This document shows, piece by piece, positions 1-64,000 of a stretch of DNA of 64,000 nucleotides; within the stretch, counting starts at the first letter, position 1; each line of letters begins with the position of its first letter. Position numbers and translations under genes: made by a program. The DNA lies in contig NZ_AP024109.1 in the NCBI RefSeq assembly GCF_016591715.1, positions 5,518,001 through 5,582,000 of the forward strand. Direction: 5' to 3'. Below the pieces are notes generated by a model that made no database searches, had not been told where the DNA came from, and saw only the letters and a list, made by a program, of their open reading frames with translations. This stretch comes from Mesorhizobium sp. J8 (GTDB lineage Bacteria; Pseudomonadota; Alphaproteobacteria; Rhizobiales; Rhizobiaceae).

Positions 1-588
1 CGCGTGTTGTCGATCTACCAGACCGCGACTTTCGGCGGCATCGCGCTGGGCAGCTGGATCTGGGGCGTGGTCGCCGACGCGCATGGCGCCGAGATTGCGC
101 TGATCGCGGCGGCGATCGCCATGCTTGCCGGCGCGGCAATCGGTTTCTTCCTGCCATTGCCGAAGCAGACGGTCCTCAACCTCGATCCGCTCAACCGCTT
201 CAAGGAGCCGATGCTGTCGCTCGATCTCAAGCCACGCAGCGGCCCGATCGCCATCATGATCGAGTACATCATCCGCGAAGAGGACGTGCCGGAATTCCTG
301 GCGACCATGGCTGAGCGCGGCCGCATCCGCCGCCGTGACGGCGCCCGCAACTGGACGCTTGCGCGGGATCTCGAAAATCCGTCGGTGTGGATCGAGCACT
401 ACCACACGCCGACCTGGGTCGAGTATATCCGCCACAACCGGCGCGCCACCCACGCCGACGCCGTGGTCGGCGAGCGCATCCGCGCACTGCACAGCGGCGA
501 GAACCCGCCGCGCGTGCGCCGCATGATCGAGCGCCCGACCACCGCGGGCACGACGCTCGTCTCGCCGAAAGGCCCGATCGATCACTGA
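1..588 (+). CDS. MFS transporter, C-terminal part (cut by window start)
   Basis: Only the last 195 or so codons are present; the reading frame is open from base 1 and ends at TGA 586-588. The visible part begins in the last membrane segments (hydrophobic, Gly/Ala-rich stretch ending near residue 55). It continues into a soluble tail of about 110 residues with the pattern of an antibiotic-biosynthesis-monooxygenase-like fold (start near IAIMIEYIIREED, later a WIEHYHTPTWVEYIRHNRR segment). This tail is characteristic of the MFS_3 (EntS-like exporter) family as found in alphaproteobacteria. The substrate cannot be told from the fragment. It is convergent with the cupin gene downstream. Confidence 0.75.
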   Translation, partial: RVLSIYQTATFGGIALGSWIWGVVADAHGAEIALIAAAIAMLAGAAIGFFLPLPKQTVLNLDPLNRFKEPMLSLDLKPRSGPIAIMIEYIIREEDVPEFLATMAERGRIRRRDGARNWTLARDLENPSVWIEHYHTPTWVEYIRHNRRATHADAVVGERIRALHSGENPPRVRRMIERPTTAGTTLVSPKGPIDH

Positions 589-647
589 TTATACATCGCC
601 CGAAGCGCAGTGCTTCAGGCGAACGGCATCCGTCAAGGAATAGGCGC

Positions 648-1016
648 TCAGCTGGCGCTTTGGATCATGTAGAGCTTGCGCGTGGTCTCGTGAATGCGCC
701 ACTCGCCCCTCCATCCCTGCGGCAGGACGAGAAGGTCGCCCGGCCCCAGTTCGCGCATCTCGCCATCGGCACGGCCCACTTCCACGCGACCGGAGATGAT
801 GTGGCAGATCTCCGACGAGTTCGTGCGGTCGGCGGTGAAGCGGCCGGGCGTGCATTCCCAGATGCCGATGTCGACGCTGCCGTCCGGCGACTGGAAGAAG
901 GATCGCGCAGCCTCCAGCTGATCCCCTTCGATCGAGGTTGGCTTCGGTGAAAAGGCGCCGATCTCGGCCTTGGCGAGGTCGCGGAAAGTCGAAAGGTCGA
1001 TCAAGCTGGTCTCCAT
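648..1016 (-). CDS. Cupin-domain protein (EutQ/DUF861-like)
   Basis: A 122-residue single-domain protein. The C-terminal half carries a small beta-barrel pattern typical of the Cupin_3/DUF861 family: an ICHIISGRVEV strand pair, then GPGDLLVLPQGWRGEWRIHE. It is the last gene of the minus-strand operon that starts at the XRE regulator (7083) and follows the FAD oxidase by 67 bp. Such small cupins often accompany PuuB-type amine oxidases; the role is unknown, and either a metal-dependent enzyme or a ligand-binding accessory protein would fit. The ATG at 1016 gives a start that fits the family; an ATG at 1020 in another frame opens a shadow frame. Confidence 0.75.
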   Translation of the reverse strand: METSLIDLSTFRDLAKAEIGAFSPKPTSIEGDQLEAARSFFQSPDGSVDIGIWECTPGRFTADRTNSSEICHIISGRVEVGRADGEMRELGPGDLLVLPQGWRGEWRIHETTRKLYMIQSAS

Positions 1017-1083
1017 GCATCAGGGCAATTCCCGCAGTCTGGAACTGCGCGAAAACGGAACAGTTGGTGGGCCCTACGAACCG

Positions 1084-2469
1084 CTAATGGCCGGTGATGC
1101 CATCGGCGAGAGCGGCCAGTTTCGAGGTGTGATGGAGCCCGGCGGCCTCGCGGTTATCGGCGATGCGGTAGAGCTGATACATCGAATGGACGCCCAGCCA
1201 GCGGAATGGCTCCGGCTCCCAGGGCCGCACCTTGCGGTTGACCCAGGGCAGCTGCGTCAGTTCGGTGTTCTCGCCAAGCACCAGATCGGCGAGCGTGCGC
1301 CCCGACAGGTTGGAGCTCGACACGCCGAGTCCGACATAGCCGCCGGCCCAGCCGATGCGCGTTTTGGGATCGAGGCCTACTGTCGTGCACCAGTCGCGCG
1401 GCACGCCGAGCACGCCGCACCAGGCGTGGTCGATGCGAGACCCAGCCGTCTGCGGCAGGAGCGTCGTCAAGATCGTATGCAGCTGGTCGATCGTCGCCTG
1501 CTGCGTCTGCCCGTTGACGTCGGTGCGCGAGCCGTAGCGATAAGGCACACCGCGTCCGCCCATGGTGATGCGCCCCTCGCGCGTGCGCTGGGCGTAGCAA
1601 TAGGCATGCGCGGCATTGCCGAGCAGCTCGTGCCCCTCCCAGCCGATCTTGCGCCAAAGCTCTTCCGACAGCGGTTCGGTGACGATCTGCGCGCTGTTGA
1701 GCGCCAGCCAGGTCCGCTCCTCGCCAGGGATGCCGGCGGTGAACCCTTCGGTGGCGCGGATGATCGTTTCCGCCCGCACCGTGCCGCGATCCGTGGTCAC
1801 GACGCCCTTGGCAATGGCGGTGACCGTCGTCTTCTCGTAGATCGAAACGCCGAGACGCTCGACCGCCGCCGCGAGCCCGCGCACCAGCTTGGCCGGCTGG
1901 ACGCGCGCCTGGCCGTGGATGACGAAGCCGCCCATCACATTCCGGATGTTGATGCGCGCCCGTGTCGCCTCGGCGTCAAGCAGCTCGATGCGTTCGGGAT
2001 CGGCATCCCAGGAGCGGATCGTCTCGCATTCCTCACGCACGCGCTCCAACTGCGCCGGATTGGTGGCAACCGTCAGATTGTCGACGCGGCGGATATCGGC
2101 GTCGATGCCTTCTTCCGTCGCCACCCGGATCACCTCGTCGACACAGCCGGCCATCGCCTTCTGCATGGCGGTGACGCCTTGCCGGGTCGAGGTCTTCAGA
2201 TATTTCTCGCGCGACCAGCCGAAGCCGCCCGACAGCCAGCCGCCATTGCGCCCCGAGGCGCCGAAGCCGGCAAACTCCCGCTCGAGCAGCACGATACGCA
2301 GCGACGGCCTGGCCTTCTTCAGGTAGTAGGCGGTCCACAGCCCGGTGTAGCCGGCGCCGACGATCGCGACATCCGCCTCGGTGTCGCCCGCCAAAGGTGG
2401 GCGTGGCGCGGGGATATGACCCAGATCCGCATACCAGAACGAGATATCGCCGTTGCGCTTGACTTGCAT
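1084..2469 (-). CDS. FAD-dependent oxidoreductase, gamma-glutamylputrescine oxidase/DAO type
   Basis: A 461-residue flavoprotein of the DAO family (D-amino-acid oxidase/sarcosine oxidase/PuuB-like). The dinucleotide fold is at residues 34-51 (IVGAGYTGLWTAYYL), followed by LLEREFAGFGASGRNGGW, the motif that contacts FAD in PuuB-like enzymes. The C-terminal part has the usual GYVGLGVSSSNLSGRTLADL segment. It is expected to oxidise an amine or N-glutamylated amine and release hydrogen peroxide. It is encoded 33 bp after the transporter ATPase, so it probably acts on the imported compound. PuuA, PuuC and PuuD partners are not in the cluster, so a strict Puu pathway cannot be asserted. Confidence 0.8.
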   Translation of the reverse strand: MQVKRNGDISFWYADLGHIPAPRPPLAGDTEADVAIVGAGYTGLWTAYYLKKARPSLRIVLLEREFAGFGASGRNGGWLSGGFGWSREKYLKTSTRQGVTAMQKAMAGCVDEVIRVATEEGIDADIRRVDNLTVATNPAQLERVREECETIRSWDADPERIELLDAEATRARINIRNVMGGFVIHGQARVQPAKLVRGLAAAVERLGVSIYEKTTVTAIAKGVVTTDRGTVRAETIIRATEGFTAGIPGEERTWLALNSAQIVTEPLSEELWRKIGWEGHELLGNAAHAYCYAQRTREGRITMGGRGVPYRYGSRTDVNGQTQQATIDQLHTILTTLLPQTAGSRIDHAWCGVLGVPRDWCTTVGLDPKTRIGWAGGYVGLGVSSSNLSGRTLADLVLGENTELTQLPWVNRKVRPWEPEPFRWLGVHSMYQLYRIADNREAAGLHHTSKLAALADGITGH

Positions 2470-2502
2470 GGAATGATTTCCAGGGGAACCGGTGAAAAGA
2501 GA

Positions 2503-3615
2503 TCAGGTGAGCGTCATGTCGGCCGTGCTGTCGTCGGGCAGAAGTTTCGCATCGGCGCCGTCGAAGCACAGCTCGACCTTCTCGCCGAGGCCGAAGCTTT
2601 CGCCGGCGAGCGGCGAACGCACGATCGCGGTCGAGCCGTCGCCGAGCTTCACTTCGTATTTCGAGCCCGAACCGAGATAGATCGCCTCGGCGATTGTTCC
2701 CGACAGCCGGTTCGTGCCGCCGGCATCATGCCCCGGCCGGCGGATGGCGAGTTTCTCCGGCCGCAGCAGCATGACCGGATTGGCTTCGCCCGCGAGCCGG
2801 CGCGGCGCGCTGACCGTCTCACCGGCGATGGTCAGCGCCGTGCTTGTGCCGTCGCTCTTCACCTCGCCGCGCAGCACGGTGGAATCGCCGATGAAGCGGC
2901 CGACGAACAAGGTCGCCGGCTCGTCATAGAGCTGGCGGCCGGTGCCGACCTGCTCGATGCGCCCGCGATTGAACACGGCGATCCGGTCCGACAGCACCAG
3001 CGCCTCTTCCTGGTCGTGCGTGACATAGACGAAGGTGGTGCCAAGCTCGCGGTGGATGCGCTTGATCTCGAGCTGCAGCCATTCGCGCAGCTTCTTGTCG
3101 AGCGCGCCGAGCGGTTCGTCCATCAAGAGCAGCGGCGGATCGAAGACGATGGCGCGCGCCAGCGCAACGCGCTGCTGCTGGCCGCCGGACAGCTCGCTCG
3201 GATAGCGATGCGCGAAGTCGCCCATCTTGACCATGTCGAGTGCTTTCGCGACGCGGGCCTTGCGCTCATCCTGCGCGACGCCGCGCAACGTCAGCGGATA
3301 GGCGACGTTGCGCCCGACGGTCATGTGTGGAAACAGCGCGTAATGCTGGAAGACGACGCCGATATTGCGCCTGTGCGCCGGCACGCCGACCACGCTCTTC
3401 CCCCCGACCAGCAGCTTGCCGCTGGTCACATCGGTGAAACCGGCGATGACGTTGAGCGTCGTCGTCTTGCCCGAGCCGCTCGGTCCGAGCAGCGTCATGA
3501 ACTCGCCGGGCTCGATCCTAAGCGAAACACCGTCCAACGCCTTGAAGGCGCCGTAGGCCTTGCTGACCGTGTCGAGATCAATCGCGGCGCCACGATTTTC
3601 CGCCCTCGGGTTCAT
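2503..3615 (-). CDS. ABC transporter ATPase, PotA-like (spermidine/putrescine family)
   Basis: A 370-residue ATPase. The Walker A motif GPSGSGKTT lies at residues 44-52, the signature LSGGQQQR and Walker B LLLMDEP follow, and a TOBE domain forms the last 100 residues, as in PotA. The start chosen is ATG 3613-3615, which overlaps the stop of the upstream permease by 4 bases (ATGA); a longer frame to 3681 would run well into the permease gene and adds an Arg-rich stretch unlike the family. It energises uptake through the two permeases encoded just upstream. Confidence 0.88.
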   Translation of the reverse strand: MNPRAENRGAAIDLDTVSKAYGAFKALDGVSLRIEPGEFMTLLGPSGSGKTTTLNVIAGFTDVTSGKLLVGGKSVVGVPAHRRNIGVVFQHYALFPHMTVGRNVAYPLTLRGVAQDERKARVAKALDMVKMGDFAHRYPSELSGGQQQRVALARAIVFDPPLLLMDEPLGALDKKLREWLQLEIKRIHRELGTTFVYVTHDQEEALVLSDRIAVFNRGRIEQVGTGRQLYDEPATLFVGRFIGDSTVLRGEVKSDGTSTALTIAGETVSAPRRLAGEANPVMLLRPEKLAIRRPGHDAGGTNRLSGTIAEAIYLGSGSKYEVKLGDGSTAIVRSPLAGESFGLGEKVELCFDGADAKLLPDDSTADMTLT

Positions 3616-4409
3616 AGGCGTCCCTTCCGCTCGCGGCCAAGGAGGAGCATGCCGCCGCCGATCAGGATCGTGGTGGCGCATAACAGGATGGTGCCGACGG
3701 CCGCGACCGTCGGGTCGGCATCGCGCGTGATCGAGGAAAATATCTGCACCGGCAACGTCTTGAGATAGGGGTTGGTGATGAAGAGCGATACCACGATCTC
3801 GTCGAAGGACGTGGCGAAGGCGAACAGCAGGCCGGACAGGATGCCGGGCAGGATCAGCGGCAGCGTCACTGTGCGGAACGTGGTCAGCGCGCCGGCGCCG
3901 AGACTTGCCGCCGCCGTCTCAAGCCGCCTGTCGAACACTTCGAGATTGGCCGAGACCGCGATCAGCACGAAGGGCAGCGCGAGGATGGTGTGCGCAAGCA
4001 CGAAGCCCGTCAGCGTGCCGACGAGTTGCGCGTCGAGATAGACGGCATAGATGCCGATGGCCAGAACCACGCCCGGCACCACCATTGGCGTCAGCATCAG
4101 CATGCGCAAGAGATTGGCCGGCCGCGCTTTCATCCGGTCGAGGCCGAAGGCGGCGAGCGTGCCGAGCACCGTCGCCAGCACCGCCACCAGCGAAGCGACC
4201 TTGAGCGAGTTGAGGAAGCTGGTCGACCATTCCGGATTGGTGGCGAAGTTCTGGTACCATTGCCAGGAAAAGCCCTGCGGCGGGAAAGCGAGCGACTTGT
4301 TCTCGTTGAACGACATCGGCACGACGACCAGCGTTGGCGCCACCAACCAGATCGCGACGAGCAGGCAGACAAGCCCAAGGATAACGCGGGTGAGCGGCTT
4401 CATCTCCAT
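3612..4409 (-). CDS. ABC transporter permease, PotC-like
   Basis: A 265-residue inner-membrane permease starting MEMKPLTRV with a first membrane helix at about residues 10-30. A binding-protein-dependent transport signature is seen around residues 165-185 (ASLGAGALTTFRTVTLPLILPG), the EAA-loop equivalent that docks on the ATPase. The start ATG (4407-4409) overlaps the TGA of the preceding permease by one base, which supports this start and translational coupling. It pairs with the PotB-like permease to form the membrane channel of the importer. Confidence 0.87.
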   Translation of the reverse strand: MEMKPLTRVILGLVCLLVAIWLVAPTLVVVPMSFNENKSLAFPPQGFSWQWYQNFATNPEWSTSFLNSLKVASLVAVLATVLGTLAAFGLDRMKARPANLLRMLMLTPMVVPGVVLAIGIYAVYLDAQLVGTLTGFVLAHTILALPFVLIAVSANLEVFDRRLETAAASLGAGALTTFRTVTLPLILPGILSGLLFAFATSFDEIVVSLFITNPYLKTLPVQIFSSITRDADPTVAAVGTILLCATTILIGGGMLLLGRERKGRL

Positions 4410-5278
4410 CAGCGTCGTCCCGCCTCGCGATGCCTGGACCGCATGACCGGTGCCGCCAGCGCCAGCAAGACGAAGGTCGCGATCAGAAGCACCACGCCCA
4501 TGGCGCCGCCGCGACCCCATTGCAGCAGGCTGAGCACCTGCGTCTGCACCAGTGTCGACAGCATGGTCGAGCGCGGTCCGCCGAGCAGCGCCGGCGTGAT
4601 GTAGAAGCCCAGCGCCAGGATGAAGACGATGATCGCGCCGGCATAGACGCCCGGCAGCGACAGCGGCAGATAGACGGTGAAGAAAGCGCGCGACGGCCGC
4701 GCGCCAAGGCTTCGCGCCGCCTGTACCAGCCTGAGATCTATGGTCTTCATCACGGAATAGAGCGGCAGGATCATGAAAGGCAAAAGCACCTGCGCCATGC
4801 CGATCACCACGCCCGTCTGGGTGCGGATCAGCCGGACGCCGTCGAAGCCGGCTGATCTCAGCAGCGAATTGATGACGCCCGAATCCTGCAGCAGGATCAC
4901 CCAGGAGAGCGTGCGAACCACGCCGCTCACCCAGAACGGGATCAAGACGCAAAGCACCAGGACGAGCCGCACGCGCGGCCCGACCGCGGTCATCAGATAG
5001 GCGTAAGGATAAGCGCAGAGCACGCAGACCACGGTCACCCAGGCCGAGATGGTGAAGGTGCGCTGGAGCACCGTCAGATTGACCGGCGCGCCGAAGAACC
5101 AGGCGTAGTTCTGCAGCCCCCATTGCGGCTCCGACAGGCTCCGCAGCACGATTGTGAGCAGCGGATAGCCGATCACGGCCACCAGCAGGATAAGCGCCGG
5201 CAGCGTGAGCGCGTACGGCCGCCATGCCCAGCCCGCCCTTTGCCGGGCAGAAGGCGTCGTCGGTTCGAGCGCGCTCAC
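4409..5278 (-). CDS. ABC transporter permease, PotB-like
   Basis: A 289-residue permease with six predicted membrane helices beginning at residues 20-45 (LTLPALILLVAVIGYP) and the EAA-like loop AARSLGARPSRAFFTVYLPLSLPG at about residues 187-210. It is the first of the two permeases, encoded 24 bp after the binding protein. Gene order (binding protein, two permeases, ATPase) and family fit a polyamine or small amino-compound importer of the spermidine/putrescine class; the exact substrate cannot be read from sequence. Confidence 0.87.
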   Translation of the reverse strand: MSALEPTTPSARQRAGWAWRPYALTLPALILLVAVIGYPLLTIVLRSLSEPQWGLQNYAWFFGAPVNLTVLQRTFTISAWVTVVCVLCAYPYAYLMTAVGPRVRLVLVLCVLIPFWVSGVVRTLSWVILLQDSGVINSLLRSAGFDGVRLIRTQTGVVIGMAQVLLPFMILPLYSVMKTIDLRLVQAARSLGARPSRAFFTVYLPLSLPGVYAGAIIVFILALGFYITPALLGGPRSTMLSTLVQTQVLSLLQWGRGGAMGVVLLIATFVLLALAAPVMRSRHREAGRR

Positions 5279-5302
5279 GGGTCTTTGCCTTCTCTCAGCC
5301 GG

Positions 5303-6376
5303 TCAGTTGCCGGCCATCAGCGCAGACCACTTTTCCTGCGCCACGGCGAAGTTCGGCACCCAGAACTTGAAGTTCTGCTTGTAGCCCTGCTTCTGGCGCT
5401 CCGGCGTGTTGGTCAGGAAGGCGGCGACGGAAGCGTCGACCTTGGGCTGCGCCTCGCTGTTGATCGGCGTGTAGGACGTCTTCTCCGTCAGGATCTCCTG
5501 GGCATTCTTGCCGAGATAGGCGTTGAGCAGCGCGTACGCGGCATCCGTGTCCTTGACGCCGACCGGGATCGTCATCTGGTCCATCACCACCAGCCAATCC
5601 TGCCAGGCCGGCGCGTATTTTGCGCCGTTCTTGACCGCGGTCATGGCGCGGCCGGTCCACATCATCAGCATGTCGGCCTCGCCGGATTCAGCGAGCTGCT
5701 GCGATTCGGCGCCCGTCTTCCAGAAGATGGTATCGGGGCCGAGCTTGCGGACCACGTCGATGGCCTTGTCGATATCGGCCACGGTCATCGCCTTCGGATC
5801 GCCGCCCGCATATTTGAAGGCCTGTTCGAGCAGGCCGCCGGTCGGGCTGCCGGAGCCGTCGATGCCGCGCACGCCCGGGAATTTCTCGGTGTCGAAGAAG
5901 TCGGCCCAGCTCTTGGGCGGATTATCCTTGTACTTCTCCTTGTTGTACATCAGCACGACGCCGTAGTTCATCGCCGGCACCGAGCATTCGCCGACCTGGC
6001 CTTCCGGGATCTTCGAGACGTCGAGCTTGGAGAGATCGAGCTTCTGGAACAGCTTGCCGCAATAGACGTAAGGCGGCAGGTCGTCCGTATCGACGACGTC
6101 CCAGGTGACATTGCCGGATTCGACCTGCGCTTGCAGCTTGGCGATCTCGGTCGGACCGTCATTGAGCAGCTTGACGCCGGACTTGTCGACGAACTCCTTC
6201 AGCGCCGCCACCTGGCCGTCCTGGTAGATGCCGCCATAGGAGACGAAGGTCAGGGTCTTGCCTTTGAGCGAGCCTTCCTTCACCTCGCCAGCCACGGGCT
6301 TGTCCTGCGCGAAGGCGGCGCCGGTCAGAACCCCAAGCGCCAGAACGGCGCCGATGCCATATCTCGATTTCAGCAT
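5303..6376 (-). CDS. ABC transporter periplasmic binding protein, PotD/PotF-like
   Basis: A 357-residue secreted binding protein. The ATG at 6374-6376 gives a signal peptide (MLKSRYGIGAVLALGVLTG, cleavage after AFA near residue 23); a longer frame to 6493 overlaps the regulator gene and destroys that signal, so it is rejected. The mature part opens with LTFVSYGGIYQDGQ and has the PotD-type WDVVDTDD and MNYGVVLMYNKEKY segments of group-D solute-binding proteins. It delivers substrate to the permeases encoded downstream. The gene follows the XRE-cupin regulator by 38 bp, so operon regulation by that protein is likely. Confidence 0.87.
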   Translation of the reverse strand: MLKSRYGIGAVLALGVLTGAAFAQDKPVAGEVKEGSLKGKTLTFVSYGGIYQDGQVAALKEFVDKSGVKLLNDGPTEIAKLQAQVESGNVTWDVVDTDDLPPYVYCGKLFQKLDLSKLDVSKIPEGQVGECSVPAMNYGVVLMYNKEKYKDNPPKSWADFFDTEKFPGVRGIDGSGSPTGGLLEQAFKYAGGDPKAMTVADIDKAIDVVRKLGPDTIFWKTGAESQQLAESGEADMLMMWTGRAMTAVKNGAKYAPAWQDWLVVMDQMTIPVGVKDTDAAYALLNAYLGKNAQEILTEKTSYTPINSEAQPKVDASVAAFLTNTPERQKQGYKQNFKFWVPNFAVAQEKWSALMAGN

Positions 6377-6414
6377 AACGATAACTCTCCCATTGATGCC
6401 CGCGGTTTGGTCGA

Positions 6415-7083
6415 TCACCTGGCGGCAGGCGGTTTCCAGGTCGTGTATTGATCGAGCTCGGCGCGCGCCGAGGTCGGCGGCGCGATGATCCACATCACTT
6501 CGGCCCGGCCGCTGCCGATGTTCTCCGTGCGATGCGGGGTGGACGTCGTGTATTCGACGCTGTCGCCCTCTTCGAGCACATGGCGCGCCTCGCCTAGGAA
6601 GACCTCGACGACGCCGCGCAGCACGATCAGCATCTCATGCGCGTCGCCATGCGTGTATTGGTCGGGGCCGGTCGAGCCGCCGATCTCGAACTCGCCGACA
6701 TAGACCTCCATGTCGCTCAGCGGCGGCCGCGAAAGCAGCATCTTGCGGCAGCCGTCGCTGGGCGGCAGGCTTGGGCGTTCGCTGCGCCTGAGCACGCCGT
6801 GGTGATCTTGAGCCGTGCTCTCCGCGAAGAGCAGCGCGACGCTGACGCCGAGCGCCGAAGCCATCTGGTTGAGCGACGCCGTGCTGGCGCCAGTCAGACC
6901 GCGTTCGAGCTGGCTGATGAAGCTGGCACTGGTGCCGGTCGCCTCGGCGAGGTCGCGCAAGGAAAGCCGGCGGGCAAGGCGAAGGTTCTTGAGACGCATG
7001 CCCAGCACTTCTTGGGCGGCTGTCGCGACCAAACCGTTCTTGTTCCCGTTTGAAGCCTGGCTCTTATGGGAAGCCTTGGGCAT
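6415..7083 (-). CDS. XRE-cupin transcriptional regulator (PuuR-like)
   Basis: A 222-residue regulator. A helix-turn-helix of the Cro/CI type spans about residues 28-85 (LRDLAEATGTSASFISQLERG), and a C-terminal cupin sensor domain spans about 125-215 (YTHGDAHEMLIVLRGVVEV). PuuR and related amine-catabolism repressors share this layout. ATG 7081-7083 is preceded by GGAGAAC at 7 bases; an in-frame ATG at 7146 would place the palindrome at 7107-7129 inside the gene. It is first in the operon with the transporter and FAD oxidase, so autoregulation and control of those genes is the simplest reading. Confidence 0.85.
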   Translation of the reverse strand: MPKASHKSQASNGNKNGLVATAAQEVLGMRLKNLRLARRLSLRDLAEATGTSASFISQLERGLTGASTASLNQMASALGVSVALLFAESTAQDHHGVLRRSERPSLPPSDGCRKMLLSRPPLSDMEVYVGEFEIGGSTGPDQYTHGDAHEMLIVLRGVVEVFLGEARHVLEEGDSVEYTTSTPHRTENIGSGRAEVMWIIAPPTSARAELDQYTTWKPPAAR

Positions 7084-7106
7084 CTCATTTGTTCTCCACT
7101 GCACAG

Positions 7107-7129
7107 TTTGTACAGTGACACTGTACAAA
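7107..7129. promoter_or_regulatory. Perfect 11+1+11 palindrome, probable operator of the XRE-cupin regulator
   Basis: TTTGTACAGTG (7107-7117) and CACTGTACAAA (7119-7129) are exact reverse complements around a single A. The site ends 24 bp upstream of the regulator ATG, where a promoter would be expected; on the minus strand a weak -35-like TTGCTA and -10-like TACAAA flank or overlap it with a 17-base spacing. Position and perfect symmetry suit a dimeric Cro/CI-type regulator, so autoregulation of the operon is inferred. Confidence 0.7.
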
Positions 7130-7221
7130 TAGCAAGCAGCGAGCATCCGGCCAAAACCGGCCCTCAGCTGGGCCAGTCGACCGAACGATCGATGAGCAGT
7201 TCTTCGTGCAGCGGTAGCGGG

Positions 7222-9078
7222 TCAGCCTTCGCCCGACAGGTCGCGGCGCGCCTTGTCGAGTTCTTCGGCATATCGGCGCATCAGATGGCTTTCGGTGAGC
7301 AGGCCGAGAACGATGCGCTCGTCGAAATCTTCGACCACCGCCAACTCTTCCGCTCCGGTGCGCTGGAAGGTCTCGGCCGCGGTCTGGACGTTCATCGATG
7401 GCACCAGCACCGCATCCTTGAATTGGGCCAGCGCGCTCACCGGCGTATCGTCGTCGGAGCGATCGCTGTGCAGTTCGGGCACCAGCAGCATGCCGACATA
7501 TTGGTCGGCCTGCTCGACGGCGATGACGCGCTGTCCGGAGCCGAGCGGGACCTCCTTGCGGAATTCGGCAAGCGTGGTCGAGGCGGGGATGGTGCGGACA
7601 TCCTTGCGCATCATCGTGCCGACGGTGAGGCTGCGCATCCAGCCGACGTCGTGCGCGCTGCGGATCGTCTCGCCGCGCAGATGGAAGCGCCAGGTCGAGA
7701 AGGAGTAGCCGAAGGTTTCACGCACCAGGATCGCCGACATGATCGAGGCCGCCAGCACCACGCCGGTGAGCGTCAGGTCGCGGGTCGATTCCAGCGCCAG
7801 GAACGTCATGGTCAGCGGACCGCCGACGACGCCGACCGCAAGCGAGGTCATGCCGACGACGGCGGCGACCGCCGGATCGATGCCGGCCGACGGCGCGGTC
7901 ATTGCCATGACACCGGCGAAGACCTTGCCGAGCAGAGCTCCCAGGAACAGCGAGGCGAAGAACAGGCCGCCGCGGAAGCCGGAGCCGAGCGAGATGGCCG
8001 AGGCGGCCAGCTTCAGCACGAAGACGCTCGCCACCACCGGCAGCGCGTAGTTCATGGCGAATTCGCGATGCAACGCGCCATGCCCGCTGGAGAGCACTTG
8101 CGGCGTGACCAACCCGAGCAGGCCGACGAAAATGCCGCCGATGAAGGGCCTGATCGAAGCGTCGATCGACAACCGCACGAAGAGGCGCTCGACGATGCTC
8201 ACCAGATGCATGATGGCGATCGAGGCCGCTCCGCCGAGTAGCCCCAGAAGCAGGAACGGCACATATTCGCTGGGGGTCAAATTCGGCAAACCCGACAATT
8301 CCAGCGGGAACGGCACGCCCCCGAACATTTCCGCCGTCAGCGAAGCGCAGATCGCCGCCGTCATCACCGGCGCCACATTGGCGACGGAGTAGATGCCGAT
8401 GACCAGCTCGAAACCGTAGAAGGCGCCGGTCAGCGGAGCGTCGAAGGCGGCGGCGATCGCGCCGCCCGCGCCGCAGCCGACCAGGATGCGGATGTCGTTG
8501 CGGCGCAGGTGGAACGCCCGCGCCAGCCTGGAAGCGATGCCGGAGCCGATCTGCGTGTAGCCGGCTTCCAAGCCGACCGAGGCGCCGAAGCCGCTGGAGA
8601 TCATCGTCTGCGCCACGATGATAAACGTGTCGGTGAGCGACATGCGCCCGCCATAGAGCGCGTTCGCCTCGATCGGGTCGACCGGGGTGCGGAACTTGCG
8701 CTTTCTGAGCCAGACCACCGAAAGGCCGAGCAATAGGCCGCCGATCGCCGGATACATCGCCTGCGTCGGATCGGCGAGCGAGAACATCGCCGAAAGCCGG
8801 CCGCCCGGCTGCACGTCGAACAGCAGCCAGTGCATGCCTTGCACCAGCGCGCTCATGCCGGTGACCAGCGCGCCCGCGATCATGCCGATCACGCCGGCCA
8901 TCACCACGATCACGATGCCGCGCGCCTCGAGCACGGGGATCGAGCTGATCAGCACCGCGCGAAGCCGGCGGGCGTAGACTTGTGGGTCGTTTCTGGCAGG
9001 CAACGGAACGGCTCGCCGGTATGCGGAGGAAAAGCTGCCGTGGGTGATACGCGCGGCGGCTATGCGTGGCAACCGCAA
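7222..9078 (-). CDS. CLC-family chloride channel/antiporter with C-terminal CBS pair
   Basis: Up to 618 residues. The N-terminal two thirds is a CLC membrane domain with many hydrophobic segments; the last 130 or so residues form a CBS-domain pair (RTIPASTTLAEFRKEV, later VQTAAETFQRTGAEELAVVED). The filter motifs are divergent: the usual GREGP reads GLEAG with the gating Glu kept, the usual GSGIP reads TPVDP, and GGxFxP reads GGLFFAS. The frame opens with TTG at 9078; other TTG and GTG codons follow before the first helix (about residue 45), so the start is uncertain. It moves anions across the inner membrane; the ion is uncertain given the filter. Confidence 0.82.
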   Translation of the reverse strand: MRLPRIAAARITHGSFSSAYRRAVPLPARNDPQVYARRLRAVLISSIPVLEARGIVIVVMAGVIGMIAGALVTGMSALVQGMHWLLFDVQPGGRLSAMFSLADPTQAMYPAIGGLLLGLSVVWLRKRKFRTPVDPIEANALYGGRMSLTDTFIIVAQTMISSGFGASVGLEAGYTQIGSGIASRLARAFHLRRNDIRILVGCGAGGAIAAAFDAPLTGAFYGFELVIGIYSVANVAPVMTAAICASLTAEMFGGVPFPLELSGLPNLTPSEYVPFLLLGLLGGAASIAIMHLVSIVERLFVRLSIDASIRPFIGGIFVGLLGLVTPQVLSSGHGALHREFAMNYALPVVASVFVLKLAASAISLGSGFRGGLFFASLFLGALLGKVFAGVMAMTAPSAGIDPAVAAVVGMTSLAVGVVGGPLTMTFLALESTRDLTLTGVVLAASIMSAILVRETFGYSFSTWRFHLRGETIRSAHDVGWMRSLTVGTMMRKDVRTIPASTTLAEFRKEVPLGSGQRVIAVEQADQYVGMLLVPELHSDRSDDDTPVSALAQFKDAVLVPSMNVQTAAETFQRTGAEELAVVEDFDERIVLGLLTESHLMRRYAEELDKARRDLSGEG

Positions 9079-9158
9079 TGCCGACCGCTTGTGGCGCCAT
9101 TTTGGCGTTGCGCGAATTAGCCTTAAACAAGACTTTTCGTGCGACCAAGTTGATAAAC

Positions 9159-9668
9159 TTAGTCAGGTACGGGGATGGTGAGAGGGCCGCAATCGTCTTC
9201 CGCGACGAAGATCGCCAGCAGCTCGGCCGGCTCGGTGGCGCTGGCATTCTCGGCGAAGGTGTGGATCGCGCCCGGCGCTTCGAACCAGGTCTGGCCCTGA
9301 GTGTAGGTGACCGCCGGACTGCCTTCCATCTGCGAGCGCAGCGCTCCCTTGATGACGAAGGCCGTGACGGAGCCGGGGTGACGATGCCGCGGCGTGTAGG
9401 CATTGGGCGGGAATTCGACCAGCGCCGTGGTGATCGAATGCCCCGGAACATTCGGCAGCTTTTCGCAGGAAAGCGGCTTCACCGTGGTGGTCGGACGCGC
9501 CGTCGCCCCTTCTCCGGCATCGGCCCCCATCATGTGGATATGCGCGTCCATCCCGCCAGTGATGGCGGCTGCCCTGTTGCCCCGGACCATGGCCATGCCA
9601 AGCAGCCCCATGACGATAGCGACGACGCCGAGCAGCGCCAGCCTTCGCGAAGAGACGTCTTCGATCAT
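9159..9668 (-). CDS. Membrane-anchored cupin-domain protein
   Basis: A 169-residue protein with an N-terminal membrane segment at residues 9-27 (LALLGVVAIVMGLLGMAMV) and a cupin barrel in the C-terminal 110 residues (PRHRHPGSVTAFVIKGALRS, then GQTWFEAPGAIHTF). The paired His of motif 1 (HRHP) and the later His (AIHTF) suggest a metal-binding cupin facing the periplasm. The start ATG 9666-9668 has GAGGGAG about 8 bases upstream. It is encoded 18 bp after the epimerase gene on the same strand and is probably co-transcribed with it. No specific reaction can be assigned. Confidence 0.75.
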   Translation of the reverse strand: MIEDVSSRRLALLGVVAIVMGLLGMAMVRGNRAAAITGGMDAHIHMMGADAGEGATARPTTTVKPLSCEKLPNVPGHSITTALVEFPPNAYTPRHRHPGSVTAFVIKGALRSQMEGSPAVTYTQGQTWFEAPGAIHTFAENASATEPAELLAIFVAEDDCGPLTIPVPD

Positions 9669-9686
9669 GACGGTCGACTCCCTCGT

Positions 9687-10415
9687 TTACTGGGCCAGGC
9701 GAAAGCCGGCGTGCCAGCCGAGTTCGGTGACGGCCTTGTCGATCGTGATTTGGCCATTCGGCTCCGCCACATTGAAGGCGCCCTGCGCGCCCCGCTCGAC
9801 GGCAAGCAGCGCCGCATAGGCGGCGGCATCTGTATGCACGGCCGGCCCCGCAGCGCTTTCGGCGCCGGTGCCCGGTCCGTAGAGATGGCCGTAGCGGAGC
9901 ACGATGCCGGTGATCGGCGCGGCGTTGAGCACATGCGCCTCCAGCGCAATGACGCCGCCGACGCTGACGGCGCGGCCACCCTCGGCGCCGCTGTCCAGCG
10001 GGTCCGTCTCTGCATGCGGCTCTGCGCCCGGCGCATAGACCCAGGCGATGCTCTGCGCGATCAGCCGCTTGGCGCCGGCAGCCTTGGCCGCCGCGACGAG
10101 GTTACGCGTTCCCTCGTCGCGGATGCGGGCATTGCGTGTGGCTGCTTCAGCCATCTTCGATGGCTCGAGCCCGGCCGGCAGGTCTGTGAGCTGATGGATG
10201 ACGACCTCCGGCTTCGCTGCCACGACCGCAGTGCGCAGCGCGTTGGCGTCGAACACATCGACCACCACCGGATCGGCGCCGAGCCCGCGCAGGTCTTCCG
10301 TTTTTGCCGCCTGGCGTGTCGTGGCCGTCACCTGATGACCGGCCGCCACCAATTGCGGCACCAACCGGCGGCCGATCGCGCCCGAGGCGCCGGCAAGAAA
10401 AACACGATAGCCCAT
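9687..10415 (-). CDS. NAD(P)-dependent epimerase/dehydratase-family (extended SDR) protein
   Basis: A 242-residue Rossmann protein opening MGYRVFLAGASGAIGRRLVPQ, the GxxGxxG nucleotide-binding motif of extended or atypical SDRs. An active-site Tyr is not in a clear YxxxK context (SIAWVYAPG is the nearest), so it may be an atypical NAD(P)-binding member rather than a classical epimerase. It is divergent from the MarR gene 59 bp away and shares the palindromic control region, so regulation by that MarR protein is likely. A cupin gene follows. Confidence 0.75.
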   Translation of the reverse strand: MGYRVFLAGASGAIGRRLVPQLVAAGHQVTATTRQAAKTEDLRGLGADPVVVDVFDANALRTAVVAAKPEVVIHQLTDLPAGLEPSKMAEAATRNARIRDEGTRNLVAAAKAAGAKRLIAQSIAWVYAPGAEPHAETDPLDSGAEGGRAVSVGGVIALEAHVLNAAPITGIVLRYGHLYGPGTGAESAAGPAVHTDAAAYAALLAVERGAQGAFNVAEPNGQITIDKAVTELGWHAGFRLAQ

Positions 10416-10439
10416 CGTCTTTCGTCCCTTGATGCGATA

Positions 10440-10476
10440 ATATCAGAGCACGAACAACATATAAGAGCTCTGATAT
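10440..10476. promoter_or_regulatory. Palindromic operator region between the epimerase and marR genes
   Basis: Bases 10459-10476 form an 18-bp palindrome with one mismatched pair (ATATAAGAG against CTCTGATAT), and ATATCAGAG recurs as a half-site at 10440-10448. Read as an inverted pair, 10440-10449 and 10467-10476 are perfect 10-bp arms. The full site overlaps the marR start codon at 10475, a typical place for MarR autorepression, and lies between divergent genes. Confidence 0.65.
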
Positions 10477-10951
10477 GATGCGCAAGGGGAATCCCTCCAT
10501 TCCGTCCGCCGGCGAGGGCAAGCGCGGCGAGCAAGGCTATCTGGGCTATCTGCTGCGCCAAGCGGCCGGCGCATACCGCCTGAAGGTGGAGCGGGCACTG
10601 GACGAATTCGGCGTCACCCAGGCGCAGTTCGCGGCCCTTACCATGATCTCGGCCTATCCCGGACTGTCCAATGCCGATCTTGCCCGGCTGGCCGTGCTGA
10701 CGCCGCAGACGGTGAGCGTGATCGTCGGCAACCTGGAAAAGGCCGGCTCACTTACCCGACGGCCGCATGCCGTCCACGGCCGCATCCAGCATCTCGACCT
10801 CTCCGACAGCGGCCGCGCCCTGCTGAAGAAATGCCGGGAACGCGTCTACAAGCTCGAAGGCGAGTTGACCGCCGGCCTCTCCGCCGAGGCGGAGCGCGCC
10901 GTGCGGCGCTGGCTGGTCGCTGTCGCGACCGCGGACGCGGCGCAGCCGTAA
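10475..10951 (+). CDS. MarR-family transcriptional regulator
   Basis: A 158-residue winged-helix regulator. The recognition region LSNADLARLAVLTPQTVSVIVGNLEKAG lies at about residues 64-91, followed by the wing (GSLTRRPHAVHGRIQHLDLS) and C-terminal dimer helices. The gene opens with two ATG codons (10475 and 10478); both overlap the operator, and I give the first. It most likely represses itself and the divergent epimerase-cupin pair. The inducer is unknown. Confidence 0.85.
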   Translation: MMRKGNPSIPSAGEGKRGEQGYLGYLLRQAAGAYRLKVERALDEFGVTQAQFAALTMISAYPGLSNADLARLAVLTPQTVSVIVGNLEKAGSLTRRPHAVHGRIQHLDLSDSGRALLKKCRERVYKLEGELTAGLSAEAERAVRRWLVAVATADAAQP

Positions 10952-10963
10952 CGCTTCGGACGA

Positions 10964-11264
10964 TCAGGTCGGCGTGCCGCCATCCGTTTCGAAAAGCGTG
11001 AGCTTGCGGTCGCCAATGCCGAGCTCGGCCACAACTCGCGCGCCATTCCGCGATATGGACCGACTTGAAATGCGCTTCGAGCGCGGCCCGGTCGCTCCAG
11101 CCCTCCGAAACATGAATGAGCCCGGCATCCAGCACATCCTGCGCGTAGGAATAGTGAAGGCAGCCCGGTTCGGCGCGGCTTGCCAGGATCATGCGTTGCA
11201 TCGCCGGCCTTGCCCGTTCGAGACTGTCGGCTGGCAGCCGGATCGTGCCGGTGATCAGGAGCAT
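10964..11264 (-). pseudogene. Antibiotic-biosynthesis-monooxygenase (ABM) family gene, frameshifted
   Basis: The start ATG 11262-11264, with AGGA 8 bases upstream, opens a typical ABM protein (MLLITGTIRLPADSLERARP, then SRAEPGCLHYSYAQDV). After the conserved HIAEWRA near residue 75 the frame is lost. The expected C-terminus (VAELGIGDRKLTLFE to stop at 10964-10966) continues in another frame. One extra base, the T at 11036 (A on the coding strand), explains the shift exactly; removing it gives an uninterrupted protein of about 99 residues. It is therefore either a recent pseudogene or a sequencing or assembly error. ABM proteins are small heme- or quinone-modifying monooxygenases of the cytoplasm. 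Confidence 0.75.
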
Positions 11265-11385
11265 GTGCCATCCTTTCGCAAGCCCGTGGCCAAGTCCCGT
11301 AGCCACTCTCCCACCTTCGCGCAAGCTTGGAGGATTACGGTCGAGAGCCTGCCCTGTGCGTGGCGGGTCTTGACTTGGGGACGAC

Positions 11386-13473
11386 ATGGCGATCAGCGAA
11401 ACACTACCGTCCGGCCTGGTGGCGAAGAACGGCCGCGACGTCTTCTTCGCGCTCGGCATCGTCGTCATCCTGGCGGTGCTGTTCCTGCCGATCCCCGCCT
11501 TCCTCATCGACATCGGCCTGGCCTTCTCGATCGCGCTTTCGGTGCTGATCCTGATGGTGGCGCTGTGGATCCAGCGGCCGCTCGACTTCTCGTCCTTCCC
11601 GACCGTGCTGCTGATCGCCACCATGCTGCGCCTGTCGCTCAACATCGCCACCACGCGCATGATCCTGTCGCACGGCAATGAGGGTACGCATGCCGCCGGC
11701 TATGTCATCTCCGGCTTCTCCAAGCTGGTGATGTCGAGCGACTTCGTCATCGGCCTCATCGTCTTCATGATCCTGATCGTGGTGAACTTCATCGTCATCA
11801 CCAAGGGCGCCACCCGTATCGCCGAAGTCGGCGCGCGCTTCACCCTCGACGCCATCCCCGGCAAGCAGATGTCGATCGACGCCGATCTCTCCGCCGGCAT
11901 GATCGACGAAAAGACGGCGCAGTTGCGGCGCCGCGAACTGGAGGAAGAATCCTCCTTCTTCGGTTCGATGGACGGTGCGTCCAAATTCGTGCGCGGCGAC
12001 GCCATCGCCGGCCTGATCATCACCGCCATCAACATCGTCGGCGGCATCGCCATTGGCTATCTGCGCCACGGCATGGGCCTCGGCCAGGCGGCCGACGTCT
12101 TCATCAAGCTGTCGGTCGGCGACGGTCTCGTCACCCAGATCCCGGCCCTCATCGTTTCGCTCGCCGCCGGCATGCTGGTCTCCAAGGGCGGCACGCGCGG
12201 CTCGGCCAACCAGGCGGTGTTCGGCCAACTCGGCGCGCATCCGCGCGCGCTCTACGTCGCGGCCTCGCTGCTGGTCATCCTTGGCCTGATGCCCGGCCTG
12301 CCGCTGTTCCCCTTCTTCGCGCTCGCCGGCGGCATGGCCGGCCTGGGCTACATCATCCCGCTGCGCCAAAGCCGCGAACGTGCTGCCGCCGAGGCCCTGA
12401 AGACGCAGGAGAAGGCCAACAAGGTCGAGGAGGAGAAGAACTCGGTTAAGGCCTCGCTGGTCACCGCCGAGATCGAGCTGCTGATCGGCAAGCAGCTTTC
12501 GACCAGGCTGATGGTGGCGCATCAGGAGCTGGTGTTCCGTATGTCGAAGATGCGCAAGAAATTCGCCCAGCAATACGGCTTCGTGGTGCCGGAGGTGCGC
12601 GTCGCCGACGACTTCGCCATTCCGCCGAAGAGCTATCAAATCAAGGTGCACGGCACGGTGGTCGCCGAATACCAGATGCGCGTCGGCGAGATCATGGTGC
12701 TGCTCGGCACGCGCGGCGTGCCGGAAATCCCCGGCGAGGAGATCCGCGAGCCGGCCTTCGGCATGCGCGCCTATTCGGTGCTCGAAACCTTCGCCGAGGA
12801 CCTGAAGCGCGAGAACTTCACCTTCGCCGACAACATGTCGGTCCTGCTCACCCATCTTTCGGAAGTCATCCGCAACAACCTGCCGCAGCTTCTCTCCTAC
12901 AAGGACATGAAGGCGCTCTTGGAACGGCTCGACCCCGAATACCGCAAGCTCGCCGACGAGATCTGCACCTCGCACATCTCCTATCCAGGCCTGCAGGCCG
13001 TGCTGAAGCTGCTGCTTGCCGAGCGCGTCTCGATCCGCAATTTGCATCTGATCATCGAGGCGATCGCCGAGATCGCGCCGCATGTGCGCCGCACCGAGCA
13101 GATCGTCGAGCATGTGCGCATCCGCATGGCGCAGCAGATCTGCGGCGACCTCTCGGAAGGCGGCATGCTCAAGGTTCTGCGCCTCGGCAACCGCTGGGAC
13201 CTCGCCTTCCACCAGAGCCTCAAGCGCGACGCCAAGGGCGAGGTGCGCGAGTTCGACATCGATCCGCGCCAGCTCGAGGAGTTCGGCCAGGACGCCACCA
13301 AGGCGATCCGCAAGCATCTCGAGGCCGGCGAGCGCTTCGTGCTGGTCACCGCGCCGGACGCCCGCCCCTATGTGCGCATGATCATCGAGCGGCTGTTCAC
13401 GACGCTTCCGGTTCTCAGCCATGTCGAGATCGCCAAGGGCGTCGAGATCAAGGTGCTCGGAACGATCTCGTGA
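11386..13473 (+). CDS. flhA: Flagellar export apparatus protein FlhA
   Basis: A 695-residue protein of normal FlhA length. The N-terminal half has eight membrane segments, with the FHIPEP-like signature in the segment [15 protein letters not shown] and the long cytoplasmic loop ([22 protein letters not shown]). The C-terminal half is the cytoplasmic substrate-docking domain. FlhA is the major gate component of the flagellar type III export apparatus. The start ATG at 11386 gives the usual N-terminus. Its stop overlaps the fliR start (GTGA), so the two are coupled. The nearby gene on the left is the opposite-strand ABM pseudogene. Confidence 0.96.
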
Positions 13474-14222
13474 ACGCGCTCTCGCAAGGCATCGTCATCG
13501 CCGCCTTCCTCGCCTTCTGCCGCATCGGCGCCTGCTTCATGCTGATGCCTGGCCTGTCGAGCGCCCGCGTGCCGATCCAGATCCGGCTCTTCGTGTCGGT
13601 GGCCGCGACCGGCGGCCTGCTCGCTTTCCTGTGGGACCGCATCTACCCCTTCGTCGATCCGCGCCCGCAGGTGCTCGCACCGATGATCGTTTCCGAGTTG
13701 CTGGTCGGCGGACTGATCGGCGCCATGACCAGGCTCTACATGGAAGCGTTGCGCTTCATGGGCTCGGCCATCGCCATGCTGATCGGCTATGGCGGCTCGG
13801 GCGGGCCGGCGATCGAGGAGCCTGAGCCGCAGGCCGCGCTTGCCGCCATCATCTCGTTCTCGGCGCTGCTTCTACTCTTCGTCTTCGATTTCGACCACGA
13901 GATCGTCAAGGCGCTCGTCGCCTCCTACCAGGTCGCCCCGGTCAACGCGTTCTTCAACCCGCAGGCGGCCCTCGTCGACGTCACCGACACGGTGTCGGAC
14001 GCGTTCTTCCTGGTCGTCCGCCTCGGCAGCCCGTTCGTCGCCTACGCCATCCTGGTCAATCTGACGATCGGCTTCGTCAACAAGCTGACGCCGCAGATCC
14101 CGGTCTATTTCATCTCGCTGCCCTTCGTCATCGCCGGCGGCATGATCATCTTCTATTTTGCCGTCGGCACCTTGCTATCGCTCTTCGTCGACGGCTTCGT
14201 CGACCTCACGCTGGCGCGGTAG
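13470..14222 (+). CDS. fliR: Flagellar export apparatus protein FliR
   Basis: A 250-residue membrane protein with the FliR/SctT layout: N-terminal helix ([22 protein letters not shown]), several central helices, and a C-terminal segment [20 protein letters not shown]. FliR is part of the FliPQR export gate. The start is GTG 13470-13472, overlapping the flhA TGA by 4 bases; no ATG is near, and this start gives the expected length. Confidence 0.93.
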
Positions 14223-14224
14223 CC

Positions 14225-14608
14225 ATGACCACGCGGAAAGACCGCCTGAAGAAACTGGTCAAGGTGCAGGAGCAGTTGAAGGCGCTGCACGAGACCCGCC
14301 ATGCCGGTTTCCTCGCCGCCGCCATCAAGGCCGAAGCGGAGGCCAAGGAACTGATCGAGCATTTCGATACCGACAAATCGCTCGCCGGTCTCTTTCCCGC
14401 GCTCTACCACAAGCGCATCACCGATGCGCTCGGCCGGCAGAAACAGAACCTCGAAGACGCCAGGCAGGAAGCCGCGCTGATCGCCACTGCGACGGCGCGC
14501 ACCAACATGGTCGAGCGTGCCTACAAGGACGTGCGCCGCCGCGACGAGCGCGAGCGCTCCGACCGCGAGCGGCTCGACCTCATCACGCAGAAGCGGGCCG
14601 AGGAGTAG
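14225..14608 (+). CDS. Coiled-coil flagellar protein, FliJ-like
   Basis: A 127-residue highly charged, almost wholly helical protein, starting 2 bp after the fliR stop. Long heptad-like stretches (RKDRLKKLVKVQEQLKAL; QKQNLEDARQEAALIATATA; RRRDERERSDRERLDLITQ) and size fit FliJ, the export-ATPase stalk and chaperone-escort protein, whose sequence is poorly conserved. No hard motif proves it. The position after flhA-fliR is good evidence of a flagellar role; the specific identity is inferred from length and coiled coil. Confidence 0.6.
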   Translation: MTTRKDRLKKLVKVQEQLKALHETRHAGFLAAAIKAEAEAKELIEHFDTDKSLAGLFPALYHKRITDALGRQKQNLEDARQEAALIATATARTNMVERAYKDVRRRDERERSDRERLDLITQKRAEE

Positions 14609-14738
14609 CACGGTGATAACCGAAGGTGACTCACGGACGACATCGCGACCGCTTTGCGCCGCATGTCGGACGCTGAACTCGAATTCCGCACTACCTGAAG
14701 CCGACATGGATTGCCGCTGGCGTTGGCGGCGAGCGACA

Positions 14739-15650
14739 CTATTGTTCGAAAGGCTCTCCGAGCGATGCCACGCCGTTGAGCTTTAGCAGACGCCGGTTCG
14801 AAGAAATGATGCCCAGCACGACGATTGTCACGATATAGGGCAGGCTCGAGAGAAGTTGCGAAGAAACGTCCAGTCCGGTCGCCTGCGCCGCCAGGCTTGC
14901 CAAGGAGACGGCGCCGAAGAGGCAGGCGCCGAGAAAGATACGGCTGGTGAGCCAGGTGCCGAAGACGACGAGCGCGATCGCGATCCAGCCGCGCCCGGCA
15001 ATCATGCCATCGGCCCACAGCGGCGTGTAGACCACGGCCGCGTAGGCGCCGGCGAAGCCAGCCAATACGCCGCCGAAGGCGACAGCGGCGAAGCGCACCG
15101 CGATCACAGGATAGCCGAGCGCATGGGCCGCCTTGGGATTCTCGCCGACGGCGCGAACGACAAGGCCGGTCTTGGTATAGGCGAATATTGCCCAGATGGC
15201 GACGGTCGCCGCCAGCGAGAGCCACACGACGACGTCCTGGGCGAACAGGCCGCCGATGACCGGGATATCTGAAAGCCAGGGCAACGAAAGCTTCGGAAGG
15301 CCTTTGACCGTGAGGCTCTCATAGGTCTTGCCGAACAGTGCCGATAGGCCCTGGCCAAGTATGCCTATGGCCAGCCCCACCGCGACCTGGTTCGCGCGGA
15401 ACCCCAGCGCGATGACGGCAAAGACAAGGGAAAGAGCCGCGCTGGCGAGGCCTGCGGCGAGGAAACCCAGAAGGTGGCCGCCGCCGCGATAGACGATGAT
15501 GAAGGCGATGATCGCCCCCAAGGCCATCAGTCCCTCCACGCCGAGATTGAGGACGCCGGCCCGCTCGGCCACCATCTCGCCAAGCGCCGCCAAAAGGAAC
15601 GGCGTGGCCGCCGCCAGCATTCCGGCGACGATGAACTCGAGGGCATTCAT
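14739..15650 (-). CDS. ABC transporter permease, BMP/nucleoside type (second permease)
   Basis: A 303-residue permease of the BPD_transp_2 family, as in NupQ/YufQ. The start MNALEFIVAGMLAAATPFLL at ATG 15648-15650 overlaps the stop of the upstream permease by 4 bases. The family segment AERAGVLNLGVEGLMALGA is at about residues 28-46. With the other permease, ATPase and BMP-type binding protein it forms a complete importer for nucleosides or purine-like compounds. It is the last gene of the 23358-14739 block; the fliJ-like gene ends 130 bp to the left on the opposite strand. Confidence 0.88.
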   Translation of the reverse strand: MNALEFIVAGMLAAATPFLLAALGEMVAERAGVLNLGVEGLMALGAIIAFIIVYRGGGHLLGFLAAGLASAALSLVFAVIALGFRANQVAVGLAIGILGQGLSALFGKTYESLTVKGLPKLSLPWLSDIPVIGGLFAQDVVVWLSLAATVAIWAIFAYTKTGLVVRAVGENPKAAHALGYPVIAVRFAAVAFGGVLAGFAGAYAAVVYTPLWADGMIAGRGWIAIALVVFGTWLTSRIFLGACLFGAVSLASLAAQATGLDVSSQLLSSLPYIVTIVVLGIISSNRRLLKLNGVASLGEPFEQ

Positions 15651-16747
15651 GGAGCGCTTTCCTGGGCGGCATGGCGCCATTCGAGCCGGTAGCGGACGAA
15701 GGCGATGGCGACGAGATAGGCGAGCAACAGGCTGCCCTGGAAGACCCGGACCGCGGCGACCGGCAGATTTGCCGACACCATGGCGTTGTCGCCGCCGATA
15801 TAGAGGGCCGCCATGAGCAGCGCGGAAAAAATGATGCCTATCGGATGAAGTCCACCGAGATAAGCGACGATGATGGCCGCATAGCCGTAGCCGGTCGAGA
15901 TGGAGCGCTGCAACTGGCCGAGCGGCCCGGCCACCTCGGCCGCCCCGGCGAGGCCGGCCGCGAAGCCGCCGATGAGGAAGGAAATCCAGATTGCGCGGCC
16001 TTCATTGAAGCCGGCGTATGCGGCCGCGCGCGGCGCCAGGCCGCCGACCTGCAGCTTGTAGCCCGCGAAACTCCTCTGCATGAACAGCCAGGCCGCGAGC
16101 GACAGCGCGCAGGCGATAAGCAGCGAGACGTTGACGCGGGTGCCGGGGATCAGGATCGGCACCATCGCGTCGTACTGGAACATGACCGACTGCGGGAAGT
16201 TGAAGCCGGCGGGGTCCTTCCAGGGCCCGAGAAGCAGGTAGTTGAGCAGTTGCGCGGCAACGAGTGCCAGCATCAGCGATACGAGAATCTCGTTCGCGTT
16301 GAGCCGCACGCGCCAGAACGCCGTGAGCGAAGCCCAAAGCGCGCCGCCCAGCGCGCCGAGGACGAGCATGGAGGGCCAAATCCACTGCCCCGTCGCCTGC
16401 GGGAGCCAGATGGGAATGGCCGACGCGAAGATTGCGCCGAGGATGAATTGGCCCTCAGCGCCGATGTTGAAAACCTTGGCGCGAAAGCCGATCGCAAGCC
16501 CCTGTGCGATGAGCAGCAGCGGCCCCATCTTCAGCAGGACTTCCGAGAACGAAGCCCAGGATAGGAAAGGTTCGAGCAACATCGCGTGGAAAACGGCTAC
16601 CGGATCTCGACCCATCAGAAGGTAGAGCCCGAGATTGAGCAGTGTCGCAAGGCCCAGCGCCACGGGCGGGGCGAGCAGCTTGACTGCAAGCGAGGCATGT
16701 TCGCGGCGAACCAGAACGGGAAGGAACCGCAGGGGCAGAGCGCTCAT
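15647..16747 (-). CDS. ABC transporter permease, BMP/nucleoside type (first permease)
   Basis: A 366-residue permease of the same family as NupP/YufP. A membrane segment at about residues 25-48 (LLAPPVALGLATLLNLGLYL) is followed by the conserved FRAKVFNIGAEGQFILGAI segment, which is the family hallmark, and a later LGGLHPIGIIFSALLMAALYIGG. The start ATG 16745-16747 overlaps the ATPase stop by 4 bases. It forms a heterodimeric channel with the next gene product. Confidence 0.88.
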   Translation of the reverse strand: MSALPLRFLPVLVRREHASLAVKLLAPPVALGLATLLNLGLYLLMGRDPVAVFHAMLLEPFLSWASFSEVLLKMGPLLLIAQGLAIGFRAKVFNIGAEGQFILGAIFASAIPIWLPQATGQWIWPSMLVLGALGGALWASLTAFWRVRLNANEILVSLMLALVAAQLLNYLLLGPWKDPAGFNFPQSVMFQYDAMVPILIPGTRVNVSLLIACALSLAAWLFMQRSFAGYKLQVGGLAPRAAAYAGFNEGRAIWISFLIGGFAAGLAGAAEVAGPLGQLQRSISTGYGYAAIIVAYLGGLHPIGIIFSALLMAALYIGGDNAMVSANLPVAAVRVFQGSLLLAYLVAIAFVRYRLEWRHAAQESAP

Positions 16748-18267
16748 GCGGGGACCTTTTCGGCGGTCGTATGCGCACCGATCATATAACGGCCGATCTC
16801 CTCGGGTCTGGTGTCGCTTGTCACCAGCGGCGGACTGAGCCGGCCCTGATGGATCACCTGGATGGAATCGCAGAGCTCGAACAGTTCCTCCAGTTCCTCC
16901 GAGATGACGAGAATGGCCATGCCTTCGTTGCGCAGGGCGACGAGGCGCCGGCGGATGGCGGCCGCGGCGCCTATGTCCACGCCCCAGGTGGGCTGCGCCA
17001 CGAACAGCAGCTTCGGTGATAGCATGATCTCGCGGCCGACGATGAACTTTTGCAGATTGCCGCCCGAAAGCGCCCCAGCCTCCGTTTCCGAGCCCGGCGT
17101 GCGTACGTCATACTGCCGGATGCACTCTTCGGTGAAAGCTTTCGCCCGGGGCGTGTCGACCAGCCCGCGTTTCAGGAGGCCGGAGGGATGGGCGGTCAGA
17201 AGGCTGTTGAGGACGAGCGACATTTCCGGCACCGCGCCGCGGCCCAGCCGTTCCTCGGGCACGAAGGCGAAACCCAGCCGGCGGCGGGCGGCCGCATCGA
17301 GCACGCCGACGTCCTTGCCCATCATGAAGATACGCTCGGACTTTTCCCGCGGCAGCACTGTCTCGCCCGAGATCAGCGTTGCGAGTTCGCTCTGGCCGTT
17401 GCCCGATATGCCGGCGATACCGAGGATCTCGCCTGCCCGGACCGTCAGGCTGATGTCGGAAAGCGTCACGGCGAAGGGATCGTCGGGCCGATGGTCGAGG
17501 CCGACGATTTCAAGGCGCTTCTCTCCGCCGGAATGGGCAACCGCCGGCATGGGCTGCGGCATGTCGCGGCCGATCATCATGCGGGCGAGGTCGTGCGCGT
17601 CGTGGTCGCGCGGATCCACGTGGCCGGTGATGCGCCCGCCGCGAAGGATGGTTGCACGGTCGCAGACCGCGCGAATCTCCTCCAGCTTGTGCGAGATGAA
17701 CAGGATAGAGACGCCGCCGTCGCGCAACCGCCGCAACGTCTCGAACAGCTTGTCTACGGATTGCGGCGGCAGGACGGAAGTCGGTTCGTCAAGGATCAGG
17801 AGCTCCGGTCGGGTCATCAGGCAGCGGATGATTTCCACCCGCTGCCGCTCACCGACCGAAAGCGAATGCACGTGGGCGAGCGGATCGACCTCCAGGCCGA
17901 AGTCACGGCCGAGCTTGCGGATACCTTGAGCAAGATCCGATTTGACCCCTGGCACGACCAGCCGGATGTTCTCGACGACCGTGAGCGTCTCGAACAAGGA
18001 GAAATGCTGGAAGACCATGCCGATCCCCTGGCGCCTCGCATCCGCCGGGGACGCGAGGGCCAGGGTTTCTCCTTTCCAGGTCGCCGATCCCGCGTCGGGC
18101 TGCTCGACGCCGTAGATCAGCTTCATCAGCGTCGACTTGCCCGCCCCGTTCTCTCCCAGGATCGCATGGATCGAGCGCGGAGCCACGTCCAGATCGATGT
18201 CTCGATTGGCATGGATCTGGCCGTAGCTCTTGGAGATGCCGCGCAGCGACAGAAGCGGGGCGGTCAT
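16744..18267 (-). CDS. ABC transporter ATPase with two ATPase domains, BMP/nucleoside type
   Basis: A 507-residue tandem ATPase. The first domain has Walker A GENGAGKST (about residues 38-46), LSVGERQRVEI and LLILDEP; the second has a degenerate Walker A (GISGNGQSE) and LSGGNLQKFIVGRE, with the Walker B Asp-Glu replaced (LLFVAQPTWGVD). This asymmetric pair is normal for the RbsA/NupO class, where the second site is weak. Transport class: nucleosides, purines or simple sugars; the binding protein type favours the first two. Confidence 0.9.
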   Translation of the reverse strand: MTAPLLSLRGISKSYGQIHANRDIDLDVAPRSIHAILGENGAGKSTLMKLIYGVEQPDAGSATWKGETLALASPADARRQGIGMVFQHFSLFETLTVVENIRLVVPGVKSDLAQGIRKLGRDFGLEVDPLAHVHSLSVGERQRVEIIRCLMTRPELLILDEPTSVLPPQSVDKLFETLRRLRDGGVSILFISHKLEEIRAVCDRATILRGGRITGHVDPRDHDAHDLARMMIGRDMPQPMPAVAHSGGEKRLEIVGLDHRPDDPFAVTLSDISLTVRAGEILGIAGISGNGQSELATLISGETVLPREKSERIFMMGKDVGVLDAAARRRLGFAFVPEERLGRGAVPEMSLVLNSLLTAHPSGLLKRGLVDTPRAKAFTEECIRQYDVRTPGSETEAGALSGGNLQKFIVGREIMLSPKLLFVAQPTWGVDIGAAAAIRRRLVALRNEGMAILVISEELEELFELCDSIQVIHQGRLSPPLVTSDTRPEEIGRYMIGAHTTAEKVPA

Positions 18268-18269
18268 GA

Positions 18270-19367
18270 TTACTTGGGCAGCGGCGTGGTGACACCCTTG
18301 ACGTGCCAGTCCATGGCGACGATCTCGGCCTGGGTCATCGTCTTGCCGGCGGGGACGCCCTCGCTGCCATCAGCCTTGGCGATCGGACCGGTAAAGGGCG
18401 AGAAGCTGCCCCCGGCGATCTTGGCTTCAACCTCCTTGATCTTGGCCATCATGTCGGCCGGGATGCCCGGGTTCCAGTCAACGACCTCGACAACCTTGTC
18501 GCCGACGCCCAGGAAAGCGTTGGCGCCCTTGAAGGTGCCGGCGAGGTGGGCGTCGACCGATGCTTTGAAGAAGGGCGACCAGTCGGTCGCCACGCAGCCG
18601 AGATAGGTCTTGGGCGCGTACTTCTTCATCGACGAGTTGAGGTTGAAGGCGGGGATGCCGGCCTCCTCACAGGCCGAGACGACGGACGGCGTATCCTGCG
18701 CGTTGGAGAAGATCACGTCGCATTTCTGCGCCAGCAGCGCCTTGGCGGCTTCCTGCTCCTTGGCCGGGTCGAACCAGGAATTGACCCATACGACCGAAAC
18801 CTCGACATCGGGCTTCACCGCCTGCGCTCCTAAGGTGAAGGCGTTGATGGAGGTGATCAACTCAGGGATGGCGAAGGCTGACACGGAGCCGAGCTTGCCG
18901 GTCTTCGAAAGCGCGGCTGCGGCCATGCCCATCAGATAGGTGCCCTGCGAATATTGGGCCGCGAAGGGCGAGAAGTTCGGCGCCACCTGGAAACCGGAAG
19001 CATGCAGCACGGTGACGTCGGGATTGCGCCGTGCGACCTGCAGGGCGCCATTTTGGTATCCGAAGGAGCCGGCAATGAGGAACTTGTTTCCGTCGGCGAC
19101 GGCCTTGTTCATGATGCGATCGGCGTCGGGTCCCTCCTGTATGTTCTCGATGATAGTGACCTTCACCTTGTCGCCATAGGCTGCCTTCACCGGCCCGAGC
19201 CCGTCGGCGAGCGCGCGGCCCCAGCCGACATCGCCGACCGGCGACGGGACCACCAGCGCGATGCCTAGCGGCTCGTCGGCGGCAAGCGCTCGGCTGCCCA
19301 CCGCGGCAACGAGGCCGGAAGCCGCGGCGCCCTTCATCAATGTTCTGCGGGTAAGATTTATCAGCAT
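18270..19367 (-). CDS. BMP-family ABC transporter binding protein
   Basis: A 365-residue secreted binding protein of the BMP (Med/PnrA-like) family, known to bind nucleosides, purines and relatives. The N-terminus has a twin-arginine-like signal (LTRRTLMKGAAASG, cleavage near residue 30 after ALA). The mature start (LGIALVVPSPVGDVGW) and FGYQNGALQVARRNPDVTVLHASG are family segments. It is the first transporter gene, 30 bp after the amidohydrolase, so the imported compound is probably the substrate of the enzymes encoded upstream. Confidence 0.88.
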   Translation of the reverse strand: MLINLTRRTLMKGAAASGLVAAVGSRALAADEPLGIALVVPSPVGDVGWGRALADGLGPVKAAYGDKVKVTIIENIQEGPDADRIMNKAVADGNKFLIAGSFGYQNGALQVARRNPDVTVLHASGFQVAPNFSPFAAQYSQGTYLMGMAAAALSKTGKLGSVSAFAIPELITSINAFTLGAQAVKPDVEVSVVWVNSWFDPAKEQEAAKALLAQKCDVIFSNAQDTPSVVSACEEAGIPAFNLNSSMKKYAPKTYLGCVATDWSPFFKASVDAHLAGTFKGANAFLGVGDKVVEVVDWNPGIPADMMAKIKEVEAKIAGGSFSPFTGPIAKADGSEGVPAGKTMTQAEIVAMDWHVKGVTTPLPK

Positions 19368-19397
19368 GTCGGTTCCCCTTGCTTTTGGTTTTGGTTG

Positions 19398-20777
19398 CTA
19401 GAATTGCACGGTCGCGAGCGCCGCCTCGGCTTGCGCGAACAACCTGGCCTCGTCGAGCCCCGGGAATTCTCCCTTGGCCCAAACGACCCGGCCGTTGATC
19501 ATGGTCATGTCGGTCGGCGCGCCGATTCCAACCTTGGCCAGCAGGCTCAGCGGATCGTGCCGCGTGCCGACATAGTCCATGCGCCGGGTGTCGATGGCGA
19601 AGAGATCGGCGGCCATGCCAGGCGCCAGCCTGCCGATGTCGCCGCGCCCGAGCAGCGCCGCGCCCCCCGTCGTCGCATAGCCGAGAAAATCAGCCGGCGG
19701 CGGCACCGGATGACCGCGCGTCGATGCCGCGAGGCATTGCAGCATGTAGGCGGAATGGATGCAGTGCATCAGGTTGGAATTGTCGTTCGAGGCGGCGCCG
19801 TCGCAGCCCAGTCCGACACTGAGCCCGAGGGCCGACATCGCCGGTATGTCAGTGATCTCGGCGCCGACGAGGTAGACCGGCTCAGGGCAATGCGAGACGC
19901 CGGTGCCGCTCGCCGCCATCTTGCGCAGCTCGTCGTGGGTCAGCTCCCAGCAATGGGCATAGAAGGCATCCGGCCCGCAGAAGCCGATCTCGGTGCAATA
20001 GTCGACGGTTCGCAGGCCGTGACGGGCCTGCATGACCGGGCTTTCGCCCTCGCCGACATGGGTGTGCATGCGCACCTTGCGGTCGCGCGCCAACGCCACC
20101 GATTCCAAGAACGTGTCGCGATAGCAGTTGACCGGCTGGCAAGGCGCGACGATGACCTGGCGCATGCCGAAGCGACCGGCATCATGGTAGGCGTCGATCA
20201 GCCGGGCGCAGTCGGCGATGAACTCGTCCGTCGTTTCCAGCATGGCGTCGGGGATGGTCGAGCCTTCCGATTTCGGCAGCGTGTTGCCGCCCCGTCCGGC
20301 ATGGAAGCGCATGCCGAGCAGTTCGGCCGCTTCGAATTGCCGGTCGATCAGCCGTTTGCCGGCGTGCCGCGGAAAACAGTATTGATGGTCGAAAGCCGTC
20401 GTGCAGCCGTGCTTTATCAACTCCGCCATAGCCGTGACCGACGCGTGGTAGAAACATTCCTCGGTGAGCCGCGAGAAAATGGGGTAGATGCGGTCGAGCC
20501 ATTCGATGACCGACAGCTTCGTCCAGTCCAAGTCGGCGCGGTTGCGCACGAAGCATTGAAAGAAGTGATGATGGGTGTTGACGAGGCCCGGATAGACGAA
20601 CCAGCCGGCGGCGTCCTGCGCGACGGTGCCGCCAGACAGTCCCCCCTTGTCGAGGTCTTCGCCGATGGCCCGTATCGCCGGGCCGTCGGTCAAGACATCG
20701 ACATTGCGGCGGACGCGCGGACCATCGCCATCGTCGACGATGACCGCAGCGCAGTTCTTCAACAGATAACCCGTCAT
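19398..20777 (-). CDS. Amidohydrolase, 8-oxoguanine deaminase / hydroxydechloroatrazine hydrolase type
   Basis: A 459-residue amidohydrolase of subtype III. Metal ligands are visible as NTHHH (His69 and His71), a later MHTHVGE, and the catalytic Asp in GLGCDGAASND. These match the family that includes the 8-oxoguanine deaminase PA0142 and atrazine-related hydrolases, which act on purine or triazine amino groups. The substrate loop (CHCPEPVYLVGAEITD) differs from the usual CHCPSSNMRL, so the substrate may differ. The start ATG 20775-20777 is one base after the GST stop; a longer frame into the GST gene is rejected. It is expected in the cytoplasm and releases ammonia. Confidence 0.82.
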   Translation of the reverse strand: MTGYLLKNCAAVIVDDGDGPRVRRNVDVLTDGPAIRAIGEDLDKGGLSGGTVAQDAAGWFVYPGLVNTHHHFFQCFVRNRADLDWTKLSVIEWLDRIYPIFSRLTEECFYHASVTAMAELIKHGCTTAFDHQYCFPRHAGKRLIDRQFEAAELLGMRFHAGRGGNTLPKSEGSTIPDAMLETTDEFIADCARLIDAYHDAGRFGMRQVIVAPCQPVNCYRDTFLESVALARDRKVRMHTHVGEGESPVMQARHGLRTVDYCTEIGFCGPDAFYAHCWELTHDELRKMAASGTGVSHCPEPVYLVGAEITDIPAMSALGLSVGLGCDGAASNDNSNLMHCIHSAYMLQCLAASTRGHPVPPPADFLGYATTGGAALLGRGDIGRLAPGMAADLFAIDTRRMDYVGTRHDPLSLLAKVGIGAPTDMTMINGRVVWAKGEFPGLDEARLFAQAEAALATVQF

Positions 20778-20778
20778 G

Positions 20779-21438
20779 TCAGGCTTCGCCGCCTTCGAGG
20801 ACGGGCTCAGGCTTGAGCTCGTGCAGCCGATGGATGCCGGGCATCTCGATGAAGCCGTCGATGCCGCGGATCGCCCGCGACCATAGCCGGATCGCGGGAT
20901 AGGGATCGAGCCAAACGCCGCCGTCCGGCGCGAGCGCGACATAGGGAAAGCAGGCGATATCGGCGATCGTCGGCCGGTCCGACGCAAGGAAGCGCTGGCC
21001 GCGGATGCGCTGTTCGACGAGGCCGGCTTCCAGTTCCCGAAGGGCCGCCGTGCCTTGCCCGCGAAGCGCATCGATATCGCCCGGACGCAGCAGCATCTCG
21101 TGCAGGCGCGCCGCTCCCAGGCTAGCGGTCAGCCGGTGCGAGAAGGACAGCCATTGCTGGACGCGTGCTCCCTGCTCGGCCGCATCGTTACCCAGCCATT
21201 GCGGCGCCCCCTTGGCGGCGAGGTAGACCAGCATAGCCGAGGATTCGGTCAGGACGAGGTCGCCATCCTCCAGGATCGGGATCGAGCCCGCCGGATTGAG
21301 CGCCAGGAGTTCGGGGCCGCGATGCTCGGCGCCGGGATGGAAGTCGACCGGGCGGATGTCGAGCGCCACACCTGTCAGCGCCGCCATCAGGCGCACTTTG
21401 TAGCAGCTCGGTGACAGCACATAGTCGTAGAGCTTCAT
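20779..21438 (-). CDS. Glutathione S-transferase-like protein
   Basis: A 219-residue GST-fold protein. The N-terminal thioredoxin-like domain has SPSCYKVRLMAAL at the active-site position and the cis-Pro/ESSA glutathione motif GSIPILEDGDLVLTESSAML (about residues 51-70). The C-terminal helical domain follows. It overlaps the oxygenase gene by 4 bases (ATGA), implying co-translation. In the caffeine pathway of Pseudomonas putida, NdmE is a GST-like protein required by the NdmC/NdmD oxygenase, and a similar structural role is suggested here. Alternatively it is an ordinary GST acting on a pathway product. Confidence 0.82.
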   Translation of the reverse strand: MKLYDYVLSPSCYKVRLMAALTGVALDIRPVDFHPGAEHRGPELLALNPAGSIPILEDGDLVLTESSAMLVYLAAKGAPQWLGNDAAEQGARVQQWLSFSHRLTASLGAARLHEMLLRPGDIDALRGQGTAALRELEAGLVEQRIRGQRFLASDRPTIADIACFPYVALAPDGGVWLDPYPAIRLWSRAIRGIDGFIEMPGIHRLHELKPEPVLEGGEA

Positions 21439-22280
21439 TGCGCCACCAGTTGCGCGCCGTAGGTGTAGCCATGGCGTTTCAGCCAGCGCCGGTAGGCAAC
21501 CGAGGTCAGGTCGGCCCGTGTGGGAATCTCCATGCCGGGATCGAGCGGCAGCAGCTCCGGGATCTGGTTTTCAAGGATCGACCGGTCCTGGACGAAGATC
21601 GTCTGCTGGAAATGAATCAGGTCCGTCAGCGGCGTTTCGTCGTCGAACAGTGCCATCCATGGCCAGACGTCGCACAGGTCTTCGGCAAGCGGCTGCACGA
21701 AAAGGGTGATGACGTCCCATTCACCTGGGCGAGGCGGACAGGTCTTGTAGAGGATCGAGCAGGTCGGCGCGGGCACGCGATACATGTATTGCGTGTTGAT
21801 GCCGCCTGCCGCCGATTTGGCGGCCTGCGGCTGGTAGAACTGCACCTGGGTTGCCCACACCTCGTCTTCGTCCTCGCGGATCTCGACCTTGTAGTTCTGC
21901 ACCTCCGTATGCGGCTCTGCTCCCAATATGTCGGTATGGACGAACGGGAAATGCGCGATGTCCAGGAAGTTCTCCACCGCGCGCAGCGGCGAGCAGCGCA
22001 CGCGCACCACCCCGACATCGACGAGCCGGCGGCCGGGCTGATCGGCCTCGGGGATCGCAAACAGCGGCTTTTGCGGATCGCCGAGCGACGCCCAGACATG
22101 GCCATAGCGGACTAAGGCCGGCAGAACACGTCCGTTGCCGCCGGCGACCTTGGCGGTCCCGTCGTCGCCGAGCCTCACCTCGATCGGCTCGCCCATGAGG
22201 GCGGTTTTGCGTCCATGCGCATCGAGCTGGCTGACAAGGCAGACCGGATACCATTCGTCGATCATCGCGTTGCGGGTCAT
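21435..22280 (-). CDS. Rieske-less ring-hydroxylating-type oxygenase catalytic subunit (NdmC-like)
   Basis: A 281-residue protein. The start looks like a Rieske oxygenase (EWYPVCLVSQL, LMGEPIEVRLGDDG), but the two Cys-His cluster motifs are absent. The sequence passes directly to LVRYGHVWASLGDP, which in normal oxygenases follows the cluster domain. The catalytic iron site is intact: NFLDIAHFPFVH gives His110 and His115, with Asp107 in the electron-transfer position. It must get electrons from another Rieske protein; the gene just upstream encodes one. 4-base overlaps on both sides indicate coupled expression. Expected reaction: N-demethylation or hydroxylation of the imported compound. Confidence 0.8.
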   Translation of the reverse strand: MTRNAMIDEWYPVCLVSQLDAHGRKTALMGEPIEVRLGDDGTAKVAGGNGRVLPALVRYGHVWASLGDPQKPLFAIPEADQPGRRLVDVGVVRVRCSPLRAVENFLDIAHFPFVHTDILGAEPHTEVQNYKVEIREDEDEVWATQVQFYQPQAAKSAAGGINTQYMYRVPAPTCSILYKTCPPRPGEWDVITLFVQPLAEDLCDVWPWMALFDDETPLTDLIHFQQTIFVQDRSILENQIPELLPLDPGMEIPTRADLTSVAYRRWLKRHGYTYGAQLVAQ

Positions 22281-22927
22281 CGGGCGGTCCCGCTGGCCGC
22301 AACATACTCGGCCGCCCGCCGCAGCGCTTCGGCGGCCCTCGACGCGGCGATACGTTCGCTCGGATTGCTGTCCTCGTCGACCAGTACATGCATCAGCGTC
22401 CGCGCTTTCCCTTCGGGAGCAAGCAGCAGCCGCACGGTCCGGCCATCATGCGTATAGTCTAGCAGGCCTTCAGCGGCCTTCGTTCCGGCGGCCTCCTCCA
22501 GCGCGGCGATGTCGGCCTCCACCACCATTGAGCGCAGGGGGGTAACTCCGTCGAACCGTGGCGGCTCGGCGGCGGGTTCGCCGACCGGAATCCAGATGAT
22601 GCCGCCGCCATCCTCGACAGGCTGTGTCGCGACACGAATCGTGTCCGGCGGCGTCAGTGCCGGATGGGCCGGAATACGCAGGCAGTTTCCCGCCTGGGCG
22701 TAGCTCCAGCCGTGATAGATGCAGGACAGGGTCTCACCGCGCACGAAGCCGTGGGAGAGGCGCATGCCGCGATGAGGGCATCTGTCGGCAAAGGCCGCCA
22801 TACGGCCGGAGCGGCTTCTCCAAAGGGCAATCGGCCCGGCTGGGGATTGCGCTGGCATCACGGTTCCCGCCGGCAAATCCGCGGAGAGGGCAACAGGCAT
22901 CCAAGAGCCGGTCGAGTAGGGAGGCAT
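22277..22927 (-). CDS. Stand-alone Rieske [2Fe-2S] protein, partner of the Rieske-less oxygenase
   Basis: A 216-residue protein. The N-terminal domain carries both halves of a Rieske site: CPHRG (Cys50, His52) and CIYHGW (Cys69, His72), separated by 16 residues as in oxygenase Rieske domains. The C-terminal 110 residues have no iron-site pattern and I do not recognise them. It probably passes electrons to the oxygenase encoded by the overlapping next gene. No flavin/NADH reductase domain is present here or elsewhere in the window, so the reductase must be encoded elsewhere. The ATG at 22927 has no clear Shine-Dalgarno. Confidence 0.82.
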   Translation of the reverse strand: MPPYSTGSWMPVALSADLPAGTVMPAQSPAGPIALWRSRSGRMAAFADRCPHRGMRLSHGFVRGETLSCIYHGWSYAQAGNCLRIPAHPALTPPDTIRVATQPVEDGGGIIWIPVGEPAAEPPRFDGVTPLRSMVVEADIAALEEAAGTKAAEGLLDYTHDGRTVRLLLAPEGKARTLMHVLVDEDSNPSERIAASRAAEALRRAAEYVAASGTAR

Positions 22928-23088
22928 ACATCAACTTTCAAACGACACCAGCATGTTCCCGGGGCGCGGCTTAGCGGTCAAGGACATGCTAAAAGACCCG
23001 GTCACGTTTGCACAACATCTCCTCACTGGCAATAATGCCCAAAAAAGGTGCATTGCACTCTTCGCAGGGACAGCCCGCAGGCCGGAAA
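22928..23088. other. Intergenic gap inside the catabolic block
   Basis: 161 bp between the Rieske gene and the acylphosphatase-like gene on the same strand. It is less GC-rich than its surroundings and could hold a promoter for the eight downstream genes, but I cannot pick convincing -35/-10 elements. No good coding frame. Confidence 0.4.
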
Positions 23089-23358
23089 CTAGCCCGATTC
23101 GCCCTCTATCGGCACCCGGCGGATGGCCTCGACCCAGACATCGATTGGTCCAAGAGAGCATCCCATCTCCATCATGTCGACGAGCTCGGCTGGACCGGCG
23201 ATGTCGAGTTCGATGCAGTCGGGACCGGCAAAGCATATTGCCTGCGCGAGCCCGAGCTTGGCGGCATGACGCTCGATCCAAGGAAGGAAGGAGGCTGCCT
23301 CGACATCGCCGAGGATCGTCATGCGCTCCCGCCAGAAACGGTGATTTTGCTCGCTCAT
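23089..23358 (-). CDS. Acylphosphatase-like protein lacking catalytic residues
   Basis: An 89-residue protein from ATG 23356-23358 (GAGG about 6 bases upstream; an earlier ATG at 23406 adds a short hydrophobic leader of doubtful value). The pattern follows acylphosphatase: GDVEAASFLPWIERHAAKLGL aligns with the G-x-V-x-G-x-x-F-R...A..LGL core, and CSLGPIDVWVEAIRR matches the conserved C-terminal strand. The catalytic Arg of the GVGFR motif reads Leu, and the catalytic Asn after LGL is not evident. I infer an inactive, ligand-binding or structural relative. It is the first gene of the catabolic block. Confidence 0.55.
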   Translation of the reverse strand: MSEQNHRFWRERMTILGDVEAASFLPWIERHAAKLGLAQAICFAGPDCIELDIAGPAELVDMMEMGCSLGPIDVWVEAIRRVPIEGESG

Positions 23359-23622
23359 GGAAACCTCGGCAACGAAACAGATATAAGCTATCAACATTTT
23401 GCTCAATTGCTGAAGTGCCTTTGGAAGCGAGCTCTCGCGACGCTACGGCGACCGCTCCCGGGCAGCGCCTTGTCGACGGCGGGAAGTGGCCGCTCCGGCC
23501 CCTATGGGGCAATCAAGATGTGGGAAGCTGCCGTCCGCGTCCCGCCTCCCTTTTCCCGCAAGCCTGCCACAAGCTTGTTCAGTCATTGTGCGGATAACAA
23601 AACCGGCAAAGGGCGGACTTTC

Positions 23623-24192
23623 TTGGCCATTTCCCCACCCAGCGACATCGTCATGGATGTTGCCCGCGCAGCGGAGCCGGCCGATGTCGAGGCCGCGCGC
23701 GCGGCGCTCGCCAGACGGGCGAACGGCGCCTCGGCGCCATTCACCGTCGATCCCTCCGCGACGGTCGATGCCGGCTCCATTCTCTCGCGAGCCACGGCCG
23801 ACAAGGCGGAAGCCGCCAATCCGGCGAAGAAGTTCCAGCGCTTCGAGGCGATGGTGCTGACGACCTTCATCCAGGACATGATGCCCAAGGACACCGAGGG
23901 CGTTTATGGCAAGGGCCTGGCCGGCGACATGTGGAAGTCGCAGCTCGCCGAAAAGGTGGCCGATGTCATGGCCGCGCATGGCGGCATCGGCATCGCCCGG
24001 TCGATGCTCGCCGACCACTATCTCGACGGCAAGCACAAGGTGCCGGTCGGCCCGGTCGCCGGCGGACCGCAGAAAGCCGAGATCGACCAGCAGACCAGGC
24101 TTTCGACCTCGATGGTCGAGGAGCTTGAGCGCAAGGCCGCACGGTCGATGACCGGCGACGACACAACCATAAAAACGGACATCAAGATCTAG
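23623..24192 (+). CDS. cheL: Rod-binding protein, CheL / FlgJ N-domain type
   Basis: A 189-residue protein of the rod-binding family (PF10135-like), known as CheL in rhizobia. The conserved region is FEAMVLTTFIQDMMPKDTEGVYG and MWKSQLAEKVADVMA at about residues 77-115, as in FlgJ N-domains. The start is uncertain: TTG 23623 gives MAISPPSDIVMDV, the N-terminus I recall for rhizobial CheL, with AAAGGGCGG upstream; the ATG at 23653 is the alternative. It is expected in the periplasm to help flagellar rod assembly. It lies on the same strand as flhA/fliR, 9 kb away across the inserted-looking block. Confidence 0.8.
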   Translation: MAISPPSDIVMDVARAAEPADVEAARAALARRANGASAPFTVDPSATVDAGSILSRATADKAEAANPAKKFQRFEAMVLTTFIQDMMPKDTEGVYGKGLAGDMWKSQLAEKVADVMAAHGGIGIARSMLADHYLDGKHKVPVGPVAGGPQKAEIDQQTRLSTSMVEELERKAARSMTGDDTTIKTDIKI

Positions 24193-24200
24193 GGACCTAC

Positions 24201-24620
24201 ATGGCCGACCAAACGGACCTTTCCAACCTTCCCGCGCGTGCCAACGCAATGGAGGCGCCCGCCGCCGCACGACCCGGCAACCTCGCCGCCATCATTGGCC
24301 GCATCGAGGAAGTCGTGGACGAGGAGACCGCCGGCATCCGGAGCGGAACGGCCTATGACCTCAAAGCCTCGAACGCGCGCAAGAGCCGGTATCTCTACGA
24401 ACTCAACCGCGCCTTGAAGGGGGCCAACGAGATCGAATTCCTCGAGCAGCATAAAGAAGGCCTGCTGCGGCTGCGCCAGAAGCTGGCCAAGAACGAGGCG
24501 GCGATCCTCGCCCATCTCAACGCCGTCAACGAGGTCGCCACGCTTCTGAGGAACGCCATCCAGCGCGCCGATACCGACGGCACCTACTCGGCCGGCGAGT
24601 TCGGCATGGCCCGAGCATGA
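24201..24620 (+). CDS. Small helical protein of the flagellar cluster, FlgN-like
   Basis: A 139-residue mostly helical protein starting 8 bp after cheL. Distinctive segments are IIGRIEEVVDEETAGIRSGT and NARKSRYLYELNRALKG. Size, helix content and position fit an export chaperone of FlgN type, which holds hook-associated proteins before secretion; the sequence is too variable to prove it. The stop codon TGA (24618-24620) is supplied by the first bases of a palindromic repeat (24613-24681). Confidence 0.6.
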   Translation: MADQTDLSNLPARANAMEAPAAARPGNLAAIIGRIEEVVDEETAGIRSGTAYDLKASNARKSRYLYELNRALKGANEIEFLEQHKEGLLRLRQKLAKNEAAILAHLNAVNEVATLLRNAIQRADTDGTYSAGEFGMARA

Positions 24621-24681
24621 TCCCGAACCGCAGGACCGCGTCAGCGAAAAGTGGAAGCCGGTTTTTCGGACAAGATCATGC
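24613..24681. repeat. Rhizobial short palindromic repeat (GAGCATGATC type)
   Basis: Outer arms GCATGATC (24616-24622) and GATCATGC (24674-24681) enclose a GAAAAGTGGAAGCCGGTTTTTC core that can pair internally. The element overlaps the end of the FlgN-like gene and supplies its stop codon. It has the same plan as the elements at 30465, 31242 and 49703. Confidence 0.7.
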
Positions 24682-24697
24682 GCGAAGCAAATAGAAC

Positions 24698-25228
24698 ATG
24701 ATAAAGTTCATCGCCGCCGCGCTGTGGATCTGCGCCGTGACGCTCGGTGCGGTCTTCTATTCCTTCCAGGCGGCCGGCCAGCGCGGCGCGGCCGAACCGC
24801 CAAAGCCGATGCTGGGCGGCCTCGACTACGTCAAGACCGACATGATCTCGGTGCCGCTGCTGCGCGACGGCTCGATCGACGGCTATTTTCTGACCAAGCT
24901 CGTCTACACGGTCGAGCCGGAGCAGATGAAGAAGCTGTCTGTCCCCGCCCAGGCGCTGATGACCGATCAGGTCTATTCCTATCTCTATTCCAATCCGCAG
25001 ATCGATTTCACCAAGAAGGACTCGATCGATCTCGACGCCTTCCGCAAGTCGATACGCGACACAATCAACACCCGCGTCGGCGTCGAGCTGGTGCATGAGG
25101 TGCTGATCGACCAGGTCAACTTCCTATCCAAGGACGATATCCGCGACAACGCGCTTCGCCGCCGCAAGAATGCCGGCGAAACCGCGGCGGCGATGACCAA
25201 GGCGTTCAAGACCGCGCCGGAGCATTGA
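24698..25228 (+). CDS. Membrane-anchored protein of the flagellar cluster, FliL-like
   Basis: A 176-residue protein with an N-terminal membrane helix (residues 2-24, IKFIAAALWICAVTLGAVFY) and a periplasmic domain. The C-terminal part, SIDLDAFRKSIRDTINTRVG then VELVHEVLIDQVNFLSKDDIR, has the FliL pattern of a helix followed by a strand ending in the conserved region. FliL-type proteins sit next to the stator and modulate motor function. Homology is suggested by pattern and by the flagellar neighbours only. It follows the repeat by 16 bp. Confidence 0.55.
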   Translation: MIKFIAAALWICAVTLGAVFYSFQAAGQRGAAEPPKPMLGGLDYVKTDMISVPLLRDGSIDGYFLTKLVYTVEPEQMKKLSVPAQALMTDQVYSYLYSNPQIDFTKKDSIDLDAFRKSIRDTINTRVGVELVHEVLIDQVNFLSKDDIRDNALRRRKNAGETAAAMTKAFKTAPEH

Positions 25229-25299
25229 TTGCCCGGCCAACTCGACACGGATATCTTAGTAAAGCTTACCCATGATGCGACATGACGCATGGTGACCGC

Positions 25300-25317
25300 G
25301 TTGACGTTTACGTCAAC
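25300..25317. promoter_or_regulatory. 18-bp palindrome GTTGACGT-TT-ACGTCAAC upstream of the SCP2 gene
   Basis: Perfect 8-bp arms at 25300-25307 and 25310-25317 separated by two bases. The half-site TTGACGT and tight spacing are like sites of MerR-family regulators such as LiuR, which control acyl-CoA and branched-chain amino-acid catabolism in proteobacteria; that comparison is from memory. It lies 110 bp before the SCP2 start codon, where promoter elements would be expected. Confidence 0.55.
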
Positions 25318-25426
25318 TCGAAGCTATATGCGCCGTGACAGGCGGCCGCTTAGGCGCGGCGCGCCTACCTCGCCCAGCGGCTCGACAGGCCGGTGCGCGT
25401 CAACGCAACCAACGAGGAGAACCGCC

Positions 25427-25711
25427 ATGGGCGTTCAGGAGATTGCCGACAAGATCAGGTCGCGCGTGGCGAGCGCGGGTTTCGAGCATTCGGTCAAATT
25501 CGACACCGGCAGCGACGGCGTCATCGTCATCGACGGCGCGACCGTCTCGACCACCGACGCGCCGACCGACTGCACCGTCAAGCTGTCGCTCGACGATCTG
25601 GATTCGCTGATTGCAGGCGACCTGAACCCGACCATGGCCTTCATGGCCGGCAAGCTCAAGGTCGAGGGCGACATGACGGTTGCCATGGCGCTCAGCCAGC
25701 TGCTCGGCTGA
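25427..25711 (+). CDS. SCP2 sterol-carrier-like lipid-binding protein
   Basis: A 94-residue protein that is a complete SCP2 domain: VSTTDAPTDCTVKLSLDDLDSL, then the conserved NPTMAFMAGKLKVEGDM segment and hydrophobic C-terminal helix. SCP2 proteins bind fatty acids, acyl-CoA or sterol-like ligands in the cytoplasm. ATG 25427 has AGGAGA 9 bases upstream; an in-frame extension to 25289 has no SCP2 similarity. It stands alone with its own terminator and a palindrome upstream. Confidence 0.85.
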   Translation: MGVQEIADKIRSRVASAGFEHSVKFDTGSDGVIVIDGATVSTTDAPTDCTVKLSLDDLDSLIAGDLNPTMAFMAGKLKVEGDMTVAMALSQLLG

Positions 25712-25728
25712 TCTTTCGTAAAAACGAG

Positions 25729-25757
25729 AACGCCGCCCCACGGGCGGCGTTATGTTT
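25729..25757 (+). terminator. Rho-independent terminator after the SCP2 gene
   Basis: Perfect 10-bp stem AACGCCGCCC/GGGCGGCGTT (25729-25738 and 25742-25751) with a CAC loop, followed by ATGTTTTT. It lies 17 bp after the SCP2 stop. Confidence 0.85.
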
Positions 25758-25774
25758 TTGTCGAGTCTAAGCCC

Positions 25775-26488
25775 TCAGGCGACGAGGCCCTGGGCTTGAC
25801 CCTTGATCTTGCGGCCGGCGGCCTTGATTGTGCCTTTGGCGCCGTCCAGCGCGCCTTCCTTCAGCTCCAGCGCAAGAAGCCGGTGCCGCTCATAGGGGCC
25901 GGGCATGGCAAGCGTTCCGGTGCGGTCCGCCGAAAAGCCGAACCGTCCGTAATAGGGCGCGTCGCCGACGAGCAGGATCGCGCCATGGCCGAGCCGCGCG
26001 GCCTCGGCGACCGCATGTCGCATCAGCGCCGAGCCGATGCCGCCGCTCTTCAAGCCAGGCTCGACCGCGAGCGGGCCGAGCAGCAGCGCCGCCGGACCGC
26101 CCTCGCCCAGCCTCACATCCCAAAGCCGCACCGTGCCGACGACCGCGCCCGAGGCATCGCGGGCGACGAAGGCCAGGCCCTCTGAAGGCCGGCGGCCGCG
26201 CCGCAGCTTCTCGGACGACTTCTTCTTGCGCTTCGGCCCCATGGCGCGATCGAGCAAGGCTTCGCGCGCCGCGACGTCGCCGGCGCCTTCGCAGACGATG
26301 ACGAAGGCCGGCGCCTGGGCGGCCCCCTCGTCCGGCGCGCCGCGCGAGCCAGCCTGTGCCCGGAGGGCAAGGGAGGGCGCCAGCGCCGCAATCGGGCTCT
26401 TCTCCCCCGCGGAGAAAAGCTCAGCCGACGGTCCGGACGAGGGGGCAATCTCGGTGGCCGCAAGGGCCGATTTGATCAGGTATTCCAT
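25775..26488 (-). CDS. GNAT-family N-acetyltransferase with an N-terminal insertion
   Basis: A 237-residue protein. The C-terminal 180 residues are a GNAT fold of the YhbS type: AREALLDRAMG, GLAFVARDASGAVVGTVRLWDV, the acetyl-CoA loop LKSGGIGSALM, and LVGDAPYYGRFGF. The first 60 residues are unusual: residues about 15-56 are encoded by a palindromic DNA element (26323-26445) with 13-bp perfect arms. Relatives normally start the GNAT domain near residue 60. The acetyl acceptor is unknown. It is convergent with the SCP2 gene. Confidence 0.8.
   Translation of the reverse strand: MEYLIKSALAATEIAPSSGPSAELFSAGEKSPIAALAPSLALRAQAGSRGAPDEGAAQAPAFVIVCEGAGDVAAREALLDRAMGPKRKKKSSEKLRRGRRPSEGLAFVARDASGAVVGTVRLWDVRLGEGGPAALLLGPLAVEPGLKSGGIGSALMRHAVAEAARLGHGAILLVGDAPYYGRFGFSADRTGTLAMPGPYERHRLLALELKEGALDGAKGTIKAAGRKIKGQAQGLVA
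26323..26445. repeat. Palindromic element inside the acetyltransferase gene
   Basis: Perfect inverted repeat CCCCCTCGTCCGG (26323-26335) / CCGGACGAGGGGG (26433-26445), with an internal hairpin TTCTCC (26400-26405) / GGAGAA (26411-26416). Sequences like this (CCCTC-TCCGG ends, TTCTCCCC-GGGGAGAA core) are common intergenic repeats in rhizobia. Here it is read in frame as about 41 residues. Confidence 0.7.
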
Positions 26489-26588
26489 ATCCGCGATCCT
26501 TCACGAGCGGAGATCTGTTCCACAAGCGAGCCCGGGCGGGCGACATCATCGCCCGCGCCGGATGATCTGAACGGTCCTTGCGAACCGG

Positions 26589-27722
26589 TCAGATCACGTA
26601 GGATCGGAGAGGCTCGAAGCCGTTGAAGGCGACCGCCGAATAGGTGGTCGTGTAGGCCCCGGTGCCTTCGATCAGCACCTCGTCGCCGATGGTCAGCGAC
26701 AAGGGCAGCGGATAAGGCGTCTTCTCATACATCACGTCGGCCGAATCGCAAGTCGGGCCGGCGAGCACGCAAGGCGCGGTCTCCGAGCCGTCATGGCGGG
26801 TGACAAACGGGTAGCGGATCGCCTCGTCCATCGTCTCGGCGAGACCGCCGAACTTGCCGATGTCGAGGAACACCCAGCGCACATTGTCGTTGTCGGCCTT
26901 CTTCGAGATCAGCACGACTTCCGACTTGATGACGCCGGCATTGCCGACCATGCCGCGGCCCGGCTCGATGATCGTCTCGGGCAGCGCGTTGCCGAAATGC
27001 TTGCGCAATGCCGAGAAGATCGCCTGGCCATAGGCCTGGGCGGCTGGCACGTCCTTCAGGTAACGGGTCGGGAAACCGCCGCCCATATTGACCATCTTGA
27101 GCACAATGCCCTCCTCGGCGAGCGTCGCGAACACCTTCTTGGCGTCGCCCAGAGCGCGGTCCCAGGCCGACAGGTCGGTCTGCTGCGAGCCGACGTGGAA
27201 CGACACGCCATAGGCGTCGAGGCCGAGCCCCTTGGCATGGCGCAGCACGTCGACGGCCATCGCCGGCACGCAGCCGAACTTGCGCGACAGCGGCCACTCG
27301 GCGCCTTCGCCGTCGGTGAGCACGCGGCAGAACACGCGCGAGCCGGGAGCGACACGCGCGATCTTCTCGACCTCCTCGACGCAGTCCACCGCGAAGAGGC
27401 GGATGCCGAGCTGGTAGGCGCGTGCGATGTCACGCTCCTTCTTGATGGTGTTGCCGAAGGAAATGCGGTCCGCGGGCGCACCCGCGTCCATCGCCATCTC
27501 GACCTCGGCAACCGATGCGGTGTCGAAGGACGAGCCCATCGCAGCAAGGAGGCGCAGGATTTCCGGCGCCGGGTTTGCTTTCACCGCATAGTAGATCTTG
27601 GAATCGGGCAACGCCTTCTCGAAGGCGCGGAAATTGTCGCGCACGACATCGAGGTCGACGACGAGGCAGGGACCGTTCGGACGTCGGGTGGCGAGGAAGT
27701 CAAGGATGCGCTGGGTGGCCAT
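26589..27722 (-). CDS. Ornithine/lysine decarboxylase, group IV (alanine-racemase fold)
   Basis: A 377-residue PLP enzyme. The PLP lysine is in the segment YYAVKANPAPEIL (about residue 53), the glycine loop for phosphate binding is MGGGFPTRY, and EPGRGMVGNAG and GPTCDSADVMYE carry substrate- and dimer-site residues, including the catalytic Cys in CDSAD. These are the ornithine decarboxylase signatures of fold III. Product: putrescine (or cadaverine). ATG 27720-27722 is chosen over the upstream ATG at 27755 because MATQRILDFLATRRP fits the family. A leader of over 400 bp precedes it. Putrescine would feed homospermidine synthase (52639-54084). Confidence 0.9.
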   Translation of the reverse strand: MATQRILDFLATRRPNGPCLVVDLDVVRDNFRAFEKALPDSKIYYAVKANPAPEILRLLAAMGSSFDTASVAEVEMAMDAGAPADRISFGNTIKKERDIARAYQLGIRLFAVDCVEEVEKIARVAPGSRVFCRVLTDGEGAEWPLSRKFGCVPAMAVDVLRHAKGLGLDAYGVSFHVGSQQTDLSAWDRALGDAKKVFATLAEEGIVLKMVNMGGGFPTRYLKDVPAAQAYGQAIFSALRKHFGNALPETIIEPGRGMVGNAGVIKSEVVLISKKADNDNVRWVFLDIGKFGGLAETMDEAIRYPFVTRHDGSETAPCVLAGPTCDSADVMYEKTPYPLPLSLTIGDEVLIEGTGAYTTTYSAVAFNGFEPLRSYVI

Positions 27723-28265
27723 CGGGGTCTCTCCATAACGCCTTTCGGCGCGCACAAAGGCTGCGGACGCGGGCGCTCAGCCTCGCGAACTCGCGGTCAA
27801 ACAAAGGCGGGACGTCAAATCCATGGAACCAGCCGGTGGAGACCCCGGAACCATGGAATGCCGTCTCGCGGCGATGAACCTTGGCCTTGCCCGGCCTCGG
27901 TTCGCTTTGTCTGCCTTGGCTTGGATGGGAGAACCCCGTCCGCACTGCCGGCAATGAAGGTGTGCCTCTTTAGTAACCCCGGTCTTTGGACAACCGGAAG
28001 AGAACCAGAAAGGCCCGCACCGTCGTTGCTTCAAGGTGTCCTCGGTCTTGTGGTTGGCCACTGACCGACTGGAGGGGGTTGGCTCCAGTTACCTTACCGA
28101 TTGCCCTCACCATTCGAGGATCGGCGGACACCCACAGGCACGTGCGACTTTGGGCAAGGGCGATATAGGAGCGAAGGGGTTCACAATCAATAAAAATCGT
28201 AAGCCCATGTTGTAAAATTTCCGGCATCGAACAATGTTGGTCGCACCGTATCCGGAAATCGAACG
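27723..28265. promoter_or_regulatory. Long leader of the decarboxylase gene and divergent promoter region
   Basis: 543 bp without an evident conserved gene between the ornithine decarboxylase and amidase genes. Alphaproteobacterial ornithine decarboxylase genes are known to carry the Rfam speF leader RNA, and this stretch is the right place and size. Hairpins are visible: ACTGGAG/CTCCAGT (28068-28074, 28083-28089) and CCGGT/ACCGG (27979-27983, 27993-27997). An 85-codon frame on the minus strand (28227-27970) could be a leader peptide. Near the amidase start, ATTTCCGG/CCGGAAAT (28217-28224, 28252-28259) form an inverted pair that could be an operator. Confidence 0.5.
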
Positions 28266-29462
28266 ATGCCAGGAACTCAAGGGCCGCTGAACGCCTTCCT
28301 CGATCTGCGCCAAATGCCTGTGGCGCATGCTGAATTGGGCCCGCTCGCCGGCCTGCGCCTGGCCGTCAAGGACATCTACGACGTCGCCGGCTACCGCACC
28401 GGCTGCGGCAACCCGCAAAAATTCGAGGAAGCCCATGCCGCTTCGCGCACGGCCGAAGCGGTGCAGACGATCCTCGATGCCGGCGCCCGATTCGTCGGCA
28501 AGACCCAGACCGACGAATTGGCCTTCTCGTTGTTCGGCCAGAACGCGCATTTCCCCTACCCGGTCAATCCCGCCGCGCCTGACCGCGTCACCGGCGGCTC
28601 CTCCTCCGGCTCGGCGGCCGCAGTCGCCGGCGGGCTGGCGAACATCGCCACCGGCTCCGACACCGGCGGCTCGATCCGTGCGCCGGCGAGCTTCTGCGGC
28701 CTGATCGGGCTGCGCACCACCCATGGCCGCATTTCGCTCGACGGGGCGATGAAGCTGGCGTCGAGCTTCGACACGTTCGGCTGGTTCGCCGACGACATCG
28801 AGACCTATGAGGCGGTCGGCAAGCTTCTGCTTGGCCGCGATCCGCACCAGCACCCGCTCAACCGCCCGCTGTCGATTCGCTGGCTCGACGCCTTCGTCAG
28901 CGGCCCGGCGGAAGCCGCCGAATATGCGCGCATGAAGGCGTTGGCCGCCGCCGTCATCGGCCAGCCCGCGGAGACCGAATACGCCTTCACCTCGTTCCCC
29001 GACGAGCTTTACTGGTGCTTTCGCCGCCTGCAGGCCTTCGAGGCCTGGCGCGAGCATGGCCCCTGGATCTCGGCCGGCGGCCGCCTCAGCCCGGGCGTCG
29101 ACGAACGTTTTGGCTTCGGCCGCACCATCGACGCCAAGGCCGCCGCCGCCGAAGCGGCGCGGCGGCTGGCTTTTCGGGCCGAGCTTGGCGCCCTGCTTGG
29201 CAACAACGGCTTTCTGGTCCTGCCCACCGTTCCCGGCGCAGCACCGCTTGCCGCCGGCACGCCGGAACAGTTCCAGGCTTATCGCGAAAGGGCGCTGCAT
29301 CTCTTGTGCCTTTCGGGTCTTTCGGGCTTTCCGCAGATCACCTTGCCGATCGGCGCGGTCGACGGCGCGCCCTTCGGCCTGTCGCTGCTCGGCCCTTCCG
29401 GCAGCGACGTTGCCCTGATACGGCTCGGCCGCAGGATTCTCGACGCGGCACGAAAGGTCTGA
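28266..29462 (+). CDS. Amidase (amidase signature family)
   Basis: A 398-residue amidase. The Ser-cisSer-Lys triad is visible: Lys in LRLAVKDIYDVAGYR (about residue 36), the Gly/Ser-rich signature GGSSSGSAAAVAGGLA (about residues 115-130), and nucleophile Ser in GSDTGGSIRAPASFCG. It hydrolyses a C-N amide bond in the cytoplasm; the substrate is unknown. The following LysR gene starts 2 bp after its stop, so the two are co-transcribed. Confidence 0.87.
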   Translation: MPGTQGPLNAFLDLRQMPVAHAELGPLAGLRLAVKDIYDVAGYRTGCGNPQKFEEAHAASRTAEAVQTILDAGARFVGKTQTDELAFSLFGQNAHFPYPVNPAAPDRVTGGSSSGSAAAVAGGLANIATGSDTGGSIRAPASFCGLIGLRTTHGRISLDGAMKLASSFDTFGWFADDIETYEAVGKLLLGRDPHQHPLNRPLSIRWLDAFVSGPAEAAEYARMKALAAAVIGQPAETEYAFTSFPDELYWCFRRLQAFEAWREHGPWISAGGRLSPGVDERFGFGRTIDAKAAAAEAARRLAFRAELGALLGNNGFLVLPTVPGAAPLAAGTPEQFQAYRERALHLLCLSGLSGFPQITLPIGAVDGAPFGLSLLGPSGSDVALIRLGRRILDAARKV

Positions 29463-29464
29463 CC

Positions 29465-30364
29465 ATGGATACATTGACCCGCATGCGCGCCTTCATCGAC
29501 GTGGTCGAGGCGGAAGGGTTTTCGGCCGCGGCGCGCAAGATCGGCCGCTCCAAGGCGCTCTTGTCGAAATATGTGCGCGAGCTGGAGGACGAGCTCGGCG
29601 CGCTGCTCTTGAACCGGACCACGCGGCAGTTCTCGCTGACCGAAGCCGGCCACACCTATTATCAGCGCGCCTCCGAGATCGTGCGCGAGGTCGACAGCCT
29701 CGCCGAGGCGGTGCGCCAGTCTTCCGGCGACGTCCGCGGCAGGATCAAGCTGTCGGCCGCCCGCACCTTCGCCGATGCGCCGATCGGCCAGTCGCTGGTC
29801 GACTTCGCCAGGCAGCACCCCGACATCGTGCTCGACATCCATCTCGACGACCGCTTCGTCGACCTTGTCGAGGAAGGTTTCGACCTTGCCGTGCGCATCT
29901 CGCGGCTGGAGAACTCCTCGCTGATCGCCAGGCGGCTGGCGCCGTTCTCCGTCCGGCTTTGCGCTTCGCCGGAGCTGATCGCCAGGCATGGCGCGCCGAC
30001 GCGGCCCCAGGACCTCGCCAACATGCCCTGCATCGTCGACACCAACGGCCGCTCGCTGGCCAACTGGCGCTTCAAGGGCGAAGGCGAGGAATCCATCAGC
30101 GTCGCCGTGTCGGGCCCCATCGAGGTCAACAGCCCGATCGTGGCGCGAGCCGCCGCGCTTTCCGGCCTGGGTTTTGCCATGCTGCCGGATTTCATCGCCG
30201 CCCCGGACGTCGCGTCCGGCAAGCTGGTCACCGCGCTCGACGACCGGATCCTGGCGGGCACCGGCATCTTCGCCGTCTACCCGCACCGCCGCTATCTTCC
30301 GGCCAAGGTAAGGGTCTTCGTCGACTTCCTGGTGCACTGGTTCAGGACGCGCGACACCGCCTGA
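29465..30364 (+). CDS. LysR-family transcriptional regulator
   Basis: A 299-residue LysR protein. The winged helix at residues 1-60 includes FSAAARKIGRSKALLSKYVRELE, and the effector domain begins near residue 90 with GRIKLSAARTFADAPIGQ. It is co-transcribed with the amidase gene and is likely to control it, although LysR genes are more often divergent from their target. Start ATG 29465. Confidence 0.9.
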   Translation: MDTLTRMRAFIDVVEAEGFSAAARKIGRSKALLSKYVRELEDELGALLLNRTTRQFSLTEAGHTYYQRASEIVREVDSLAEAVRQSSGDVRGRIKLSAARTFADAPIGQSLVDFARQHPDIVLDIHLDDRFVDLVEEGFDLAVRISRLENSSLIARRLAPFSVRLCASPELIARHGAPTRPQDLANMPCIVDTNGRSLANWRFKGEGEESISVAVSGPIEVNSPIVARAAALSGLGFAMLPDFIAAPDVASGKLVTALDDRILAGTGIFAVYPHRRYLPAKVRVFVDFLVHWFRTRDTA

Positions 30365-30464
30365 TGACTGTCGCCCGGCCAAGGCAGCGGCGCGCGTAAA
30401 GACGAAGCTGAAGCGGGCGTCCCAATTTCGCCCGCTTTATGTCAACCCTCGGGCCCGCTCCCTA

Positions 30465-30512
30465 GAGCAATTCCAGGAAAAGTGCGTAGCGGTTTTCTGT
30501 CCGGAATTGCTC
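30465..30512. repeat. Rhizobial short palindromic repeat (GAGCAATTCC type)
   Basis: Arms GAGCAATTCC (30465-30474) and GGAATTGCTC (30503-30512) flank GGAAAAGTGCGTAGCGGTTTTC, whose GAAAA and TTTTC can pair. A near copy is at 49703-49750, and both are followed by AAACAAAG. It lies in the 161-bp gap before the DUF1007 gene. Confidence 0.8.
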
Positions 30513-30525
30513 AGAAACAAAGTCA

Positions 30526-31212
30526 ATGGAATCGCGGCACGGAATGCATCTGAAACGGCAAGCAACCATGCTGGCTTCGGCCTTTGCGGCCACATTGGCC
30601 TCGGTCGAGCAGGCTGAAGTCCACCCGCATGTCTTCGCCGAAGCCCGGCTCGACGTCATCCTCAGCCAGGATCACCAAAGTGTGACGGCGCTGCGCCACC
30701 TTTGGCGCTTCGACGATTTGTTTTCGAGTACAGTGATGATGGAGTTCGACAAGAACTCCGATCTGAAACTTGACGACAAAGAGCTCAAGGAAGTGGCCGA
30801 CACCGTCCATTCCTCGCTGGCCGAGTTCAACTACTTTCAGCTCGTCACCCAGGACGGCAAGGACGTGCCCATGGTGCCGCCGCCGCATCTGATGGCGAAT
30901 TTCGACAACGACCAGCTGATCATCCTGTTCGAGTCGCAGCCGAAGACGCCGATCAAGCTCGCCGGCAAGATCGACATCGGCGTCTACGACCCGACGTTCT
31001 ACACCGCGATCGATTTCACCGACGACGCCAACCTCACCGTCGATGGCCTGCCCTCGACCTGCACCAAGAAGGTCATCCGTCCCGATCCGGACGAGGCGAT
31101 CAAGGAAAACCAGAAGACCCTGACGGACGCGTTCTTCAACGATCCGACAGGCACCGACATGAGCAAGATCTTCGCCACCAAGCTCGAGTTGAACTGCCCG
31201 CCGGAAGGATGA
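30526..31212 (+). CDS. DUF1007 family protein (metal-transport accessory)
   Basis: A 228-residue protein with an N-terminal signal-like stretch (LASAFAATLASVEQAEVHPH), so probably exported. The body has the DUF1007 pattern: HPHVFAEARLDVILSQD, LRHLWRFDDLFSSTVMMEFD, then KELKEVADTVHSSLAEFNYF. DUF1007 genes regularly precede NicO-type nickel/cobalt exporters, as here (8 bp gap). The function of the family is unproven; a periplasmic metal-handling role is inferred from that association. ATG 30526 or 30544 could be the start. Confidence 0.8.
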   Translation: MESRHGMHLKRQATMLASAFAATLASVEQAEVHPHVFAEARLDVILSQDHQSVTALRHLWRFDDLFSSTVMMEFDKNSDLKLDDKELKEVADTVHSSLAEFNYFQLVTQDGKDVPMVPPPHLMANFDNDQLIILFESQPKTPIKLAGKIDIGVYDPTFYTAIDFTDDANLTVDGLPSTCTKKVIRPDPDEAIKENQKTLTDAFFNDPTGTDMSKIFATKLELNCPPEG

Positions 31213-31219
31213 TTTGGTG

Positions 31220-32500
31220 ATGAGACCCTCTCTGCGCGCAAGCAGGTTTCGCAAAAGTGTCGCACGGTTTTGCGATTGGAACCTGCGACAAGCAAGGGAA
31301 TCCAGGCGGATATTCGTGAGACATCCCACGAATATCCGCCTGGCCCTCGGCCTCTTGGCAGCCGCCTTGATGGCGACCCATCTGGCGGGCGTGGCCCATG
31401 CCCAGAGCTCGCTCGGCATCGGCACCAATGACGGCATGGCGCCGACCACCACGGGTCCGTTCGCCCATATCCTGATGTGGATCAATCTCAGGCAGCAGGA
31501 ATTCTACCATTCGCTGGCCGCCGCCATGAAGGCGATGCGCCAGGACGGCAGCAAGCTCTGGCTGCTGATCGGCCTGTCCTTCGCCTACGGCATCTTCCAC
31601 GCCGCCGGCCCCGGCCACGGCAAGGCGGTGATCTCGTCCTACATGGTCGCCAACGAAGTGGCGCTGCGGCGCGGCATAATGCTCTCCTTCGTCTCGGCGC
31701 TGCTGCAGGGCCTGACCGCGGTAGTCGTCATGATGCTTGCCTATTTCGTGCTGCGCGGCACCGCGATCTCGATGACCGACGCGGCGTGGTTCCTGGAAAT
31801 CTCCAGCTTCGTGCTGGTCACCTTGTTCGGCGCCTGGCTGCTTTGGCGCAAGCTCGGCTCGTCGGTGCTGCGCCTGTTCGGCAGAGCGCCCGCCTACAGC
31901 CTGTCGGCCGCCCATGCCGGCCATCCGCATGACGGGCATTCCCATGCGGGCCACTCGCATGGGCATTCGCATGCGCGCGTCGCGCATTCCCTGCGCGTGC
32001 ATGACGATCATGATCATCATGGCCATTCGCATGCCCACGGCCACGATCATGGCGCGCATGAGCACCGCCATCACGCCGCGCACGACCACGCCCACCACGA
32101 CCATGGTCCTGGTGAAGTCTGCGAGACCTGCGGCCATTCGCATGCGCCGGATCCGGCGATGCTGTCGGGCGACCGCTTCGACTGGAAGACAGCCTGGTCG
32201 GCGGTGGCCGCCGTCGGTATCCGCCCCTGTTCCGGCGCGCTGATCGTGCTGAGCTTCGCGCTGCTCAACGGGTTGTGGCTTGGCGGCCTGCTGTCGGTGC
32301 TGGCGATGTCGATCGGCACCGCGATCACCGTCTCCGCGCTGGCGACGATCGCCGTGACGGCCAAGAACTGGGCGGTCTATTTCGCCGGTGATGGCCGCAT
32401 CGGCAACCGCATCCATTCCATCGTCGAGATCGGCGGCGCCGCCTTCATTTTCCTGGTCGGACTGCTGCTTCTGTCGGCCAGCCTATCGGGCGGCGCCTGA
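31220..32500 (+). CDS. NicO/RcnA-type nickel-cobalt efflux protein
   Basis: Up to 426 residues. Membrane helices surround the family signature YGIFHAAGPGHGKAVISSY (about residues 130-148). The central loop is extremely His-rich (repeats of GHSH, HDHH and HAH over residues about 235-300), followed by CETCGH and the second half with GIRPCSGALIVL, the motif shared with RcnA. Expected to export nickel or cobalt. ATG 31220 has GGAAGGA upstream, but its first 32 codons cross two palindromes; a GTG at 31316 gives a clean signal peptide (RLALGLLAAALMATHLAG, cleavage at AHA) and may be the true start. Confidence 0.85.
   Translation: MRPSLRASRFRKSVARFCDWNLRQARESRRIFVRHPTNIRLALGLLAAALMATHLAGVAHAQSSLGIGTNDGMAPTTTGPFAHILMWINLRQQEFYHSLAAAMKAMRQDGSKLWLLIGLSFAYGIFHAAGPGHGKAVISSYMVANEVALRRGIMLSFVSALLQGLTAVVVMMLAYFVLRGTAISMTDAAWFLEISSFVLVTLFGAWLLWRKLGSSVLRLFGRAPAYSLSAAHAGHPHDGHSHAGHSHGHSHARVAHSLRVHDDHDHHGHSHAHGHDHGAHEHRHHAAHDHAHHDHGPGEVCETCGHSHAPDPAMLSGDRFDWKTAWSAVAAVGIRPCSGALIVLSFALLNGLWLGGLLSVLAMSIGTAITVSALATIAVTAKNWAVYFAGDGRIGNRIHSIVEIGGAAFIFLVGLLLLSASLSGGA
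31242..31286. repeat. Palindromic repeat at the nicO gene start
   Basis: Outer arms GCAGGTT (31242-31248) / AACCTGC (31280-31286) and inner arms TCGCAAAA (31249-31256) / TTTTGCGA (31268-31275). Same AAAAGTG-x-GGTTTT plan as the other short palindromes in the window. Confidence 0.75.
31302..31343 (+). promoter_or_regulatory. 17-bp perfect hairpin covering an alternative nicO start
   Basis: CCAGGCGGATATTCGTG (31302-31318) and its exact reverse complement (31327-31343) with an 8-base loop. The left arm contains AGGCGGA and the GTG at 31316-31318, so in RNA the hairpin would hide both a Shine-Dalgarno-like element and a possible start codon. Confidence 0.6.
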
Positions 32501-32506
32501 GGCCGG

Positions 32507-33481
32507 TCAGGCGATCTTCCCACCAAGCTCATCCTCGATATGCGCGCGGATGATTTCGTCGAAGTTCTTCTCGGCGGCAAAGCCCAGTTCGCGCGAGCGG
32601 CGCGCCTCGAAACGCGTCGGCCAGCCTTTGACGATCGCCCAGATCGTCTCGTCGGGCTGCTCCCGGATCCGCTTCGCGACCGCGGCGCCGGCGATGCGCT
32701 CCAGCGCCTCGATCTGCTCGCCGACGGTGACGGCGACGCCGGGCATTGTGAGGTTGCGGCGCGGACCGACCTTGTCACCGTCGATCTCGGCCGCATGGAC
32801 GAGGAAATTGACCGCCGAGCGCGGACTGGCATGGGTATGCAGCACCGAGCGCGGCACCGGCAGGATCGCTTCCTGCCCGGCGAGCGGCTCGCGGATGATG
32901 CCGGAGAAGAAGCTGGAGGCCGCCTTGTTCGGCTTGCCGGGGCGCACGCAGATCGTCGGCAGCCGGATGCCGATGCCGTCGAAGAAGCCGCGCCGCGTGT
33001 AATCGGCGAGCAGCGCTTCGCTCATCTGCTTCTGCGTGCCGTAAGACGTGAGCGGCGTCGGATGGAATTCGTCGGGGATGACATCCGGGAACGGCGCGCC
33101 GAACACGGCGATCGACGAGGTGAAGACAAGGCGCGGCGCGAACGCCGCCAGCCGCACCGCGTCGAACAGCGCGCGCGTGCCGTCGAGATTGACGCGGTAG
33201 CCGAGATCGAAATTGGCTTCCGCCTCGCCCGACACGATACCGGCCAGGTGGAAGATCACGTCGGGGCGCGGAGCCACGAGAGCCGCCATGGCCCCAGGGG
33301 ATGACAGATCGCCGGTGTGGATCGAGACATCGACGCCCGTGAGCGCCGGTGCCTGCGGCGCCACGATGTCATGCAGGTCGAGCGCCGTTATCTTGCGCCC
33401 GCGCAGCATACCGTCCTTGGCGAGCCGCGCGATAAGCTTGCGGCCGACCATGCCGGCCGCGCCCGTGATCAGAATTCGCAT
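32507..33481 (-). CDS. denD: D-erythronate dehydrogenase-like NAD-dependent epimerase family protein
   Basis: A 324-residue extended SDR. The N-terminus has MRILITGAAGMVGRKL (GxxGxxG), with VFTSSIAVFGAPFP carrying the active-site Ser and TSYGTQKQMSEALL the YxxxK. The later LPTICVRPGKPNKAASSFF segment is characteristic of the DenD family, which oxidises D-erythronate in four-carbon acid catabolism. The other den genes are not adjacent. ATG 33479-33481 fits; a frame to 33523 adds an unsupported tail. Confidence 0.82.
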   Translation of the reverse strand: MRILITGAAGMVGRKLIARLAKDGMLRGRKITALDLHDIVAPQAPALTGVDVSIHTGDLSSPGAMAALVAPRPDVIFHLAGIVSGEAEANFDLGYRVNLDGTRALFDAVRLAAFAPRLVFTSSIAVFGAPFPDVIPDEFHPTPLTSYGTQKQMSEALLADYTRRGFFDGIGIRLPTICVRPGKPNKAASSFFSGIIREPLAGQEAILPVPRSVLHTHASPRSAVNFLVHAAEIDGDKVGPRRNLTMPGVAVTVGEQIEALERIAGAAVAKRIREQPDETIWAIVKGWPTRFEARRSRELGFAAEKNFDEIIRAHIEDELGGKIA

Positions 33482-33483
33482 CT

Positions 33484-33690
33484 TCAGAGACCTTTCTTGC
33501 GCTGGCTGCGTCCGCGCAGCCACAGGACGACGAACAGCCCGACCATGAAGGCCACGGCGATGACGGCCGCCAGGACCGTCGACAGCTTGCCCGCGGCCAG
33601 CATGATGGCCGGCAGGAAATAGGCGGAGAGGCCGAACAGCAGCAATATCACCGCTGCGGCGATCGCCGCGTTTTTCGTCTCACGATCCAT
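33484..33690 (-). CDS. Small hypothetical membrane protein
   Basis: A 68-residue protein from ATG 33688-33690 (GAGGAC about 10 bases upstream). Two membrane helices, residues 8-30 (AAIAAAVILLLFGLSAYFLPA) and 38-58 (LAAVIAVAFMVGLFVVLWL), end in a basic tail RGRSQRKKGL. It lies 2 bp before the denD start and 37 bp after the CDF gene on the same strand, so it may be co-transcribed with either. No family recognised. Confidence 0.65.
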   Translation of the reverse strand: MDRETKNAAIAAAVILLLFGLSAYFLPAIMLAAGKLSTVLAAVIAVAFMVGLFVVLWLRGRSQRKKGL

Positions 33691-33727
33691 CAGCGGGCGG
33701 TCCTCGTTTCGAGGCTGTTCGGTTTCA

Positions 33728-34723
33728 TCAGTGATAGTGCCGGCGATCGGCGGGTGCGCCATGCGCGTGGTCGTGATCGTGGTGATGGTCATGCTCGTCA
33801 TGGCCGTCGGCGCATTGTCCGAATTCGGACTCGACCGTGGCATGATCGATACCGTGCTTCACGGCGAGCCGCTTCTTGATCGCGCTCACCGCGATATGCG
33901 GATCGACGCCATCGTTCAGGCAGGCATGCAGCGTCGCCATGTTGGAGGTGCCGTCGAGCGACCAGACATGCATGTGATGCACCTCGCGCACGCCCTTGAC
34001 CGCGCCCTCGATGTCCTTGGCGATCACGTCGCGGTCGAGGCTCGCCGGCACGCCTTCGAGCAGGACATGCGCCGCCTCGCGCATCAGCGACCACGCCGTC
34101 GACAGGATCAGCAGCGACACCAGGACGGACAGGATCGGATCGATCGGTGTCCATCCCGTCGCCAGGATGATGATGGCTGCCGCGATTGCCGCGGCCGAGC
34201 CAAGCAAGTCGCCCAGCACGTGCAGGATGGCGCCGCGCATGTTCAGGCTCTCGCGGTCTCCGCCATGCAGCACGAAGAAGGAGGCGACGTTGACCAGCAG
34301 GCCTGCCACAGCCACCACCAGCATCGGCCCGCCGAGCACCGGCGCCGGGTTCATCAGCCGCCCCCAGGCCTCGTAGACGATCCAGAGCGCGATGGCGAAG
34401 ATGGCGATGCCGTTGGTGTAGGCGACCAGCGTCTTCACCCGGGCGAAGCCATAGGTGAGGCGGCCGGTGGCCGGACGCCCCGCCAGATGGAAGGCATACC
34501 AGGCAAGGCCGAGCGCGATCGAGTCGGCGAGCATATGGCCGGCATCCGCGAGCAGCGCCAGCGATCCGGTGAGCAGACCGCCGAGCGTCTCGGCGACCAT
34601 GAAACCGCCGGTCAGGCAGGCCGCGATCAGCACCCGCTTCTTGTCGGTCGAGCCATGCACATGGCCGGCGCCATGGCTGTGACCGGCCGGACCATGATCG
34701 TGCGAAGCGTGGTCATGCGCCAT
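33728..34723 (-). CDS. Cation diffusion facilitator (DmeF/CzcD-like)
   Basis: A 331-residue CDF exporter. Both ends are His-rich (MAHDHASHDHGPAGHSHGAG at the start; DEHDHHHDHDHAHG at the end). The metal-site residues are in LLADAGHMLADSIAL (HxxxD of helix II) and GAILHVLGDLLGSAAAI (HxxxD of helix V), and a cytoplasmic domain follows. Expected to export Co, Ni or Zn by proton exchange. ATG 34721-34723 gives the usual His-rich N-terminus. Together with DUF1007 and NicO nearby it forms a metal-efflux neighbourhood. Confidence 0.88.
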   Translation of the reverse strand: MAHDHASHDHGPAGHSHGAGHVHGSTDKKRVLIAACLTGGFMVAETLGGLLTGSLALLADAGHMLADSIALGLAWYAFHLAGRPATGRLTYGFARVKTLVAYTNGIAIFAIALWIVYEAWGRLMNPAPVLGGPMLVVAVAGLLVNVASFFVLHGGDRESLNMRGAILHVLGDLLGSAAAIAAAIIILATGWTPIDPILSVLVSLLILSTAWSLMREAAHVLLEGVPASLDRDVIAKDIEGAVKGVREVHHMHVWSLDGTSNMATLHACLNDGVDPHIAVSAIKKRLAVKHGIDHATVESEFGQCADGHDEHDHHHDHDHAHGAPADRRHYH

Positions 34724-34781
34724 GGATGAACTCCTGTCTGACCTTGCCGGCAAGCGGTTTCTCGCTTCCGGAGATCGTGGT

Positions 34782-35510
34782 CTATGCGCCGAAGTCGGCG
34801 CGAAAATCCTCAAGCCGCCGCTTCTGGCCGCCTTGGTCATCGAAATTCGCCGGATCGAGCCAGCCTTCATAGGCTTTGCGCAAGGCCGGCCACTCCTTGT
34901 CGATGATCGAATACCACGCCGTATCGCGGTTTTCACCCTTGACCACAAGGTGCTGGCGGAAGATGCCTTCGAACTTGAAGCCGAAGCGCTCGGCGGCGCG
35001 CTTGGAAGGCTCATTGCGGTTGTTGCATTTCCACTCGTAGCGACGATAGCCGAGATCGTCGAAAAGATATTTCGCGAACAGGAACTGCGCCTCGGTCGCC
35101 GCCGGCTTGCGCGAGATCAGCGGCCCCCAATAGATGTTGCCGATTTCGCCGACGCCGTTGGCGGCATCGATGCGCATCAGCGTCTGGCGTCCGGCGATCT
35201 TGCCGCTCGCCTTGTCGATGACGGTGAAGAACAGCGGATCCTCGCTGGCTTCGGCCTTGTCGAGCCAGGGCTGGAAGGCGGCGCGACTTTCCGGCGGGTA
35301 GTCGGGCAGCCAGGCGAAACGTCCGCCGACATCGGGAACCGAGGAGGCTTCGTAGAGGCCGTCGCCATGCTTTGCCGCGCTCAGCGGCTCGAGCCGGACG
35401 GTGCGCCCCTCGATCGCCTTGCGTTCCGGCCGCGGGCGCGGCTGCCAATTCTTCAGATCTTCCGACACCGGCCACTCCAATCCGTTTGACTTTTGCTGCC
35501 GGACGGTCAC
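34782..35510 (-). CDS. GNAT acetyltransferase, RimJ/RimL-like
   Basis: Up to 242 residues. A RimJ/RimL-type domain starts near residue 35 (GRTVRLEPLSAAKH), contains IYWGPLISRKPAATEAQFLF, and ends with the typical KCNNRNEPSKRAAERFGFKFEG and RDTAWYSIIDKEW segments. It would acetylate an N-terminal amino group or small amine. The frame begins with GTG at 35510; a TTG ten codons later is an alternative. Divergent from the aminotransferase gene with a 41-bp gap. Confidence 0.82.
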   Translation of the reverse strand: MTVRQQKSNGLEWPVSEDLKNWQPRPRPERKAIEGRTVRLEPLSAAKHGDGLYEASSVPDVGGRFAWLPDYPPESRAAFQPWLDKAEASEDPLFFTVIDKASGKIAGRQTLMRIDAANGVGEIGNIYWGPLISRKPAATEAQFLFAKYLFDDLGYRRYEWKCNNRNEPSKRAAERFGFKFEGIFRQHLVVKGENRDTAWYSIIDKEWPALRKAYEGWLDPANFDDQGGQKRRLEDFRADFGA

Positions 35511-35551
35511 AAAAACGCTCGCTCACAGAAAGAACCACAGGGACGGGAAAA

Positions 35552-36736
35552 ATGCTCCACACGATCGCGGCCTTCGACCGGCTCGGCGAGGAAAACGCCT
35601 TCGCGGTGCTGGCAAGGGCCACCGCGCTTGCCCATCAGGGCCGCGACATCATCAACCTCGGCATCGGCCAGCCCGATTTCAAGACGCCGCAGCACATCGT
35701 CGAGGCGGCGATCAAGGCGCTGCGCGACGGCCACCACGGCTATACGCCGGCAAACGGCCTCTTGGCCACGCGCGAGGCCGTCGTGCGCCGCACGCTGACC
35801 ACCACCGGCGTAGAGGTGTCGCCTGAGAATGTGATGATCCTGCCCGGCGGCAAGCCTACCATGTTCGCCGCGATCCTGATGTTCGGCGAGGCAGGCACCG
35901 AGATCCTCTACCCCGATCCCGGCTTTCCGATCTACCGCTCGATGATCGAGTTCACCGGCGCGACGCCGGTGCCGGTGCCGATCCGCGAGGAGAACGGCTT
36001 TGCCTTCTCGGCGGAAGAGACGCTGGCGCTGATCACGCCCAGGACCAGACTGCTGATCCTCAATTCGCCCGCCAATCCGACTGGCGGCGTGACGCCTCGC
36101 GCCGAGATCGAGAAGCTGGTCAAGGGCATGGAGAAGCACCCTGAGGTCGCCGTCATGTCGGACGAGATCTACGACGTCATGACCTATGACGGCGAGACGC
36201 ACTGCTCGCTGCTCAACTTCCCCGAGATCCGCGACCGGCTGATCGTGCTCAACGGCTGGTCGAAGACCTGGGCGATGACCGGCTGGCGCATGGGCTGGTC
36301 GATCTGGCCGAACGGTGAGAAGGGCGCGCATCTCTACGACAAGGTGCGCAAGCTGGCGGTGAACTGCTGGTCCTGTGTCAACGCGCCGAGCCAGTTTGCC
36401 GGCATCGCCGCGATCGACGGCCCCCAGGACGATGTCGACAAGATGATGCGCGCCTTCGACAACCGCAGGAAGATCGTGGTCGAAGGGCTGAATGCGCTTC
36501 CCGGCATTTCCTGCGTCACGCCGAAGGGTGCCTTCTACGCCTTCCCCAATGTCTCAAAGACCGGCTGGAAGGCGAAGAAGCTCGCCTCGGCGCTGCTCGA
36601 GGATGCCGGCGTGGCGCTCATCGGCGGCCCCGATTTCGGCGTGCTCGGCGAAGGTTATATCCGGCTTTCCTACGCCAATTCCGAGGAGAACATCCTGCGC
36701 GCGCTGGAGCGGATCGAGGCGTTCCTGAAGAAGTGA
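35552..36736 (+). CDS. PLP-dependent class I/II aminotransferase
   Basis: A 394-residue aspartate-aminotransferase-fold enzyme. Visible signatures: INLGIGQPDFKTP near the start, ILNSPANPTGG, SDEIYDVMTYDG, and the PLP lysine in NGWSKTWAMTGWRMGW. The C-terminus has IRLSYANSEENI with the carboxylate-binding Arg. The amino donor specificity is not clear from sequence. ATG 35552 fits the family N-terminus; an in-frame extension to 35372 overlaps the divergent acetyltransferase gene and is not credible. Confidence 0.88.
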   Translation: MLHTIAAFDRLGEENAFAVLARATALAHQGRDIINLGIGQPDFKTPQHIVEAAIKALRDGHHGYTPANGLLATREAVVRRTLTTTGVEVSPENVMILPGGKPTMFAAILMFGEAGTEILYPDPGFPIYRSMIEFTGATPVPVPIREENGFAFSAEETLALITPRTRLLILNSPANPTGGVTPRAEIEKLVKGMEKHPEVAVMSDEIYDVMTYDGETHCSLLNFPEIRDRLIVLNGWSKTWAMTGWRMGWSIWPNGEKGAHLYDKVRKLAVNCWSCVNAPSQFAGIAAIDGPQDDVDKMMRAFDNRRKIVVEGLNALPGISCVTPKGAFYAFPNVSKTGWKAKKLASALLEDAGVALIGGPDFGVLGEGYIRLSYANSEENILRALERIEAFLKK

Positions 36737-36748
36737 GCCGTCAGGCGT

Positions 36749-37510
36749 TCACCCGCGCCCGACAAATGGCATCTTCGTCGCCATCACCGTCATGAACAAA
36801 ACGTTCGCATCGAGCGGCAGGCTGGCCATGTGCAGCACCGCGTCGGCGACCCGCTGCACATCCATCACCGCCTCGGCGGCGATCGAACCATTGGCCTGCG
36901 GCACACCGACCGTCATCGGCTGCGCCATCTCGGTCAGCGCATTGCCGATGTCGATCTGGCCGCAGGCGATGTCGAAGGGACGGCCGTCGAGCGCCAGCGT
37001 CTTGGTGAGCCCGGTGATCGCGTGCTTGGTCGCCGTATAGGGCGCCGAGCCCGGGCGCGGCGCATAGGCCGACACCGAGCCGTTGTTGATGATGCGGCCG
37101 CCCATCGGCTTCTGCCTTCGCATCGCGCCGAATGCCGCGCGGGCGCACAGGAATGAGCCTGTGAGGTTGACGCCGACGACATCGTTCCAGACCTCGACCG
37201 GGATCTCGTCGATCAGCGTCGACTTGTAACCCATGCCGGCATTGTTGAAGAGCAGGTCGACGCGGCCGAAAGCCTCGAGCACGGTCTCGAACATGTCGTC
37301 GACCTCCTCGGCCTTGCTGATGTCGCAGGCGACGGCCAATGCCTTGGCCTGCGTCTTGCCCGCATCGGCGATCGCCTCTTCCAGCAGCGTCTTGCGGCGG
37401 CCGCAGAACACCGTGTTCCAGCCCGCCTGGAGCAGCGCCGTGGCGACGCTCTTGCCGATACCGGTGCCGGCCCCGGTAACGATGGCGGTCTTCTCTGTTA
37501 TGGCTGTCAT
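36749..37510 (-). CDS. Short-chain dehydrogenase/reductase
   Basis: A 253-residue classical SDR. Cofactor motif TGAGTGIGKS (residues 13-22), NNAG at about 86, active-site Ser in NNGSVSAY and YTATK (Tyr/Lys). ATG 37508-37510 gives the normal SDR start MTAITEKTAIVTGA. The substrate is unknown. Convergent with the aminotransferase gene, with only a 12-bp gap. Confidence 0.87.
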   Translation of the reverse strand: MTAITEKTAIVTGAGTGIGKSVATALLQAGWNTVFCGRRKTLLEEAIADAGKTQAKALAVACDISKAEEVDDMFETVLEAFGRVDLLFNNAGMGYKSTLIDEIPVEVWNDVVGVNLTGSFLCARAAFGAMRRQKPMGGRIINNGSVSAYAPRPGSAPYTATKHAITGLTKTLALDGRPFDIACGQIDIGNALTEMAQPMTVGVPQANGSIAAEAVMDVQRVADAVLHMASLPLDANVLFMTVMATKMPFVGRG

Positions 37511-37597
37511 CGCCGTCCTCCGGTCTTGCTTGGAAAGACGTGGCATCGCAAATGGCAAGGATCATGGCAAGTCGCTATTGGCGACAAACAAGAGGCC

Positions 37598-37627
37598 AAC
37601 AAAAAGGGCGGTCATTGGCGACCGCCC
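37598..37627 (-). terminator. Rho-independent terminator (minus strand)
   Basis: On the minus strand, stem GGGCGGTC/GACCGCCC (37620-37627 and 37606-37613) with a 6-base loop, followed by TTTTTGTT. It would end transcription of the DUF533 gene, whose stop codon is 123 bp upstream. Confidence 0.75.
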
Positions 37628-37693
37628 CGATCTGAACCGCGCTTGGGAGGAGGAAAAGCCGGTCCGACTGATTAGAATGATGCGCTTGCTGGG

Positions 37694-37709
37694 TTAACGA
37701 GAGATTAAC
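37694..37709. promoter_or_regulatory. CtrA-box-like site TTAA-N7-TTAAC
   Basis: TTAA (37694-37697), seven bases, TTAAC (37705-37709) matches the CtrA consensus of alphaproteobacteria exactly. It lies between the DUF533 stop and its terminator, 184 bp before the SDR start codon, so a role is uncertain. Confidence 0.35.
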
Positions 37710-37749
37710 GACCGCCAAGGCGGCGCGCAGCGGCGTTTACCAACGTGAT

Positions 37750-38481
37750 TCACCACAGCGAATTAGGCGCGCTGCCCGCCGGCACCTTGGCCGCCGAGAC
37801 AGTCGCCTCGACATGATCGACCAGCGCGTCCGGCAGGCCCAGCCGGCCGGCGAGCAGGTCGAGATAGCCGCGCTCGGCGCGCGTGTCGGGATCGATGGTG
37901 AGCCGCGAGGCGGTGTAGAGCTCGAGCTTCTGCGCATCGGTCTTGGCACCGGCGACCAACGTGTCCAGATCGAGTGGGCTTTCGAGCTCGGCAAGCAGGA
38001 ATTTTTCCGCTTCGGCGCCAATGCCGGCGAGCTTGAGCTTGTCGGCGATCTTCTTGCGTTCTTCGTCGTCGACATGGCCGTCGGCCTTCCCCGCCGAGAT
38101 CATCGCCCTGACCAGCGTCAGCGTGAACTCGGCCTCGCCTTGCGGCGCCTGCGCTGGATCGAAAGCGGTATCGGCCGGTGGCGGGAGCAGTTCAGGCTCG
38201 CCGGATGCCGGCGCCTGCGCCGGCTCGTTGCCGGTCTTGTAATTCTGGTAGGCCTTGTAGGCGAGGCCGCCGATCGCCGCCAGGCCGCCGAGCTTGATGG
38301 CCGCGCCCGTCACCTGCCGGCCGGTGCCCGTGCCGAGCAGCACGGCGGCCAACGCGCCAGCGGCCAGCGGATTGTCCTTCGCCATCTGCACCGCCTGCCC
38401 CGCCTTGTCGCGGACGGTCGAGCCCGTGCCTGGAATGTGCGAGCCGAGAAGGTCGTCGAGCAGCTTCTTGGGGTCGAGCAT
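37750..38481 (-). CDS. DUF533 / TerB-like protein
   Basis: A 243-residue protein. The N-terminal 70 residues hold Gly/Ala-rich hydrophobic segments (LAAGALAAVLLGTGTGRQV; IKLGGLAAIGGLAYKAYQNYK) and the C-terminal 110 are a TerB-like helical domain (ISAGKADGHVDDEERKKIADKL). This is the DUF533 (YebE) layout. It is thought to be membrane-associated; the function is unknown. ATG 38479-38481 gives MLDPKKLLDDLLG, as expected for the family. Confidence 0.82.
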   Translation of the reverse strand: MLDPKKLLDDLLGSHIPGTGSTVRDKAGQAVQMAKDNPLAAGALAAVLLGTGTGRQVTGAAIKLGGLAAIGGLAYKAYQNYKTGNEPAQAPASGEPELLPPPADTAFDPAQAPQGEAEFTLTLVRAMISAGKADGHVDDEERKKIADKLKLAGIGAEAEKFLLAELESPLDLDTLVAGAKTDAQKLELYTASRLTIDPDTRAERGYLDLLAGRLGLPDALVDHVEATVSAAKVPAGSAPNSLW

Positions 38482-38590
38482 CAATGCCTCCAGAATTGGC
38501 CCGGCCGAATGCGCGCGGGCAAGGTTTTGGACCGGCAAGAGGTAGGCCCCGCGCTTTGACATTACAATGACGGGCGGCTTTCGGGCCGTC

Positions 38591-39526
38591 TTAACTGCCT
38601 ATATGGCGCTTGCCGCCACGTGCTTGCGCAAGCTCGACCTGGCGGTGGCGTTCGGCATAGCGCTCGCGATCCGCGTCGGACCGCGCCTCGAAGCAATGCG
38701 GGCATGAAACGCCGATTGTATATTTCGGCGACAGCCGGTCCTCGACCGTCAGCGGGTGCCGGCAGGCGCGGCAGAGCTCCGCCTCGCCCTCGGCCAGTCC
38801 ATGCGAGACGGATACACGCTCGTCGAAGACGAAACATTCGCCTTGCCACAGACTCTCTTCGGCCGGCACCTCTTCGAGGTATTTCAGGATGCCGCCCTTG
38901 AGATGGAAGACATTTTTGAGGCCGAGCGATTTCATATAGGCCGTCGCCTTTTCGCAGCGAATGCCGCCGGTGCAGAACATCGCCACCTTGCGGCTTTCGA
39001 GCTCTTCGCGGTGCTCTTCCACCCAGGCCGGAAACTCGCGGAAGCTGGAGGTCTTTGGGTCGACCGCGCCCTTGAACGTGCCGAGCGAGACTTCGTAGGC
39101 GTTGCGCGTGTCGATGACGACGGTGTCGGCGTCCGAGATCAGCGCGTTCCAGTCGGCCGGCGCGACATAGGTGCCGGCGCTGGTCGCCGGGTCGATGTCC
39201 TCGACGCCCATGGTGACGATCTCGCGCTTCAGCCGCACCTTCATGCGGTGGAACGGCATCTCTGCGGCGCTGCTGTATTTGACTTCCAGACCGGCTAGGT
39301 TTTCGATGGCCTGGAGATGGTCGATGAGCGAGGCGATCGCCTCCTCGCTGCCGGCGACGGTGCCGTTGATGCCTTCATGCGCCAGCAGCAGCGTGCCCTT
39401 GATGCCGCGCCCGCAACAGAAGGCGGCGAGCGGCGCGCGCAAGGCCTCGTATCCGTCGAGCCGCGCGAATTTGTAAAGCGCGGCGACACGGATGGGCTGA
39501 ATTTCCTTGGTTGTCGTCATGGCCAT
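38591..39526 (-). CDS. trhO: tRNA uridine(34) hydroxylase TrhO (YceA-type rhodanese)
   Basis: A 311-residue protein. The N-terminal domain has [18 protein letters not shown], and the rhodanese domain carries the catalytic Cys in [16 protein letters not shown] (Cys near residue 184). TrhO hydroxylates U34 of tRNAs to ho5U using oxygen. The C-terminal segment with CRACRHPL and CPHCF looks like a small zinc-binding extension present in many members. It stands alone on the minus strand. Confidence 0.9.
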
Positions 39527-39642
39527 GCCACTAGACTGTGGTCAAAGCTGTTTCAAGGCAAAGAAAGTTCACGCGGCGCACGATCCGCTGCGCGGCATAG
39601 CGACACGCTGGGCTCCGTGGACTTGAGCGAACCCTTCTGCTA

Positions 39643-39658
39643 ATCGGTTTAAAACGAT
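39643..39658. promoter_or_regulatory. Near-perfect palindrome ATCGGTTTAAAACGAT before the KDPG aldolase gene
   Basis: 16 bp with one mismatched pair, ending 18 bp before the aldolase ATG. An AT-rich core in ATCG arms is the style of LacI- or GntR-family operators; no local regulator is obvious. Confidence 0.4.
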
Positions 39659-39676
39659 AGAATTGGAGACCAGCAC

Positions 39677-40315
39677 ATGACCAGCAAGACCGAAAAGCTC
39701 CTGTCGCTCCTCAATGGTCAGCCGGTCATCCCGGTGCTCAAGATTGCCAATGTCGCCGATGCGGTGCCGCTCGCCCGCGCTTTGTCGCGCGGCGGCTTGC
39801 GGGCCATCGAGATCACGCTGCGCACCGCCGGCGCGCTGGAGGCGATCCGCCGCGTCGCGGCCGAGGTTGAGGACGCGGTTGTCGGCGCCGGCACCATTCT
39901 CGATGCCAGGCAGTTCGATGAAGCGGCCGCCGCCGGCTCGAAATTCATCGTCAGCCCAGGCATCACCAGCCAGCTTCTCGACGCGGCCAGGGACAGCCAG
40001 GTGCCGCTTTTGCCCGGCGCCATCACGCCCGGCGAGATCATGGCCGCCCGCGAAGCCGGCCTGCGCTTCCTGAAATTTTTCCCGGCCGAGCAGTCCGGCG
40101 GCATCGCGTCGCTGAAAGCCTTCGCGTCGCCGCTGGCCGACGTGAAATTCTGCCCGACCGGCGGCATCACGGCCAGGAACGCCGCCGACTATCTGAGCCT
40201 GCCGAACGTCATCTGCGTCGGCGGCTCCTGGGTGGCGCCGGACGATCTCATCAAGGCCGGCAAGTGGGACGAGATCGAAGCGCTGGCGCGTGAGGCGAGC
40301 AAGCTCAAGACGTAA
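39677..40315 (+). CDS. eda: KDPG/KHG aldolase (2-dehydro-3-deoxy-phosphogluconate aldolase)
   Basis: A 212-residue class I aldolase. Catalytic Glu45 lies in RAIEITLRT and the Schiff-base Lys133 in LRFLKFFPAEQSGG, both as in Eda; the phosphate-binding PTGGI follows. It splits KDPG into pyruvate and glyceraldehyde 3-phosphate in the Entner-Doudoroff pathway, or a related 2-keto-3-deoxy acid. It is alone on the plus strand, away from edd or zwf in this window. Confidence 0.9.
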   Translation: MTSKTEKLLSLLNGQPVIPVLKIANVADAVPLARALSRGGLRAIEITLRTAGALEAIRRVAAEVEDAVVGAGTILDARQFDEAAAAGSKFIVSPGITSQLLDAARDSQVPLLPGAITPGEIMAAREAGLRFLKFFPAEQSGGIASLKAFASPLADVKFCPTGGITARNAADYLSLPNVICVGGSWVAPDDLIKAGKWDEIEALAREASKLKT

Positions 40316-40323
40316 CCGCGCTT

Positions 40324-41076
40324 TCACCAGGGCAGCGCGCCGTTCTCATCGAAATAGCCGCCCGTCGGTCCGCCTGGTTCCAGCGTCGCCAGCCGCACGA
40401 TGATCTCGACCGCCTGTTGCACTGTGCGGCCGCCTTTGTGCGCATTGAGGTCCGTCGCGGTGTAGCCGGGAGCGGCGGCATTGACCATGACGCCGCGCGG
40501 CGCGAGTTCCCTGGCGAAGGCGAGCGTAATCGCGTTGAGCGCGGTCTTCGAGCTGCCATAACCCATCACATTGGGCGACTGGCCGTTGCCTGACGCTCGT
40601 GCCAGCGATCCGAGATAGCTGCTCACCATGACGATGCGGGAAGCGGGCGATGCCAGGAGCAGCGGCAGGAAGGCCTGGGTGACCCGGACCGGACCGAAGA
40701 CATTGACGTCATAGGTGGCTTTCATGTCAGCGACAGTCTCGCGGCTCGGCGGCCGCTGATAGCGGCCGTCCGGGCCCAGTGCCTCGACATAGCCGGGCGC
40801 GATGCCGGCATTGTTGACCAGCACGTCTAGGCTGGGCGTCCGCGCCGCGACGGCTTTGGCCGCCGCCGCGACGCTGTCCTCGCTGGCGACGTCGAGCGCG
40901 AGCCACTCGACGTCCAGCCCTTCATTACGCAACGCTTGCGCCGCGGTCTCACCGCGCTCGGCATCGCGAGCGCCGAGCCACACCTTGTAATGCAGTGCCC
41001 CCAGGCGCCGGACGGTCTCACGGCCGATGCCCTTGTTGGCGCCGGTCACCAGCGCGTTCTTCGTCGTCATATCCAT
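40324..41076 (-). CDS. Short-chain dehydrogenase/reductase
   Basis: A 250-residue SDR: ALVTGANKGIGRETV cofactor motif (about residues 8-22), NNAGIAPG, VSSYLG with active-site Ser, YGSSKTALNAITLAF with Tyr/Lys. The first ATG (41074-41076) is only 2 bases after AAAGGAGG, whereas a second ATG two codons later has ideal 8-base spacing and may be used. It is divergent from an AraC-type regulator 157 bp away, a very common pairing in which the regulator controls the SDR. Confidence 0.88.
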   Translation of the reverse strand: MDMTTKNALVTGANKGIGRETVRRLGALHYKVWLGARDAERGETAAQALRNEGLDVEWLALDVASEDSVAAAAKAVAARTPSLDVLVNNAGIAPGYVEALGPDGRYQRPPSRETVADMKATYDVNVFGPVRVTQAFLPLLLASPASRIVMVSSYLGSLARASGNGQSPNVMGYGSSKTALNAITLAFARELAPRGVMVNAAAPGYTATDLNAHKGGRTVQQAVEIIVRLATLEPGGPTGGYFDENGALPW

Positions 41077-41232
41077 GTCCTCCTTTTGACGACCTAGAGA
41101 TGACGTGAGCTGGTCCGCTTCGCGCGCCGGAAACTCTCATGCTCTTGCCTAATCCTCTCAAGTGCGCGTTGCCACGTGCGAGTCGCGTCTCGCTTGGTTG
41201 CGTCGCCTCCGTGGATCGGCAATGCTAAAGCG

Positions 41233-42126
41233 ATGAACGAAGCGCTGGAGGAATTGACCGCGATTGCCGGCCGCCATGCGCGCGGGAGGCGGACCAAGAC
41301 AGCCATTCCGCGCGTCACGATCGGCCGCAGCGAGGTTCCGACGCCACCATTGCCCGAGCTTTGCCAGCCGACCACGCTGTTCGTATTACAGGGAACCAAG
41401 ACCGTGCTGATCGGCGACCGCACGCTTGCCTACAGCGCCGGCAGCTATTTCGTCTATGCGGTCGAGACACCCGCCACCAGCCAGCTGATCGAGGCGAGCG
41501 CCGCGCGGCCCTACCTGGCCGTCGCCTTCGCGCTCGATACCGAGCTGATCGCCGGCCTGCTCATCGACCACAAGCCGGCGATCGATGGCGATAGCTTCGT
41601 GACCAATCAGATCGATGCCCTGCTGCTCGATGTGTGGCGCCGGATGCTGCGGCTGCTCGACCGGCCGGCCGAGATTGCTGTTCTCGCGCCGATGCTCGAA
41701 CGGGAAATCGCGTTCAGGCTTTTGCAAGGCCCGCAAGGCGAGAAGCTGCGCCAGCTCGCGCACGCCGACGGGCGCCTGTCGCAGATCCGCCGCGCCACGG
41801 CCTGGATCCGGGCACATTACAACGAGCCGATCGATGTGACGCAACTGGCGGAGCTGTCGCATATGAGCAATGCCGCCTTTCATCGCCACTTCAAGGCGGC
41901 GACGGCGATGAGCCCGATCCAGTATCAGAAGCAGCTCCGCCTGCTGGAGGCGCGCCATATGCTGATCGCCCAACCCGGCAACGCCTCACAGGTTGCGTTC
42001 GCCGTCGGCTACGAAAGCGCCTCCCAGTTCAGCCGCGAATATACGCGCCAATTCGGGCTCCCGCCCGCGCGCGACGCGGCGCGGCTTCTGGCCAAGGGCG
42101 AAGCGGCCACGCTGGAAGTCGACTGA
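41233..42126 (+). CDS. AraC-family transcriptional regulator (AraC_N type)
   Basis: A 297-residue regulator. The N-terminal sensor half (RTKTAIPRVTIGRSEVPTPP; LFVLQGTKTVLIGDRTLAY) matches the AraC_N family that accompanies oxidoreductases. The C-terminal two helix-turn-helices span about residues 195-290 (IDVTQLAELSHMSNAAFHRHFK and QVAFAVGYESASQFSREY). The start ATG 41233 is preferred over 41176 because the domain begins there. Likely controls the divergent SDR. Confidence 0.88.
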   Translation: MNEALEELTAIAGRHARGRRTKTAIPRVTIGRSEVPTPPLPELCQPTTLFVLQGTKTVLIGDRTLAYSAGSYFVYAVETPATSQLIEASAARPYLAVAFALDTELIAGLLIDHKPAIDGDSFVTNQIDALLLDVWRRMLRLLDRPAEIAVLAPMLEREIAFRLLQGPQGEKLRQLAHADGRLSQIRRATAWIRAHYNEPIDVTQLAELSHMSNAAFHRHFKAATAMSPIQYQKQLRLLEARHMLIAQPGNASQVAFAVGYESASQFSREYTRQFGLPPARDAARLLAKGEAATLEVD

Positions 42127-42129
42127 GCA

Positions 42130-42157
42130 AGAAAACCGGCCGGCTTGCGCCGGCCGG
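42130..42157 (-). terminator. Terminator of the small secreted-protein gene
   Basis: Perfect 9-bp stem CCGGCCGGC/GCCGGCCGG (42136-42144, 42149-42157), followed on the minus strand by TTTTC. It lies 19 bp beyond the stop of the gene at 42176; the plus-strand side has no T-run. Confidence 0.75.
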
Positions 42158-42175
42158 GGGAGTCTTGAAACGCAG

Positions 42176-42352
42176 CTATCTGCAGACCCTGACCTTCTCG
42201 ACCACCTTGTGATGGTGGCGCCAATGCGTCACCAGCTTGGTCACGCAATGATGCCGTCCGGCCTTGACGATCACGGTTTCGGCCTGCGAGGGAGCGACGC
42301 CAGCCGATGCCGCGGCCAGCGCCAGAACTGACGCCAATACAATCTTCTTCAT
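42176..42352 (-). CDS. Small secreted His-rich protein
   Basis: A 58-residue protein from ATG 42350-42352. Residues 1-24 are a signal peptide (MKKIVLASVLALAAASAG, cleavage after SQA). The mature 34 residues are basic and His-rich (GRHHCVTKLVTHWRHHHKVV) with two Cys. Its own terminator follows, which supports it as a real gene. Function unknown; metal binding is possible from composition only. Confidence 0.7.
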   Translation of the reverse strand: MKKIVLASVLALAAASAGVAPSQAETVIVKAGRHHCVTKLVTHWRHHHKVVEKVRVCR

Positions 42353-42479
42353 GAATATCCCCAGTTTGGAACGAACCCGTTTTAACCCATCACTGGGCAC
42401 GGCGTTCCAACCTCACGGCAAGTTTAGCCCGGCGTGAACGTGCGTCCGCGGAACGCCGGTTGAGACCTCGCCGCGTCTG

Positions 42480-42549
42480 TTCCCGCTCATGGATTCGAAC
42501 CACGATTCACGCCTTCAAAGGGCGCTGTCCTACCATAGACGAAGCGGGA
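42480..42549 (-). tRNA. tRNA-Gln(UUG)-like gene, compact
   Basis: On the minus strand a 70-nt cloverleaf can be drawn: acceptor TCCCGCT/AGCGGGA (7 bp), D arm GTC-TATGGTAG-GAC, anticodon stem GCGCC/GGCGT with loop CTTTGAA (anticodon UUG), 4-base variable loop and T arm CGTGG-TTCGAAT-CCATG. Discriminator base A; CCA is not encoded. It is a few bases shorter than usual (3-bp D stem, short variable loop), so it could be a degenerate copy. Confidence 0.7.
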
Positions 42550-42645
42550 AGACCGGCCGGTCAAATAGACCACGGCGATGCTCTAGACTAAAGCGCGTCG
42601 CGATCTTTCAGATTTGCTCCATGCGATTTGGGCTTTTGATTTTGC

Positions 42646-42690
42646 GCATGTCTTTGTCCCGAAGCCGGTTCCCACTTTCGGGAGACACGC
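42646..42690. repeat. Rhizobial short palindromic repeat (GCATGTC type)
   Basis: A GCATGTCTTTGTCCCGAA ... CTTTCGGGAGAC element, reverse orientation of the GAAAGTGGGAACCGGCTT plan seen at 24613. It lies in the 204-bp gap between the tRNA-like gene and the DUF882 gene, just beyond the latter's terminator. Confidence 0.65.
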
Positions 42691-42696
42691 CCTGAA

Positions 42697-42731
42697 ACAC
42701 AAAAGCCGCGCTGGCAGGCCAACGCGGCTTT
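42697..42731 (-). terminator. Rho-independent terminator of the DUF882 gene
   Basis: Minus-strand stem from AAAGCCGCG (42702-42710) and CGCGGCTTT (42723-42731), continued by TGGC/GCCA inside, then TGTGTTT. It is 23 bp past the stop of the gene at 42754. Confidence 0.8.
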
Positions 42732-42753
42732 GCGGCGGGCCACGCTGGCTCGC

Positions 42754-44655
42754 CTATCTCGTCTGGAAGCGCGCGACCGACAGGAATTTCACCGCGTTGC
42801 CGGTGAAGCGGTTTGCATCCGGCACCTGACCATCCGTCTGGAAGCCGGCCGTGTATACCTCGCTCGGGGGCGTGTGCACGATGTTGTAGGCGTAGCGCGG
42901 CGCTGTCGTCGGGTCGGAAACCGAGGCAATGTTGACGCCGCTGCCCAGCGCCCAGCGCGCGGCCTGCGGCGGCGGCGCCACCACCATGGCCTTGGGCCCG
43001 GGCTTCAGATCATGGGCGGACGCCCTGCCTTCCTTGGCCGTCGTCTTCACGCCGCCGCCGATCGCCTTCGCGGGATCGGTCCCGGCCGGAAGCGCCGCGA
43101 TGGCCTGGCGCGGCGAGGCCGCATCGACACCCGACGGATCGTTGAAGGCGGAGCGCGGCTCCGGTTCGGTCAACGACGCCAGCTGATATTCGGCGCCGCC
43201 GCCATCGGCCCCGACGGTCGCATTGGCCTGTTCGAGGACGGCTTTGACCTCATCCTGCTTGCCCGGCTGCGGCCGTGCGGTCGGCAGCACGGAGAACGCG
43301 TCGGTCGCGCTCTTGTCCTGCGAAGCCGTTTCGGCCAGCGCCAGAAGCACGTTCTTGTCCTTCGGCGCGAGTTCCGCCGGCGTCGAGCGGTCGGGACGCC
43401 AGGTCGGCAGCGGGATGTTGTTGACCGCCACCTGCGCCGGATCCGTGCTCGCGGCCTGGGCGGCGCTGGCTGCGCCGAGCGGAACCTTGGCCGGCGCGGG
43501 CGCCTGCGCCGTTGAAACCGCCTGCTCTGTCGTCGCCGAGGCATCCGCCATGGCGAACGGCACGTTCTGCGGCGTCTGCTGGCCGACATCGACCTTCGGA
43601 CGCGGCGCGAAGTCGGGCAGCGGAACTTCCTTAGGCGGCAGCGCGGCGATGATCGTCTCGGGCGTATCTCGCTCCGGTTGCTGCGAATCGTCGGCGCTGT
43701 CATCCGCGACCTGCGGGATGTTGGCGCGCTTGGCATCCTTCGGCGAAACGATCGCGATGCCCGGAAGATTGTTGGTGCGGGCCGTGGCGGCGCTCGCGAC
43801 CTGAACCTGCTTCACAGTCTTCTGCTGCGGCGCCGGGCCGCTGTCATCGGCCTCGTCGTCAGCCTCGTCGGCGCCGCCGCCGCGGAACCAGGCGAACAGG
43901 CCGCCGGACCGCTTGGTCGAGCCACCTGCGCTGGCCAGTTCGATATTGGGCGTGCCGGCGCCCTTACGCGCCTGATAAGCGGCCAGCGCCTGCTCGTAGC
44001 CAGGCAGCGGCTTGCCGTCGCTTGGCACATGCAGCGTCTTGCCGTTCGGGAACAGGCTGACCAGCTCCTGACGGCTGATGCCCGGCCAGTGGCGCACATT
44101 GCCGACATCCATATGCACGAAGGGCGAGCCGGAGGTCGGATAATAGCCGACGCCGCCGCCTTGCATCTTGAGGCCGATGTTGCGCAGCTTCTTCAGCGGC
44201 ACGCCGGGAATGTAGAAGTCCATCGCCTTGCCCAGCATATGCTGGCTCTTCTCGGCGACGCCGCGGCTGCGCGAGCGGAGCATCGCGTTGGTCGACGGCG
44301 AACGATAGCCGCAGACGACCTGGATATAATCGGTCGCGCCGCTTTCGCGATAGGCTTCCCAGACGAGGTCGAGCAGCCGCGGATCCATCTTGGTCGGCTC
44401 GTTGCGGCGCCAGTCGCGCAGGATGATGTTGATCTTGCGCAGGCCTTCCGGATCGTAACGCCCGTTGCGCTTGTAGACGATCTCGGCCTTCTCGTGCGTG
44501 TGCAGGTGATAGAGCTTGAGCGTCCGCACTTCCGCCCTGGCGCCCGACGTCGCCGCGGACAGGAACCCGACAGCCAAAATCACAAACGTCAGCCACCTCG
44601 GCCAGACGCTCACGTGAAAATGCCGCCCGTTTTTGTGTCGTTCGATTTTGTTCAA
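42754..44655 (-). CDS. DUF882 / YcbK-type peptidoglycan peptidase with long disordered tail
   Basis: A 633-residue exported protein. An N-terminal membrane/signal segment (residues 20-41, WLTFVILAVGFLSAATSGA) leads to a DUF882 (peptidase M15 type) domain at about 45-205. Zinc ligands are seen in SQHMLGKAMDFYIPG (His, Asp) and SPFVHMDVG (His). The remaining 430 residues are Pro/Ala-rich and probably disordered, with repeated short LPxxRP/PLPTWRP motifs. Expected to cleave peptidoglycan peptides in the periplasm. Most rhizobial relatives are much shorter, so the tail is notable. Confidence 0.85.
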   Translation of the reverse strand: MNKIERHKNGRHFHVSVWPRWLTFVILAVGFLSAATSGARAEVRTLKLYHLHTHEKAEIVYKRNGRYDPEGLRKINIILRDWRRNEPTKMDPRLLDLVWEAYRESGATDYIQVVCGYRSPSTNAMLRSRSRGVAEKSQHMLGKAMDFYIPGVPLKKLRNIGLKMQGGGVGYYPTSGSPFVHMDVGNVRHWPGISRQELVSLFPNGKTLHVPSDGKPLPGYEQALAAYQARKGAGTPNIELASAGGSTKRSGGLFAWFRGGGADEADDEADDSGPAPQQKTVKQVQVASAATARTNNLPGIAIVSPKDAKRANIPQVADDSADDSQQPERDTPETIIAALPPKEVPLPDFAPRPKVDVGQQTPQNVPFAMADASATTEQAVSTAQAPAPAKVPLGAASAAQAASTDPAQVAVNNIPLPTWRPDRSTPAELAPKDKNVLLALAETASQDKSATDAFSVLPTARPQPGKQDEVKAVLEQANATVGADGGGAEYQLASLTEPEPRSAFNDPSGVDAASPRQAIAALPAGTDPAKAIGGGVKTTAKEGRASAHDLKPGPKAMVVAPPPQAARWALGSGVNIASVSDPTTAPRYAYNIVHTPPSEVYTAGFQTDGQVPDANRFTGNAVKFLSVARFQTR

Positions 44656-44991
44656 ATCAAATGGCTTTCAGGCTGCCGTTTGTCCCCGGATTTGACCAAA
44701 CGGATGCGTGGTTTTCACATCCGAATATCGATCCTAATGGTTAATCATCGTTTATTGAAGCCGAAATGCGGTAACACCGTGGCGATATCCCGTCAAAAAT
44801 GATGCACAGCATTTCGTGGTAAACCACTGGTTTAGATCAAGAATCCGGCCTCGGCCAGAACACGATCTGTTACCGTTAGCGTTAATGCGTGATCCATGGC
44901 AGCGCCAACCGCTGAAAACACTGGGTTTTCACGTCAAAAGCGACAATTTGACTCGGATTTTAGGCAGGCAAGCTGGTTCGAGGCTTGCCCC
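44656..44991. other. Intergenic region upstream of the DUF882 gene
   Basis: 336 bp, clearly more AT-rich than its surroundings, as expected for a promoter region. TTAA-N7-TTAT at 44741-44755 is one base off a CtrA box. A GGCTTGC/GCAAGCC inverted pair (44980-44986, 44999-45005) straddles the end of the response-regulator gene. No supported coding frame or RNA. Confidence 0.4.
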
Positions 44992-46536
44992 TCACGAGGC
45001 AAGCCGGTCGACGCGACCAGCTTCGGGATCAATGCCATATTCCTTCAACTTTCGGTAGAGCGTCGAGCGCCCGATGCCCAACCGGCGCGCGACTTCGCTC
45101 ATCTGGCCGTTGTAATGGTCGATCGCGAGCTTGATCATCTCGAGTTCGACGTCGGCCAGCGCCCGCACATTGCCGCGCTCGTCGAGCGCCCGAAGCGTTC
45201 CGAAGCGCAGCTGCGGCCTGGCCGGCGCTTCGCCGTCGGACACGCCAGCCCCGGCCACATCGGCAACAGTCACATCCGGACGGCTCGCGTCCTCGGCCGT
45301 TTCGACGACGGCGGATGCCGGTTCCGCTCCGAGATCGACGGTGCCTTCCACCTGCGCCCGGATCTGCGGGAACTCCTCCTCGGTCAGCACATCGCCCTCG
45401 GCAAGCACCGACGCGCGGAAGACCGCATTCTCCAGCTGGCGGATGTTGCCAGGCCAGTCATAGGCCTGCAGCATCGCAAGCGCCGTGGCCGATATGCCGG
45501 CAAGGCGGCGGCGTGGATCGGCCGGCGCGACCTTTTCCATGAAATGGCGGACAAGGTAGGGAATGTCGTCGCGGCGGTCGCGCAGCGGCGGCACGAAGAT
45601 CGGGTAGACGTTCAGCCGGTAGAACAGGTCCTCGCGGAACTTGCCGTCCTTGACCTGCTGCAGGAGGTTACGATGCGTGGCCGAGATCAGCCTTATATCG
45701 ACCTTGACGGTCGAGCGGCCGCCGACCGGATCGACCTCGCCTTCCTGCACGGCGCGCAGCAGCTTGACCTGGACGTCGAGAGGCAGGTCGCCGATCTCGT
45801 CGAGGAAAAGCGTGCCGGAATTTGCCTCGACGAATTTGCCGGTGTGCTTCTCCGTTGCGCCCGTGAAGGAGCCCTTCTCGTGGCCGAACAGGATCGATTC
45901 GACGAGATTGTCGGGGATGGCACCGCAATTGACGGTGACGAAGGGCTTCGAGCGGCGGTCGCCGCTGCCCTGGATGGCGCGCGCCACCAGTTCCTTGCCG
46001 ACGCCGGACTCGCCTTCGATCAGGATTGGGATGTTGGAGGCCGCCGCTTTCTGGCCGAGACGTATCACCCGGTCCATCGCCGGGCTGCGCGTGATCATGT
46101 CCTTGAAGGTGAGATGGCCGCCGCCGCGCCGCCGCGAGGCGCGCTTAATCTCGTCCTCGACGGCTTCCACCTTGAGCGCGTTGGAAATCGCGGTCTGGAG
46201 GCGGTCGGGCGACGCCGGCTTGACGACGAAATCGAAGGCGCCGTGCCGCATCGCCGAGACGACAGTCTCGATGCCGCCCTGCGCCGTCTGGACGATGACG
46301 GGAACGTTGATGGCGCGCTCACGCATCGCCTTCAGCACGCCGATGCCGTCGAGGCCGGGCATGACGAGGTCGAGAATGACGACGGACACCTCGCGCGCGT
46401 TCGGCCCATCGAGCACGTCGAGGCCGGCCTCGCCGCCATCCGTGACGATCGCGGTATGGCCGAACTTGGTCAACGCGGCCTCGACCAGCCTGCGTTGCAC
46501 CGGATCGTCATCGACTATGAGTATGGAACCTGTCAT
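44992..46536 (-). CDS. Sigma-54-dependent response regulator (NtrC family)
   Basis: A 514-residue three-domain regulator. Receiver domain residues 1-120 with the phospho-Asp in VVILDLVMPGLDG (about residue 57); AAA+ domain with Walker A GESGVGKE and GTLFLDEIGDLP; C-terminal Fis-type helix-turn-helix (MSEVARRLGIGRSTLYRKLKEYG). The sigma-54 contact loop reads GSFTGA in place of the usual GAFTGA. It activates sigma-54 promoters after phosphorylation. No histidine kinase is adjacent. ATG 46534-46536 is chosen because the receiver begins there; a frame to 46686 adds an unrelated extension. Confidence 0.92.
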   Translation of the reverse strand: MTGSILIVDDDPVQRRLVEAALTKFGHTAIVTDGGEAGLDVLDGPNAREVSVVILDLVMPGLDGIGVLKAMRERAINVPVIVQTAQGGIETVVSAMRHGAFDFVVKPASPDRLQTAISNALKVEAVEDEIKRASRRRGGGHLTFKDMITRSPAMDRVIRLGQKAAASNIPILIEGESGVGKELVARAIQGSGDRRSKPFVTVNCGAIPDNLVESILFGHEKGSFTGATEKHTGKFVEANSGTLFLDEIGDLPLDVQVKLLRAVQEGEVDPVGGRSTVKVDIRLISATHRNLLQQVKDGKFREDLFYRLNVYPIFVPPLRDRRDDIPYLVRHFMEKVAPADPRRRLAGISATALAMLQAYDWPGNIRQLENAVFRASVLAEGDVLTEEEFPQIRAQVEGTVDLGAEPASAVVETAEDASRPDVTVADVAGAGVSDGEAPARPQLRFGTLRALDERGNVRALADVELEMIKLAIDHYNGQMSEVARRLGIGRSTLYRKLKEYGIDPEAGRVDRLAS

Positions 46537-46678
46537 GACTGTTTGAGTTGTCCGCCCGAGAAATCCCCATGGATCATCTTGGCACAGGGTTCTAAATAAG
46601 GTTTCAAAAAACCCGGTGAACGAATTCCTTAGGATTTGACCGGCTTCTCCTTTCCCTTGTTTCTGGAAGGTATCGTTG

Positions 46679-48517
46679 ATGCGCATGATGTTTGGTCGGC
46701 GGCTTGCGGCGCCAGCGTCCGGCCAGGGTGCTGCGGGGCTTGGCGACCTGCCGGAATGGAATCTTGCCGATCTCTATTCCGGAATGGAAGCGCCCGAGTT
46801 GAAGCGCGACATCGCCAAGGCGGCCAGCGACGCCGTCGCCTTCGAGACCCGCTGGAAAGGCACGCTGGCCGCGGAAGCCGGGCGCGGCGGCGCCGGCCGC
46901 CTGGGCGAGGCGCTGCAAGCCTATGAGGCGCTCGAGGAACTGATCGGCCGCATCGTCTCCTATGCCGGCCTGGTCTATGCCGGCAATACCGCCGATCCGC
47001 AGCGCGCCAAGCTCTATGGCGACGTCCAGGAAAAGATGACGGACGCGAGCGCGCATCTTCTGTTCTTCGCGCTCGAGCTCAACCTGATCGACGACGCGGC
47101 GATCGAGAGCGCTTTGGCCGCGGACAAGACCTTCGGCCACTACCGGCCCTGGGTGCTCGACCTCAGGAAGGACAAGCCCTACCAGCTCGAAGATCGTGTC
47201 GAGCAGCTGTTCCACGAAAAGTCGGTTACAGGGCGCGGCGCCTGGAACCGCCTGTTCGACGAGACGATGACCGACCTGCGCTTCGACGTCGACGGCGAGG
47301 AACTGACGCTGGAGCCGGCGCTCAACCGGTTGCAGGATGCCAATGGCGAGGTTCGCCGCCGTGCTTCCGAGGCGCTCGCCGCCACCTTCCGCAAAAATCT
47401 GCGCACCTTCACCCTCATCACCAACACTTTGGCCAAGGACAAGGAAATCTCCGACCGCTGGCGCGGCTTCCAGGATATCGCCGACTCGCGCCACCTCGCC
47501 AACCGTGTCGAGCGCGAAGTGGTCGACGCGCTGGCCGCGGCCGTGCGCGAGGCTTATCCGCGGCTGTCGCACCGCTATTACGCGATGAAGGCGCGCTGGC
47601 TCGGCATGGAGGTGATGAACCACTGGGATCGCAACGCGCCGCTGCCGGAGACGCCGCAGGCGGTGATCAGCTGGGACGACGCCAGGGACACGGTGCTATC
47701 CGCCTACCAGCGTTTCTCGCCGGACATGGCCGAAATCGCCCGCGGCTTTTTCGATCGCAGATGGATCGACGCGCCGGTCAGGCCGGGCAAGTCGCCCGGC
47801 GCCTTCGCCCATCCGACGGTGCCGTCGGTGCATCCTTACGTGCTGCTCAACTACATGGGCAAGCCGCGCGATGTGATGACGCTGGCGCATGAGCTCGGCC
47901 ATGGCGTACACCAGGTGCTGGCCGCCGGCCAGGGCGCGCTGATGGCCTCGACGCCGCTGACGCTGGCCGAAACGGCCTCCGTCTTCGGCGAGATGCTGAC
48001 CTTCCGCTCGCTGCTCGAGCAGACCGGCGACAAACGCGAGCGCAAGGCCATGCTTGCCCAGAAGGTCGAGGACATGATCAACACCGTCGTGCGCCAGATC
48101 GCCTTCTACGAATTCGAGCGCAAGGTGCATGCCGAGCGCAAGAACGGCGAACTGACCTCGGACAGGCTGGGCGAGTTCTGGCTGGAGGTACAGGCCGAGA
48201 GTCTGGGACCGGCAATCAAGCTGCGCGAGGGCTATGAGGTGTTCTGGACCTACATTCCGCATTTCATCCACTCGCCTTTCTACGTCTACGCCTACGCCTT
48301 CGGCGATTGCCTGGTGAACTCGCTCTACGCCGTCTACCAGAACGCCGAGCGCGGCTTTCAGGAGAAGTATTTCGAGATGCTGCGCGCCGGCGGCACGAAG
48401 CATCACTCCGAGCTTCTGGCTCCCTTTGGCCTGGACGCCACCGATCCCGCTTTCTGGCAGATCGGCCTTGGCGTGATCGGTTCGCTGATCGACGAGTTGG
48501 AGGCGCTCGACAATTGA
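46679..48517 (+). CDS. pepF: Oligoendopeptidase F (M3 family metallopeptidase)
   Basis: A 612-residue M3 peptidase. The zinc site HELGHGVH lies at about residue 404 in TLAHELGHGVHQVL, and the N-terminal pattern (LPEWNLADLYSGME) is that of the PepF clade. It cleaves short peptides in the cytoplasm. ATG 46679 has GGAAGG at 8 bases; a TTG one codon earlier is unlikely. Divergent from the response regulator gene with a 142-bp gap. Confidence 0.9.
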   Translation: MRMMFGRRLAAPASGQGAAGLGDLPEWNLADLYSGMEAPELKRDIAKAASDAVAFETRWKGTLAAEAGRGGAGRLGEALQAYEALEELIGRIVSYAGLVYAGNTADPQRAKLYGDVQEKMTDASAHLLFFALELNLIDDAAIESALAADKTFGHYRPWVLDLRKDKPYQLEDRVEQLFHEKSVTGRGAWNRLFDETMTDLRFDVDGEELTLEPALNRLQDANGEVRRRASEALAATFRKNLRTFTLITNTLAKDKEISDRWRGFQDIADSRHLANRVEREVVDALAAAVREAYPRLSHRYYAMKARWLGMEVMNHWDRNAPLPETPQAVISWDDARDTVLSAYQRFSPDMAEIARGFFDRRWIDAPVRPGKSPGAFAHPTVPSVHPYVLLNYMGKPRDVMTLAHELGHGVHQVLAAGQGALMASTPLTLAETASVFGEMLTFRSLLEQTGDKRERKAMLAQKVEDMINTVVRQIAFYEFERKVHAERKNGELTSDRLGEFWLEVQAESLGPAIKLREGYEVFWTYIPHFIHSPFYVYAYAFGDCLVNSLYAVYQNAERGFQEKYFEMLRAGGTKHHSELLAPFGLDATDPAFWQIGLGVIGSLIDELEALDN

Positions 48518-48870
48518 ACAGCAACAAAAAGTGCATCGGCAGCTATAGTTTAGCCGATACGCACATTAGCAAGACTTTATTCTTGCCCTAAATAGGTGTT
48601 CTTGAATAATTCTCCGGCGCATTTTTCAACTGGCTTTCGACAGGCCATATGATAGCGTCCGGCCTCAAGCTCAGCCGGACGCTTCGCCCAGGCCAGAGAT
48701 GGCCGGTCGCGACGCCACGGCGAATGCGATGATGGCCGTCGGCTCAGGACAAGGCCGAACGTCGACGGCTCGATTGAAGCCGGCGGTTCCGCCAACCACG
48801 GAACCTTTGACGATCCTTGGCGTGCGCTCGCCTTTCCGGGCCTCCGCCGACGATCGGACTGGAGAGGGAA
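48518..48870. other. Intergenic region after pepF
   Basis: 353 bp. Two small hairpins follow the pepF stop: ATCGGC/GCCGAT within outer GTGC/GCAC (48531-48564) and GCAAGA/TCTTGC just after, neither with a strong T-run. The rest probably carries the promoter of the next gene. No convincing gene. Confidence 0.4.
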
Positions 48871-49569
48871 ATGAGCACTTTCTTCTACATGCTCCTGGCG
48901 TTCGTTGTGGGTATCCTGGTTGGCTGGTTCATCTGGGGCCGCCTGCGCGGCGAGCTCGACAGCCTGCGCGGCGATCTCGACCGCACGCGCGGCGAACGCG
49001 ACAGGCTGCGCGCCGACAGCGATCGGCTGAAAGGCGAGCTCGATGCCTGCGGCCGCGCCCGCGCCGATCTCGAAAGCCGGCTGCGCGACGCACCCTCCGC
49101 CAAGGCCGGCGCCGACAAGGCTGCAACGCCGGCGCCGGCGACGCTGATGTCGACCCCCGCGACATCGGCAAAGCCCACTCCCGCGAAGGCGGCCGCCGCG
49201 AAGAAGCCGCCGGCAACGAAGACCGCGGCGGCGCCGAAGCCGGCCGCCAAGGCTGCTGCGCCCAAGAAAGCGGCGGCCCCCGCGGCAAAGAAAGCTGCCG
49301 CGCCGACGACAGGCAAGGCCGACAATCTGCGCCGCCTCATCGGCATCGGGCCGGTCAACGAAAGGCTGCTCAAGGGCCTGGGCGTCACCACCTATGCCCA
49401 GATCGCAGCCTGGACCGACGCCGACGTCAAGCGCGTCGAGGAGGTGCTCAATTTCGACGGCCGCATCGCGCGCGAGAAATGGATCGACCAGGCGAAACTG
49501 CTGGCCGCCGGCGACGAGGCCGAGTTCGCCCGCCAATTCCCGACCGCGGGAACAGCAAGCAACAGCTGA
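48871..49569 (+). CDS. Membrane-anchored coiled-coil protein with Lys/Ala-rich linker and helix-hairpin-helix tail
   Basis: A 232-residue protein. N-terminal helix residues 3-21 (TFFYMLLAFVVGILVGWF), then a charged coiled coil to about residue 70, an Ala/Lys/Pro-rich linker (AAAKKPP, KAAAPKKAAAP repeats) to about 150, and a C-terminal helix-hairpin-helix-like domain (NLRRLIGIGPVNERLLKGLG ... EVLNFDGRIAREKWIDQA). The tail resembles HhH domains seen at the ends of many alphaproteobacterial proteins. The linker would bind nucleic acid by charge. Function unknown. ATG 48871 has GGAGAGGGAA upstream. Confidence 0.75.
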   Translation: MSTFFYMLLAFVVGILVGWFIWGRLRGELDSLRGDLDRTRGERDRLRADSDRLKGELDACGRARADLESRLRDAPSAKAGADKAATPAPATLMSTPATSAKPTPAKAAAAKKPPATKTAAAPKPAAKAAAPKKAAAPAAKKAAAPTTGKADNLRRLIGIGPVNERLLKGLGVTTYAQIAAWTDADVKRVEEVLNFDGRIAREKWIDQAKLLAAGDEAEFARQFPTAGTASNS

Positions 49570-49588
49570 ACAATCCGCTTGTTGGCGC

Positions 49589-49623
49589 AAAGGCGGCGCC
49601 CGCACGGGCGCCGCCTTTGTTTT
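49589..49623 (+). terminator. Strong rho-independent terminator
   Basis: Perfect 14-bp stem AAAGGCGGCGCCCG/CGGGCGCCGCCTTT (49589-49602, 49605-49618) with a CA loop, then GTTTT. It follows the coiled-coil/HhH gene by 20 bp. Confidence 0.88.
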
Positions 49624-49702
49624 GGGCCAGCCGCCTTTGCGCCGCCCGACGCCGCTCCCTCGATTGCGCCACGCTGAGCCCCCATATAGAGCGGTCGACT
49701 TG

Positions 49703-49750
49703 GAGCAGTTCCAGGAAAAGTGTGTAGCGGTTTTCCGTTGGAAATTGCGC
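49703..49750. repeat. Rhizobial short palindromic repeat (GAGCAGTTCC type)
   Basis: Close copy of the element at 30465-30512: GAGCAGTTCC, GGAAAAGTGTGTAGCGGTTTTCC, GGAAATTGC, then CAAACAAAG. It lies 31 bp before the pabB start codon. Confidence 0.8.
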
Positions 49751-49781
49751 CAAACAAAGAGATTCTCGGCGTCCAAGGCTC

Positions 49782-50927
49782 ATGTCCCTGCCCGCAGCCA
49801 TATTCCGCAACGACGAGCGCGCGCGTCAGCTGGTGTTCGACCGGCCGCACGAGATCATTCTCGCGCGTACCGCGGAGGAGTTCGCGCCTGCGCTCGAAAG
49901 GGCCCAGGCCGCCGCCGACGCCGGCAAATGGCTGGCGGGCTATTTCTCCTACGAAGCCGGCTACCTGTTCGAGCCGAAGCTGGTGCCGCTCCTGCCCGAA
50001 GGCCGCCGCGCGCCGCTGATCTGTCTCGGCGTCTTCGATGCGCCTGTCGACCAGGCGGTGCCGCAAAGTGCAGTACCCGCCAGCAACGGCCCGATCTTCG
50101 ACGCCAGGGCAACATGGTCCGCCGAGAACTATGCCGGCCGCTTCGCGCGCCTTCACAACCACATCCGCAAGGGCGATTGCTACCAGGGCAACCTCACCTT
50201 CCCGGTCCAGGCGCAGTGGTCCGGCGACCCGCTCGCCGCCTTCGACGCGCTGACGGAGCGACAGCCGGTCAAATATGGCGCGCTGGTTTCGCTCGGCGAT
50301 CCGGTCGTCCTGTCGCGCTCGCCCGAATTGTTCTTCGAGATCGATGCCGAGGGCATGATCGAAACGCACCCGATGAAGGGCACCGCGCCACGCGGCACGA
50401 CCAGGGCCGAAGACGCGCGACTGAAGGCCTTCCTGCGCAACGACGAGAAGAATCAGGCCGAGAACCGGATGATCGTCGATCTCTTGCGCAACGACATCTC
50501 GCTGATCAGCGAGGTCGGCACGCTGGACGTGCCGGAACTGTTCCGCATCGAGACCTATCCGACCGTGCACCAGATGGTGAGCCGGGTGCGGGCGAAGCTG
50601 TTGCCTGGCATCGGCATCCGCCAGATCTTCGCCGCGCTCTTTCCTTGCGGCTCGATCACCGGCGCGCCGAAAATCCGTGCCATGGAAATCCTGCATGAGC
50701 TGGAAGACGCGCCGCGAGACATCTATTGCGGCGCCATCGGCTGGATCGCGCCCGGCGGCAGGATGCGTTTTTCGGTGGCGATCCGCACCATCTCGCTCTT
50801 CGCCGACGGCGAGGCGGTCTACAATGTCGGCGGCGGCGTCGTCTTCGATTCCACCGCCGAGGAGGAGTATCGGGAGTGTCTGTTGAAAGCGCGCTTCGCG
50901 ACGGGAACAGTGCCGGCTTCGAGCTGA
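49782..50927 (+). CDS. pabB: Aminodeoxychorismate synthase component I
   Basis: A 381-residue chorismate-binding enzyme. THPMKGTAPRGTTRAEDARL, QAENRMIVDLLRNDI and CGSITGAPKIRAMEI are the active-site motifs of the PabB/TrpE family; the Lys in the MKGT motif distinguishes PabB-type aminodeoxychorismate synthases from TrpE. It makes 4-amino-4-deoxychorismate for folate synthesis. It overlaps the next gene by 52 bases, so translation of the two is coupled. Confidence 0.9.
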   Translation: MSLPAAIFRNDERARQLVFDRPHEIILARTAEEFAPALERAQAAADAGKWLAGYFSYEAGYLFEPKLVPLLPEGRRAPLICLGVFDAPVDQAVPQSAVPASNGPIFDARATWSAENYAGRFARLHNHIRKGDCYQGNLTFPVQAQWSGDPLAAFDALTERQPVKYGALVSLGDPVVLSRSPELFFEIDAEGMIETHPMKGTAPRGTTRAEDARLKAFLRNDEKNQAENRMIVDLLRNDISLISEVGTLDVPELFRIETYPTVHQMVSRVRAKLLPGIGIRQIFAALFPCGSITGAPKIRAMEILHELEDAPRDIYCGAIGWIAPGGRMRFSVAIRTISLFADGEAVYNVGGGVVFDSTAEEEYRECLLKARFATGTVPASS

Positions 50928-51538
50928 TCGAGACCATGCGCTGGGAGCCTGGTTCCGGCTTCCTGCGCTTCGAGCGCCACCTGGCGAGGCTTTATGCGTC
51001 CGCCGCCGAGCTCGGCTTCACCTGCGATCCCGGACGGATCGGCGAGGTGCTTTCCAACACTGTCGGCGGACACGGCTTTGCCTTGCGCGTGCGCCTTGCC
51101 TTGCAGCGCAACGGCGAAGCGACGGCCGCCGCTCAAGCCTATGAACCGCTGCCTGCCGACAAGGTCTGGCGGCTGCAGCTGGCGCGCATCCGTCTCGATT
51201 CCGCCAATACGCTTCTGCGCCACAAGACAAGCCTGCGCCAGGTCTACACGCAGGCGCGCGCCGAATATCTCGCGACCCGCGCCGATGAGGTGCTTTTGGC
51301 CAACGAGCGCGGCGAGCTCTGCGAGGGCACGATCACCAATCTCTTCGCCGATTTCGGCGACGGTCCGCTCGCCACGCCCCGCCTCGACTGCGGCCTTTTG
51401 CCTGGAATATTGCGCGGCGAGCTTCTGGACGAAGGCCGCGCCGTGGAAGCGATCTACAGCTTCGACGATCTGAAAGCGGCGAAGGCGATCTTCGTCGGAA
51501 ACTCGCTGCGCGGGCTGATTCCGGCGCGGCTTGGCTGA
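50876..51538 (+). CDS. pabC: Class IV aminotransferase, aminodeoxychorismate lyase-like
   Basis: A 220-residue fold IV PLP enzyme. PLP lysine in RHKTSLRQVY (about residue 116), the conserved EVLLANERGELCEGTITNLF segment, and the DCGLLPGILR motif. It probably converts the PabB product to 4-aminobenzoate. No ATG fits: GTG 50876, with GGAGGAG upstream inside pabB, gives MSVESALRDG and normal length. Adjacent or fused pabB-pabC pairs are common in alphaproteobacteria. Confidence 0.85.
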   Translation: MSVESALRDGNSAGFELIETMRWEPGSGFLRFERHLARLYASAAELGFTCDPGRIGEVLSNTVGGHGFALRVRLALQRNGEATAAAQAYEPLPADKVWRLQLARIRLDSANTLLRHKTSLRQVYTQARAEYLATRADEVLLANERGELCEGTITNLFADFGDGPLATPRLDCGLLPGILRGELLDEGRAVEAIYSFDDLKAAKAIFVGNSLRGLIPARLG

Positions 51539-51577
51539 CCACGCTGGAGACATAGACTGGATAGCACCCAAACAGGC

Positions 51578-52507
51578 ATGACCATTCGCCAGCCGACGCA
51601 CACGCCCTATGACGGGTCCTCCAAACTCTTCACCATCGGGCTGAAGCCGCTCGACTTCAACCGCTGGATCGAGGTCGATGAGTTCCTTTTGCCGCATCTG
51701 GCCGAAAAGCAACGGCTTTACGCGGAAATCCCGGAAAAGGTTTTTGTCGAGGAAGACGGCACAAGCGACGCTCAGCGCGAAGTGCTGGACCTGCTCGTCG
51801 CGCATCTTGAAGCCGCGCATCCCGGCACGCACCGCCGCGGCGATGCCGAGCCGATCGGTTTCGAGGGAACGATCGACAGGCTGCCCCCTGCCCTGCGCCA
51901 GGCGCCGCTGGCAAAGGCTTCGCTGCTCGTCCAGGAAGACCTGATCCTGATGCGTCGCGACGAGCGCGGCTGGCGGCTCGCCGCCGGCTCGCTCTGCTTC
52001 CCTTCGTCCTGGTCGTTGCAGGAAAAATTCGGCAAGCCGCTGCAGGAGATCCACCAGCCGGTGCCTGGATTCGGACCCGGCACGCGGCCGGCCGAGCTCA
52101 TCAACCGCATGTTCGACGGCCTGCAGGGCCAGGCGGTCGAGCGCTTCAACTGGTCGATCCAGGCGGGCGATGCGCTCTATCATCCGCTTTCCAACGTCGA
52201 GCGCATCGACCGCGCCACGAACCGCCCGAGCCGCTTCCCCGACGGCGACGTCAAAGCCCATGCCTTCATCCGCGTCGAACGCCAGACGTTGCGCAAGCTG
52301 CCCGCTTCGCGCGACATCCTCTTCACCATCCGCATCCATCTCGATCCGCTCAAGCTGCTCATGCGCCATCCGGACCGGGCAGCGCTGGCCGCCTCCTTCG
52401 CGGAGCAGCTCCTCGCCCTCGACCAGCAGCAACTCGACTACAAGGGCCTGACCGCCGACCGCGACCGGCTGGTCGAATTCCTCGGCGGCATGGCCAACAC
52501 GCCTTAA
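51578..52507 (+). CDS. HODM-like (DUF3445) heme-dependent N-demethylase family protein
   Basis: A 309-residue protein of the DUF3445 family, whose founding member is the alpha subunit of heme-dependent oxidative N-demethylase (dimethylamine). Family segments are RWIEVDEFLLPHLAEKQRLY, CFPSSWSLQEKFGKPLQEIHQPVPGF and VERQTLRKLPASRDILFTIR. It is present without the other HODM subunits, so its substrate is uncertain. It begins 39 bp after pabC and may be the last gene of that unit. Confidence 0.8.
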   Translation: MTIRQPTHTPYDGSSKLFTIGLKPLDFNRWIEVDEFLLPHLAEKQRLYAEIPEKVFVEEDGTSDAQREVLDLLVAHLEAAHPGTHRRGDAEPIGFEGTIDRLPPALRQAPLAKASLLVQEDLILMRRDERGWRLAAGSLCFPSSWSLQEKFGKPLQEIHQPVPGFGPGTRPAELINRMFDGLQGQAVERFNWSIQAGDALYHPLSNVERIDRATNRPSRFPDGDVKAHAFIRVERQTLRKLPASRDILFTIRIHLDPLKLLMRHPDRAALAASFAEQLLALDQQQLDYKGLTADRDRLVEFLGGMANTP

Positions 52508-52638
52508 CCAAGGCGCCAGGCTGGCTAGCCGGCGATTGGCGCTTTTCGCTGGTTTATGACAATGATCTGTGGTGTAGCGCTTGGCCGTCGGGCGAAAGGC
52601 GCCCGGTTTTGCGCGTGTTTGAAGGAGTGTGCGAAAAA

Positions 52639-54084
52639 ATGGCGAATGAAAACTGGCCCGTTTACGGTGAAATCACCGGTCCTGTCGTGATGATCGGCTT
52701 CGGCTCGATCGGGCGGGGAACGCTGCCGCTGATCGAGCGCCATTTCAAGTTCGACAAATCGCGCATGGTGGTCATCGACCCGCGCGATACCGATCGCAAG
52801 CTGCTCGACGAGCGCGGCATCACCTTCATGCAGGATGCGGTGACCGAGAAGAATTACAAGAAGCTGCTCACGCCGCTCCTGACCAATGGCGGCGGCCAGG
52901 GCTTTTGCGTCAACCTGTCGGTCGACACCGGCTCGGTGGACCTGATGAGACTGTGCCGCAAGCTCGGCGTGCTTTACATCGACACGGTCGTCGAGCCGTG
53001 GCTCGGCTTCTATTTCAACGCCGAGGCCGACAATGCCAGCCGCACCAACTACGCGCTGCGCGAGGCGCTGATCAAGGAAAAGCACGACAAGCCGGGCGGC
53101 CCGACGGCTGTCTCCACCTGCGGCGCCAACCCCGGCATGGTCTCGTGGTTCGTCAAGAAGGCGCTGGTCAACCTCGCCACCGATCTCGGGCTCGAGTTTT
53201 CCGAGCCCGCCCAAGAAGACCGCGAAGCCTGGGCCAGGTTGATGAAAAAGGCCGGCGTCAAGGGTATCCATATCGCCGAGCGCGACACCCAGCGCACGAA
53301 GAAGCCGAAGCCGATGGACGTGTTCTGGAACACCTGGTCGGTCGAAGGCTTCATCTCGGAAGGGCTGCAGCCGGCCGAGCTCGGCTGGGGCACGCATGAA
53401 AACTGGATGCCGAAGAACGGCAAGAAACACAAGCACGGCTCCAAGGCGGCAATCTATCTGGAGCAGCCCGGCGCCAACACGCGCGTGCGCAGCTGGTGCC
53501 CGACGCCGGGCGCGCAATACGGCCTCCTGGTGACGCACAACGAGTCGATCTCGATCGCCGACTTCTTCACCGTGCGCTCGAAGAAGGGCAAGGTCCAGTA
53601 CCGCCCGACCTGCCACTACGCCTATCACCCCTGCAACGACGCCATGCTGTCGCTCGACGAGATGTTCGGCGCCGCCGGCAAGCCACAGCCGGTCCACCAT
53701 GTGCTCGACGAGAACGAGCTGGTCGACGGCGTCGACGAACTCGGCGTGCTGCTCTACGGTCACGACAAGAACGCCTACTGGTACGGCTCGCAGCTGTCGC
53801 TGGCCGAGGCGCGCAAGCTCGCCCCCTACCAGAACGCGACCGGCCTGCAGGTGACCTCGGCGGTGCTCGCCGGCATGGTCTGGGCGCTGGAGAACCCGAC
53901 CGCCGGCATCGTCGAGGCCGACGAGATGGACTACCGGCGCTGCCTCGAAGTGCAGTCGCCCTATCTCGGGCCGGTCAGGGGCTACTACACCGACTGGACG
54001 CCGCTGGATAACCGGCCGGGCCTCTTCCCCGAGGACCTGGACAAGGACGATCCGTGGCAGTTCCGCAACATTCTGGTGCGATAG
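52639..54084 (+). CDS. hss: Homospermidine synthase
   Basis: A 481-residue enzyme of normal length. A Rossmann start VVMIGFGSIGRGTLPLIERH (about residues 16-35) and VVIDPRDTDRKLLDERG are typical; CGANPGMVSWFVKKAL and the C-terminal TPLDNRPGLF segment belong to bacterial Hss. It makes homospermidine from two putrescines by an NAD-dependent reaction. ATG 52639 is preceded by GAAGGAG at 11 bases. Its substrate would come from the ornithine decarboxylase at 26589-27722. Confidence 0.94.
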   Translation: MANENWPVYGEITGPVVMIGFGSIGRGTLPLIERHFKFDKSRMVVIDPRDTDRKLLDERGITFMQDAVTEKNYKKLLTPLLTNGGGQGFCVNLSVDTGSVDLMRLCRKLGVLYIDTVVEPWLGFYFNAEADNASRTNYALREALIKEKHDKPGGPTAVSTCGANPGMVSWFVKKALVNLATDLGLEFSEPAQEDREAWARLMKKAGVKGIHIAERDTQRTKKPKPMDVFWNTWSVEGFISEGLQPAELGWGTHENWMPKNGKKHKHGSKAAIYLEQPGANTRVRSWCPTPGAQYGLLVTHNESISIADFFTVRSKKGKVQYRPTCHYAYHPCNDAMLSLDEMFGAAGKPQPVHHVLDENELVDGVDELGVLLYGHDKNAYWYGSQLSLAEARKLAPYQNATGLQVTSAVLAGMVWALENPTAGIVEADEMDYRRCLEVQSPYLGPVRGYYTDWTPLDNRPGLFPEDLDKDDPWQFRNILVR

Positions 54085-54170
54085 CAGTCTGTCTGACCGG
54101 CCTCACCGCCTTGCAATCGCCCGGAAATCGGGCGATTGAAGGATGCGGACTGAGGAGAGGATTTTCGAAA

Positions 54171-54545
54171 ATGACCATTGCGCGCAAACTGCTTTCGGCA
54201 GGCGCCGCGGCAAGCCTGCTGGCTGCGGCCGCCTGCACCACCACCGGACCGTCGGAGCCACTGCCCGCCGCCGCACCCAAAGGCGTCGAGGGCAACTGGA
54301 TCGACGCCAAGGGTACCGGCCTTTCGACCTTCGCGGGTGGCAAGTTCACCACCGTCGCCACCGACACCGGCCAGAAGCTTTCGGAAGGCAGCTACACCAT
54401 GACCGGGGCGACCTCGGTCGAGATCCACGGCACCTCGCTGATCCGCCAGACGCCGGTCAGCTTCAACTGCCTGATGGTCTCCACCAGCCAGCTCAACTGC
54501 ACCAGCGCCAGCGGCCAGAACTTCGTGCTGACGCGCCGGGCCTGA
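54171..54545 (+). CDS. Omp10-like outer-membrane lipoprotein
   Basis: A 124-residue lipoprotein. The lipobox LLAAAAC (Cys22) closes a signal peptide; the body (GVEGNWIDAKGTGLSTFAGGKF ... SFNCLMVSTSQLNCTSASGQNF) aligns by eye with Brucella Omp10, including the paired Cys. It should be anchored in the outer membrane. ATG 54171 is clear, with GAGGAGAGG upstream. It follows hss by 86 bp and has its own terminator. Confidence 0.82.
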   Translation: MTIARKLLSAGAAASLLAAAACTTTGPSEPLPAAAPKGVEGNWIDAKGTGLSTFAGGKFTTVATDTGQKLSEGSYTMTGATSVEIHGTSLIRQTPVSFNCLMVSTSQLNCTSASGQNFVLTRRA

Positions 54546-54571
54546 GGCAGGCGAATGCCTCGCTAACAGGG

Positions 54572-54600
54572 GGACGGCGGCGCGAGCCGCCGTCCTTTTT
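54572..54600 (+). terminator. Rho-independent terminator after the Omp10-like gene
   Basis: 10-bp stem GGACGGCGGC/GCCGCCGTCC with GCGA loop (54572-54595) followed by TTTTT. Confidence 0.88.
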
Positions 54601-54735
54601 ATGCCGGCAAACATCTCCCTGATTTCTACTTGCATCGGCTGGAACCCGATGTGAACATGATCCGAGGCTGACTGTTATTTTCCAGTCAAGCGAGGGCGTT
54701 AAGCACGTCCCAGTCAGCTCATCGGGGAGACGAAA

Positions 54736-56835
54736 ATGAAGAAGATTGCCGCGATCCTAGCCCTGTCTGCCTCGGCGCTCGGCCTGTCAGCAGGCATGTC
54801 TTTTGCCGACTACACGCTGAACATCCTGCATTTCAACGATTGGCACAGCCGCATCGAAGGCAACAACAAATACGAATCGACCTGTTCGGCCGACGAGGAG
54901 ACCAAAGGCGAATGCATCGGCGGCGCCGGACGGCTGATCACGGCAATCGCCGAGGAGCGCAAGAAGCTCGAAGGCCAGAATGTGCTGCTGCTCAATGCCG
55001 GTGACAGCTTCCAGGGATCGCTGTTCTACACCACCTACAAGGGTGCGGTGGAAGAGGAATTCCTCAATCAGATCAAGCCTGACGCGGTGACGCTCGGCAA
55101 TCATGAGTTCGACGACGGCGAGACCGCGCTGGTGCCTTTTCTCGACAAGGCGAAGTTCCCGGTCGTCAGCGCCAATGTCGTGCCCAACGACAAGTCCGGC
55201 GCCAAGGATAAGATCAAGCCTTCGATCGTCGTCGAGGTCGGCGGTCAGAAGATCGGCATCGTCGGCGCCGTCACCAACGACACGCCGGAACTCGCCTCGC
55301 CCGGTCCGAACATCGCCATCACGGACGACGTCAAGGCGATCACCGCCGAGGTCGAGAAGTTGAAGGCGCAGGGCATCAACAAGATCATCGCGGTCACTCA
55401 CATCGGCTACCGGCGCGAGCGCGACGTCATCGCCAAGATCCCGGGCATCGACGTGGTGGTCGGCGGCCACAGCCACACGCTCCTGTCGAACACCGACCCG
55501 AAGGCCGAGGGACCGTACCCGACGATGGTCGACAACCCGGACGGCTACAAGGTGCCCGTCGTGCAGGCGGCGTCCTATTCGAAATATCTCGGTGAGTTCA
55601 AGGTCGTGTTCGACGACAACGGCAACGTCAAGGAAGCCAGCGGCGCCCCGATCTATCTCGACAAGTCGATCGCGCCCGATCCCGCTGTCCTTGCCCGCAT
55701 CAAGGAACTCGGCGCGCCGATCGAGGCGCTGAAGAACAAGGAGGTGGCCGAGACCACCAAGGCGATCGACGGCAGCCGCGAGAATTGCCGCGCGCGCGAA
55801 TGCGAAATGGGCAACCTCGTCTCCGACGCCATCCTCGATCGCACCAAGGGCCAGGGCGTCGAGATCGCCATCTCGAACGGCGGCGGCCTGCGCGCCTCGA
55901 TCGACCAGGGTACAGTGACCATGGGCGAGGTGCTGACTGTGCTGCCGTTCCAGAACACGCTGGCCACCTTCAAGATTTCGGGCAAGGACCTTGTCGCGGG
56001 CCTCGAAAGCGGTCTCAGCCAGGTTGAGGACGGCGCCGGCCGCTTCCCGCAGGTGGCGGGCCTCAAATATTCCTTCGACAAGTCGGTCGCGCCCAATGCC
56101 GGCCGCGTCAAATCGGTCGAAGTGATGGAGAACGGCGCCTGGACGCCGATCAAACCCGACAAGCAGTATCTGGTGGCCACCAACAACTATGTCCGCCAGG
56201 GCGGCGACGGCTACAAGGTGTTCGCCGAGAAGGCCACGGACGCCTATGACTACGGCCCAGGCCTCGAGCAGGTGGTGGCCGATTATCTTGGCGCGCATCG
56301 GCCCTACACGCCGAAGCTCGACGGCCGCATCACCGAGATCGCGGCAACGACGGCGGCGGCCGAGCCGGCCAAACCCGCCGAACCGGCAAAGCCTGCCGAA
56401 ACCGTTCCCGCCGCCACCCAGGCGCCTGCGGCCGAGGCCGCAAAGCCGGCCGAGGCTGCGCCGGCAAGCGGCGAACCGGCGATGCCGGCTTTGCCTTCCG
56501 GTTCCAGCGACATTGCCGGCACGCCGCCGGCCGTTTCGGCTGAGAGCACCCCGGCCGCGCCCACCGAGACCGCGAAGCCGGCTGCGGAGCCGGCAAAGCC
56601 TGCCGAGGCTGCCCCCGCAACCCCTGCTCCCGCCGCCGAACCGGGCAAGGCCGCCGAAGCGAAGCCGACCGAGGCCAGCCACACCGTCGCCGCCGGCGAT
56701 ACCTATTGGGACCTCGCCAAGAAAGCCTATGGCGACGCCACCAAGTGGAAGCTCATCTCCGAAGCCAACAGGGACTTCAAGCCGCGCCGCCTGCCGCTCG
56801 GCGCGACGCTGACCATTCCGCCCGCCGCGAAGTAA
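54736..56835 (+). CDS. 5'-nucleotidase/UDP-sugar hydrolase family protein with C-terminal LysM domain
   Basis: A 699-residue exported protein. Signal peptide residues 1-24 (ALSASALGLSAGMSFA). The metallophosphatase domain follows, with ILHFNDWHSRIE, NAGDSFQGS, GNHEFDDG and GGHSHTLL as metal and active-site motifs, then the 5'-nucleotidase C domain (NGGGLRASIDQGTVTMGEV; NNYVRQGGDGY). About 115 residues of Ala/Pro/Glu repeats lead to a C-terminal LysM (SHTVAAGDTYWDLAKKAYGD). The enzyme would hydrolyse nucleotides in the periplasm while LysM holds peptidoglycan. Confidence 0.88.
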   Translation: MKKIAAILALSASALGLSAGMSFADYTLNILHFNDWHSRIEGNNKYESTCSADEETKGECIGGAGRLITAIAEERKKLEGQNVLLLNAGDSFQGSLFYTTYKGAVEEEFLNQIKPDAVTLGNHEFDDGETALVPFLDKAKFPVVSANVVPNDKSGAKDKIKPSIVVEVGGQKIGIVGAVTNDTPELASPGPNIAITDDVKAITAEVEKLKAQGINKIIAVTHIGYRRERDVIAKIPGIDVVVGGHSHTLLSNTDPKAEGPYPTMVDNPDGYKVPVVQAASYSKYLGEFKVVFDDNGNVKEASGAPIYLDKSIAPDPAVLARIKELGAPIEALKNKEVAETTKAIDGSRENCRARECEMGNLVSDAILDRTKGQGVEIAISNGGGLRASIDQGTVTMGEVLTVLPFQNTLATFKISGKDLVAGLESGLSQVEDGAGRFPQVAGLKYSFDKSVAPNAGRVKSVEVMENGAWTPIKPDKQYLVATNNYVRQGGDGYKVFAEKATDAYDYGPGLEQVVADYLGAHRPYTPKLDGRITEIAATTAAAEPAKPAEPAKPAETVPAATQAPAAEAAKPAEAAPASGEPAMPALPSGSSDIAGTPPAVSAESTPAAPTETAKPAAEPAKPAEAAPATPAPAAEPGKAAEAKPTEASHTVAAGDTYWDLAKKAYGDATKWKLISEANRDFKPRRLPLGATLTIPPAAK

Positions 56836-56855
56836 GCGGCCACCGGAATTCACGG

Positions 56856-56887
56856 CACCCGCCCGGAAACGGGCGGGTGTTCCTTTT
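56856..56887 (+). terminator. Rho-independent terminator after the nucleotidase gene
   Basis: 10-bp stem CACCCGCCCG/CGGGCGGGTG with GAAA loop (56856-56879), then TTCCTTTT. Confidence 0.88.
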
Positions 56888-56976
56888 CCTGGCCCAAACA
56901 CGATAAGGTGCGGCCAGACGCGGCATTGAAAACCGGCAGGGCATCGCTAGTTTCGCGGCGCTACCGGAGACCGTTG

Positions 56977-58041
56977 ATGACGCTTGCCAGCCCCACCGAT
57001 GTCAAGACCGCGAGGACCGCTGGGCTGCTGCCTGCCGGCCACCCTGCGGTGAAACACGGCAAGGTCGGCGTCATGCTGATCAACCTCGGCACACCCGATG
57101 GAATCGAATTTGCGCCGATGTGGCGCTATCTCAGGGAATTCCTCTCCGACCCGCGCGTCATCGAGCTCAACAAGGCGATCTGGTATCCGATCCTTTACGG
57201 CCTGGTCCTGACCACCCGGCCGAAAAAGTCCGGCGCCAACTATGCCAGGATCTGGAACAGGGAAAAGAACGAGTCGCCACTGCGCACGTTCACCCGCGCT
57301 CAAAGCGAGAAGCTGGCCGCCGCGCTCGCCGACCTGCCCGACGTGGTGGTCGACTGGGCCATGCGCTACGGCAATCCTTCGACGGCAAGCGTCGCGCAAA
57401 AACTCGTCGACCAGGGCTGCGACCGCATTTTGTCATTCCCGCTCTATCCGCAATATTCAGCCACAACGACGGCAACCGCCAACGACCAGTTATTCCGCGC
57501 GCTGATGAAGATCAGAAACGCGCCGGCGATCCGGAGCGTGCCGCCCTACTACGACGAGCCGATCTATATCGACGCGCTCGCTCACTCGATCGAGCGGCAC
57601 CTTGGGACGTTGGACTTCAAGCCGGAGGTGGTTGTCGCGTCCTATCACGGCATCCCGAAGCCTTATTTCGAGAAGGGCGACCCCTACCATTGCCATTGCC
57701 TCAAGACGACGCGGCTGCTGCGGGAAAGGCTCGGCTGGGACGAGAAGAAGCTCATCACCACCTTCCAGTCGCGTTTTGGCGCGCAGGAATGGCTGCAACC
57801 CTATACCGACGTCACGGTCGAGAAACTGGCCAAGGACGGCGTGAAATCCATCGCCGTCGTCAATCCGGGCTTTTCCGTCGACTGCATCGAGACGCTGGAC
57901 GAGATCGGCCGCGAGGCGGCCGAAACCTTCCATCACGCCGGCGGCAAGAACTTCGCCCATATTCCCTGTCTCAACGACAGCGCCGAGGGCATGGCGGTCA
58001 TCGAAGCGCTGGTCCGGCGCGAGCTTTCGGGCTGGGTGTGA
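56977..58041 (+). CDS. hemH: Ferrochelatase
   Basis: A 354-residue protein. Start of the domain KVGVMLINLGTPDG, the catalytic His in VVASYHGIPKPYFEKGDPY, the CHCLKTTRLLRERLG segment with Cys-His-Cys, and VNPGFSVDCIETLDEIGREA are ferrochelatase signatures. It inserts Fe(II) into protoporphyrin IX, the last step of heme synthesis. ATG 56977 has CCGGAGA at about 9 bases; a frame from 56908 adds a basic, unconserved extension. Confidence 0.93.
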   Translation: MTLASPTDVKTARTAGLLPAGHPAVKHGKVGVMLINLGTPDGIEFAPMWRYLREFLSDPRVIELNKAIWYPILYGLVLTTRPKKSGANYARIWNREKNESPLRTFTRAQSEKLAAALADLPDVVVDWAMRYGNPSTASVAQKLVDQGCDRILSFPLYPQYSATTTATANDQLFRALMKIRNAPAIRSVPPYYDEPIYIDALAHSIERHLGTLDFKPEVVVASYHGIPKPYFEKGDPYHCHCLKTTRLLRERLGWDEKKLITTFQSRFGAQEWLQPYTDVTVEKLAKDGVKSIAVVNPGFSVDCIETLDEIGREAAETFHHAGGKNFAHIPCLNDSAEGMAVIEALVRRELSGWV

Positions 58042-58177
58042 CCGGCTTCACCGACAGGCTTTGAAGCTGCTGCGCAAAAGCCTTCGCTAACCAATGTTCC
58101 TGATCACCCGATTGTAACATTGCGGAAACATACTTAAGTGATTCCGTGAGGTCGCCGCCTTTTGAGGGAGAAACGAA

Positions 58178-59128
<951 letters not shown>

Positions 59129-59151
59129 TGTGATCCCTTAGGAGACCGTCA

Positions 59152-59616
59152 ATGATCGACAGCATCGTTTCGGAGCTCGGACCGTGGAACTGGATGGTTC
59201 TCGGCATCCTGCTCCTGGTGATGGAAGTCGTGGCGCCAGGCGTGTTCATGCTGTGGATCGGCATCGCGGCGCTGATCGTCGGCGCGGTGTCGCTGGCGAT
59301 CTGGGACGCGGCGTTCTGGACCTGGCAGGTCCAGGTGTTGGCCTTCCTCGTGCTGGCCGTCGTCTCGGCCTATGTCGGCCGGCAGATCGCGGTCAGCCGT
59401 CAGGGCAGCGTCGACCAGCCGTTGCTCAACCGCCGCGGCGCGCAGATGATCGGCCGCACGGCGACCCTGGCCGAGCCGATTAAGAACGGCCGTGGCCGCA
59501 TCCGGCTCGGCGACACCTTGTGGCGGGTCTCAGGTCCAGACCTGCCGGTCGGCACGCAGGTGCGCGTGACCGGCGCGGCGGATACCGATCTGGAACTGAC
59601 CGTCGAGGCGATTTGA
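59152..59616 (+). CDS. NfeD-family membrane protein
   Basis: A 154-residue protein with two to three membrane helices (WMVLGILLLVMEVVAPGVFMLWIG; VQVLAFLVLAVVSAYVG) and a C-terminal OB-like NfeD domain (NRRGAQMIGRTATLAEPIKNGRGRIRLGDTLWRVSG). NfeD proteins cap or regulate SPFH proteins. SD TTAGGAG precedes ATG 59152. Same operon as the SPFH gene. Confidence 0.9.
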   Translation: MIDSIVSELGPWNWMVLGILLLVMEVVAPGVFMLWIGIAALIVGAVSLAIWDAAFWTWQVQVLAFLVLAVVSAYVGRQIAVSRQGSVDQPLLNRRGAQMIGRTATLAEPIKNGRGRIRLGDTLWRVSGPDLPVGTQVRVTGAADTDLELTVEAI

Positions 59617-59666
59617 TCCGAGCGTCCAAGGATGCGTTAAGACTCGGATCCGGCCGGATCGAAAAT

Positions 59667-59734
59667 GGCGGTTTCCGAGAACCGGAGCGGAGCGTACTTT
59701 TCGTACGTGAGCACCGGAAGCGCAGGAAGCCGCC
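59667..59734. repeat. Rhizobial palindromic repeat (GTACTTTTCGTAC type)
   Basis: Outer arms GGCGGTTTCC (59667-59676) and GGAAGCCGCC (59725-59734) and a central CGTAC-TTTTC-GTACG hairpin. Elements with this core are widespread between rhizobial genes. It lies between the convergent nfeD and kdsD genes and may serve as their terminator. Confidence 0.75.
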
Positions 59735-59770
59735 TTTTGCAGGCGGGCCTCACCTGAATATGGATGCATC

Positions 59771-60772
59771 CTACGCCGCGCCGATGCGCAGCAGGTCATG
59801 CAGATGCACCAATCCGACCGGGCGCCCGCCCTCGACCACCATCAGGCTGGTGATGGCGGAGGTGTTGATCGTCTGCAGCGCCGTCGCCACCAGCGTGTCC
59901 GGGCTCGCCGTCTTCGGCTTCTTCGTCATTACCTGATCGACGCTCATGGACAGAAGATCGCTGGCGATGTGGCGGCGAATGTCGCCATCGGTGATGATGC
60001 CGGCCAGCGTGCCGTCGGCGGCGGTGATCGCCACGCAGCCGAAACCTTTGCGCGACAATTCCAGGATCGCCTCCCGCATGCCGGTTCCCGACGGCACCAG
60101 CGGCAGTCTTTCGCCGACATGCATGATCTCGCGCAGCTGCGTCAGATTGGCACCGAGCTGGCCGCCCGGATGGAAGGTGCGGAAATGATCCGGCGTGAAA
60201 CCGCGCGCCTCAAGCAGTGCGATCGCCAGCGCATCGCCCATGACGAGCTGCAGCAAGGCGGAGGTAGTCGGCGCCAACCCGTGCGGACAGGCCTCCGGCA
60301 CGATAGGCAGCAGCAGCACTACGTCCGCAGCCCGCGCCAGCGCCGAACTCTCGCCCGAGGTGATGGCGATCAGCGGGATGGAAAAACGCCTGGAATAGGC
60401 GACGATGCCCATCAATTCCTTGCTCTCGCCCGACCAGGACATGGCGATGATGGCGTCGTCCCGGGCGATCATGCCGAGATCGCCGTGATTGGCTTCCGCC
60501 GGATGGACGAAGAAGGCTGGCGTGCCGGTCGAGGCAAGCGTGGCGGCGATCTTGGAGCCAATATGGCCGCTCTTACCGACGCCGGTGACGATGACGCGAC
60601 CTTCGATTCGTGAGATCAGGTCGATCGCGGCGGCAAAAGGCTCGGACAGCCCATCCGCGAGCGCGGCGGCAAGGGCCGCCACACCGGCCTGCTCCGTCGC
60701 CACCGTTCTCAGCGCCGATTCGATCGCAGCCTGCCCGTCCGGCCGCTTTCTTTCTGGGGACCCCGCATGCAT
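59771..60772 (-). CDS. kdsD: Arabinose-5-phosphate isomerase (KpsF/GutQ family)
   Basis: A 333-residue protein with an SIS sugar-isomerase domain (residues 40-175: VIVTGVGKSGHIGSKIAATLASTGTPAFFVHP, then AMSWSGESKELMGIV) and a CBS pair (about 215-333: SRKGFGCVAITAADGTLAGIITDGDIRRH). It converts ribulose 5-phosphate to arabinose 5-phosphate, the first step of KDO synthesis for lipopolysaccharide. Start ATG 60770-60772. Confidence 0.9.
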   Translation of the reverse strand: MHAGSPERKRPDGQAAIESALRTVATEQAGVAALAAALADGLSEPFAAAIDLISRIEGRVIVTGVGKSGHIGSKIAATLASTGTPAFFVHPAEANHGDLGMIARDDAIIAMSWSGESKELMGIVAYSRRFSIPLIAITSGESSALARAADVVLLLPIVPEACPHGLAPTTSALLQLVMGDALAIALLEARGFTPDHFRTFHPGGQLGANLTQLREIMHVGERLPLVPSGTGMREAILELSRKGFGCVAITAADGTLAGIITDGDIRRHIASDLLSMSVDQVMTKKPKTASPDTLVATALQTINTSAITSLMVVEGGRPVGLVHLHDLLRIGAA

Positions 60773-60932
60773 GGGCGAAGCGATTAGCGCTTTGCCGCGC
60801 TCCTGTCCAACAGATTTGCCTTAGGCCTCCGATTGCAGGGGCTCCGAGGCGTCTCTCTCAACCCTCCGTTAACCATCCGCATTTACGGTTCGGTAAGTAT
60901 GGCGCAACCGCGCCGCGCAAGCAGTGGTGACG

Positions 60933-62732
60933 ATGTCCGGGGGCCAATCTGAAACGAAAACCGGTCGGAAGGGCATTGCCGTTGCAGCACTGCTGCTGAC
61001 GGCAAGCGCGCTTGCCTTGCTGCGCCCGGCGCCTGCATTTTCGCAGGAAACCGAACTGCGCGGCGAGGTCTCCGAATCGGCCATACTCGCCGACCAGCAG
61101 CGCAAGGCCAGACAGTTGAGAGCGCAAGGCGCGCTGGATCAGAACGCGCCCGCCGCAGCCGTCCAGGACACGGCGCCGGCAACCTACCAGCCGGCAAGCC
61201 CCGGCGCCGTTCCCGATGACGACCAGACGGCAGGCGCCACGGACAGCATCTTCGACCAGCCGCAGGCAACGGACGATCCATTGGCCGATACGACGAAACC
61301 GGCAAAACGGCGCCAGCCCTCTACGGCTGCTCAACGTGCCCAGGGCGCCAAGACCGACACCAAGGCGAGCACCAAGACCGCCGACAAGAAAAAAGCCAAG
61401 AAGAAGGCGGGCGGGGCTATCGACAGCACCACCACTGCCGCGACCGCCTCCGCAGGCGATAAGGCTGATGCGGCAGCGGCTGAGGACGACGGCAGCAATC
61501 GCCGCGCCGTCAGCATCGACAGTGTCGACAAGCAGAAGCTCGACCCGGGCCAGGAGCGCACCGGATCGATCGATGGCCAGAAGGCCAAGCCGGAGGAGGA
61601 TCCCTTCGCTGCTCCCGGCGTCCGGATCGGCACCTTTGTGTTCCGGCCGACGCTGGAGCAAGGCTTCACCGCGACGTCCAACGCCGATTCCAGCAGCACA
61701 GGTAAATCCGCGGTTCTGTCCGAGACGGCGCTGCGTTTCACCGCGACCTCCGACTGGCGTGAGAATTCGGCTCTGATCACCGGCTACGGCCAGTTCCGCA
61801 ACACCGTCTCGGGCGAAAAGATCAACGACGCGCAGGGCCGCATCGAAGGCCAGCTCAATGTCGATCTCGACAACGAGCTGCGCGCCATCGCTAAGCTCGG
61901 CTACGAAGCGGCGCCCGAATCGGCGTCCTCGCCGGATGCGATCGCCGGCGTCACCTCGCAGCCGCTGCGCCAGACCGTGGACGGCAGCCTCGGTCTCGAA
62001 AAGAGTGTCGGCAAGATGCGTTACGCGCTGACCGGCGCGGTCTCGCACGACTTCTACGGCGACGCCAATCTCTCGGACGGCACCACCATCTCGCAGAAGG
62101 ATCGCAACAACACGCTCTACACCGCCACCTTGCGCACCGGCTATGAGATCTCGCCGGCGCTGACGCCCTTCACGGAAGTCGAGCTCGGCCGCAGGGTCTA
62201 TGATCAGCGTCTCGACACCGATGGCTTTGAGCGCTCATCGAAGCGGCTCGGGGCGCGCGCCGGCGTCGAGCTCGATATGGGCGAGAAGCTATCGGGCGAA
62301 TTCTCCGTCGGCTGGTTGCGCGAGGCGCTCGACGACAGCCGCCTTCCGGCAATCGCCGGGCCGTCCATCAATGCCGACCTTAAATGGTCGCCCGAACGCG
62401 GCACCATCATCGGGCTCACCGGCAAGACCGATGTCGAGACCACCACGACGGCGGGCCAGAGCGGCGACATCCTCTACTCCGGCCGGCTGACGGGCGAGCG
62501 GCAAATCCGCGCCAACCTGACGGCGAACTCGGCGCTTGGCCTCGATTGGCGCGACTACACCGGCTCCGACGGCCACGATCTGATCCTGAGCGCCGAGGCC
62601 GGGCTGACGTGGTGGCTGAACCGCTATGCCGGCCTCACCACCAGGATGCGGACCGAGAAGCTGACCAGCAACCTGCCTGGGCGCGACTATACGGCCAACA
62701 GCGTCTATCTCGGACTGAAGGTCCAGCGCTGA
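60933..62732 (+). CDS. Outer-membrane beta-barrel protein with a low-complexity N-terminal region
   Basis: A 599-residue protein. Signal peptide ends near residue 38 (IAVAALLLTASALALL ... AFS). Residues 40-220 are Ala/Asp/Lys-rich and low in complexity, with a Lys cluster ADKKKAKKKAGG. Residues 235-599 alternate polar and aromatic/hydrophobic residues as in a beta-barrel (FRPTLEQGFTATSNADSSS; NTLYTATLRTGYEISPAL; final NSVYLGLKVQR), matching the BBP2_2 family of outer-membrane proteins. ATG 60933 is chosen over two GTG codons just before it. Function unknown; related proteins are tied to surface polysaccharide. Confidence 0.78.
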   Translation: MSGGQSETKTGRKGIAVAALLLTASALALLRPAPAFSQETELRGEVSESAILADQQRKARQLRAQGALDQNAPAAAVQDTAPATYQPASPGAVPDDDQTAGATDSIFDQPQATDDPLADTTKPAKRRQPSTAAQRAQGAKTDTKASTKTADKKKAKKKAGGAIDSTTTAATASAGDKADAAAAEDDGSNRRAVSIDSVDKQKLDPGQERTGSIDGQKAKPEEDPFAAPGVRIGTFVFRPTLEQGFTATSNADSSSTGKSAVLSETALRFTATSDWRENSALITGYGQFRNTVSGEKINDAQGRIEGQLNVDLDNELRAIAKLGYEAAPESASSPDAIAGVTSQPLRQTVDGSLGLEKSVGKMRYALTGAVSHDFYGDANLSDGTTISQKDRNNTLYTATLRTGYEISPALTPFTEVELGRRVYDQRLDTDGFERSSKRLGARAGVELDMGEKLSGEFSVGWLREALDDSRLPAIAGPSINADLKWSPERGTIIGLTGKTDVETTTTAGQSGDILYSGRLTGERQIRANLTANSALGLDWRDYTGSDGHDLILSAEAGLTWWLNRYAGLTTRMRTEKLTSNLPGRDYTANSVYLGLKVQR

Positions 62733-62792
62733 CGCCTCTCATCCTCGGAGCTGAAGCGAACGCGCGGGCCGAAGTGGCGAAACCGCCGTGGC

Positions 62793-63698
62793 CTAAAACG
62801 CCGCGCCGCGGCGCTCCGCCGGCCGTATCTCGTCCAGCAGCGTGCGGATGACGCCGGCCATGCTTCCGTTCATGTCGCTGCGCCACAGCGCGAAGGCGAC
62901 ATTGGCTTCGACGAAACCTTCCGGCGAGCCGCAATCGAAGGTGCGCCCCTTGTAGTGATAGCCGTAGAAGGGCTGCTGTTTCTCCAACTTCAGCATCGCG
63001 TCGGTCAGCTGGATCTCGTTGCCGGCGCCGCGTTCCTGGCTTTCCAGGATGCCGAAGATCTCCGGCTGCAGGATGTAGCGGCCGTTGATGTAAAGATTGG
63101 AGGGCGCGGTGCCCTGTTTCGGCTTCTCCACCATGCCGGTGATGCGGAAGCCGTGATGCGCGTCCTCGCCGCGGCCGACAATGCCGTATTTGTGCGCTTC
63201 CGCCGGGTCGCATTCCTGCACGGCGACGATGTTGTTGCCGGTCTCGGCATAGAGCTCGACCATGCTCCTCGTGCAGCTCTTTTCCGACTGCATGATCATG
63301 TCCGGCAAAAGCAACGCGAACGGTTCGTCGCCGACCAGCTCGCGGGCGCACCAGACGGCGTGGCCGAGGCCCATCGGCACCTGCTGGCGCGTGAAGCTCG
63401 TTTGTCCCGGCGCCGGCTGCAGCCGCTGCAGGCGGGCGAGCTGGTCGTCCTTGCCGCGCTGGGCGAGCGTGTCATAGAGTTCGAACTGGACGTCGAAATG
63501 ATCCTCGATGACCGCCTTGTTGCGCCCGGTCACGAAGATGAAATGCTCGATGCCGGCCTCGCGCGCCTCGTCGACCACATATTGGATGACGGGCCGATCG
63601 ACGACGGTCAGCATCTCCTTCGGGATGGCCTTGGTGGCCGGGAGGAACCGCGTGCCGAGACCTGCAACCGGGAAAACTGCCTTGCGAACGCGCTTCAT
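62793..63698 (-). CDS. galU: UTP-glucose-1-phosphate uridylyltransferase
   Basis: A 301-residue nucleotidyltransferase. N-terminal signature [20 protein letters not shown], then [20 protein letters not shown], and the later [20 protein letters not shown] segment identify GalU/ExoN. It makes UDP-glucose for exopolysaccharide, lipopolysaccharide and glycan synthesis. Convergent with the barrel gene. Confidence 0.95.
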
Positions 63699-63934
63699 GC
63701 TGACACCCCTGCGTTTGAGCCAATTATCCGCTCGGCGGCACGCTCCGCAATCCCCCCGAACATTTTCGCGCCGGAATCATTTTCACGCCGAAATGTCGGA
63801 TTAACGGCGAGCGGTGAATGTGGAGGCTAAAAGCTGTTGCACCTCTTTTCGTTCCCGGCGGCGCCTATGGTAAACTAAATACTAACCCGGTTCGGCGTTG
63901 AATGATCCTTCCTGAATTGACGAAGGAGGAAATG

Positions 63935-64000
63935 ATGTCCGTTCGCAACACCGCGAGGCGCCTGACGGCACTGGTGACGGCCGCCGGCCTCACGCTGGCC
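63935..64000 (+). CDS. Exported protein, N-terminus only (cut by window end)
   Basis: AAGGAGG (63923-63929) precedes two consecutive ATG codons; the second, at 63935, has better spacing (5 bases against 2). The visible 22 codons (MSVRNTARRLTALVTAAGLT) start a signal peptide with a basic n-region and hydrophobic core. Nothing further is visible, so the product cannot be named. Divergent from galU with a 236-bp gap. Confidence 0.55.
   Translation, partial: MSVRNTARRLTALVTAAGLTLA

Follow-up and report, generated by a model that had tools for sequence, protein, structure and literature searches.

A putative purine operon of Mesorhizobium sp. J8 encodes a free-Rieske relative of NdmCDE

The NdmCDE system of Pseudomonas putida CBB5 is the nearest described counterpart of the locus presented here. 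As reported in PMC4408171, the oxygenase NdmC has no Rieske cluster, NdmD supplies one, and the GST-like protein NdmE is required. The same article cites Summers et al. 2013 for ndmCDE homologues of unknown function, which are found mostly in Sinorhizobium and Mesorhizobium. The structure of the NdmCDE complex is given as unsolved as of 2026 in PMC13237722. In Rieske oxygenases, the distance from the cluster of one subunit to the iron of the next is about 12 Å according to PMC12445004, and because this path already runs between subunits, a division of the enzyme over two chains would be mechanically easy.

The locus lies in a 64,000-nucleotide stretch (the window; contig NZ_AP024109.1, positions 5,518,001 to 5,582,000) of a 6.7-Mb genome assembled as a single contig. 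An initial annotation had described three genes with 4-base overlaps, encoding a stand-alone Rieske protein, an oxygenase that keeps the iron site and lacks the cluster segment, and a GST-like protein, and had compared them with NdmC, NdmD and NdmE. The small gene upstream and the deaminase and transporter genes downstream were absent from that description. Homologues of ndmCDE in rhizobia are already on record in the source cited above, and the operon with a free Rieske protein is a variant of that kind. No description of a free-Rieske operon was found among the literature matches listed in a search confined to papers available without subscription. The present analysis adds the complementary hollowed-out folds predicted for the two oxygenase subunits, an acylphosphatase-like partner, a putative purine cassette around them and an interpretation of the long linker in NdmD.

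A nine-gene cassette with a divided oxygenase

The genes of the cassette are as follows, with positions counted from the first letter of the window.

23089..23358, minus strand: small acylphosphatase-like protein, 89 aa from an ATG at 23358 (start picked by homology)
22277..22927, minus strand: free Rieske [2Fe-2S] subunit, 216 aa (Pfam Rieske, 9.3e-21)
21435..22280, minus strand: catalytic oxygenase subunit, 281 aa (Pfam VanA_C, 8.5e-20; no Rieske match)
20779..21438, minus strand: GST-like protein, counterpart of NdmE, 219 aa (Pfam GST_N, 5.5e-15, and GST_C)
19398..20777, minus strand: amidohydrolase of the purine deaminase type, 459 aa from an ATG at 20777
18270..19367, minus strand: AtzT-like periplasmic binding protein of the BMP family (Pfam Bmp, 3e-38)
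16744..18267, minus strand: ABC transporter ATP-binding protein (Pfam ABC_tran, two stretches)
15647..16747, minus strand: ABC transporter permease 1 (Pfam BPD_transp_2, 2.6e-37)
14739..15680, minus strand: ABC transporter permease 2 (Pfam BPD_transp_2, 7.8e-31; start at 15680, or at 15650 by homology)

The three-gene arrangement first described is exact. The Rieske and oxygenase genes share positions 22277-22280, the oxygenase and GST-like genes share 21435-21438, and the third protein is GST-like by its Pfam match. Upstream, 161 bases separate the end of the acylphosphatase-like gene from the start of the Rieske gene.

A survey of neighbouring genes, which the initial annotation had proposed, bears out the adjacency. 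It covers the best 80 of 523 relatives, which represent the window's own branch and not the whole family; one of these loci (L112) has broken frames and was retained. In all 80, the Rieske, oxygenase and GST-like genes occur in the same order on one strand, and the 4-base overlap is kept between Rieske and oxygenase genes in 68 and between oxygenase and GST-like genes in 69. This conservation of order and overlap is far beyond chance. The acylphosphatase-like gene precedes the Rieske gene in 78 of the 80; in L045 and L076, no such frame was seen in the 700 bases upstream. The amidohydrolase gene is present in 69 and is replaced by a guanine deaminase-like gene in 3 others. Transporter genes are present in 72-74, where the figure of 74 counts any ABC ATPase and several contigs stop inside the operon. 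Because no other neighbour family (frames of at least 110 aa) is common to more than 9 of the 80 loci, the nine genes are regarded as a unit. The cassette is widespread in Alphaproteobacteria according to a search of genomic loci, and a search of viral contigs with six peptide patterns returned no relative. Wider comparisons below also draw on long stretches picked by hand from the search matches (L131-L140, L193-L208).

The two oxygenase subunits divide the metal centers between them. The Rieske protein contains both CPHRG and CIYHGW, and the oxygenase contains NFLDIAHFPFVH and no Rieske ligands, as first described; we take N104, D107, H110, H115 and D232 to be the residues of its mononuclear iron site. 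In the set of 80 loci, every Rieske protein and no oxygenase has the Rieske motif, and every oxygenase and no Rieske protein has the iron motif N-x2-D-x2-H-x4-H. The ligand set of a Rieske non-heme iron oxygenase (C-x-H / C-x2-H plus N-x2-D-x2-H-x4-H) is thus complete across the two subunits. A protein search returned 2862 relatives of the oxygenase and 1309 of the Rieske protein. Among the 120 matches listed for each, most lengths are near 281 and 216 aa, respectively, and some of the listed Rieske relatives are shorter and probably partial.

The initial annotation had also raised the possibility that the halves are remnants of one broken gene that is intact in relatives. Single-chain relatives in a similar transporter context do occur in another family. 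However, the complementary motifs hold in all 80 loci, lengths are stable, and each protein seems to retain a remnant of the part that it lost, which a single cut cannot give. Moreover, dN/dS between the window and six Mesorhizobium loci is well below 1 for every part measured: 0.10-0.15 for the oxygenase, 0.12-0.16 for the GST-like protein, 0.20-0.32 for the small acylphosphatase-like protein, and, within the Rieske protein, 0.10-0.15 for residues 1-120 and 0.28-0.53 for residues 121-216. We consider a recent break of one oxygenase gene extremely improbable; the motif split and the low dN/dS exclude it as far as sequence can.

Folds and ancestry of the two subunits

Predicted folds of the oxygenase and of the Rieske protein match Rieske oxygenases over nearly the full length of both, and SxtT and GxtA are the nearest solved sequences and folds for each. 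The Rieske protein comprises a Rieske domain at about residues 6-118, followed by a region (about residues 120-216) that in the model resembles what is left of a catalytic domain of an oxygenase. The oxygenase carries a stump of a Rieske domain near residues 4-46. Profile matches of the Rieske tail to catalytic domains are weak (probability 33% against the oxygenase and less than 1% against single-chain ones), so the case for a remnant is drawn from the predicted fold and from a match of the tail to the NdmD linker (probability 97%). Judged by these predictions, each protein would be a Rieske oxygenase minus the center of the other, and the complementary folds fit a duplication followed by complementary loss. 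The long linker of NdmD looks like the same hollowed-out catalytic domain, which offers a reading of that linker.

The kinship to NdmC and NdmD that had been proposed for this locus is supported by sequence comparisons. Over residues 2-276, the oxygenase shares 45% identity with a Pseudomonas putida protein that bears the name methylxanthine N7-demethylase (P0256; UniRef M1EY73), in which the iron motif is present and the Rieske motif absent. A Pseudomonas reference locus that bears no ndm name (L015) was also used as a query, and this search returned P0256, P0257 (named N7-demethylase) and P0253 (named putative NdmC). Trees were made for the catalytic domain (80 and 83 rows) and the Rieske domain (69 rows) from hand-picked rows with near-copies dropped, and they did not place both proteins outside the known N-demethylases.

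In the 80-row tree, all Rieske-less oxygenases stand opposite 15 single-chain rows (support 91/97), and the same split is seen at 94/97 in the 83-row tree, to which three named NdmC-type proteins were added. P0256 groups there with L015 and L200 (fused type; 100/99). The window belongs to an inner branch of 25 rows, all of which have a free Rieske protein (100/99 in the 80-row tree), and a wider free-Rieske branch in that tree has 42 rows (82/77). Once the named NdmC proteins are added, an open fork (86/83) holds three of the free rows (L202, L018_5002 and L132_5730) together with the NdmC branch, which leaves the inner branch as the firm one. Forks that separate the window's free-Rieske branch from the NdmC branch are weakly supported and shift between both trees.

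The Rieske tree (113 columns) groups the N-termini of NdmD with free Rieske proteins against single-chain enzymes (100/95). The window's Rieske protein is within a 38-row branch of free forms (97/93), apart from fused forms. One locus was labelled fused by hand, with a fused frame of at most 418 aa (L201), and one that was entered as free has the Rieske domain of the fused L200 in a locus that looks frame-broken (L024). Free forms appear at several places in this tree, in which many forks are open, and this spread leans toward the view that a free Rieske protein may have preceded the fused NdmD. As first reported, the Rieske protein is not joined to a reductase: its 216 residues include no reductase domains. 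Because the fused reductase is absent, the system is a free-Rieske relative of NdmCDE and not a member of it; the initial annotation had spoken of a related but distinct demethylase or hydroxylase.

Partner proteins, electron supply and a probable purine link

The small upstream gene encodes an acylphosphatase-like protein. The family profile matches solved acylphosphatases (4.9e-6 for 1v3z), and Pfam PF00708 is matched by 19 of 21 family members, with a best value of 6.4e-10; the copy in the window falls under the Pfam cut-off (E 0.04, 14.6 of 22.5 bits). The Arg and Asn of acylphosphatases that we take to be catalytic, in columns located via alignments, are each retained in 0 of 80 rows from the closest loci. 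In long stretches, 12 of 20 further free-Rieske loci have the gene at more than 40 bits, as against none of 11 fused loci; four of the 12 are from the branch of the window itself (L136, L196-L198), and in L208 the gene is downstream. The gene tends to go with the free Rieske form, and our guess is that it encodes a structural subunit. In the GST-like protein, Cys12 is conserved in 76, Pro54 in 81, Glu65 in 69 and Ser66 in 73 of 82 rows. The last three are presumably residues of the GSH-site type in the GST N-terminal domain, and by sequence the protein appears to have the GSH-site residues of glutathione transferases.

The operon has no conserved dedicated reductase, and none is linked to it in the window. 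Among the 80 closest loci, one has a VanB-type match nearby (L088), and relatives with such a reductase nearby are L018, L088 and L208. The window's genome contains two VanB-type matches, and the longer is in a cluster that, read by eye, is presumably that of a dimethylamine monooxygenase. Four FNR-type matches were also found in this genome. The first is identical with the longer VanB-type gene, another resembles by eye a general ferredoxin/flavodoxin reductase, and a third is behind a molybdoprotein-like frame. These candidates are few, and none is tied to the operon. Because no reductase is linked, the electron route to the Rieske subunit is a guess.

Two or more oxygenase genes occur near one Rieske or NdmD gene in several relatives (L020, L021, L132, L139, L193, L194, L203 and L205), a hint that a single electron-delivering subunit may be shared by two or more catalytic ones. 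Taken further, such pairings might mean that the Rieske protein supplies electrons generally, to other oxygenases, and that the Rieske-less oxygenase is fed otherwise. However, its predicted fold follows that of a full-length oxygenase and not a ferredoxin alone, and its gene usually overlaps that of the oxygenase, and we consider a general carrier very unlikely.

Downstream genes point to a purine substrate. The amidohydrolase (query 19398-20774) scores 366 bits against the NCBIfam 8-oxoguanine deaminase model (NF006055), below the cut-off of 532. Its nearest solved chains, which are tied, are 3hpa (an unnamed amidohydrolase) and 7ww2 (8-oxoguanine deaminase), and other solved relatives are named as hydroxydechloroatrazine and triazine hydrolases. 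The binding protein is nearest to 6pi5 (AtzT) and 3s99. Affinities of AtzT are reported in PMC6834077 as 110 nM for guanine, 2.5 µM for adenine and 2.2 µM for 2-hydroxyatrazine. When contacts were counted by hand in an alignment, with the residue numbers of that article, five of seven guanine contacts of AtzT are identical here (Ser97, Phe98, Glu165, Trp194 and Asn218). Unlike in AtzT, Tyr45 is replaced by Trp, and Asn220 falls on an Asp beside an alignment gap. Several wider relatives adjoin guanine deaminase- or xanthine dehydrogenase-like genes, and two types of gene fill the deaminase slot in the closest loci, one of them guanine deaminase-like. The probable task of the operon is uptake and breakdown of a modified purine base.

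The binding of 2-hydroxyatrazine by AtzT and the names of the solved hydrolases would also suit N-dealkylation of s-triazine-like or other foreign N-heterocycles. We doubt this strongly, because the affinity of AtzT for guanine is about 20-fold that for 2-hydroxyatrazine (0.11 versus 2.2 µM in PMC6834077), the cassette is widespread in Alphaproteobacteria, and wider relatives carry the purine genes just mentioned.

Rieske oxygenases also perform ring hydroxylation. The main rival to N-demethylation is hydroxylation of the purine ring by the enzyme, for example at C8 of guanine, with 8-oxoguanine then converted to urate by the deaminase. This would accord with the named solved chain nearest to the deaminase, and with the finding that a formaldehyde dehydrogenase gene (more than 55% identity) adjoins none of the 80 closest loci. 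Among wider loci, such a gene is beside 6 of 36, two of which have the same sequence and one a fragmented copy, which fits demethylation; the window's genome has two, both away from the operon. Some wider relatives thus adjoin formaldehyde dehydrogenase as well as guanine deaminase-like genes, the deaminase falls short of the 8-oxoguanine deaminase cut-off, and NdmC, an N7-demethylase, is the closest relative with a named function (activity reported in PMC4408171), all of which argue against ring hydroxylation. We therefore consider it rather unlikely.

Proposed function and comparison with known systems

We regard a purine N-demethylase of several subunits, which borrows its reductase, as the most likely identity of the enzyme. 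In the proposed scheme, the operon would import an N-alkylated, most likely N-methylated, guanine-type purine; the deaminase would deaminate it; and a Rieske oxygenase of separate subunits would strip the alkyl group oxidatively. The oxygenase subunit would hold the mononuclear iron and the substrate, and the Rieske subunit would hold the [2Fe-2S] cluster and hand electrons to the oxygenase across the subunit interface, as is usual between neighbouring subunits in this enzyme class. The reductase that feeds the Rieske subunit would be encoded at another site in the genome. The pair might be kept together by the GST-like protein, perhaps with help from the acylphosphatase-like one. We give this scheme of import, deamination and oxidative dealkylation slightly better than an even chance. 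Demethylation of methylated guanine or xanthine is favored at about even chances, and the least certain elements are N-demethylation as the reaction and 7-methylguanine or 7-methylxanthine as the substrate.

Several observations were counted against the scheme: the lack of formaldehyde dehydrogenase genes beside the closest loci, the deaminase score, the two changed AtzT contacts, the lack of a linked reductase, the weak profile match of the Rieske tail, and the weak forks between the free-Rieske and NdmC branches.

A more elaborate version seems to us possible but improbable. A whole oxygenase would have been duplicated and opposite halves of the copies hollowed out, the GST-like protein and a catalytically dead acylphosphatase, the latter a true subunit, would hold the two proteins together, and soil Alphaproteobacteria would use the operon to recover the nitrogen of N7-methylguanine from RNA and DNA turnover. 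Import would be followed by deamination to 7-methylxanthine and demethylation to xanthine. If so, NdmD would be a hollowed-out Rieske subunit fused to a reductase.

The locus hints at how the unusual NdmCDE complex may have arisen. Electron transfer in Rieske oxygenases runs from one subunit to another, and in a pair whose members keep only the donor and only the acceptor, respectively, the two centers could be mixed, mutated and titrated separately in order to study that step. The locus also points to a common, uncharacterized purine pathway: of 394 genomes sampled from the window's family, 101 have an oxygenase of this type (E 1e-25 or better, fused and free types pooled).

NdmA and NdmB, the N1- and N3-demethylases, are likewise Rieske oxygenases that act on methylxanthines, with weaker sequence matches to the window. 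Unlike the present system, they carry both centers on a single chain, and rows resembling them (labelled by similarity) are outside the Rieske-less clade. SxtT and GxtA also differ in being single-chain enzymes with both centers. In our set, the single-chain enzymes that come closest in the catalytic domain, with weak support (86/39), are oxygenases from another family of the phylum (f208; L155-L161), which adjoin BMP-type transporters as the window's does. In contrast to the window, both centers are on one chain. Five stretches of these loci gave no GST-like, acylphosphatase-like or VanB-type match above 40 bits, and in four of the five, weak guanine deaminase- or xanthine dehydrogenase-like matches (27-32% identity) are near.

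The homologues of ndmCDE mentioned in PMC4408171 for Sinorhizobium and Mesorhizobium come from the same group of genera and have an NdmC-like oxygenase; the window, which in the Rieske tree belongs to the branch of free forms, apart from fused forms, may differ from them in this respect. NdmCDE itself shares with the window a Rieske-less oxygenase of the same clade and length, a Rieske domain of the same clade on a separate protein, and a GST-like partner. In NdmD, the Rieske domain is at the N-terminus of a reductase, whereas here it is free and akin to the N-terminal part of NdmD only. Also unlike NdmCDE, the divided oxygenase shares its operon with an acylphosphatase-like protein, a deaminase and a BMP-type ABC transporter.

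Rieske protein C-terminal helix

22277-22927, minus strand: separate Rieske protein of the cassette

Within residues 196-207 of this protein, four positions of its C-terminal helix, Ser196, Glu200, Arg203 and Glu207, are invariant or nearly so across 58 aligned rows. The spacing of these four residues is as expected for a single helix face. This face is a possible binding surface.

Surroundings of the cassette and its relatives

11386-14222: genes for flagellar export, FHIPEP and Bac_export_1 families

These genes end about 500 bases past the operon's last permease gene. A Komagataeibacter nataicola plasmid (L018, 3941-10492), whose source is a kombucha tea culture, carries two adjacent free-Rieske sets with a VanB-type reductase gene between them, and these sets adjoin single-chain oxygenases assigned by similarity to the NdmA/B kind. 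At loci L193, L194 and L205, a pair of oxygenase genes 14-16 kb apart flanks one Rieske, one GST-like and one acylphosphatase-like gene; deaminase-like genes are also present at all three, and a xanthine dehydrogenase-like gene at L193 and L205. In Qingshengfaniella alkalisoli (L017, 19643-20834), an allantoinase gene and a flavin reductase-family gene lie near the cassette.

Single-chain and NdmCD-like loci

BMP-type transporter genes adjoin single-chain oxygenases close to the split type in another family of the phylum (L155-L161, L209-L213), and no VanB-type reductase match was found next to these oxygenases in five stretches. On a Pseudomonas fulva plasmid (L015, 16560-17300), the GST-like gene that follows the NdmD-like gene appears frame-broken in that record. 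On a Cupriavidus plasmid (L024, 6681-9995), overlapping pieces make up the NdmC-, NdmD- and GST-like frames, and a nucleobase symporter gene and a formaldehyde dehydrogenase gene adjoin them.
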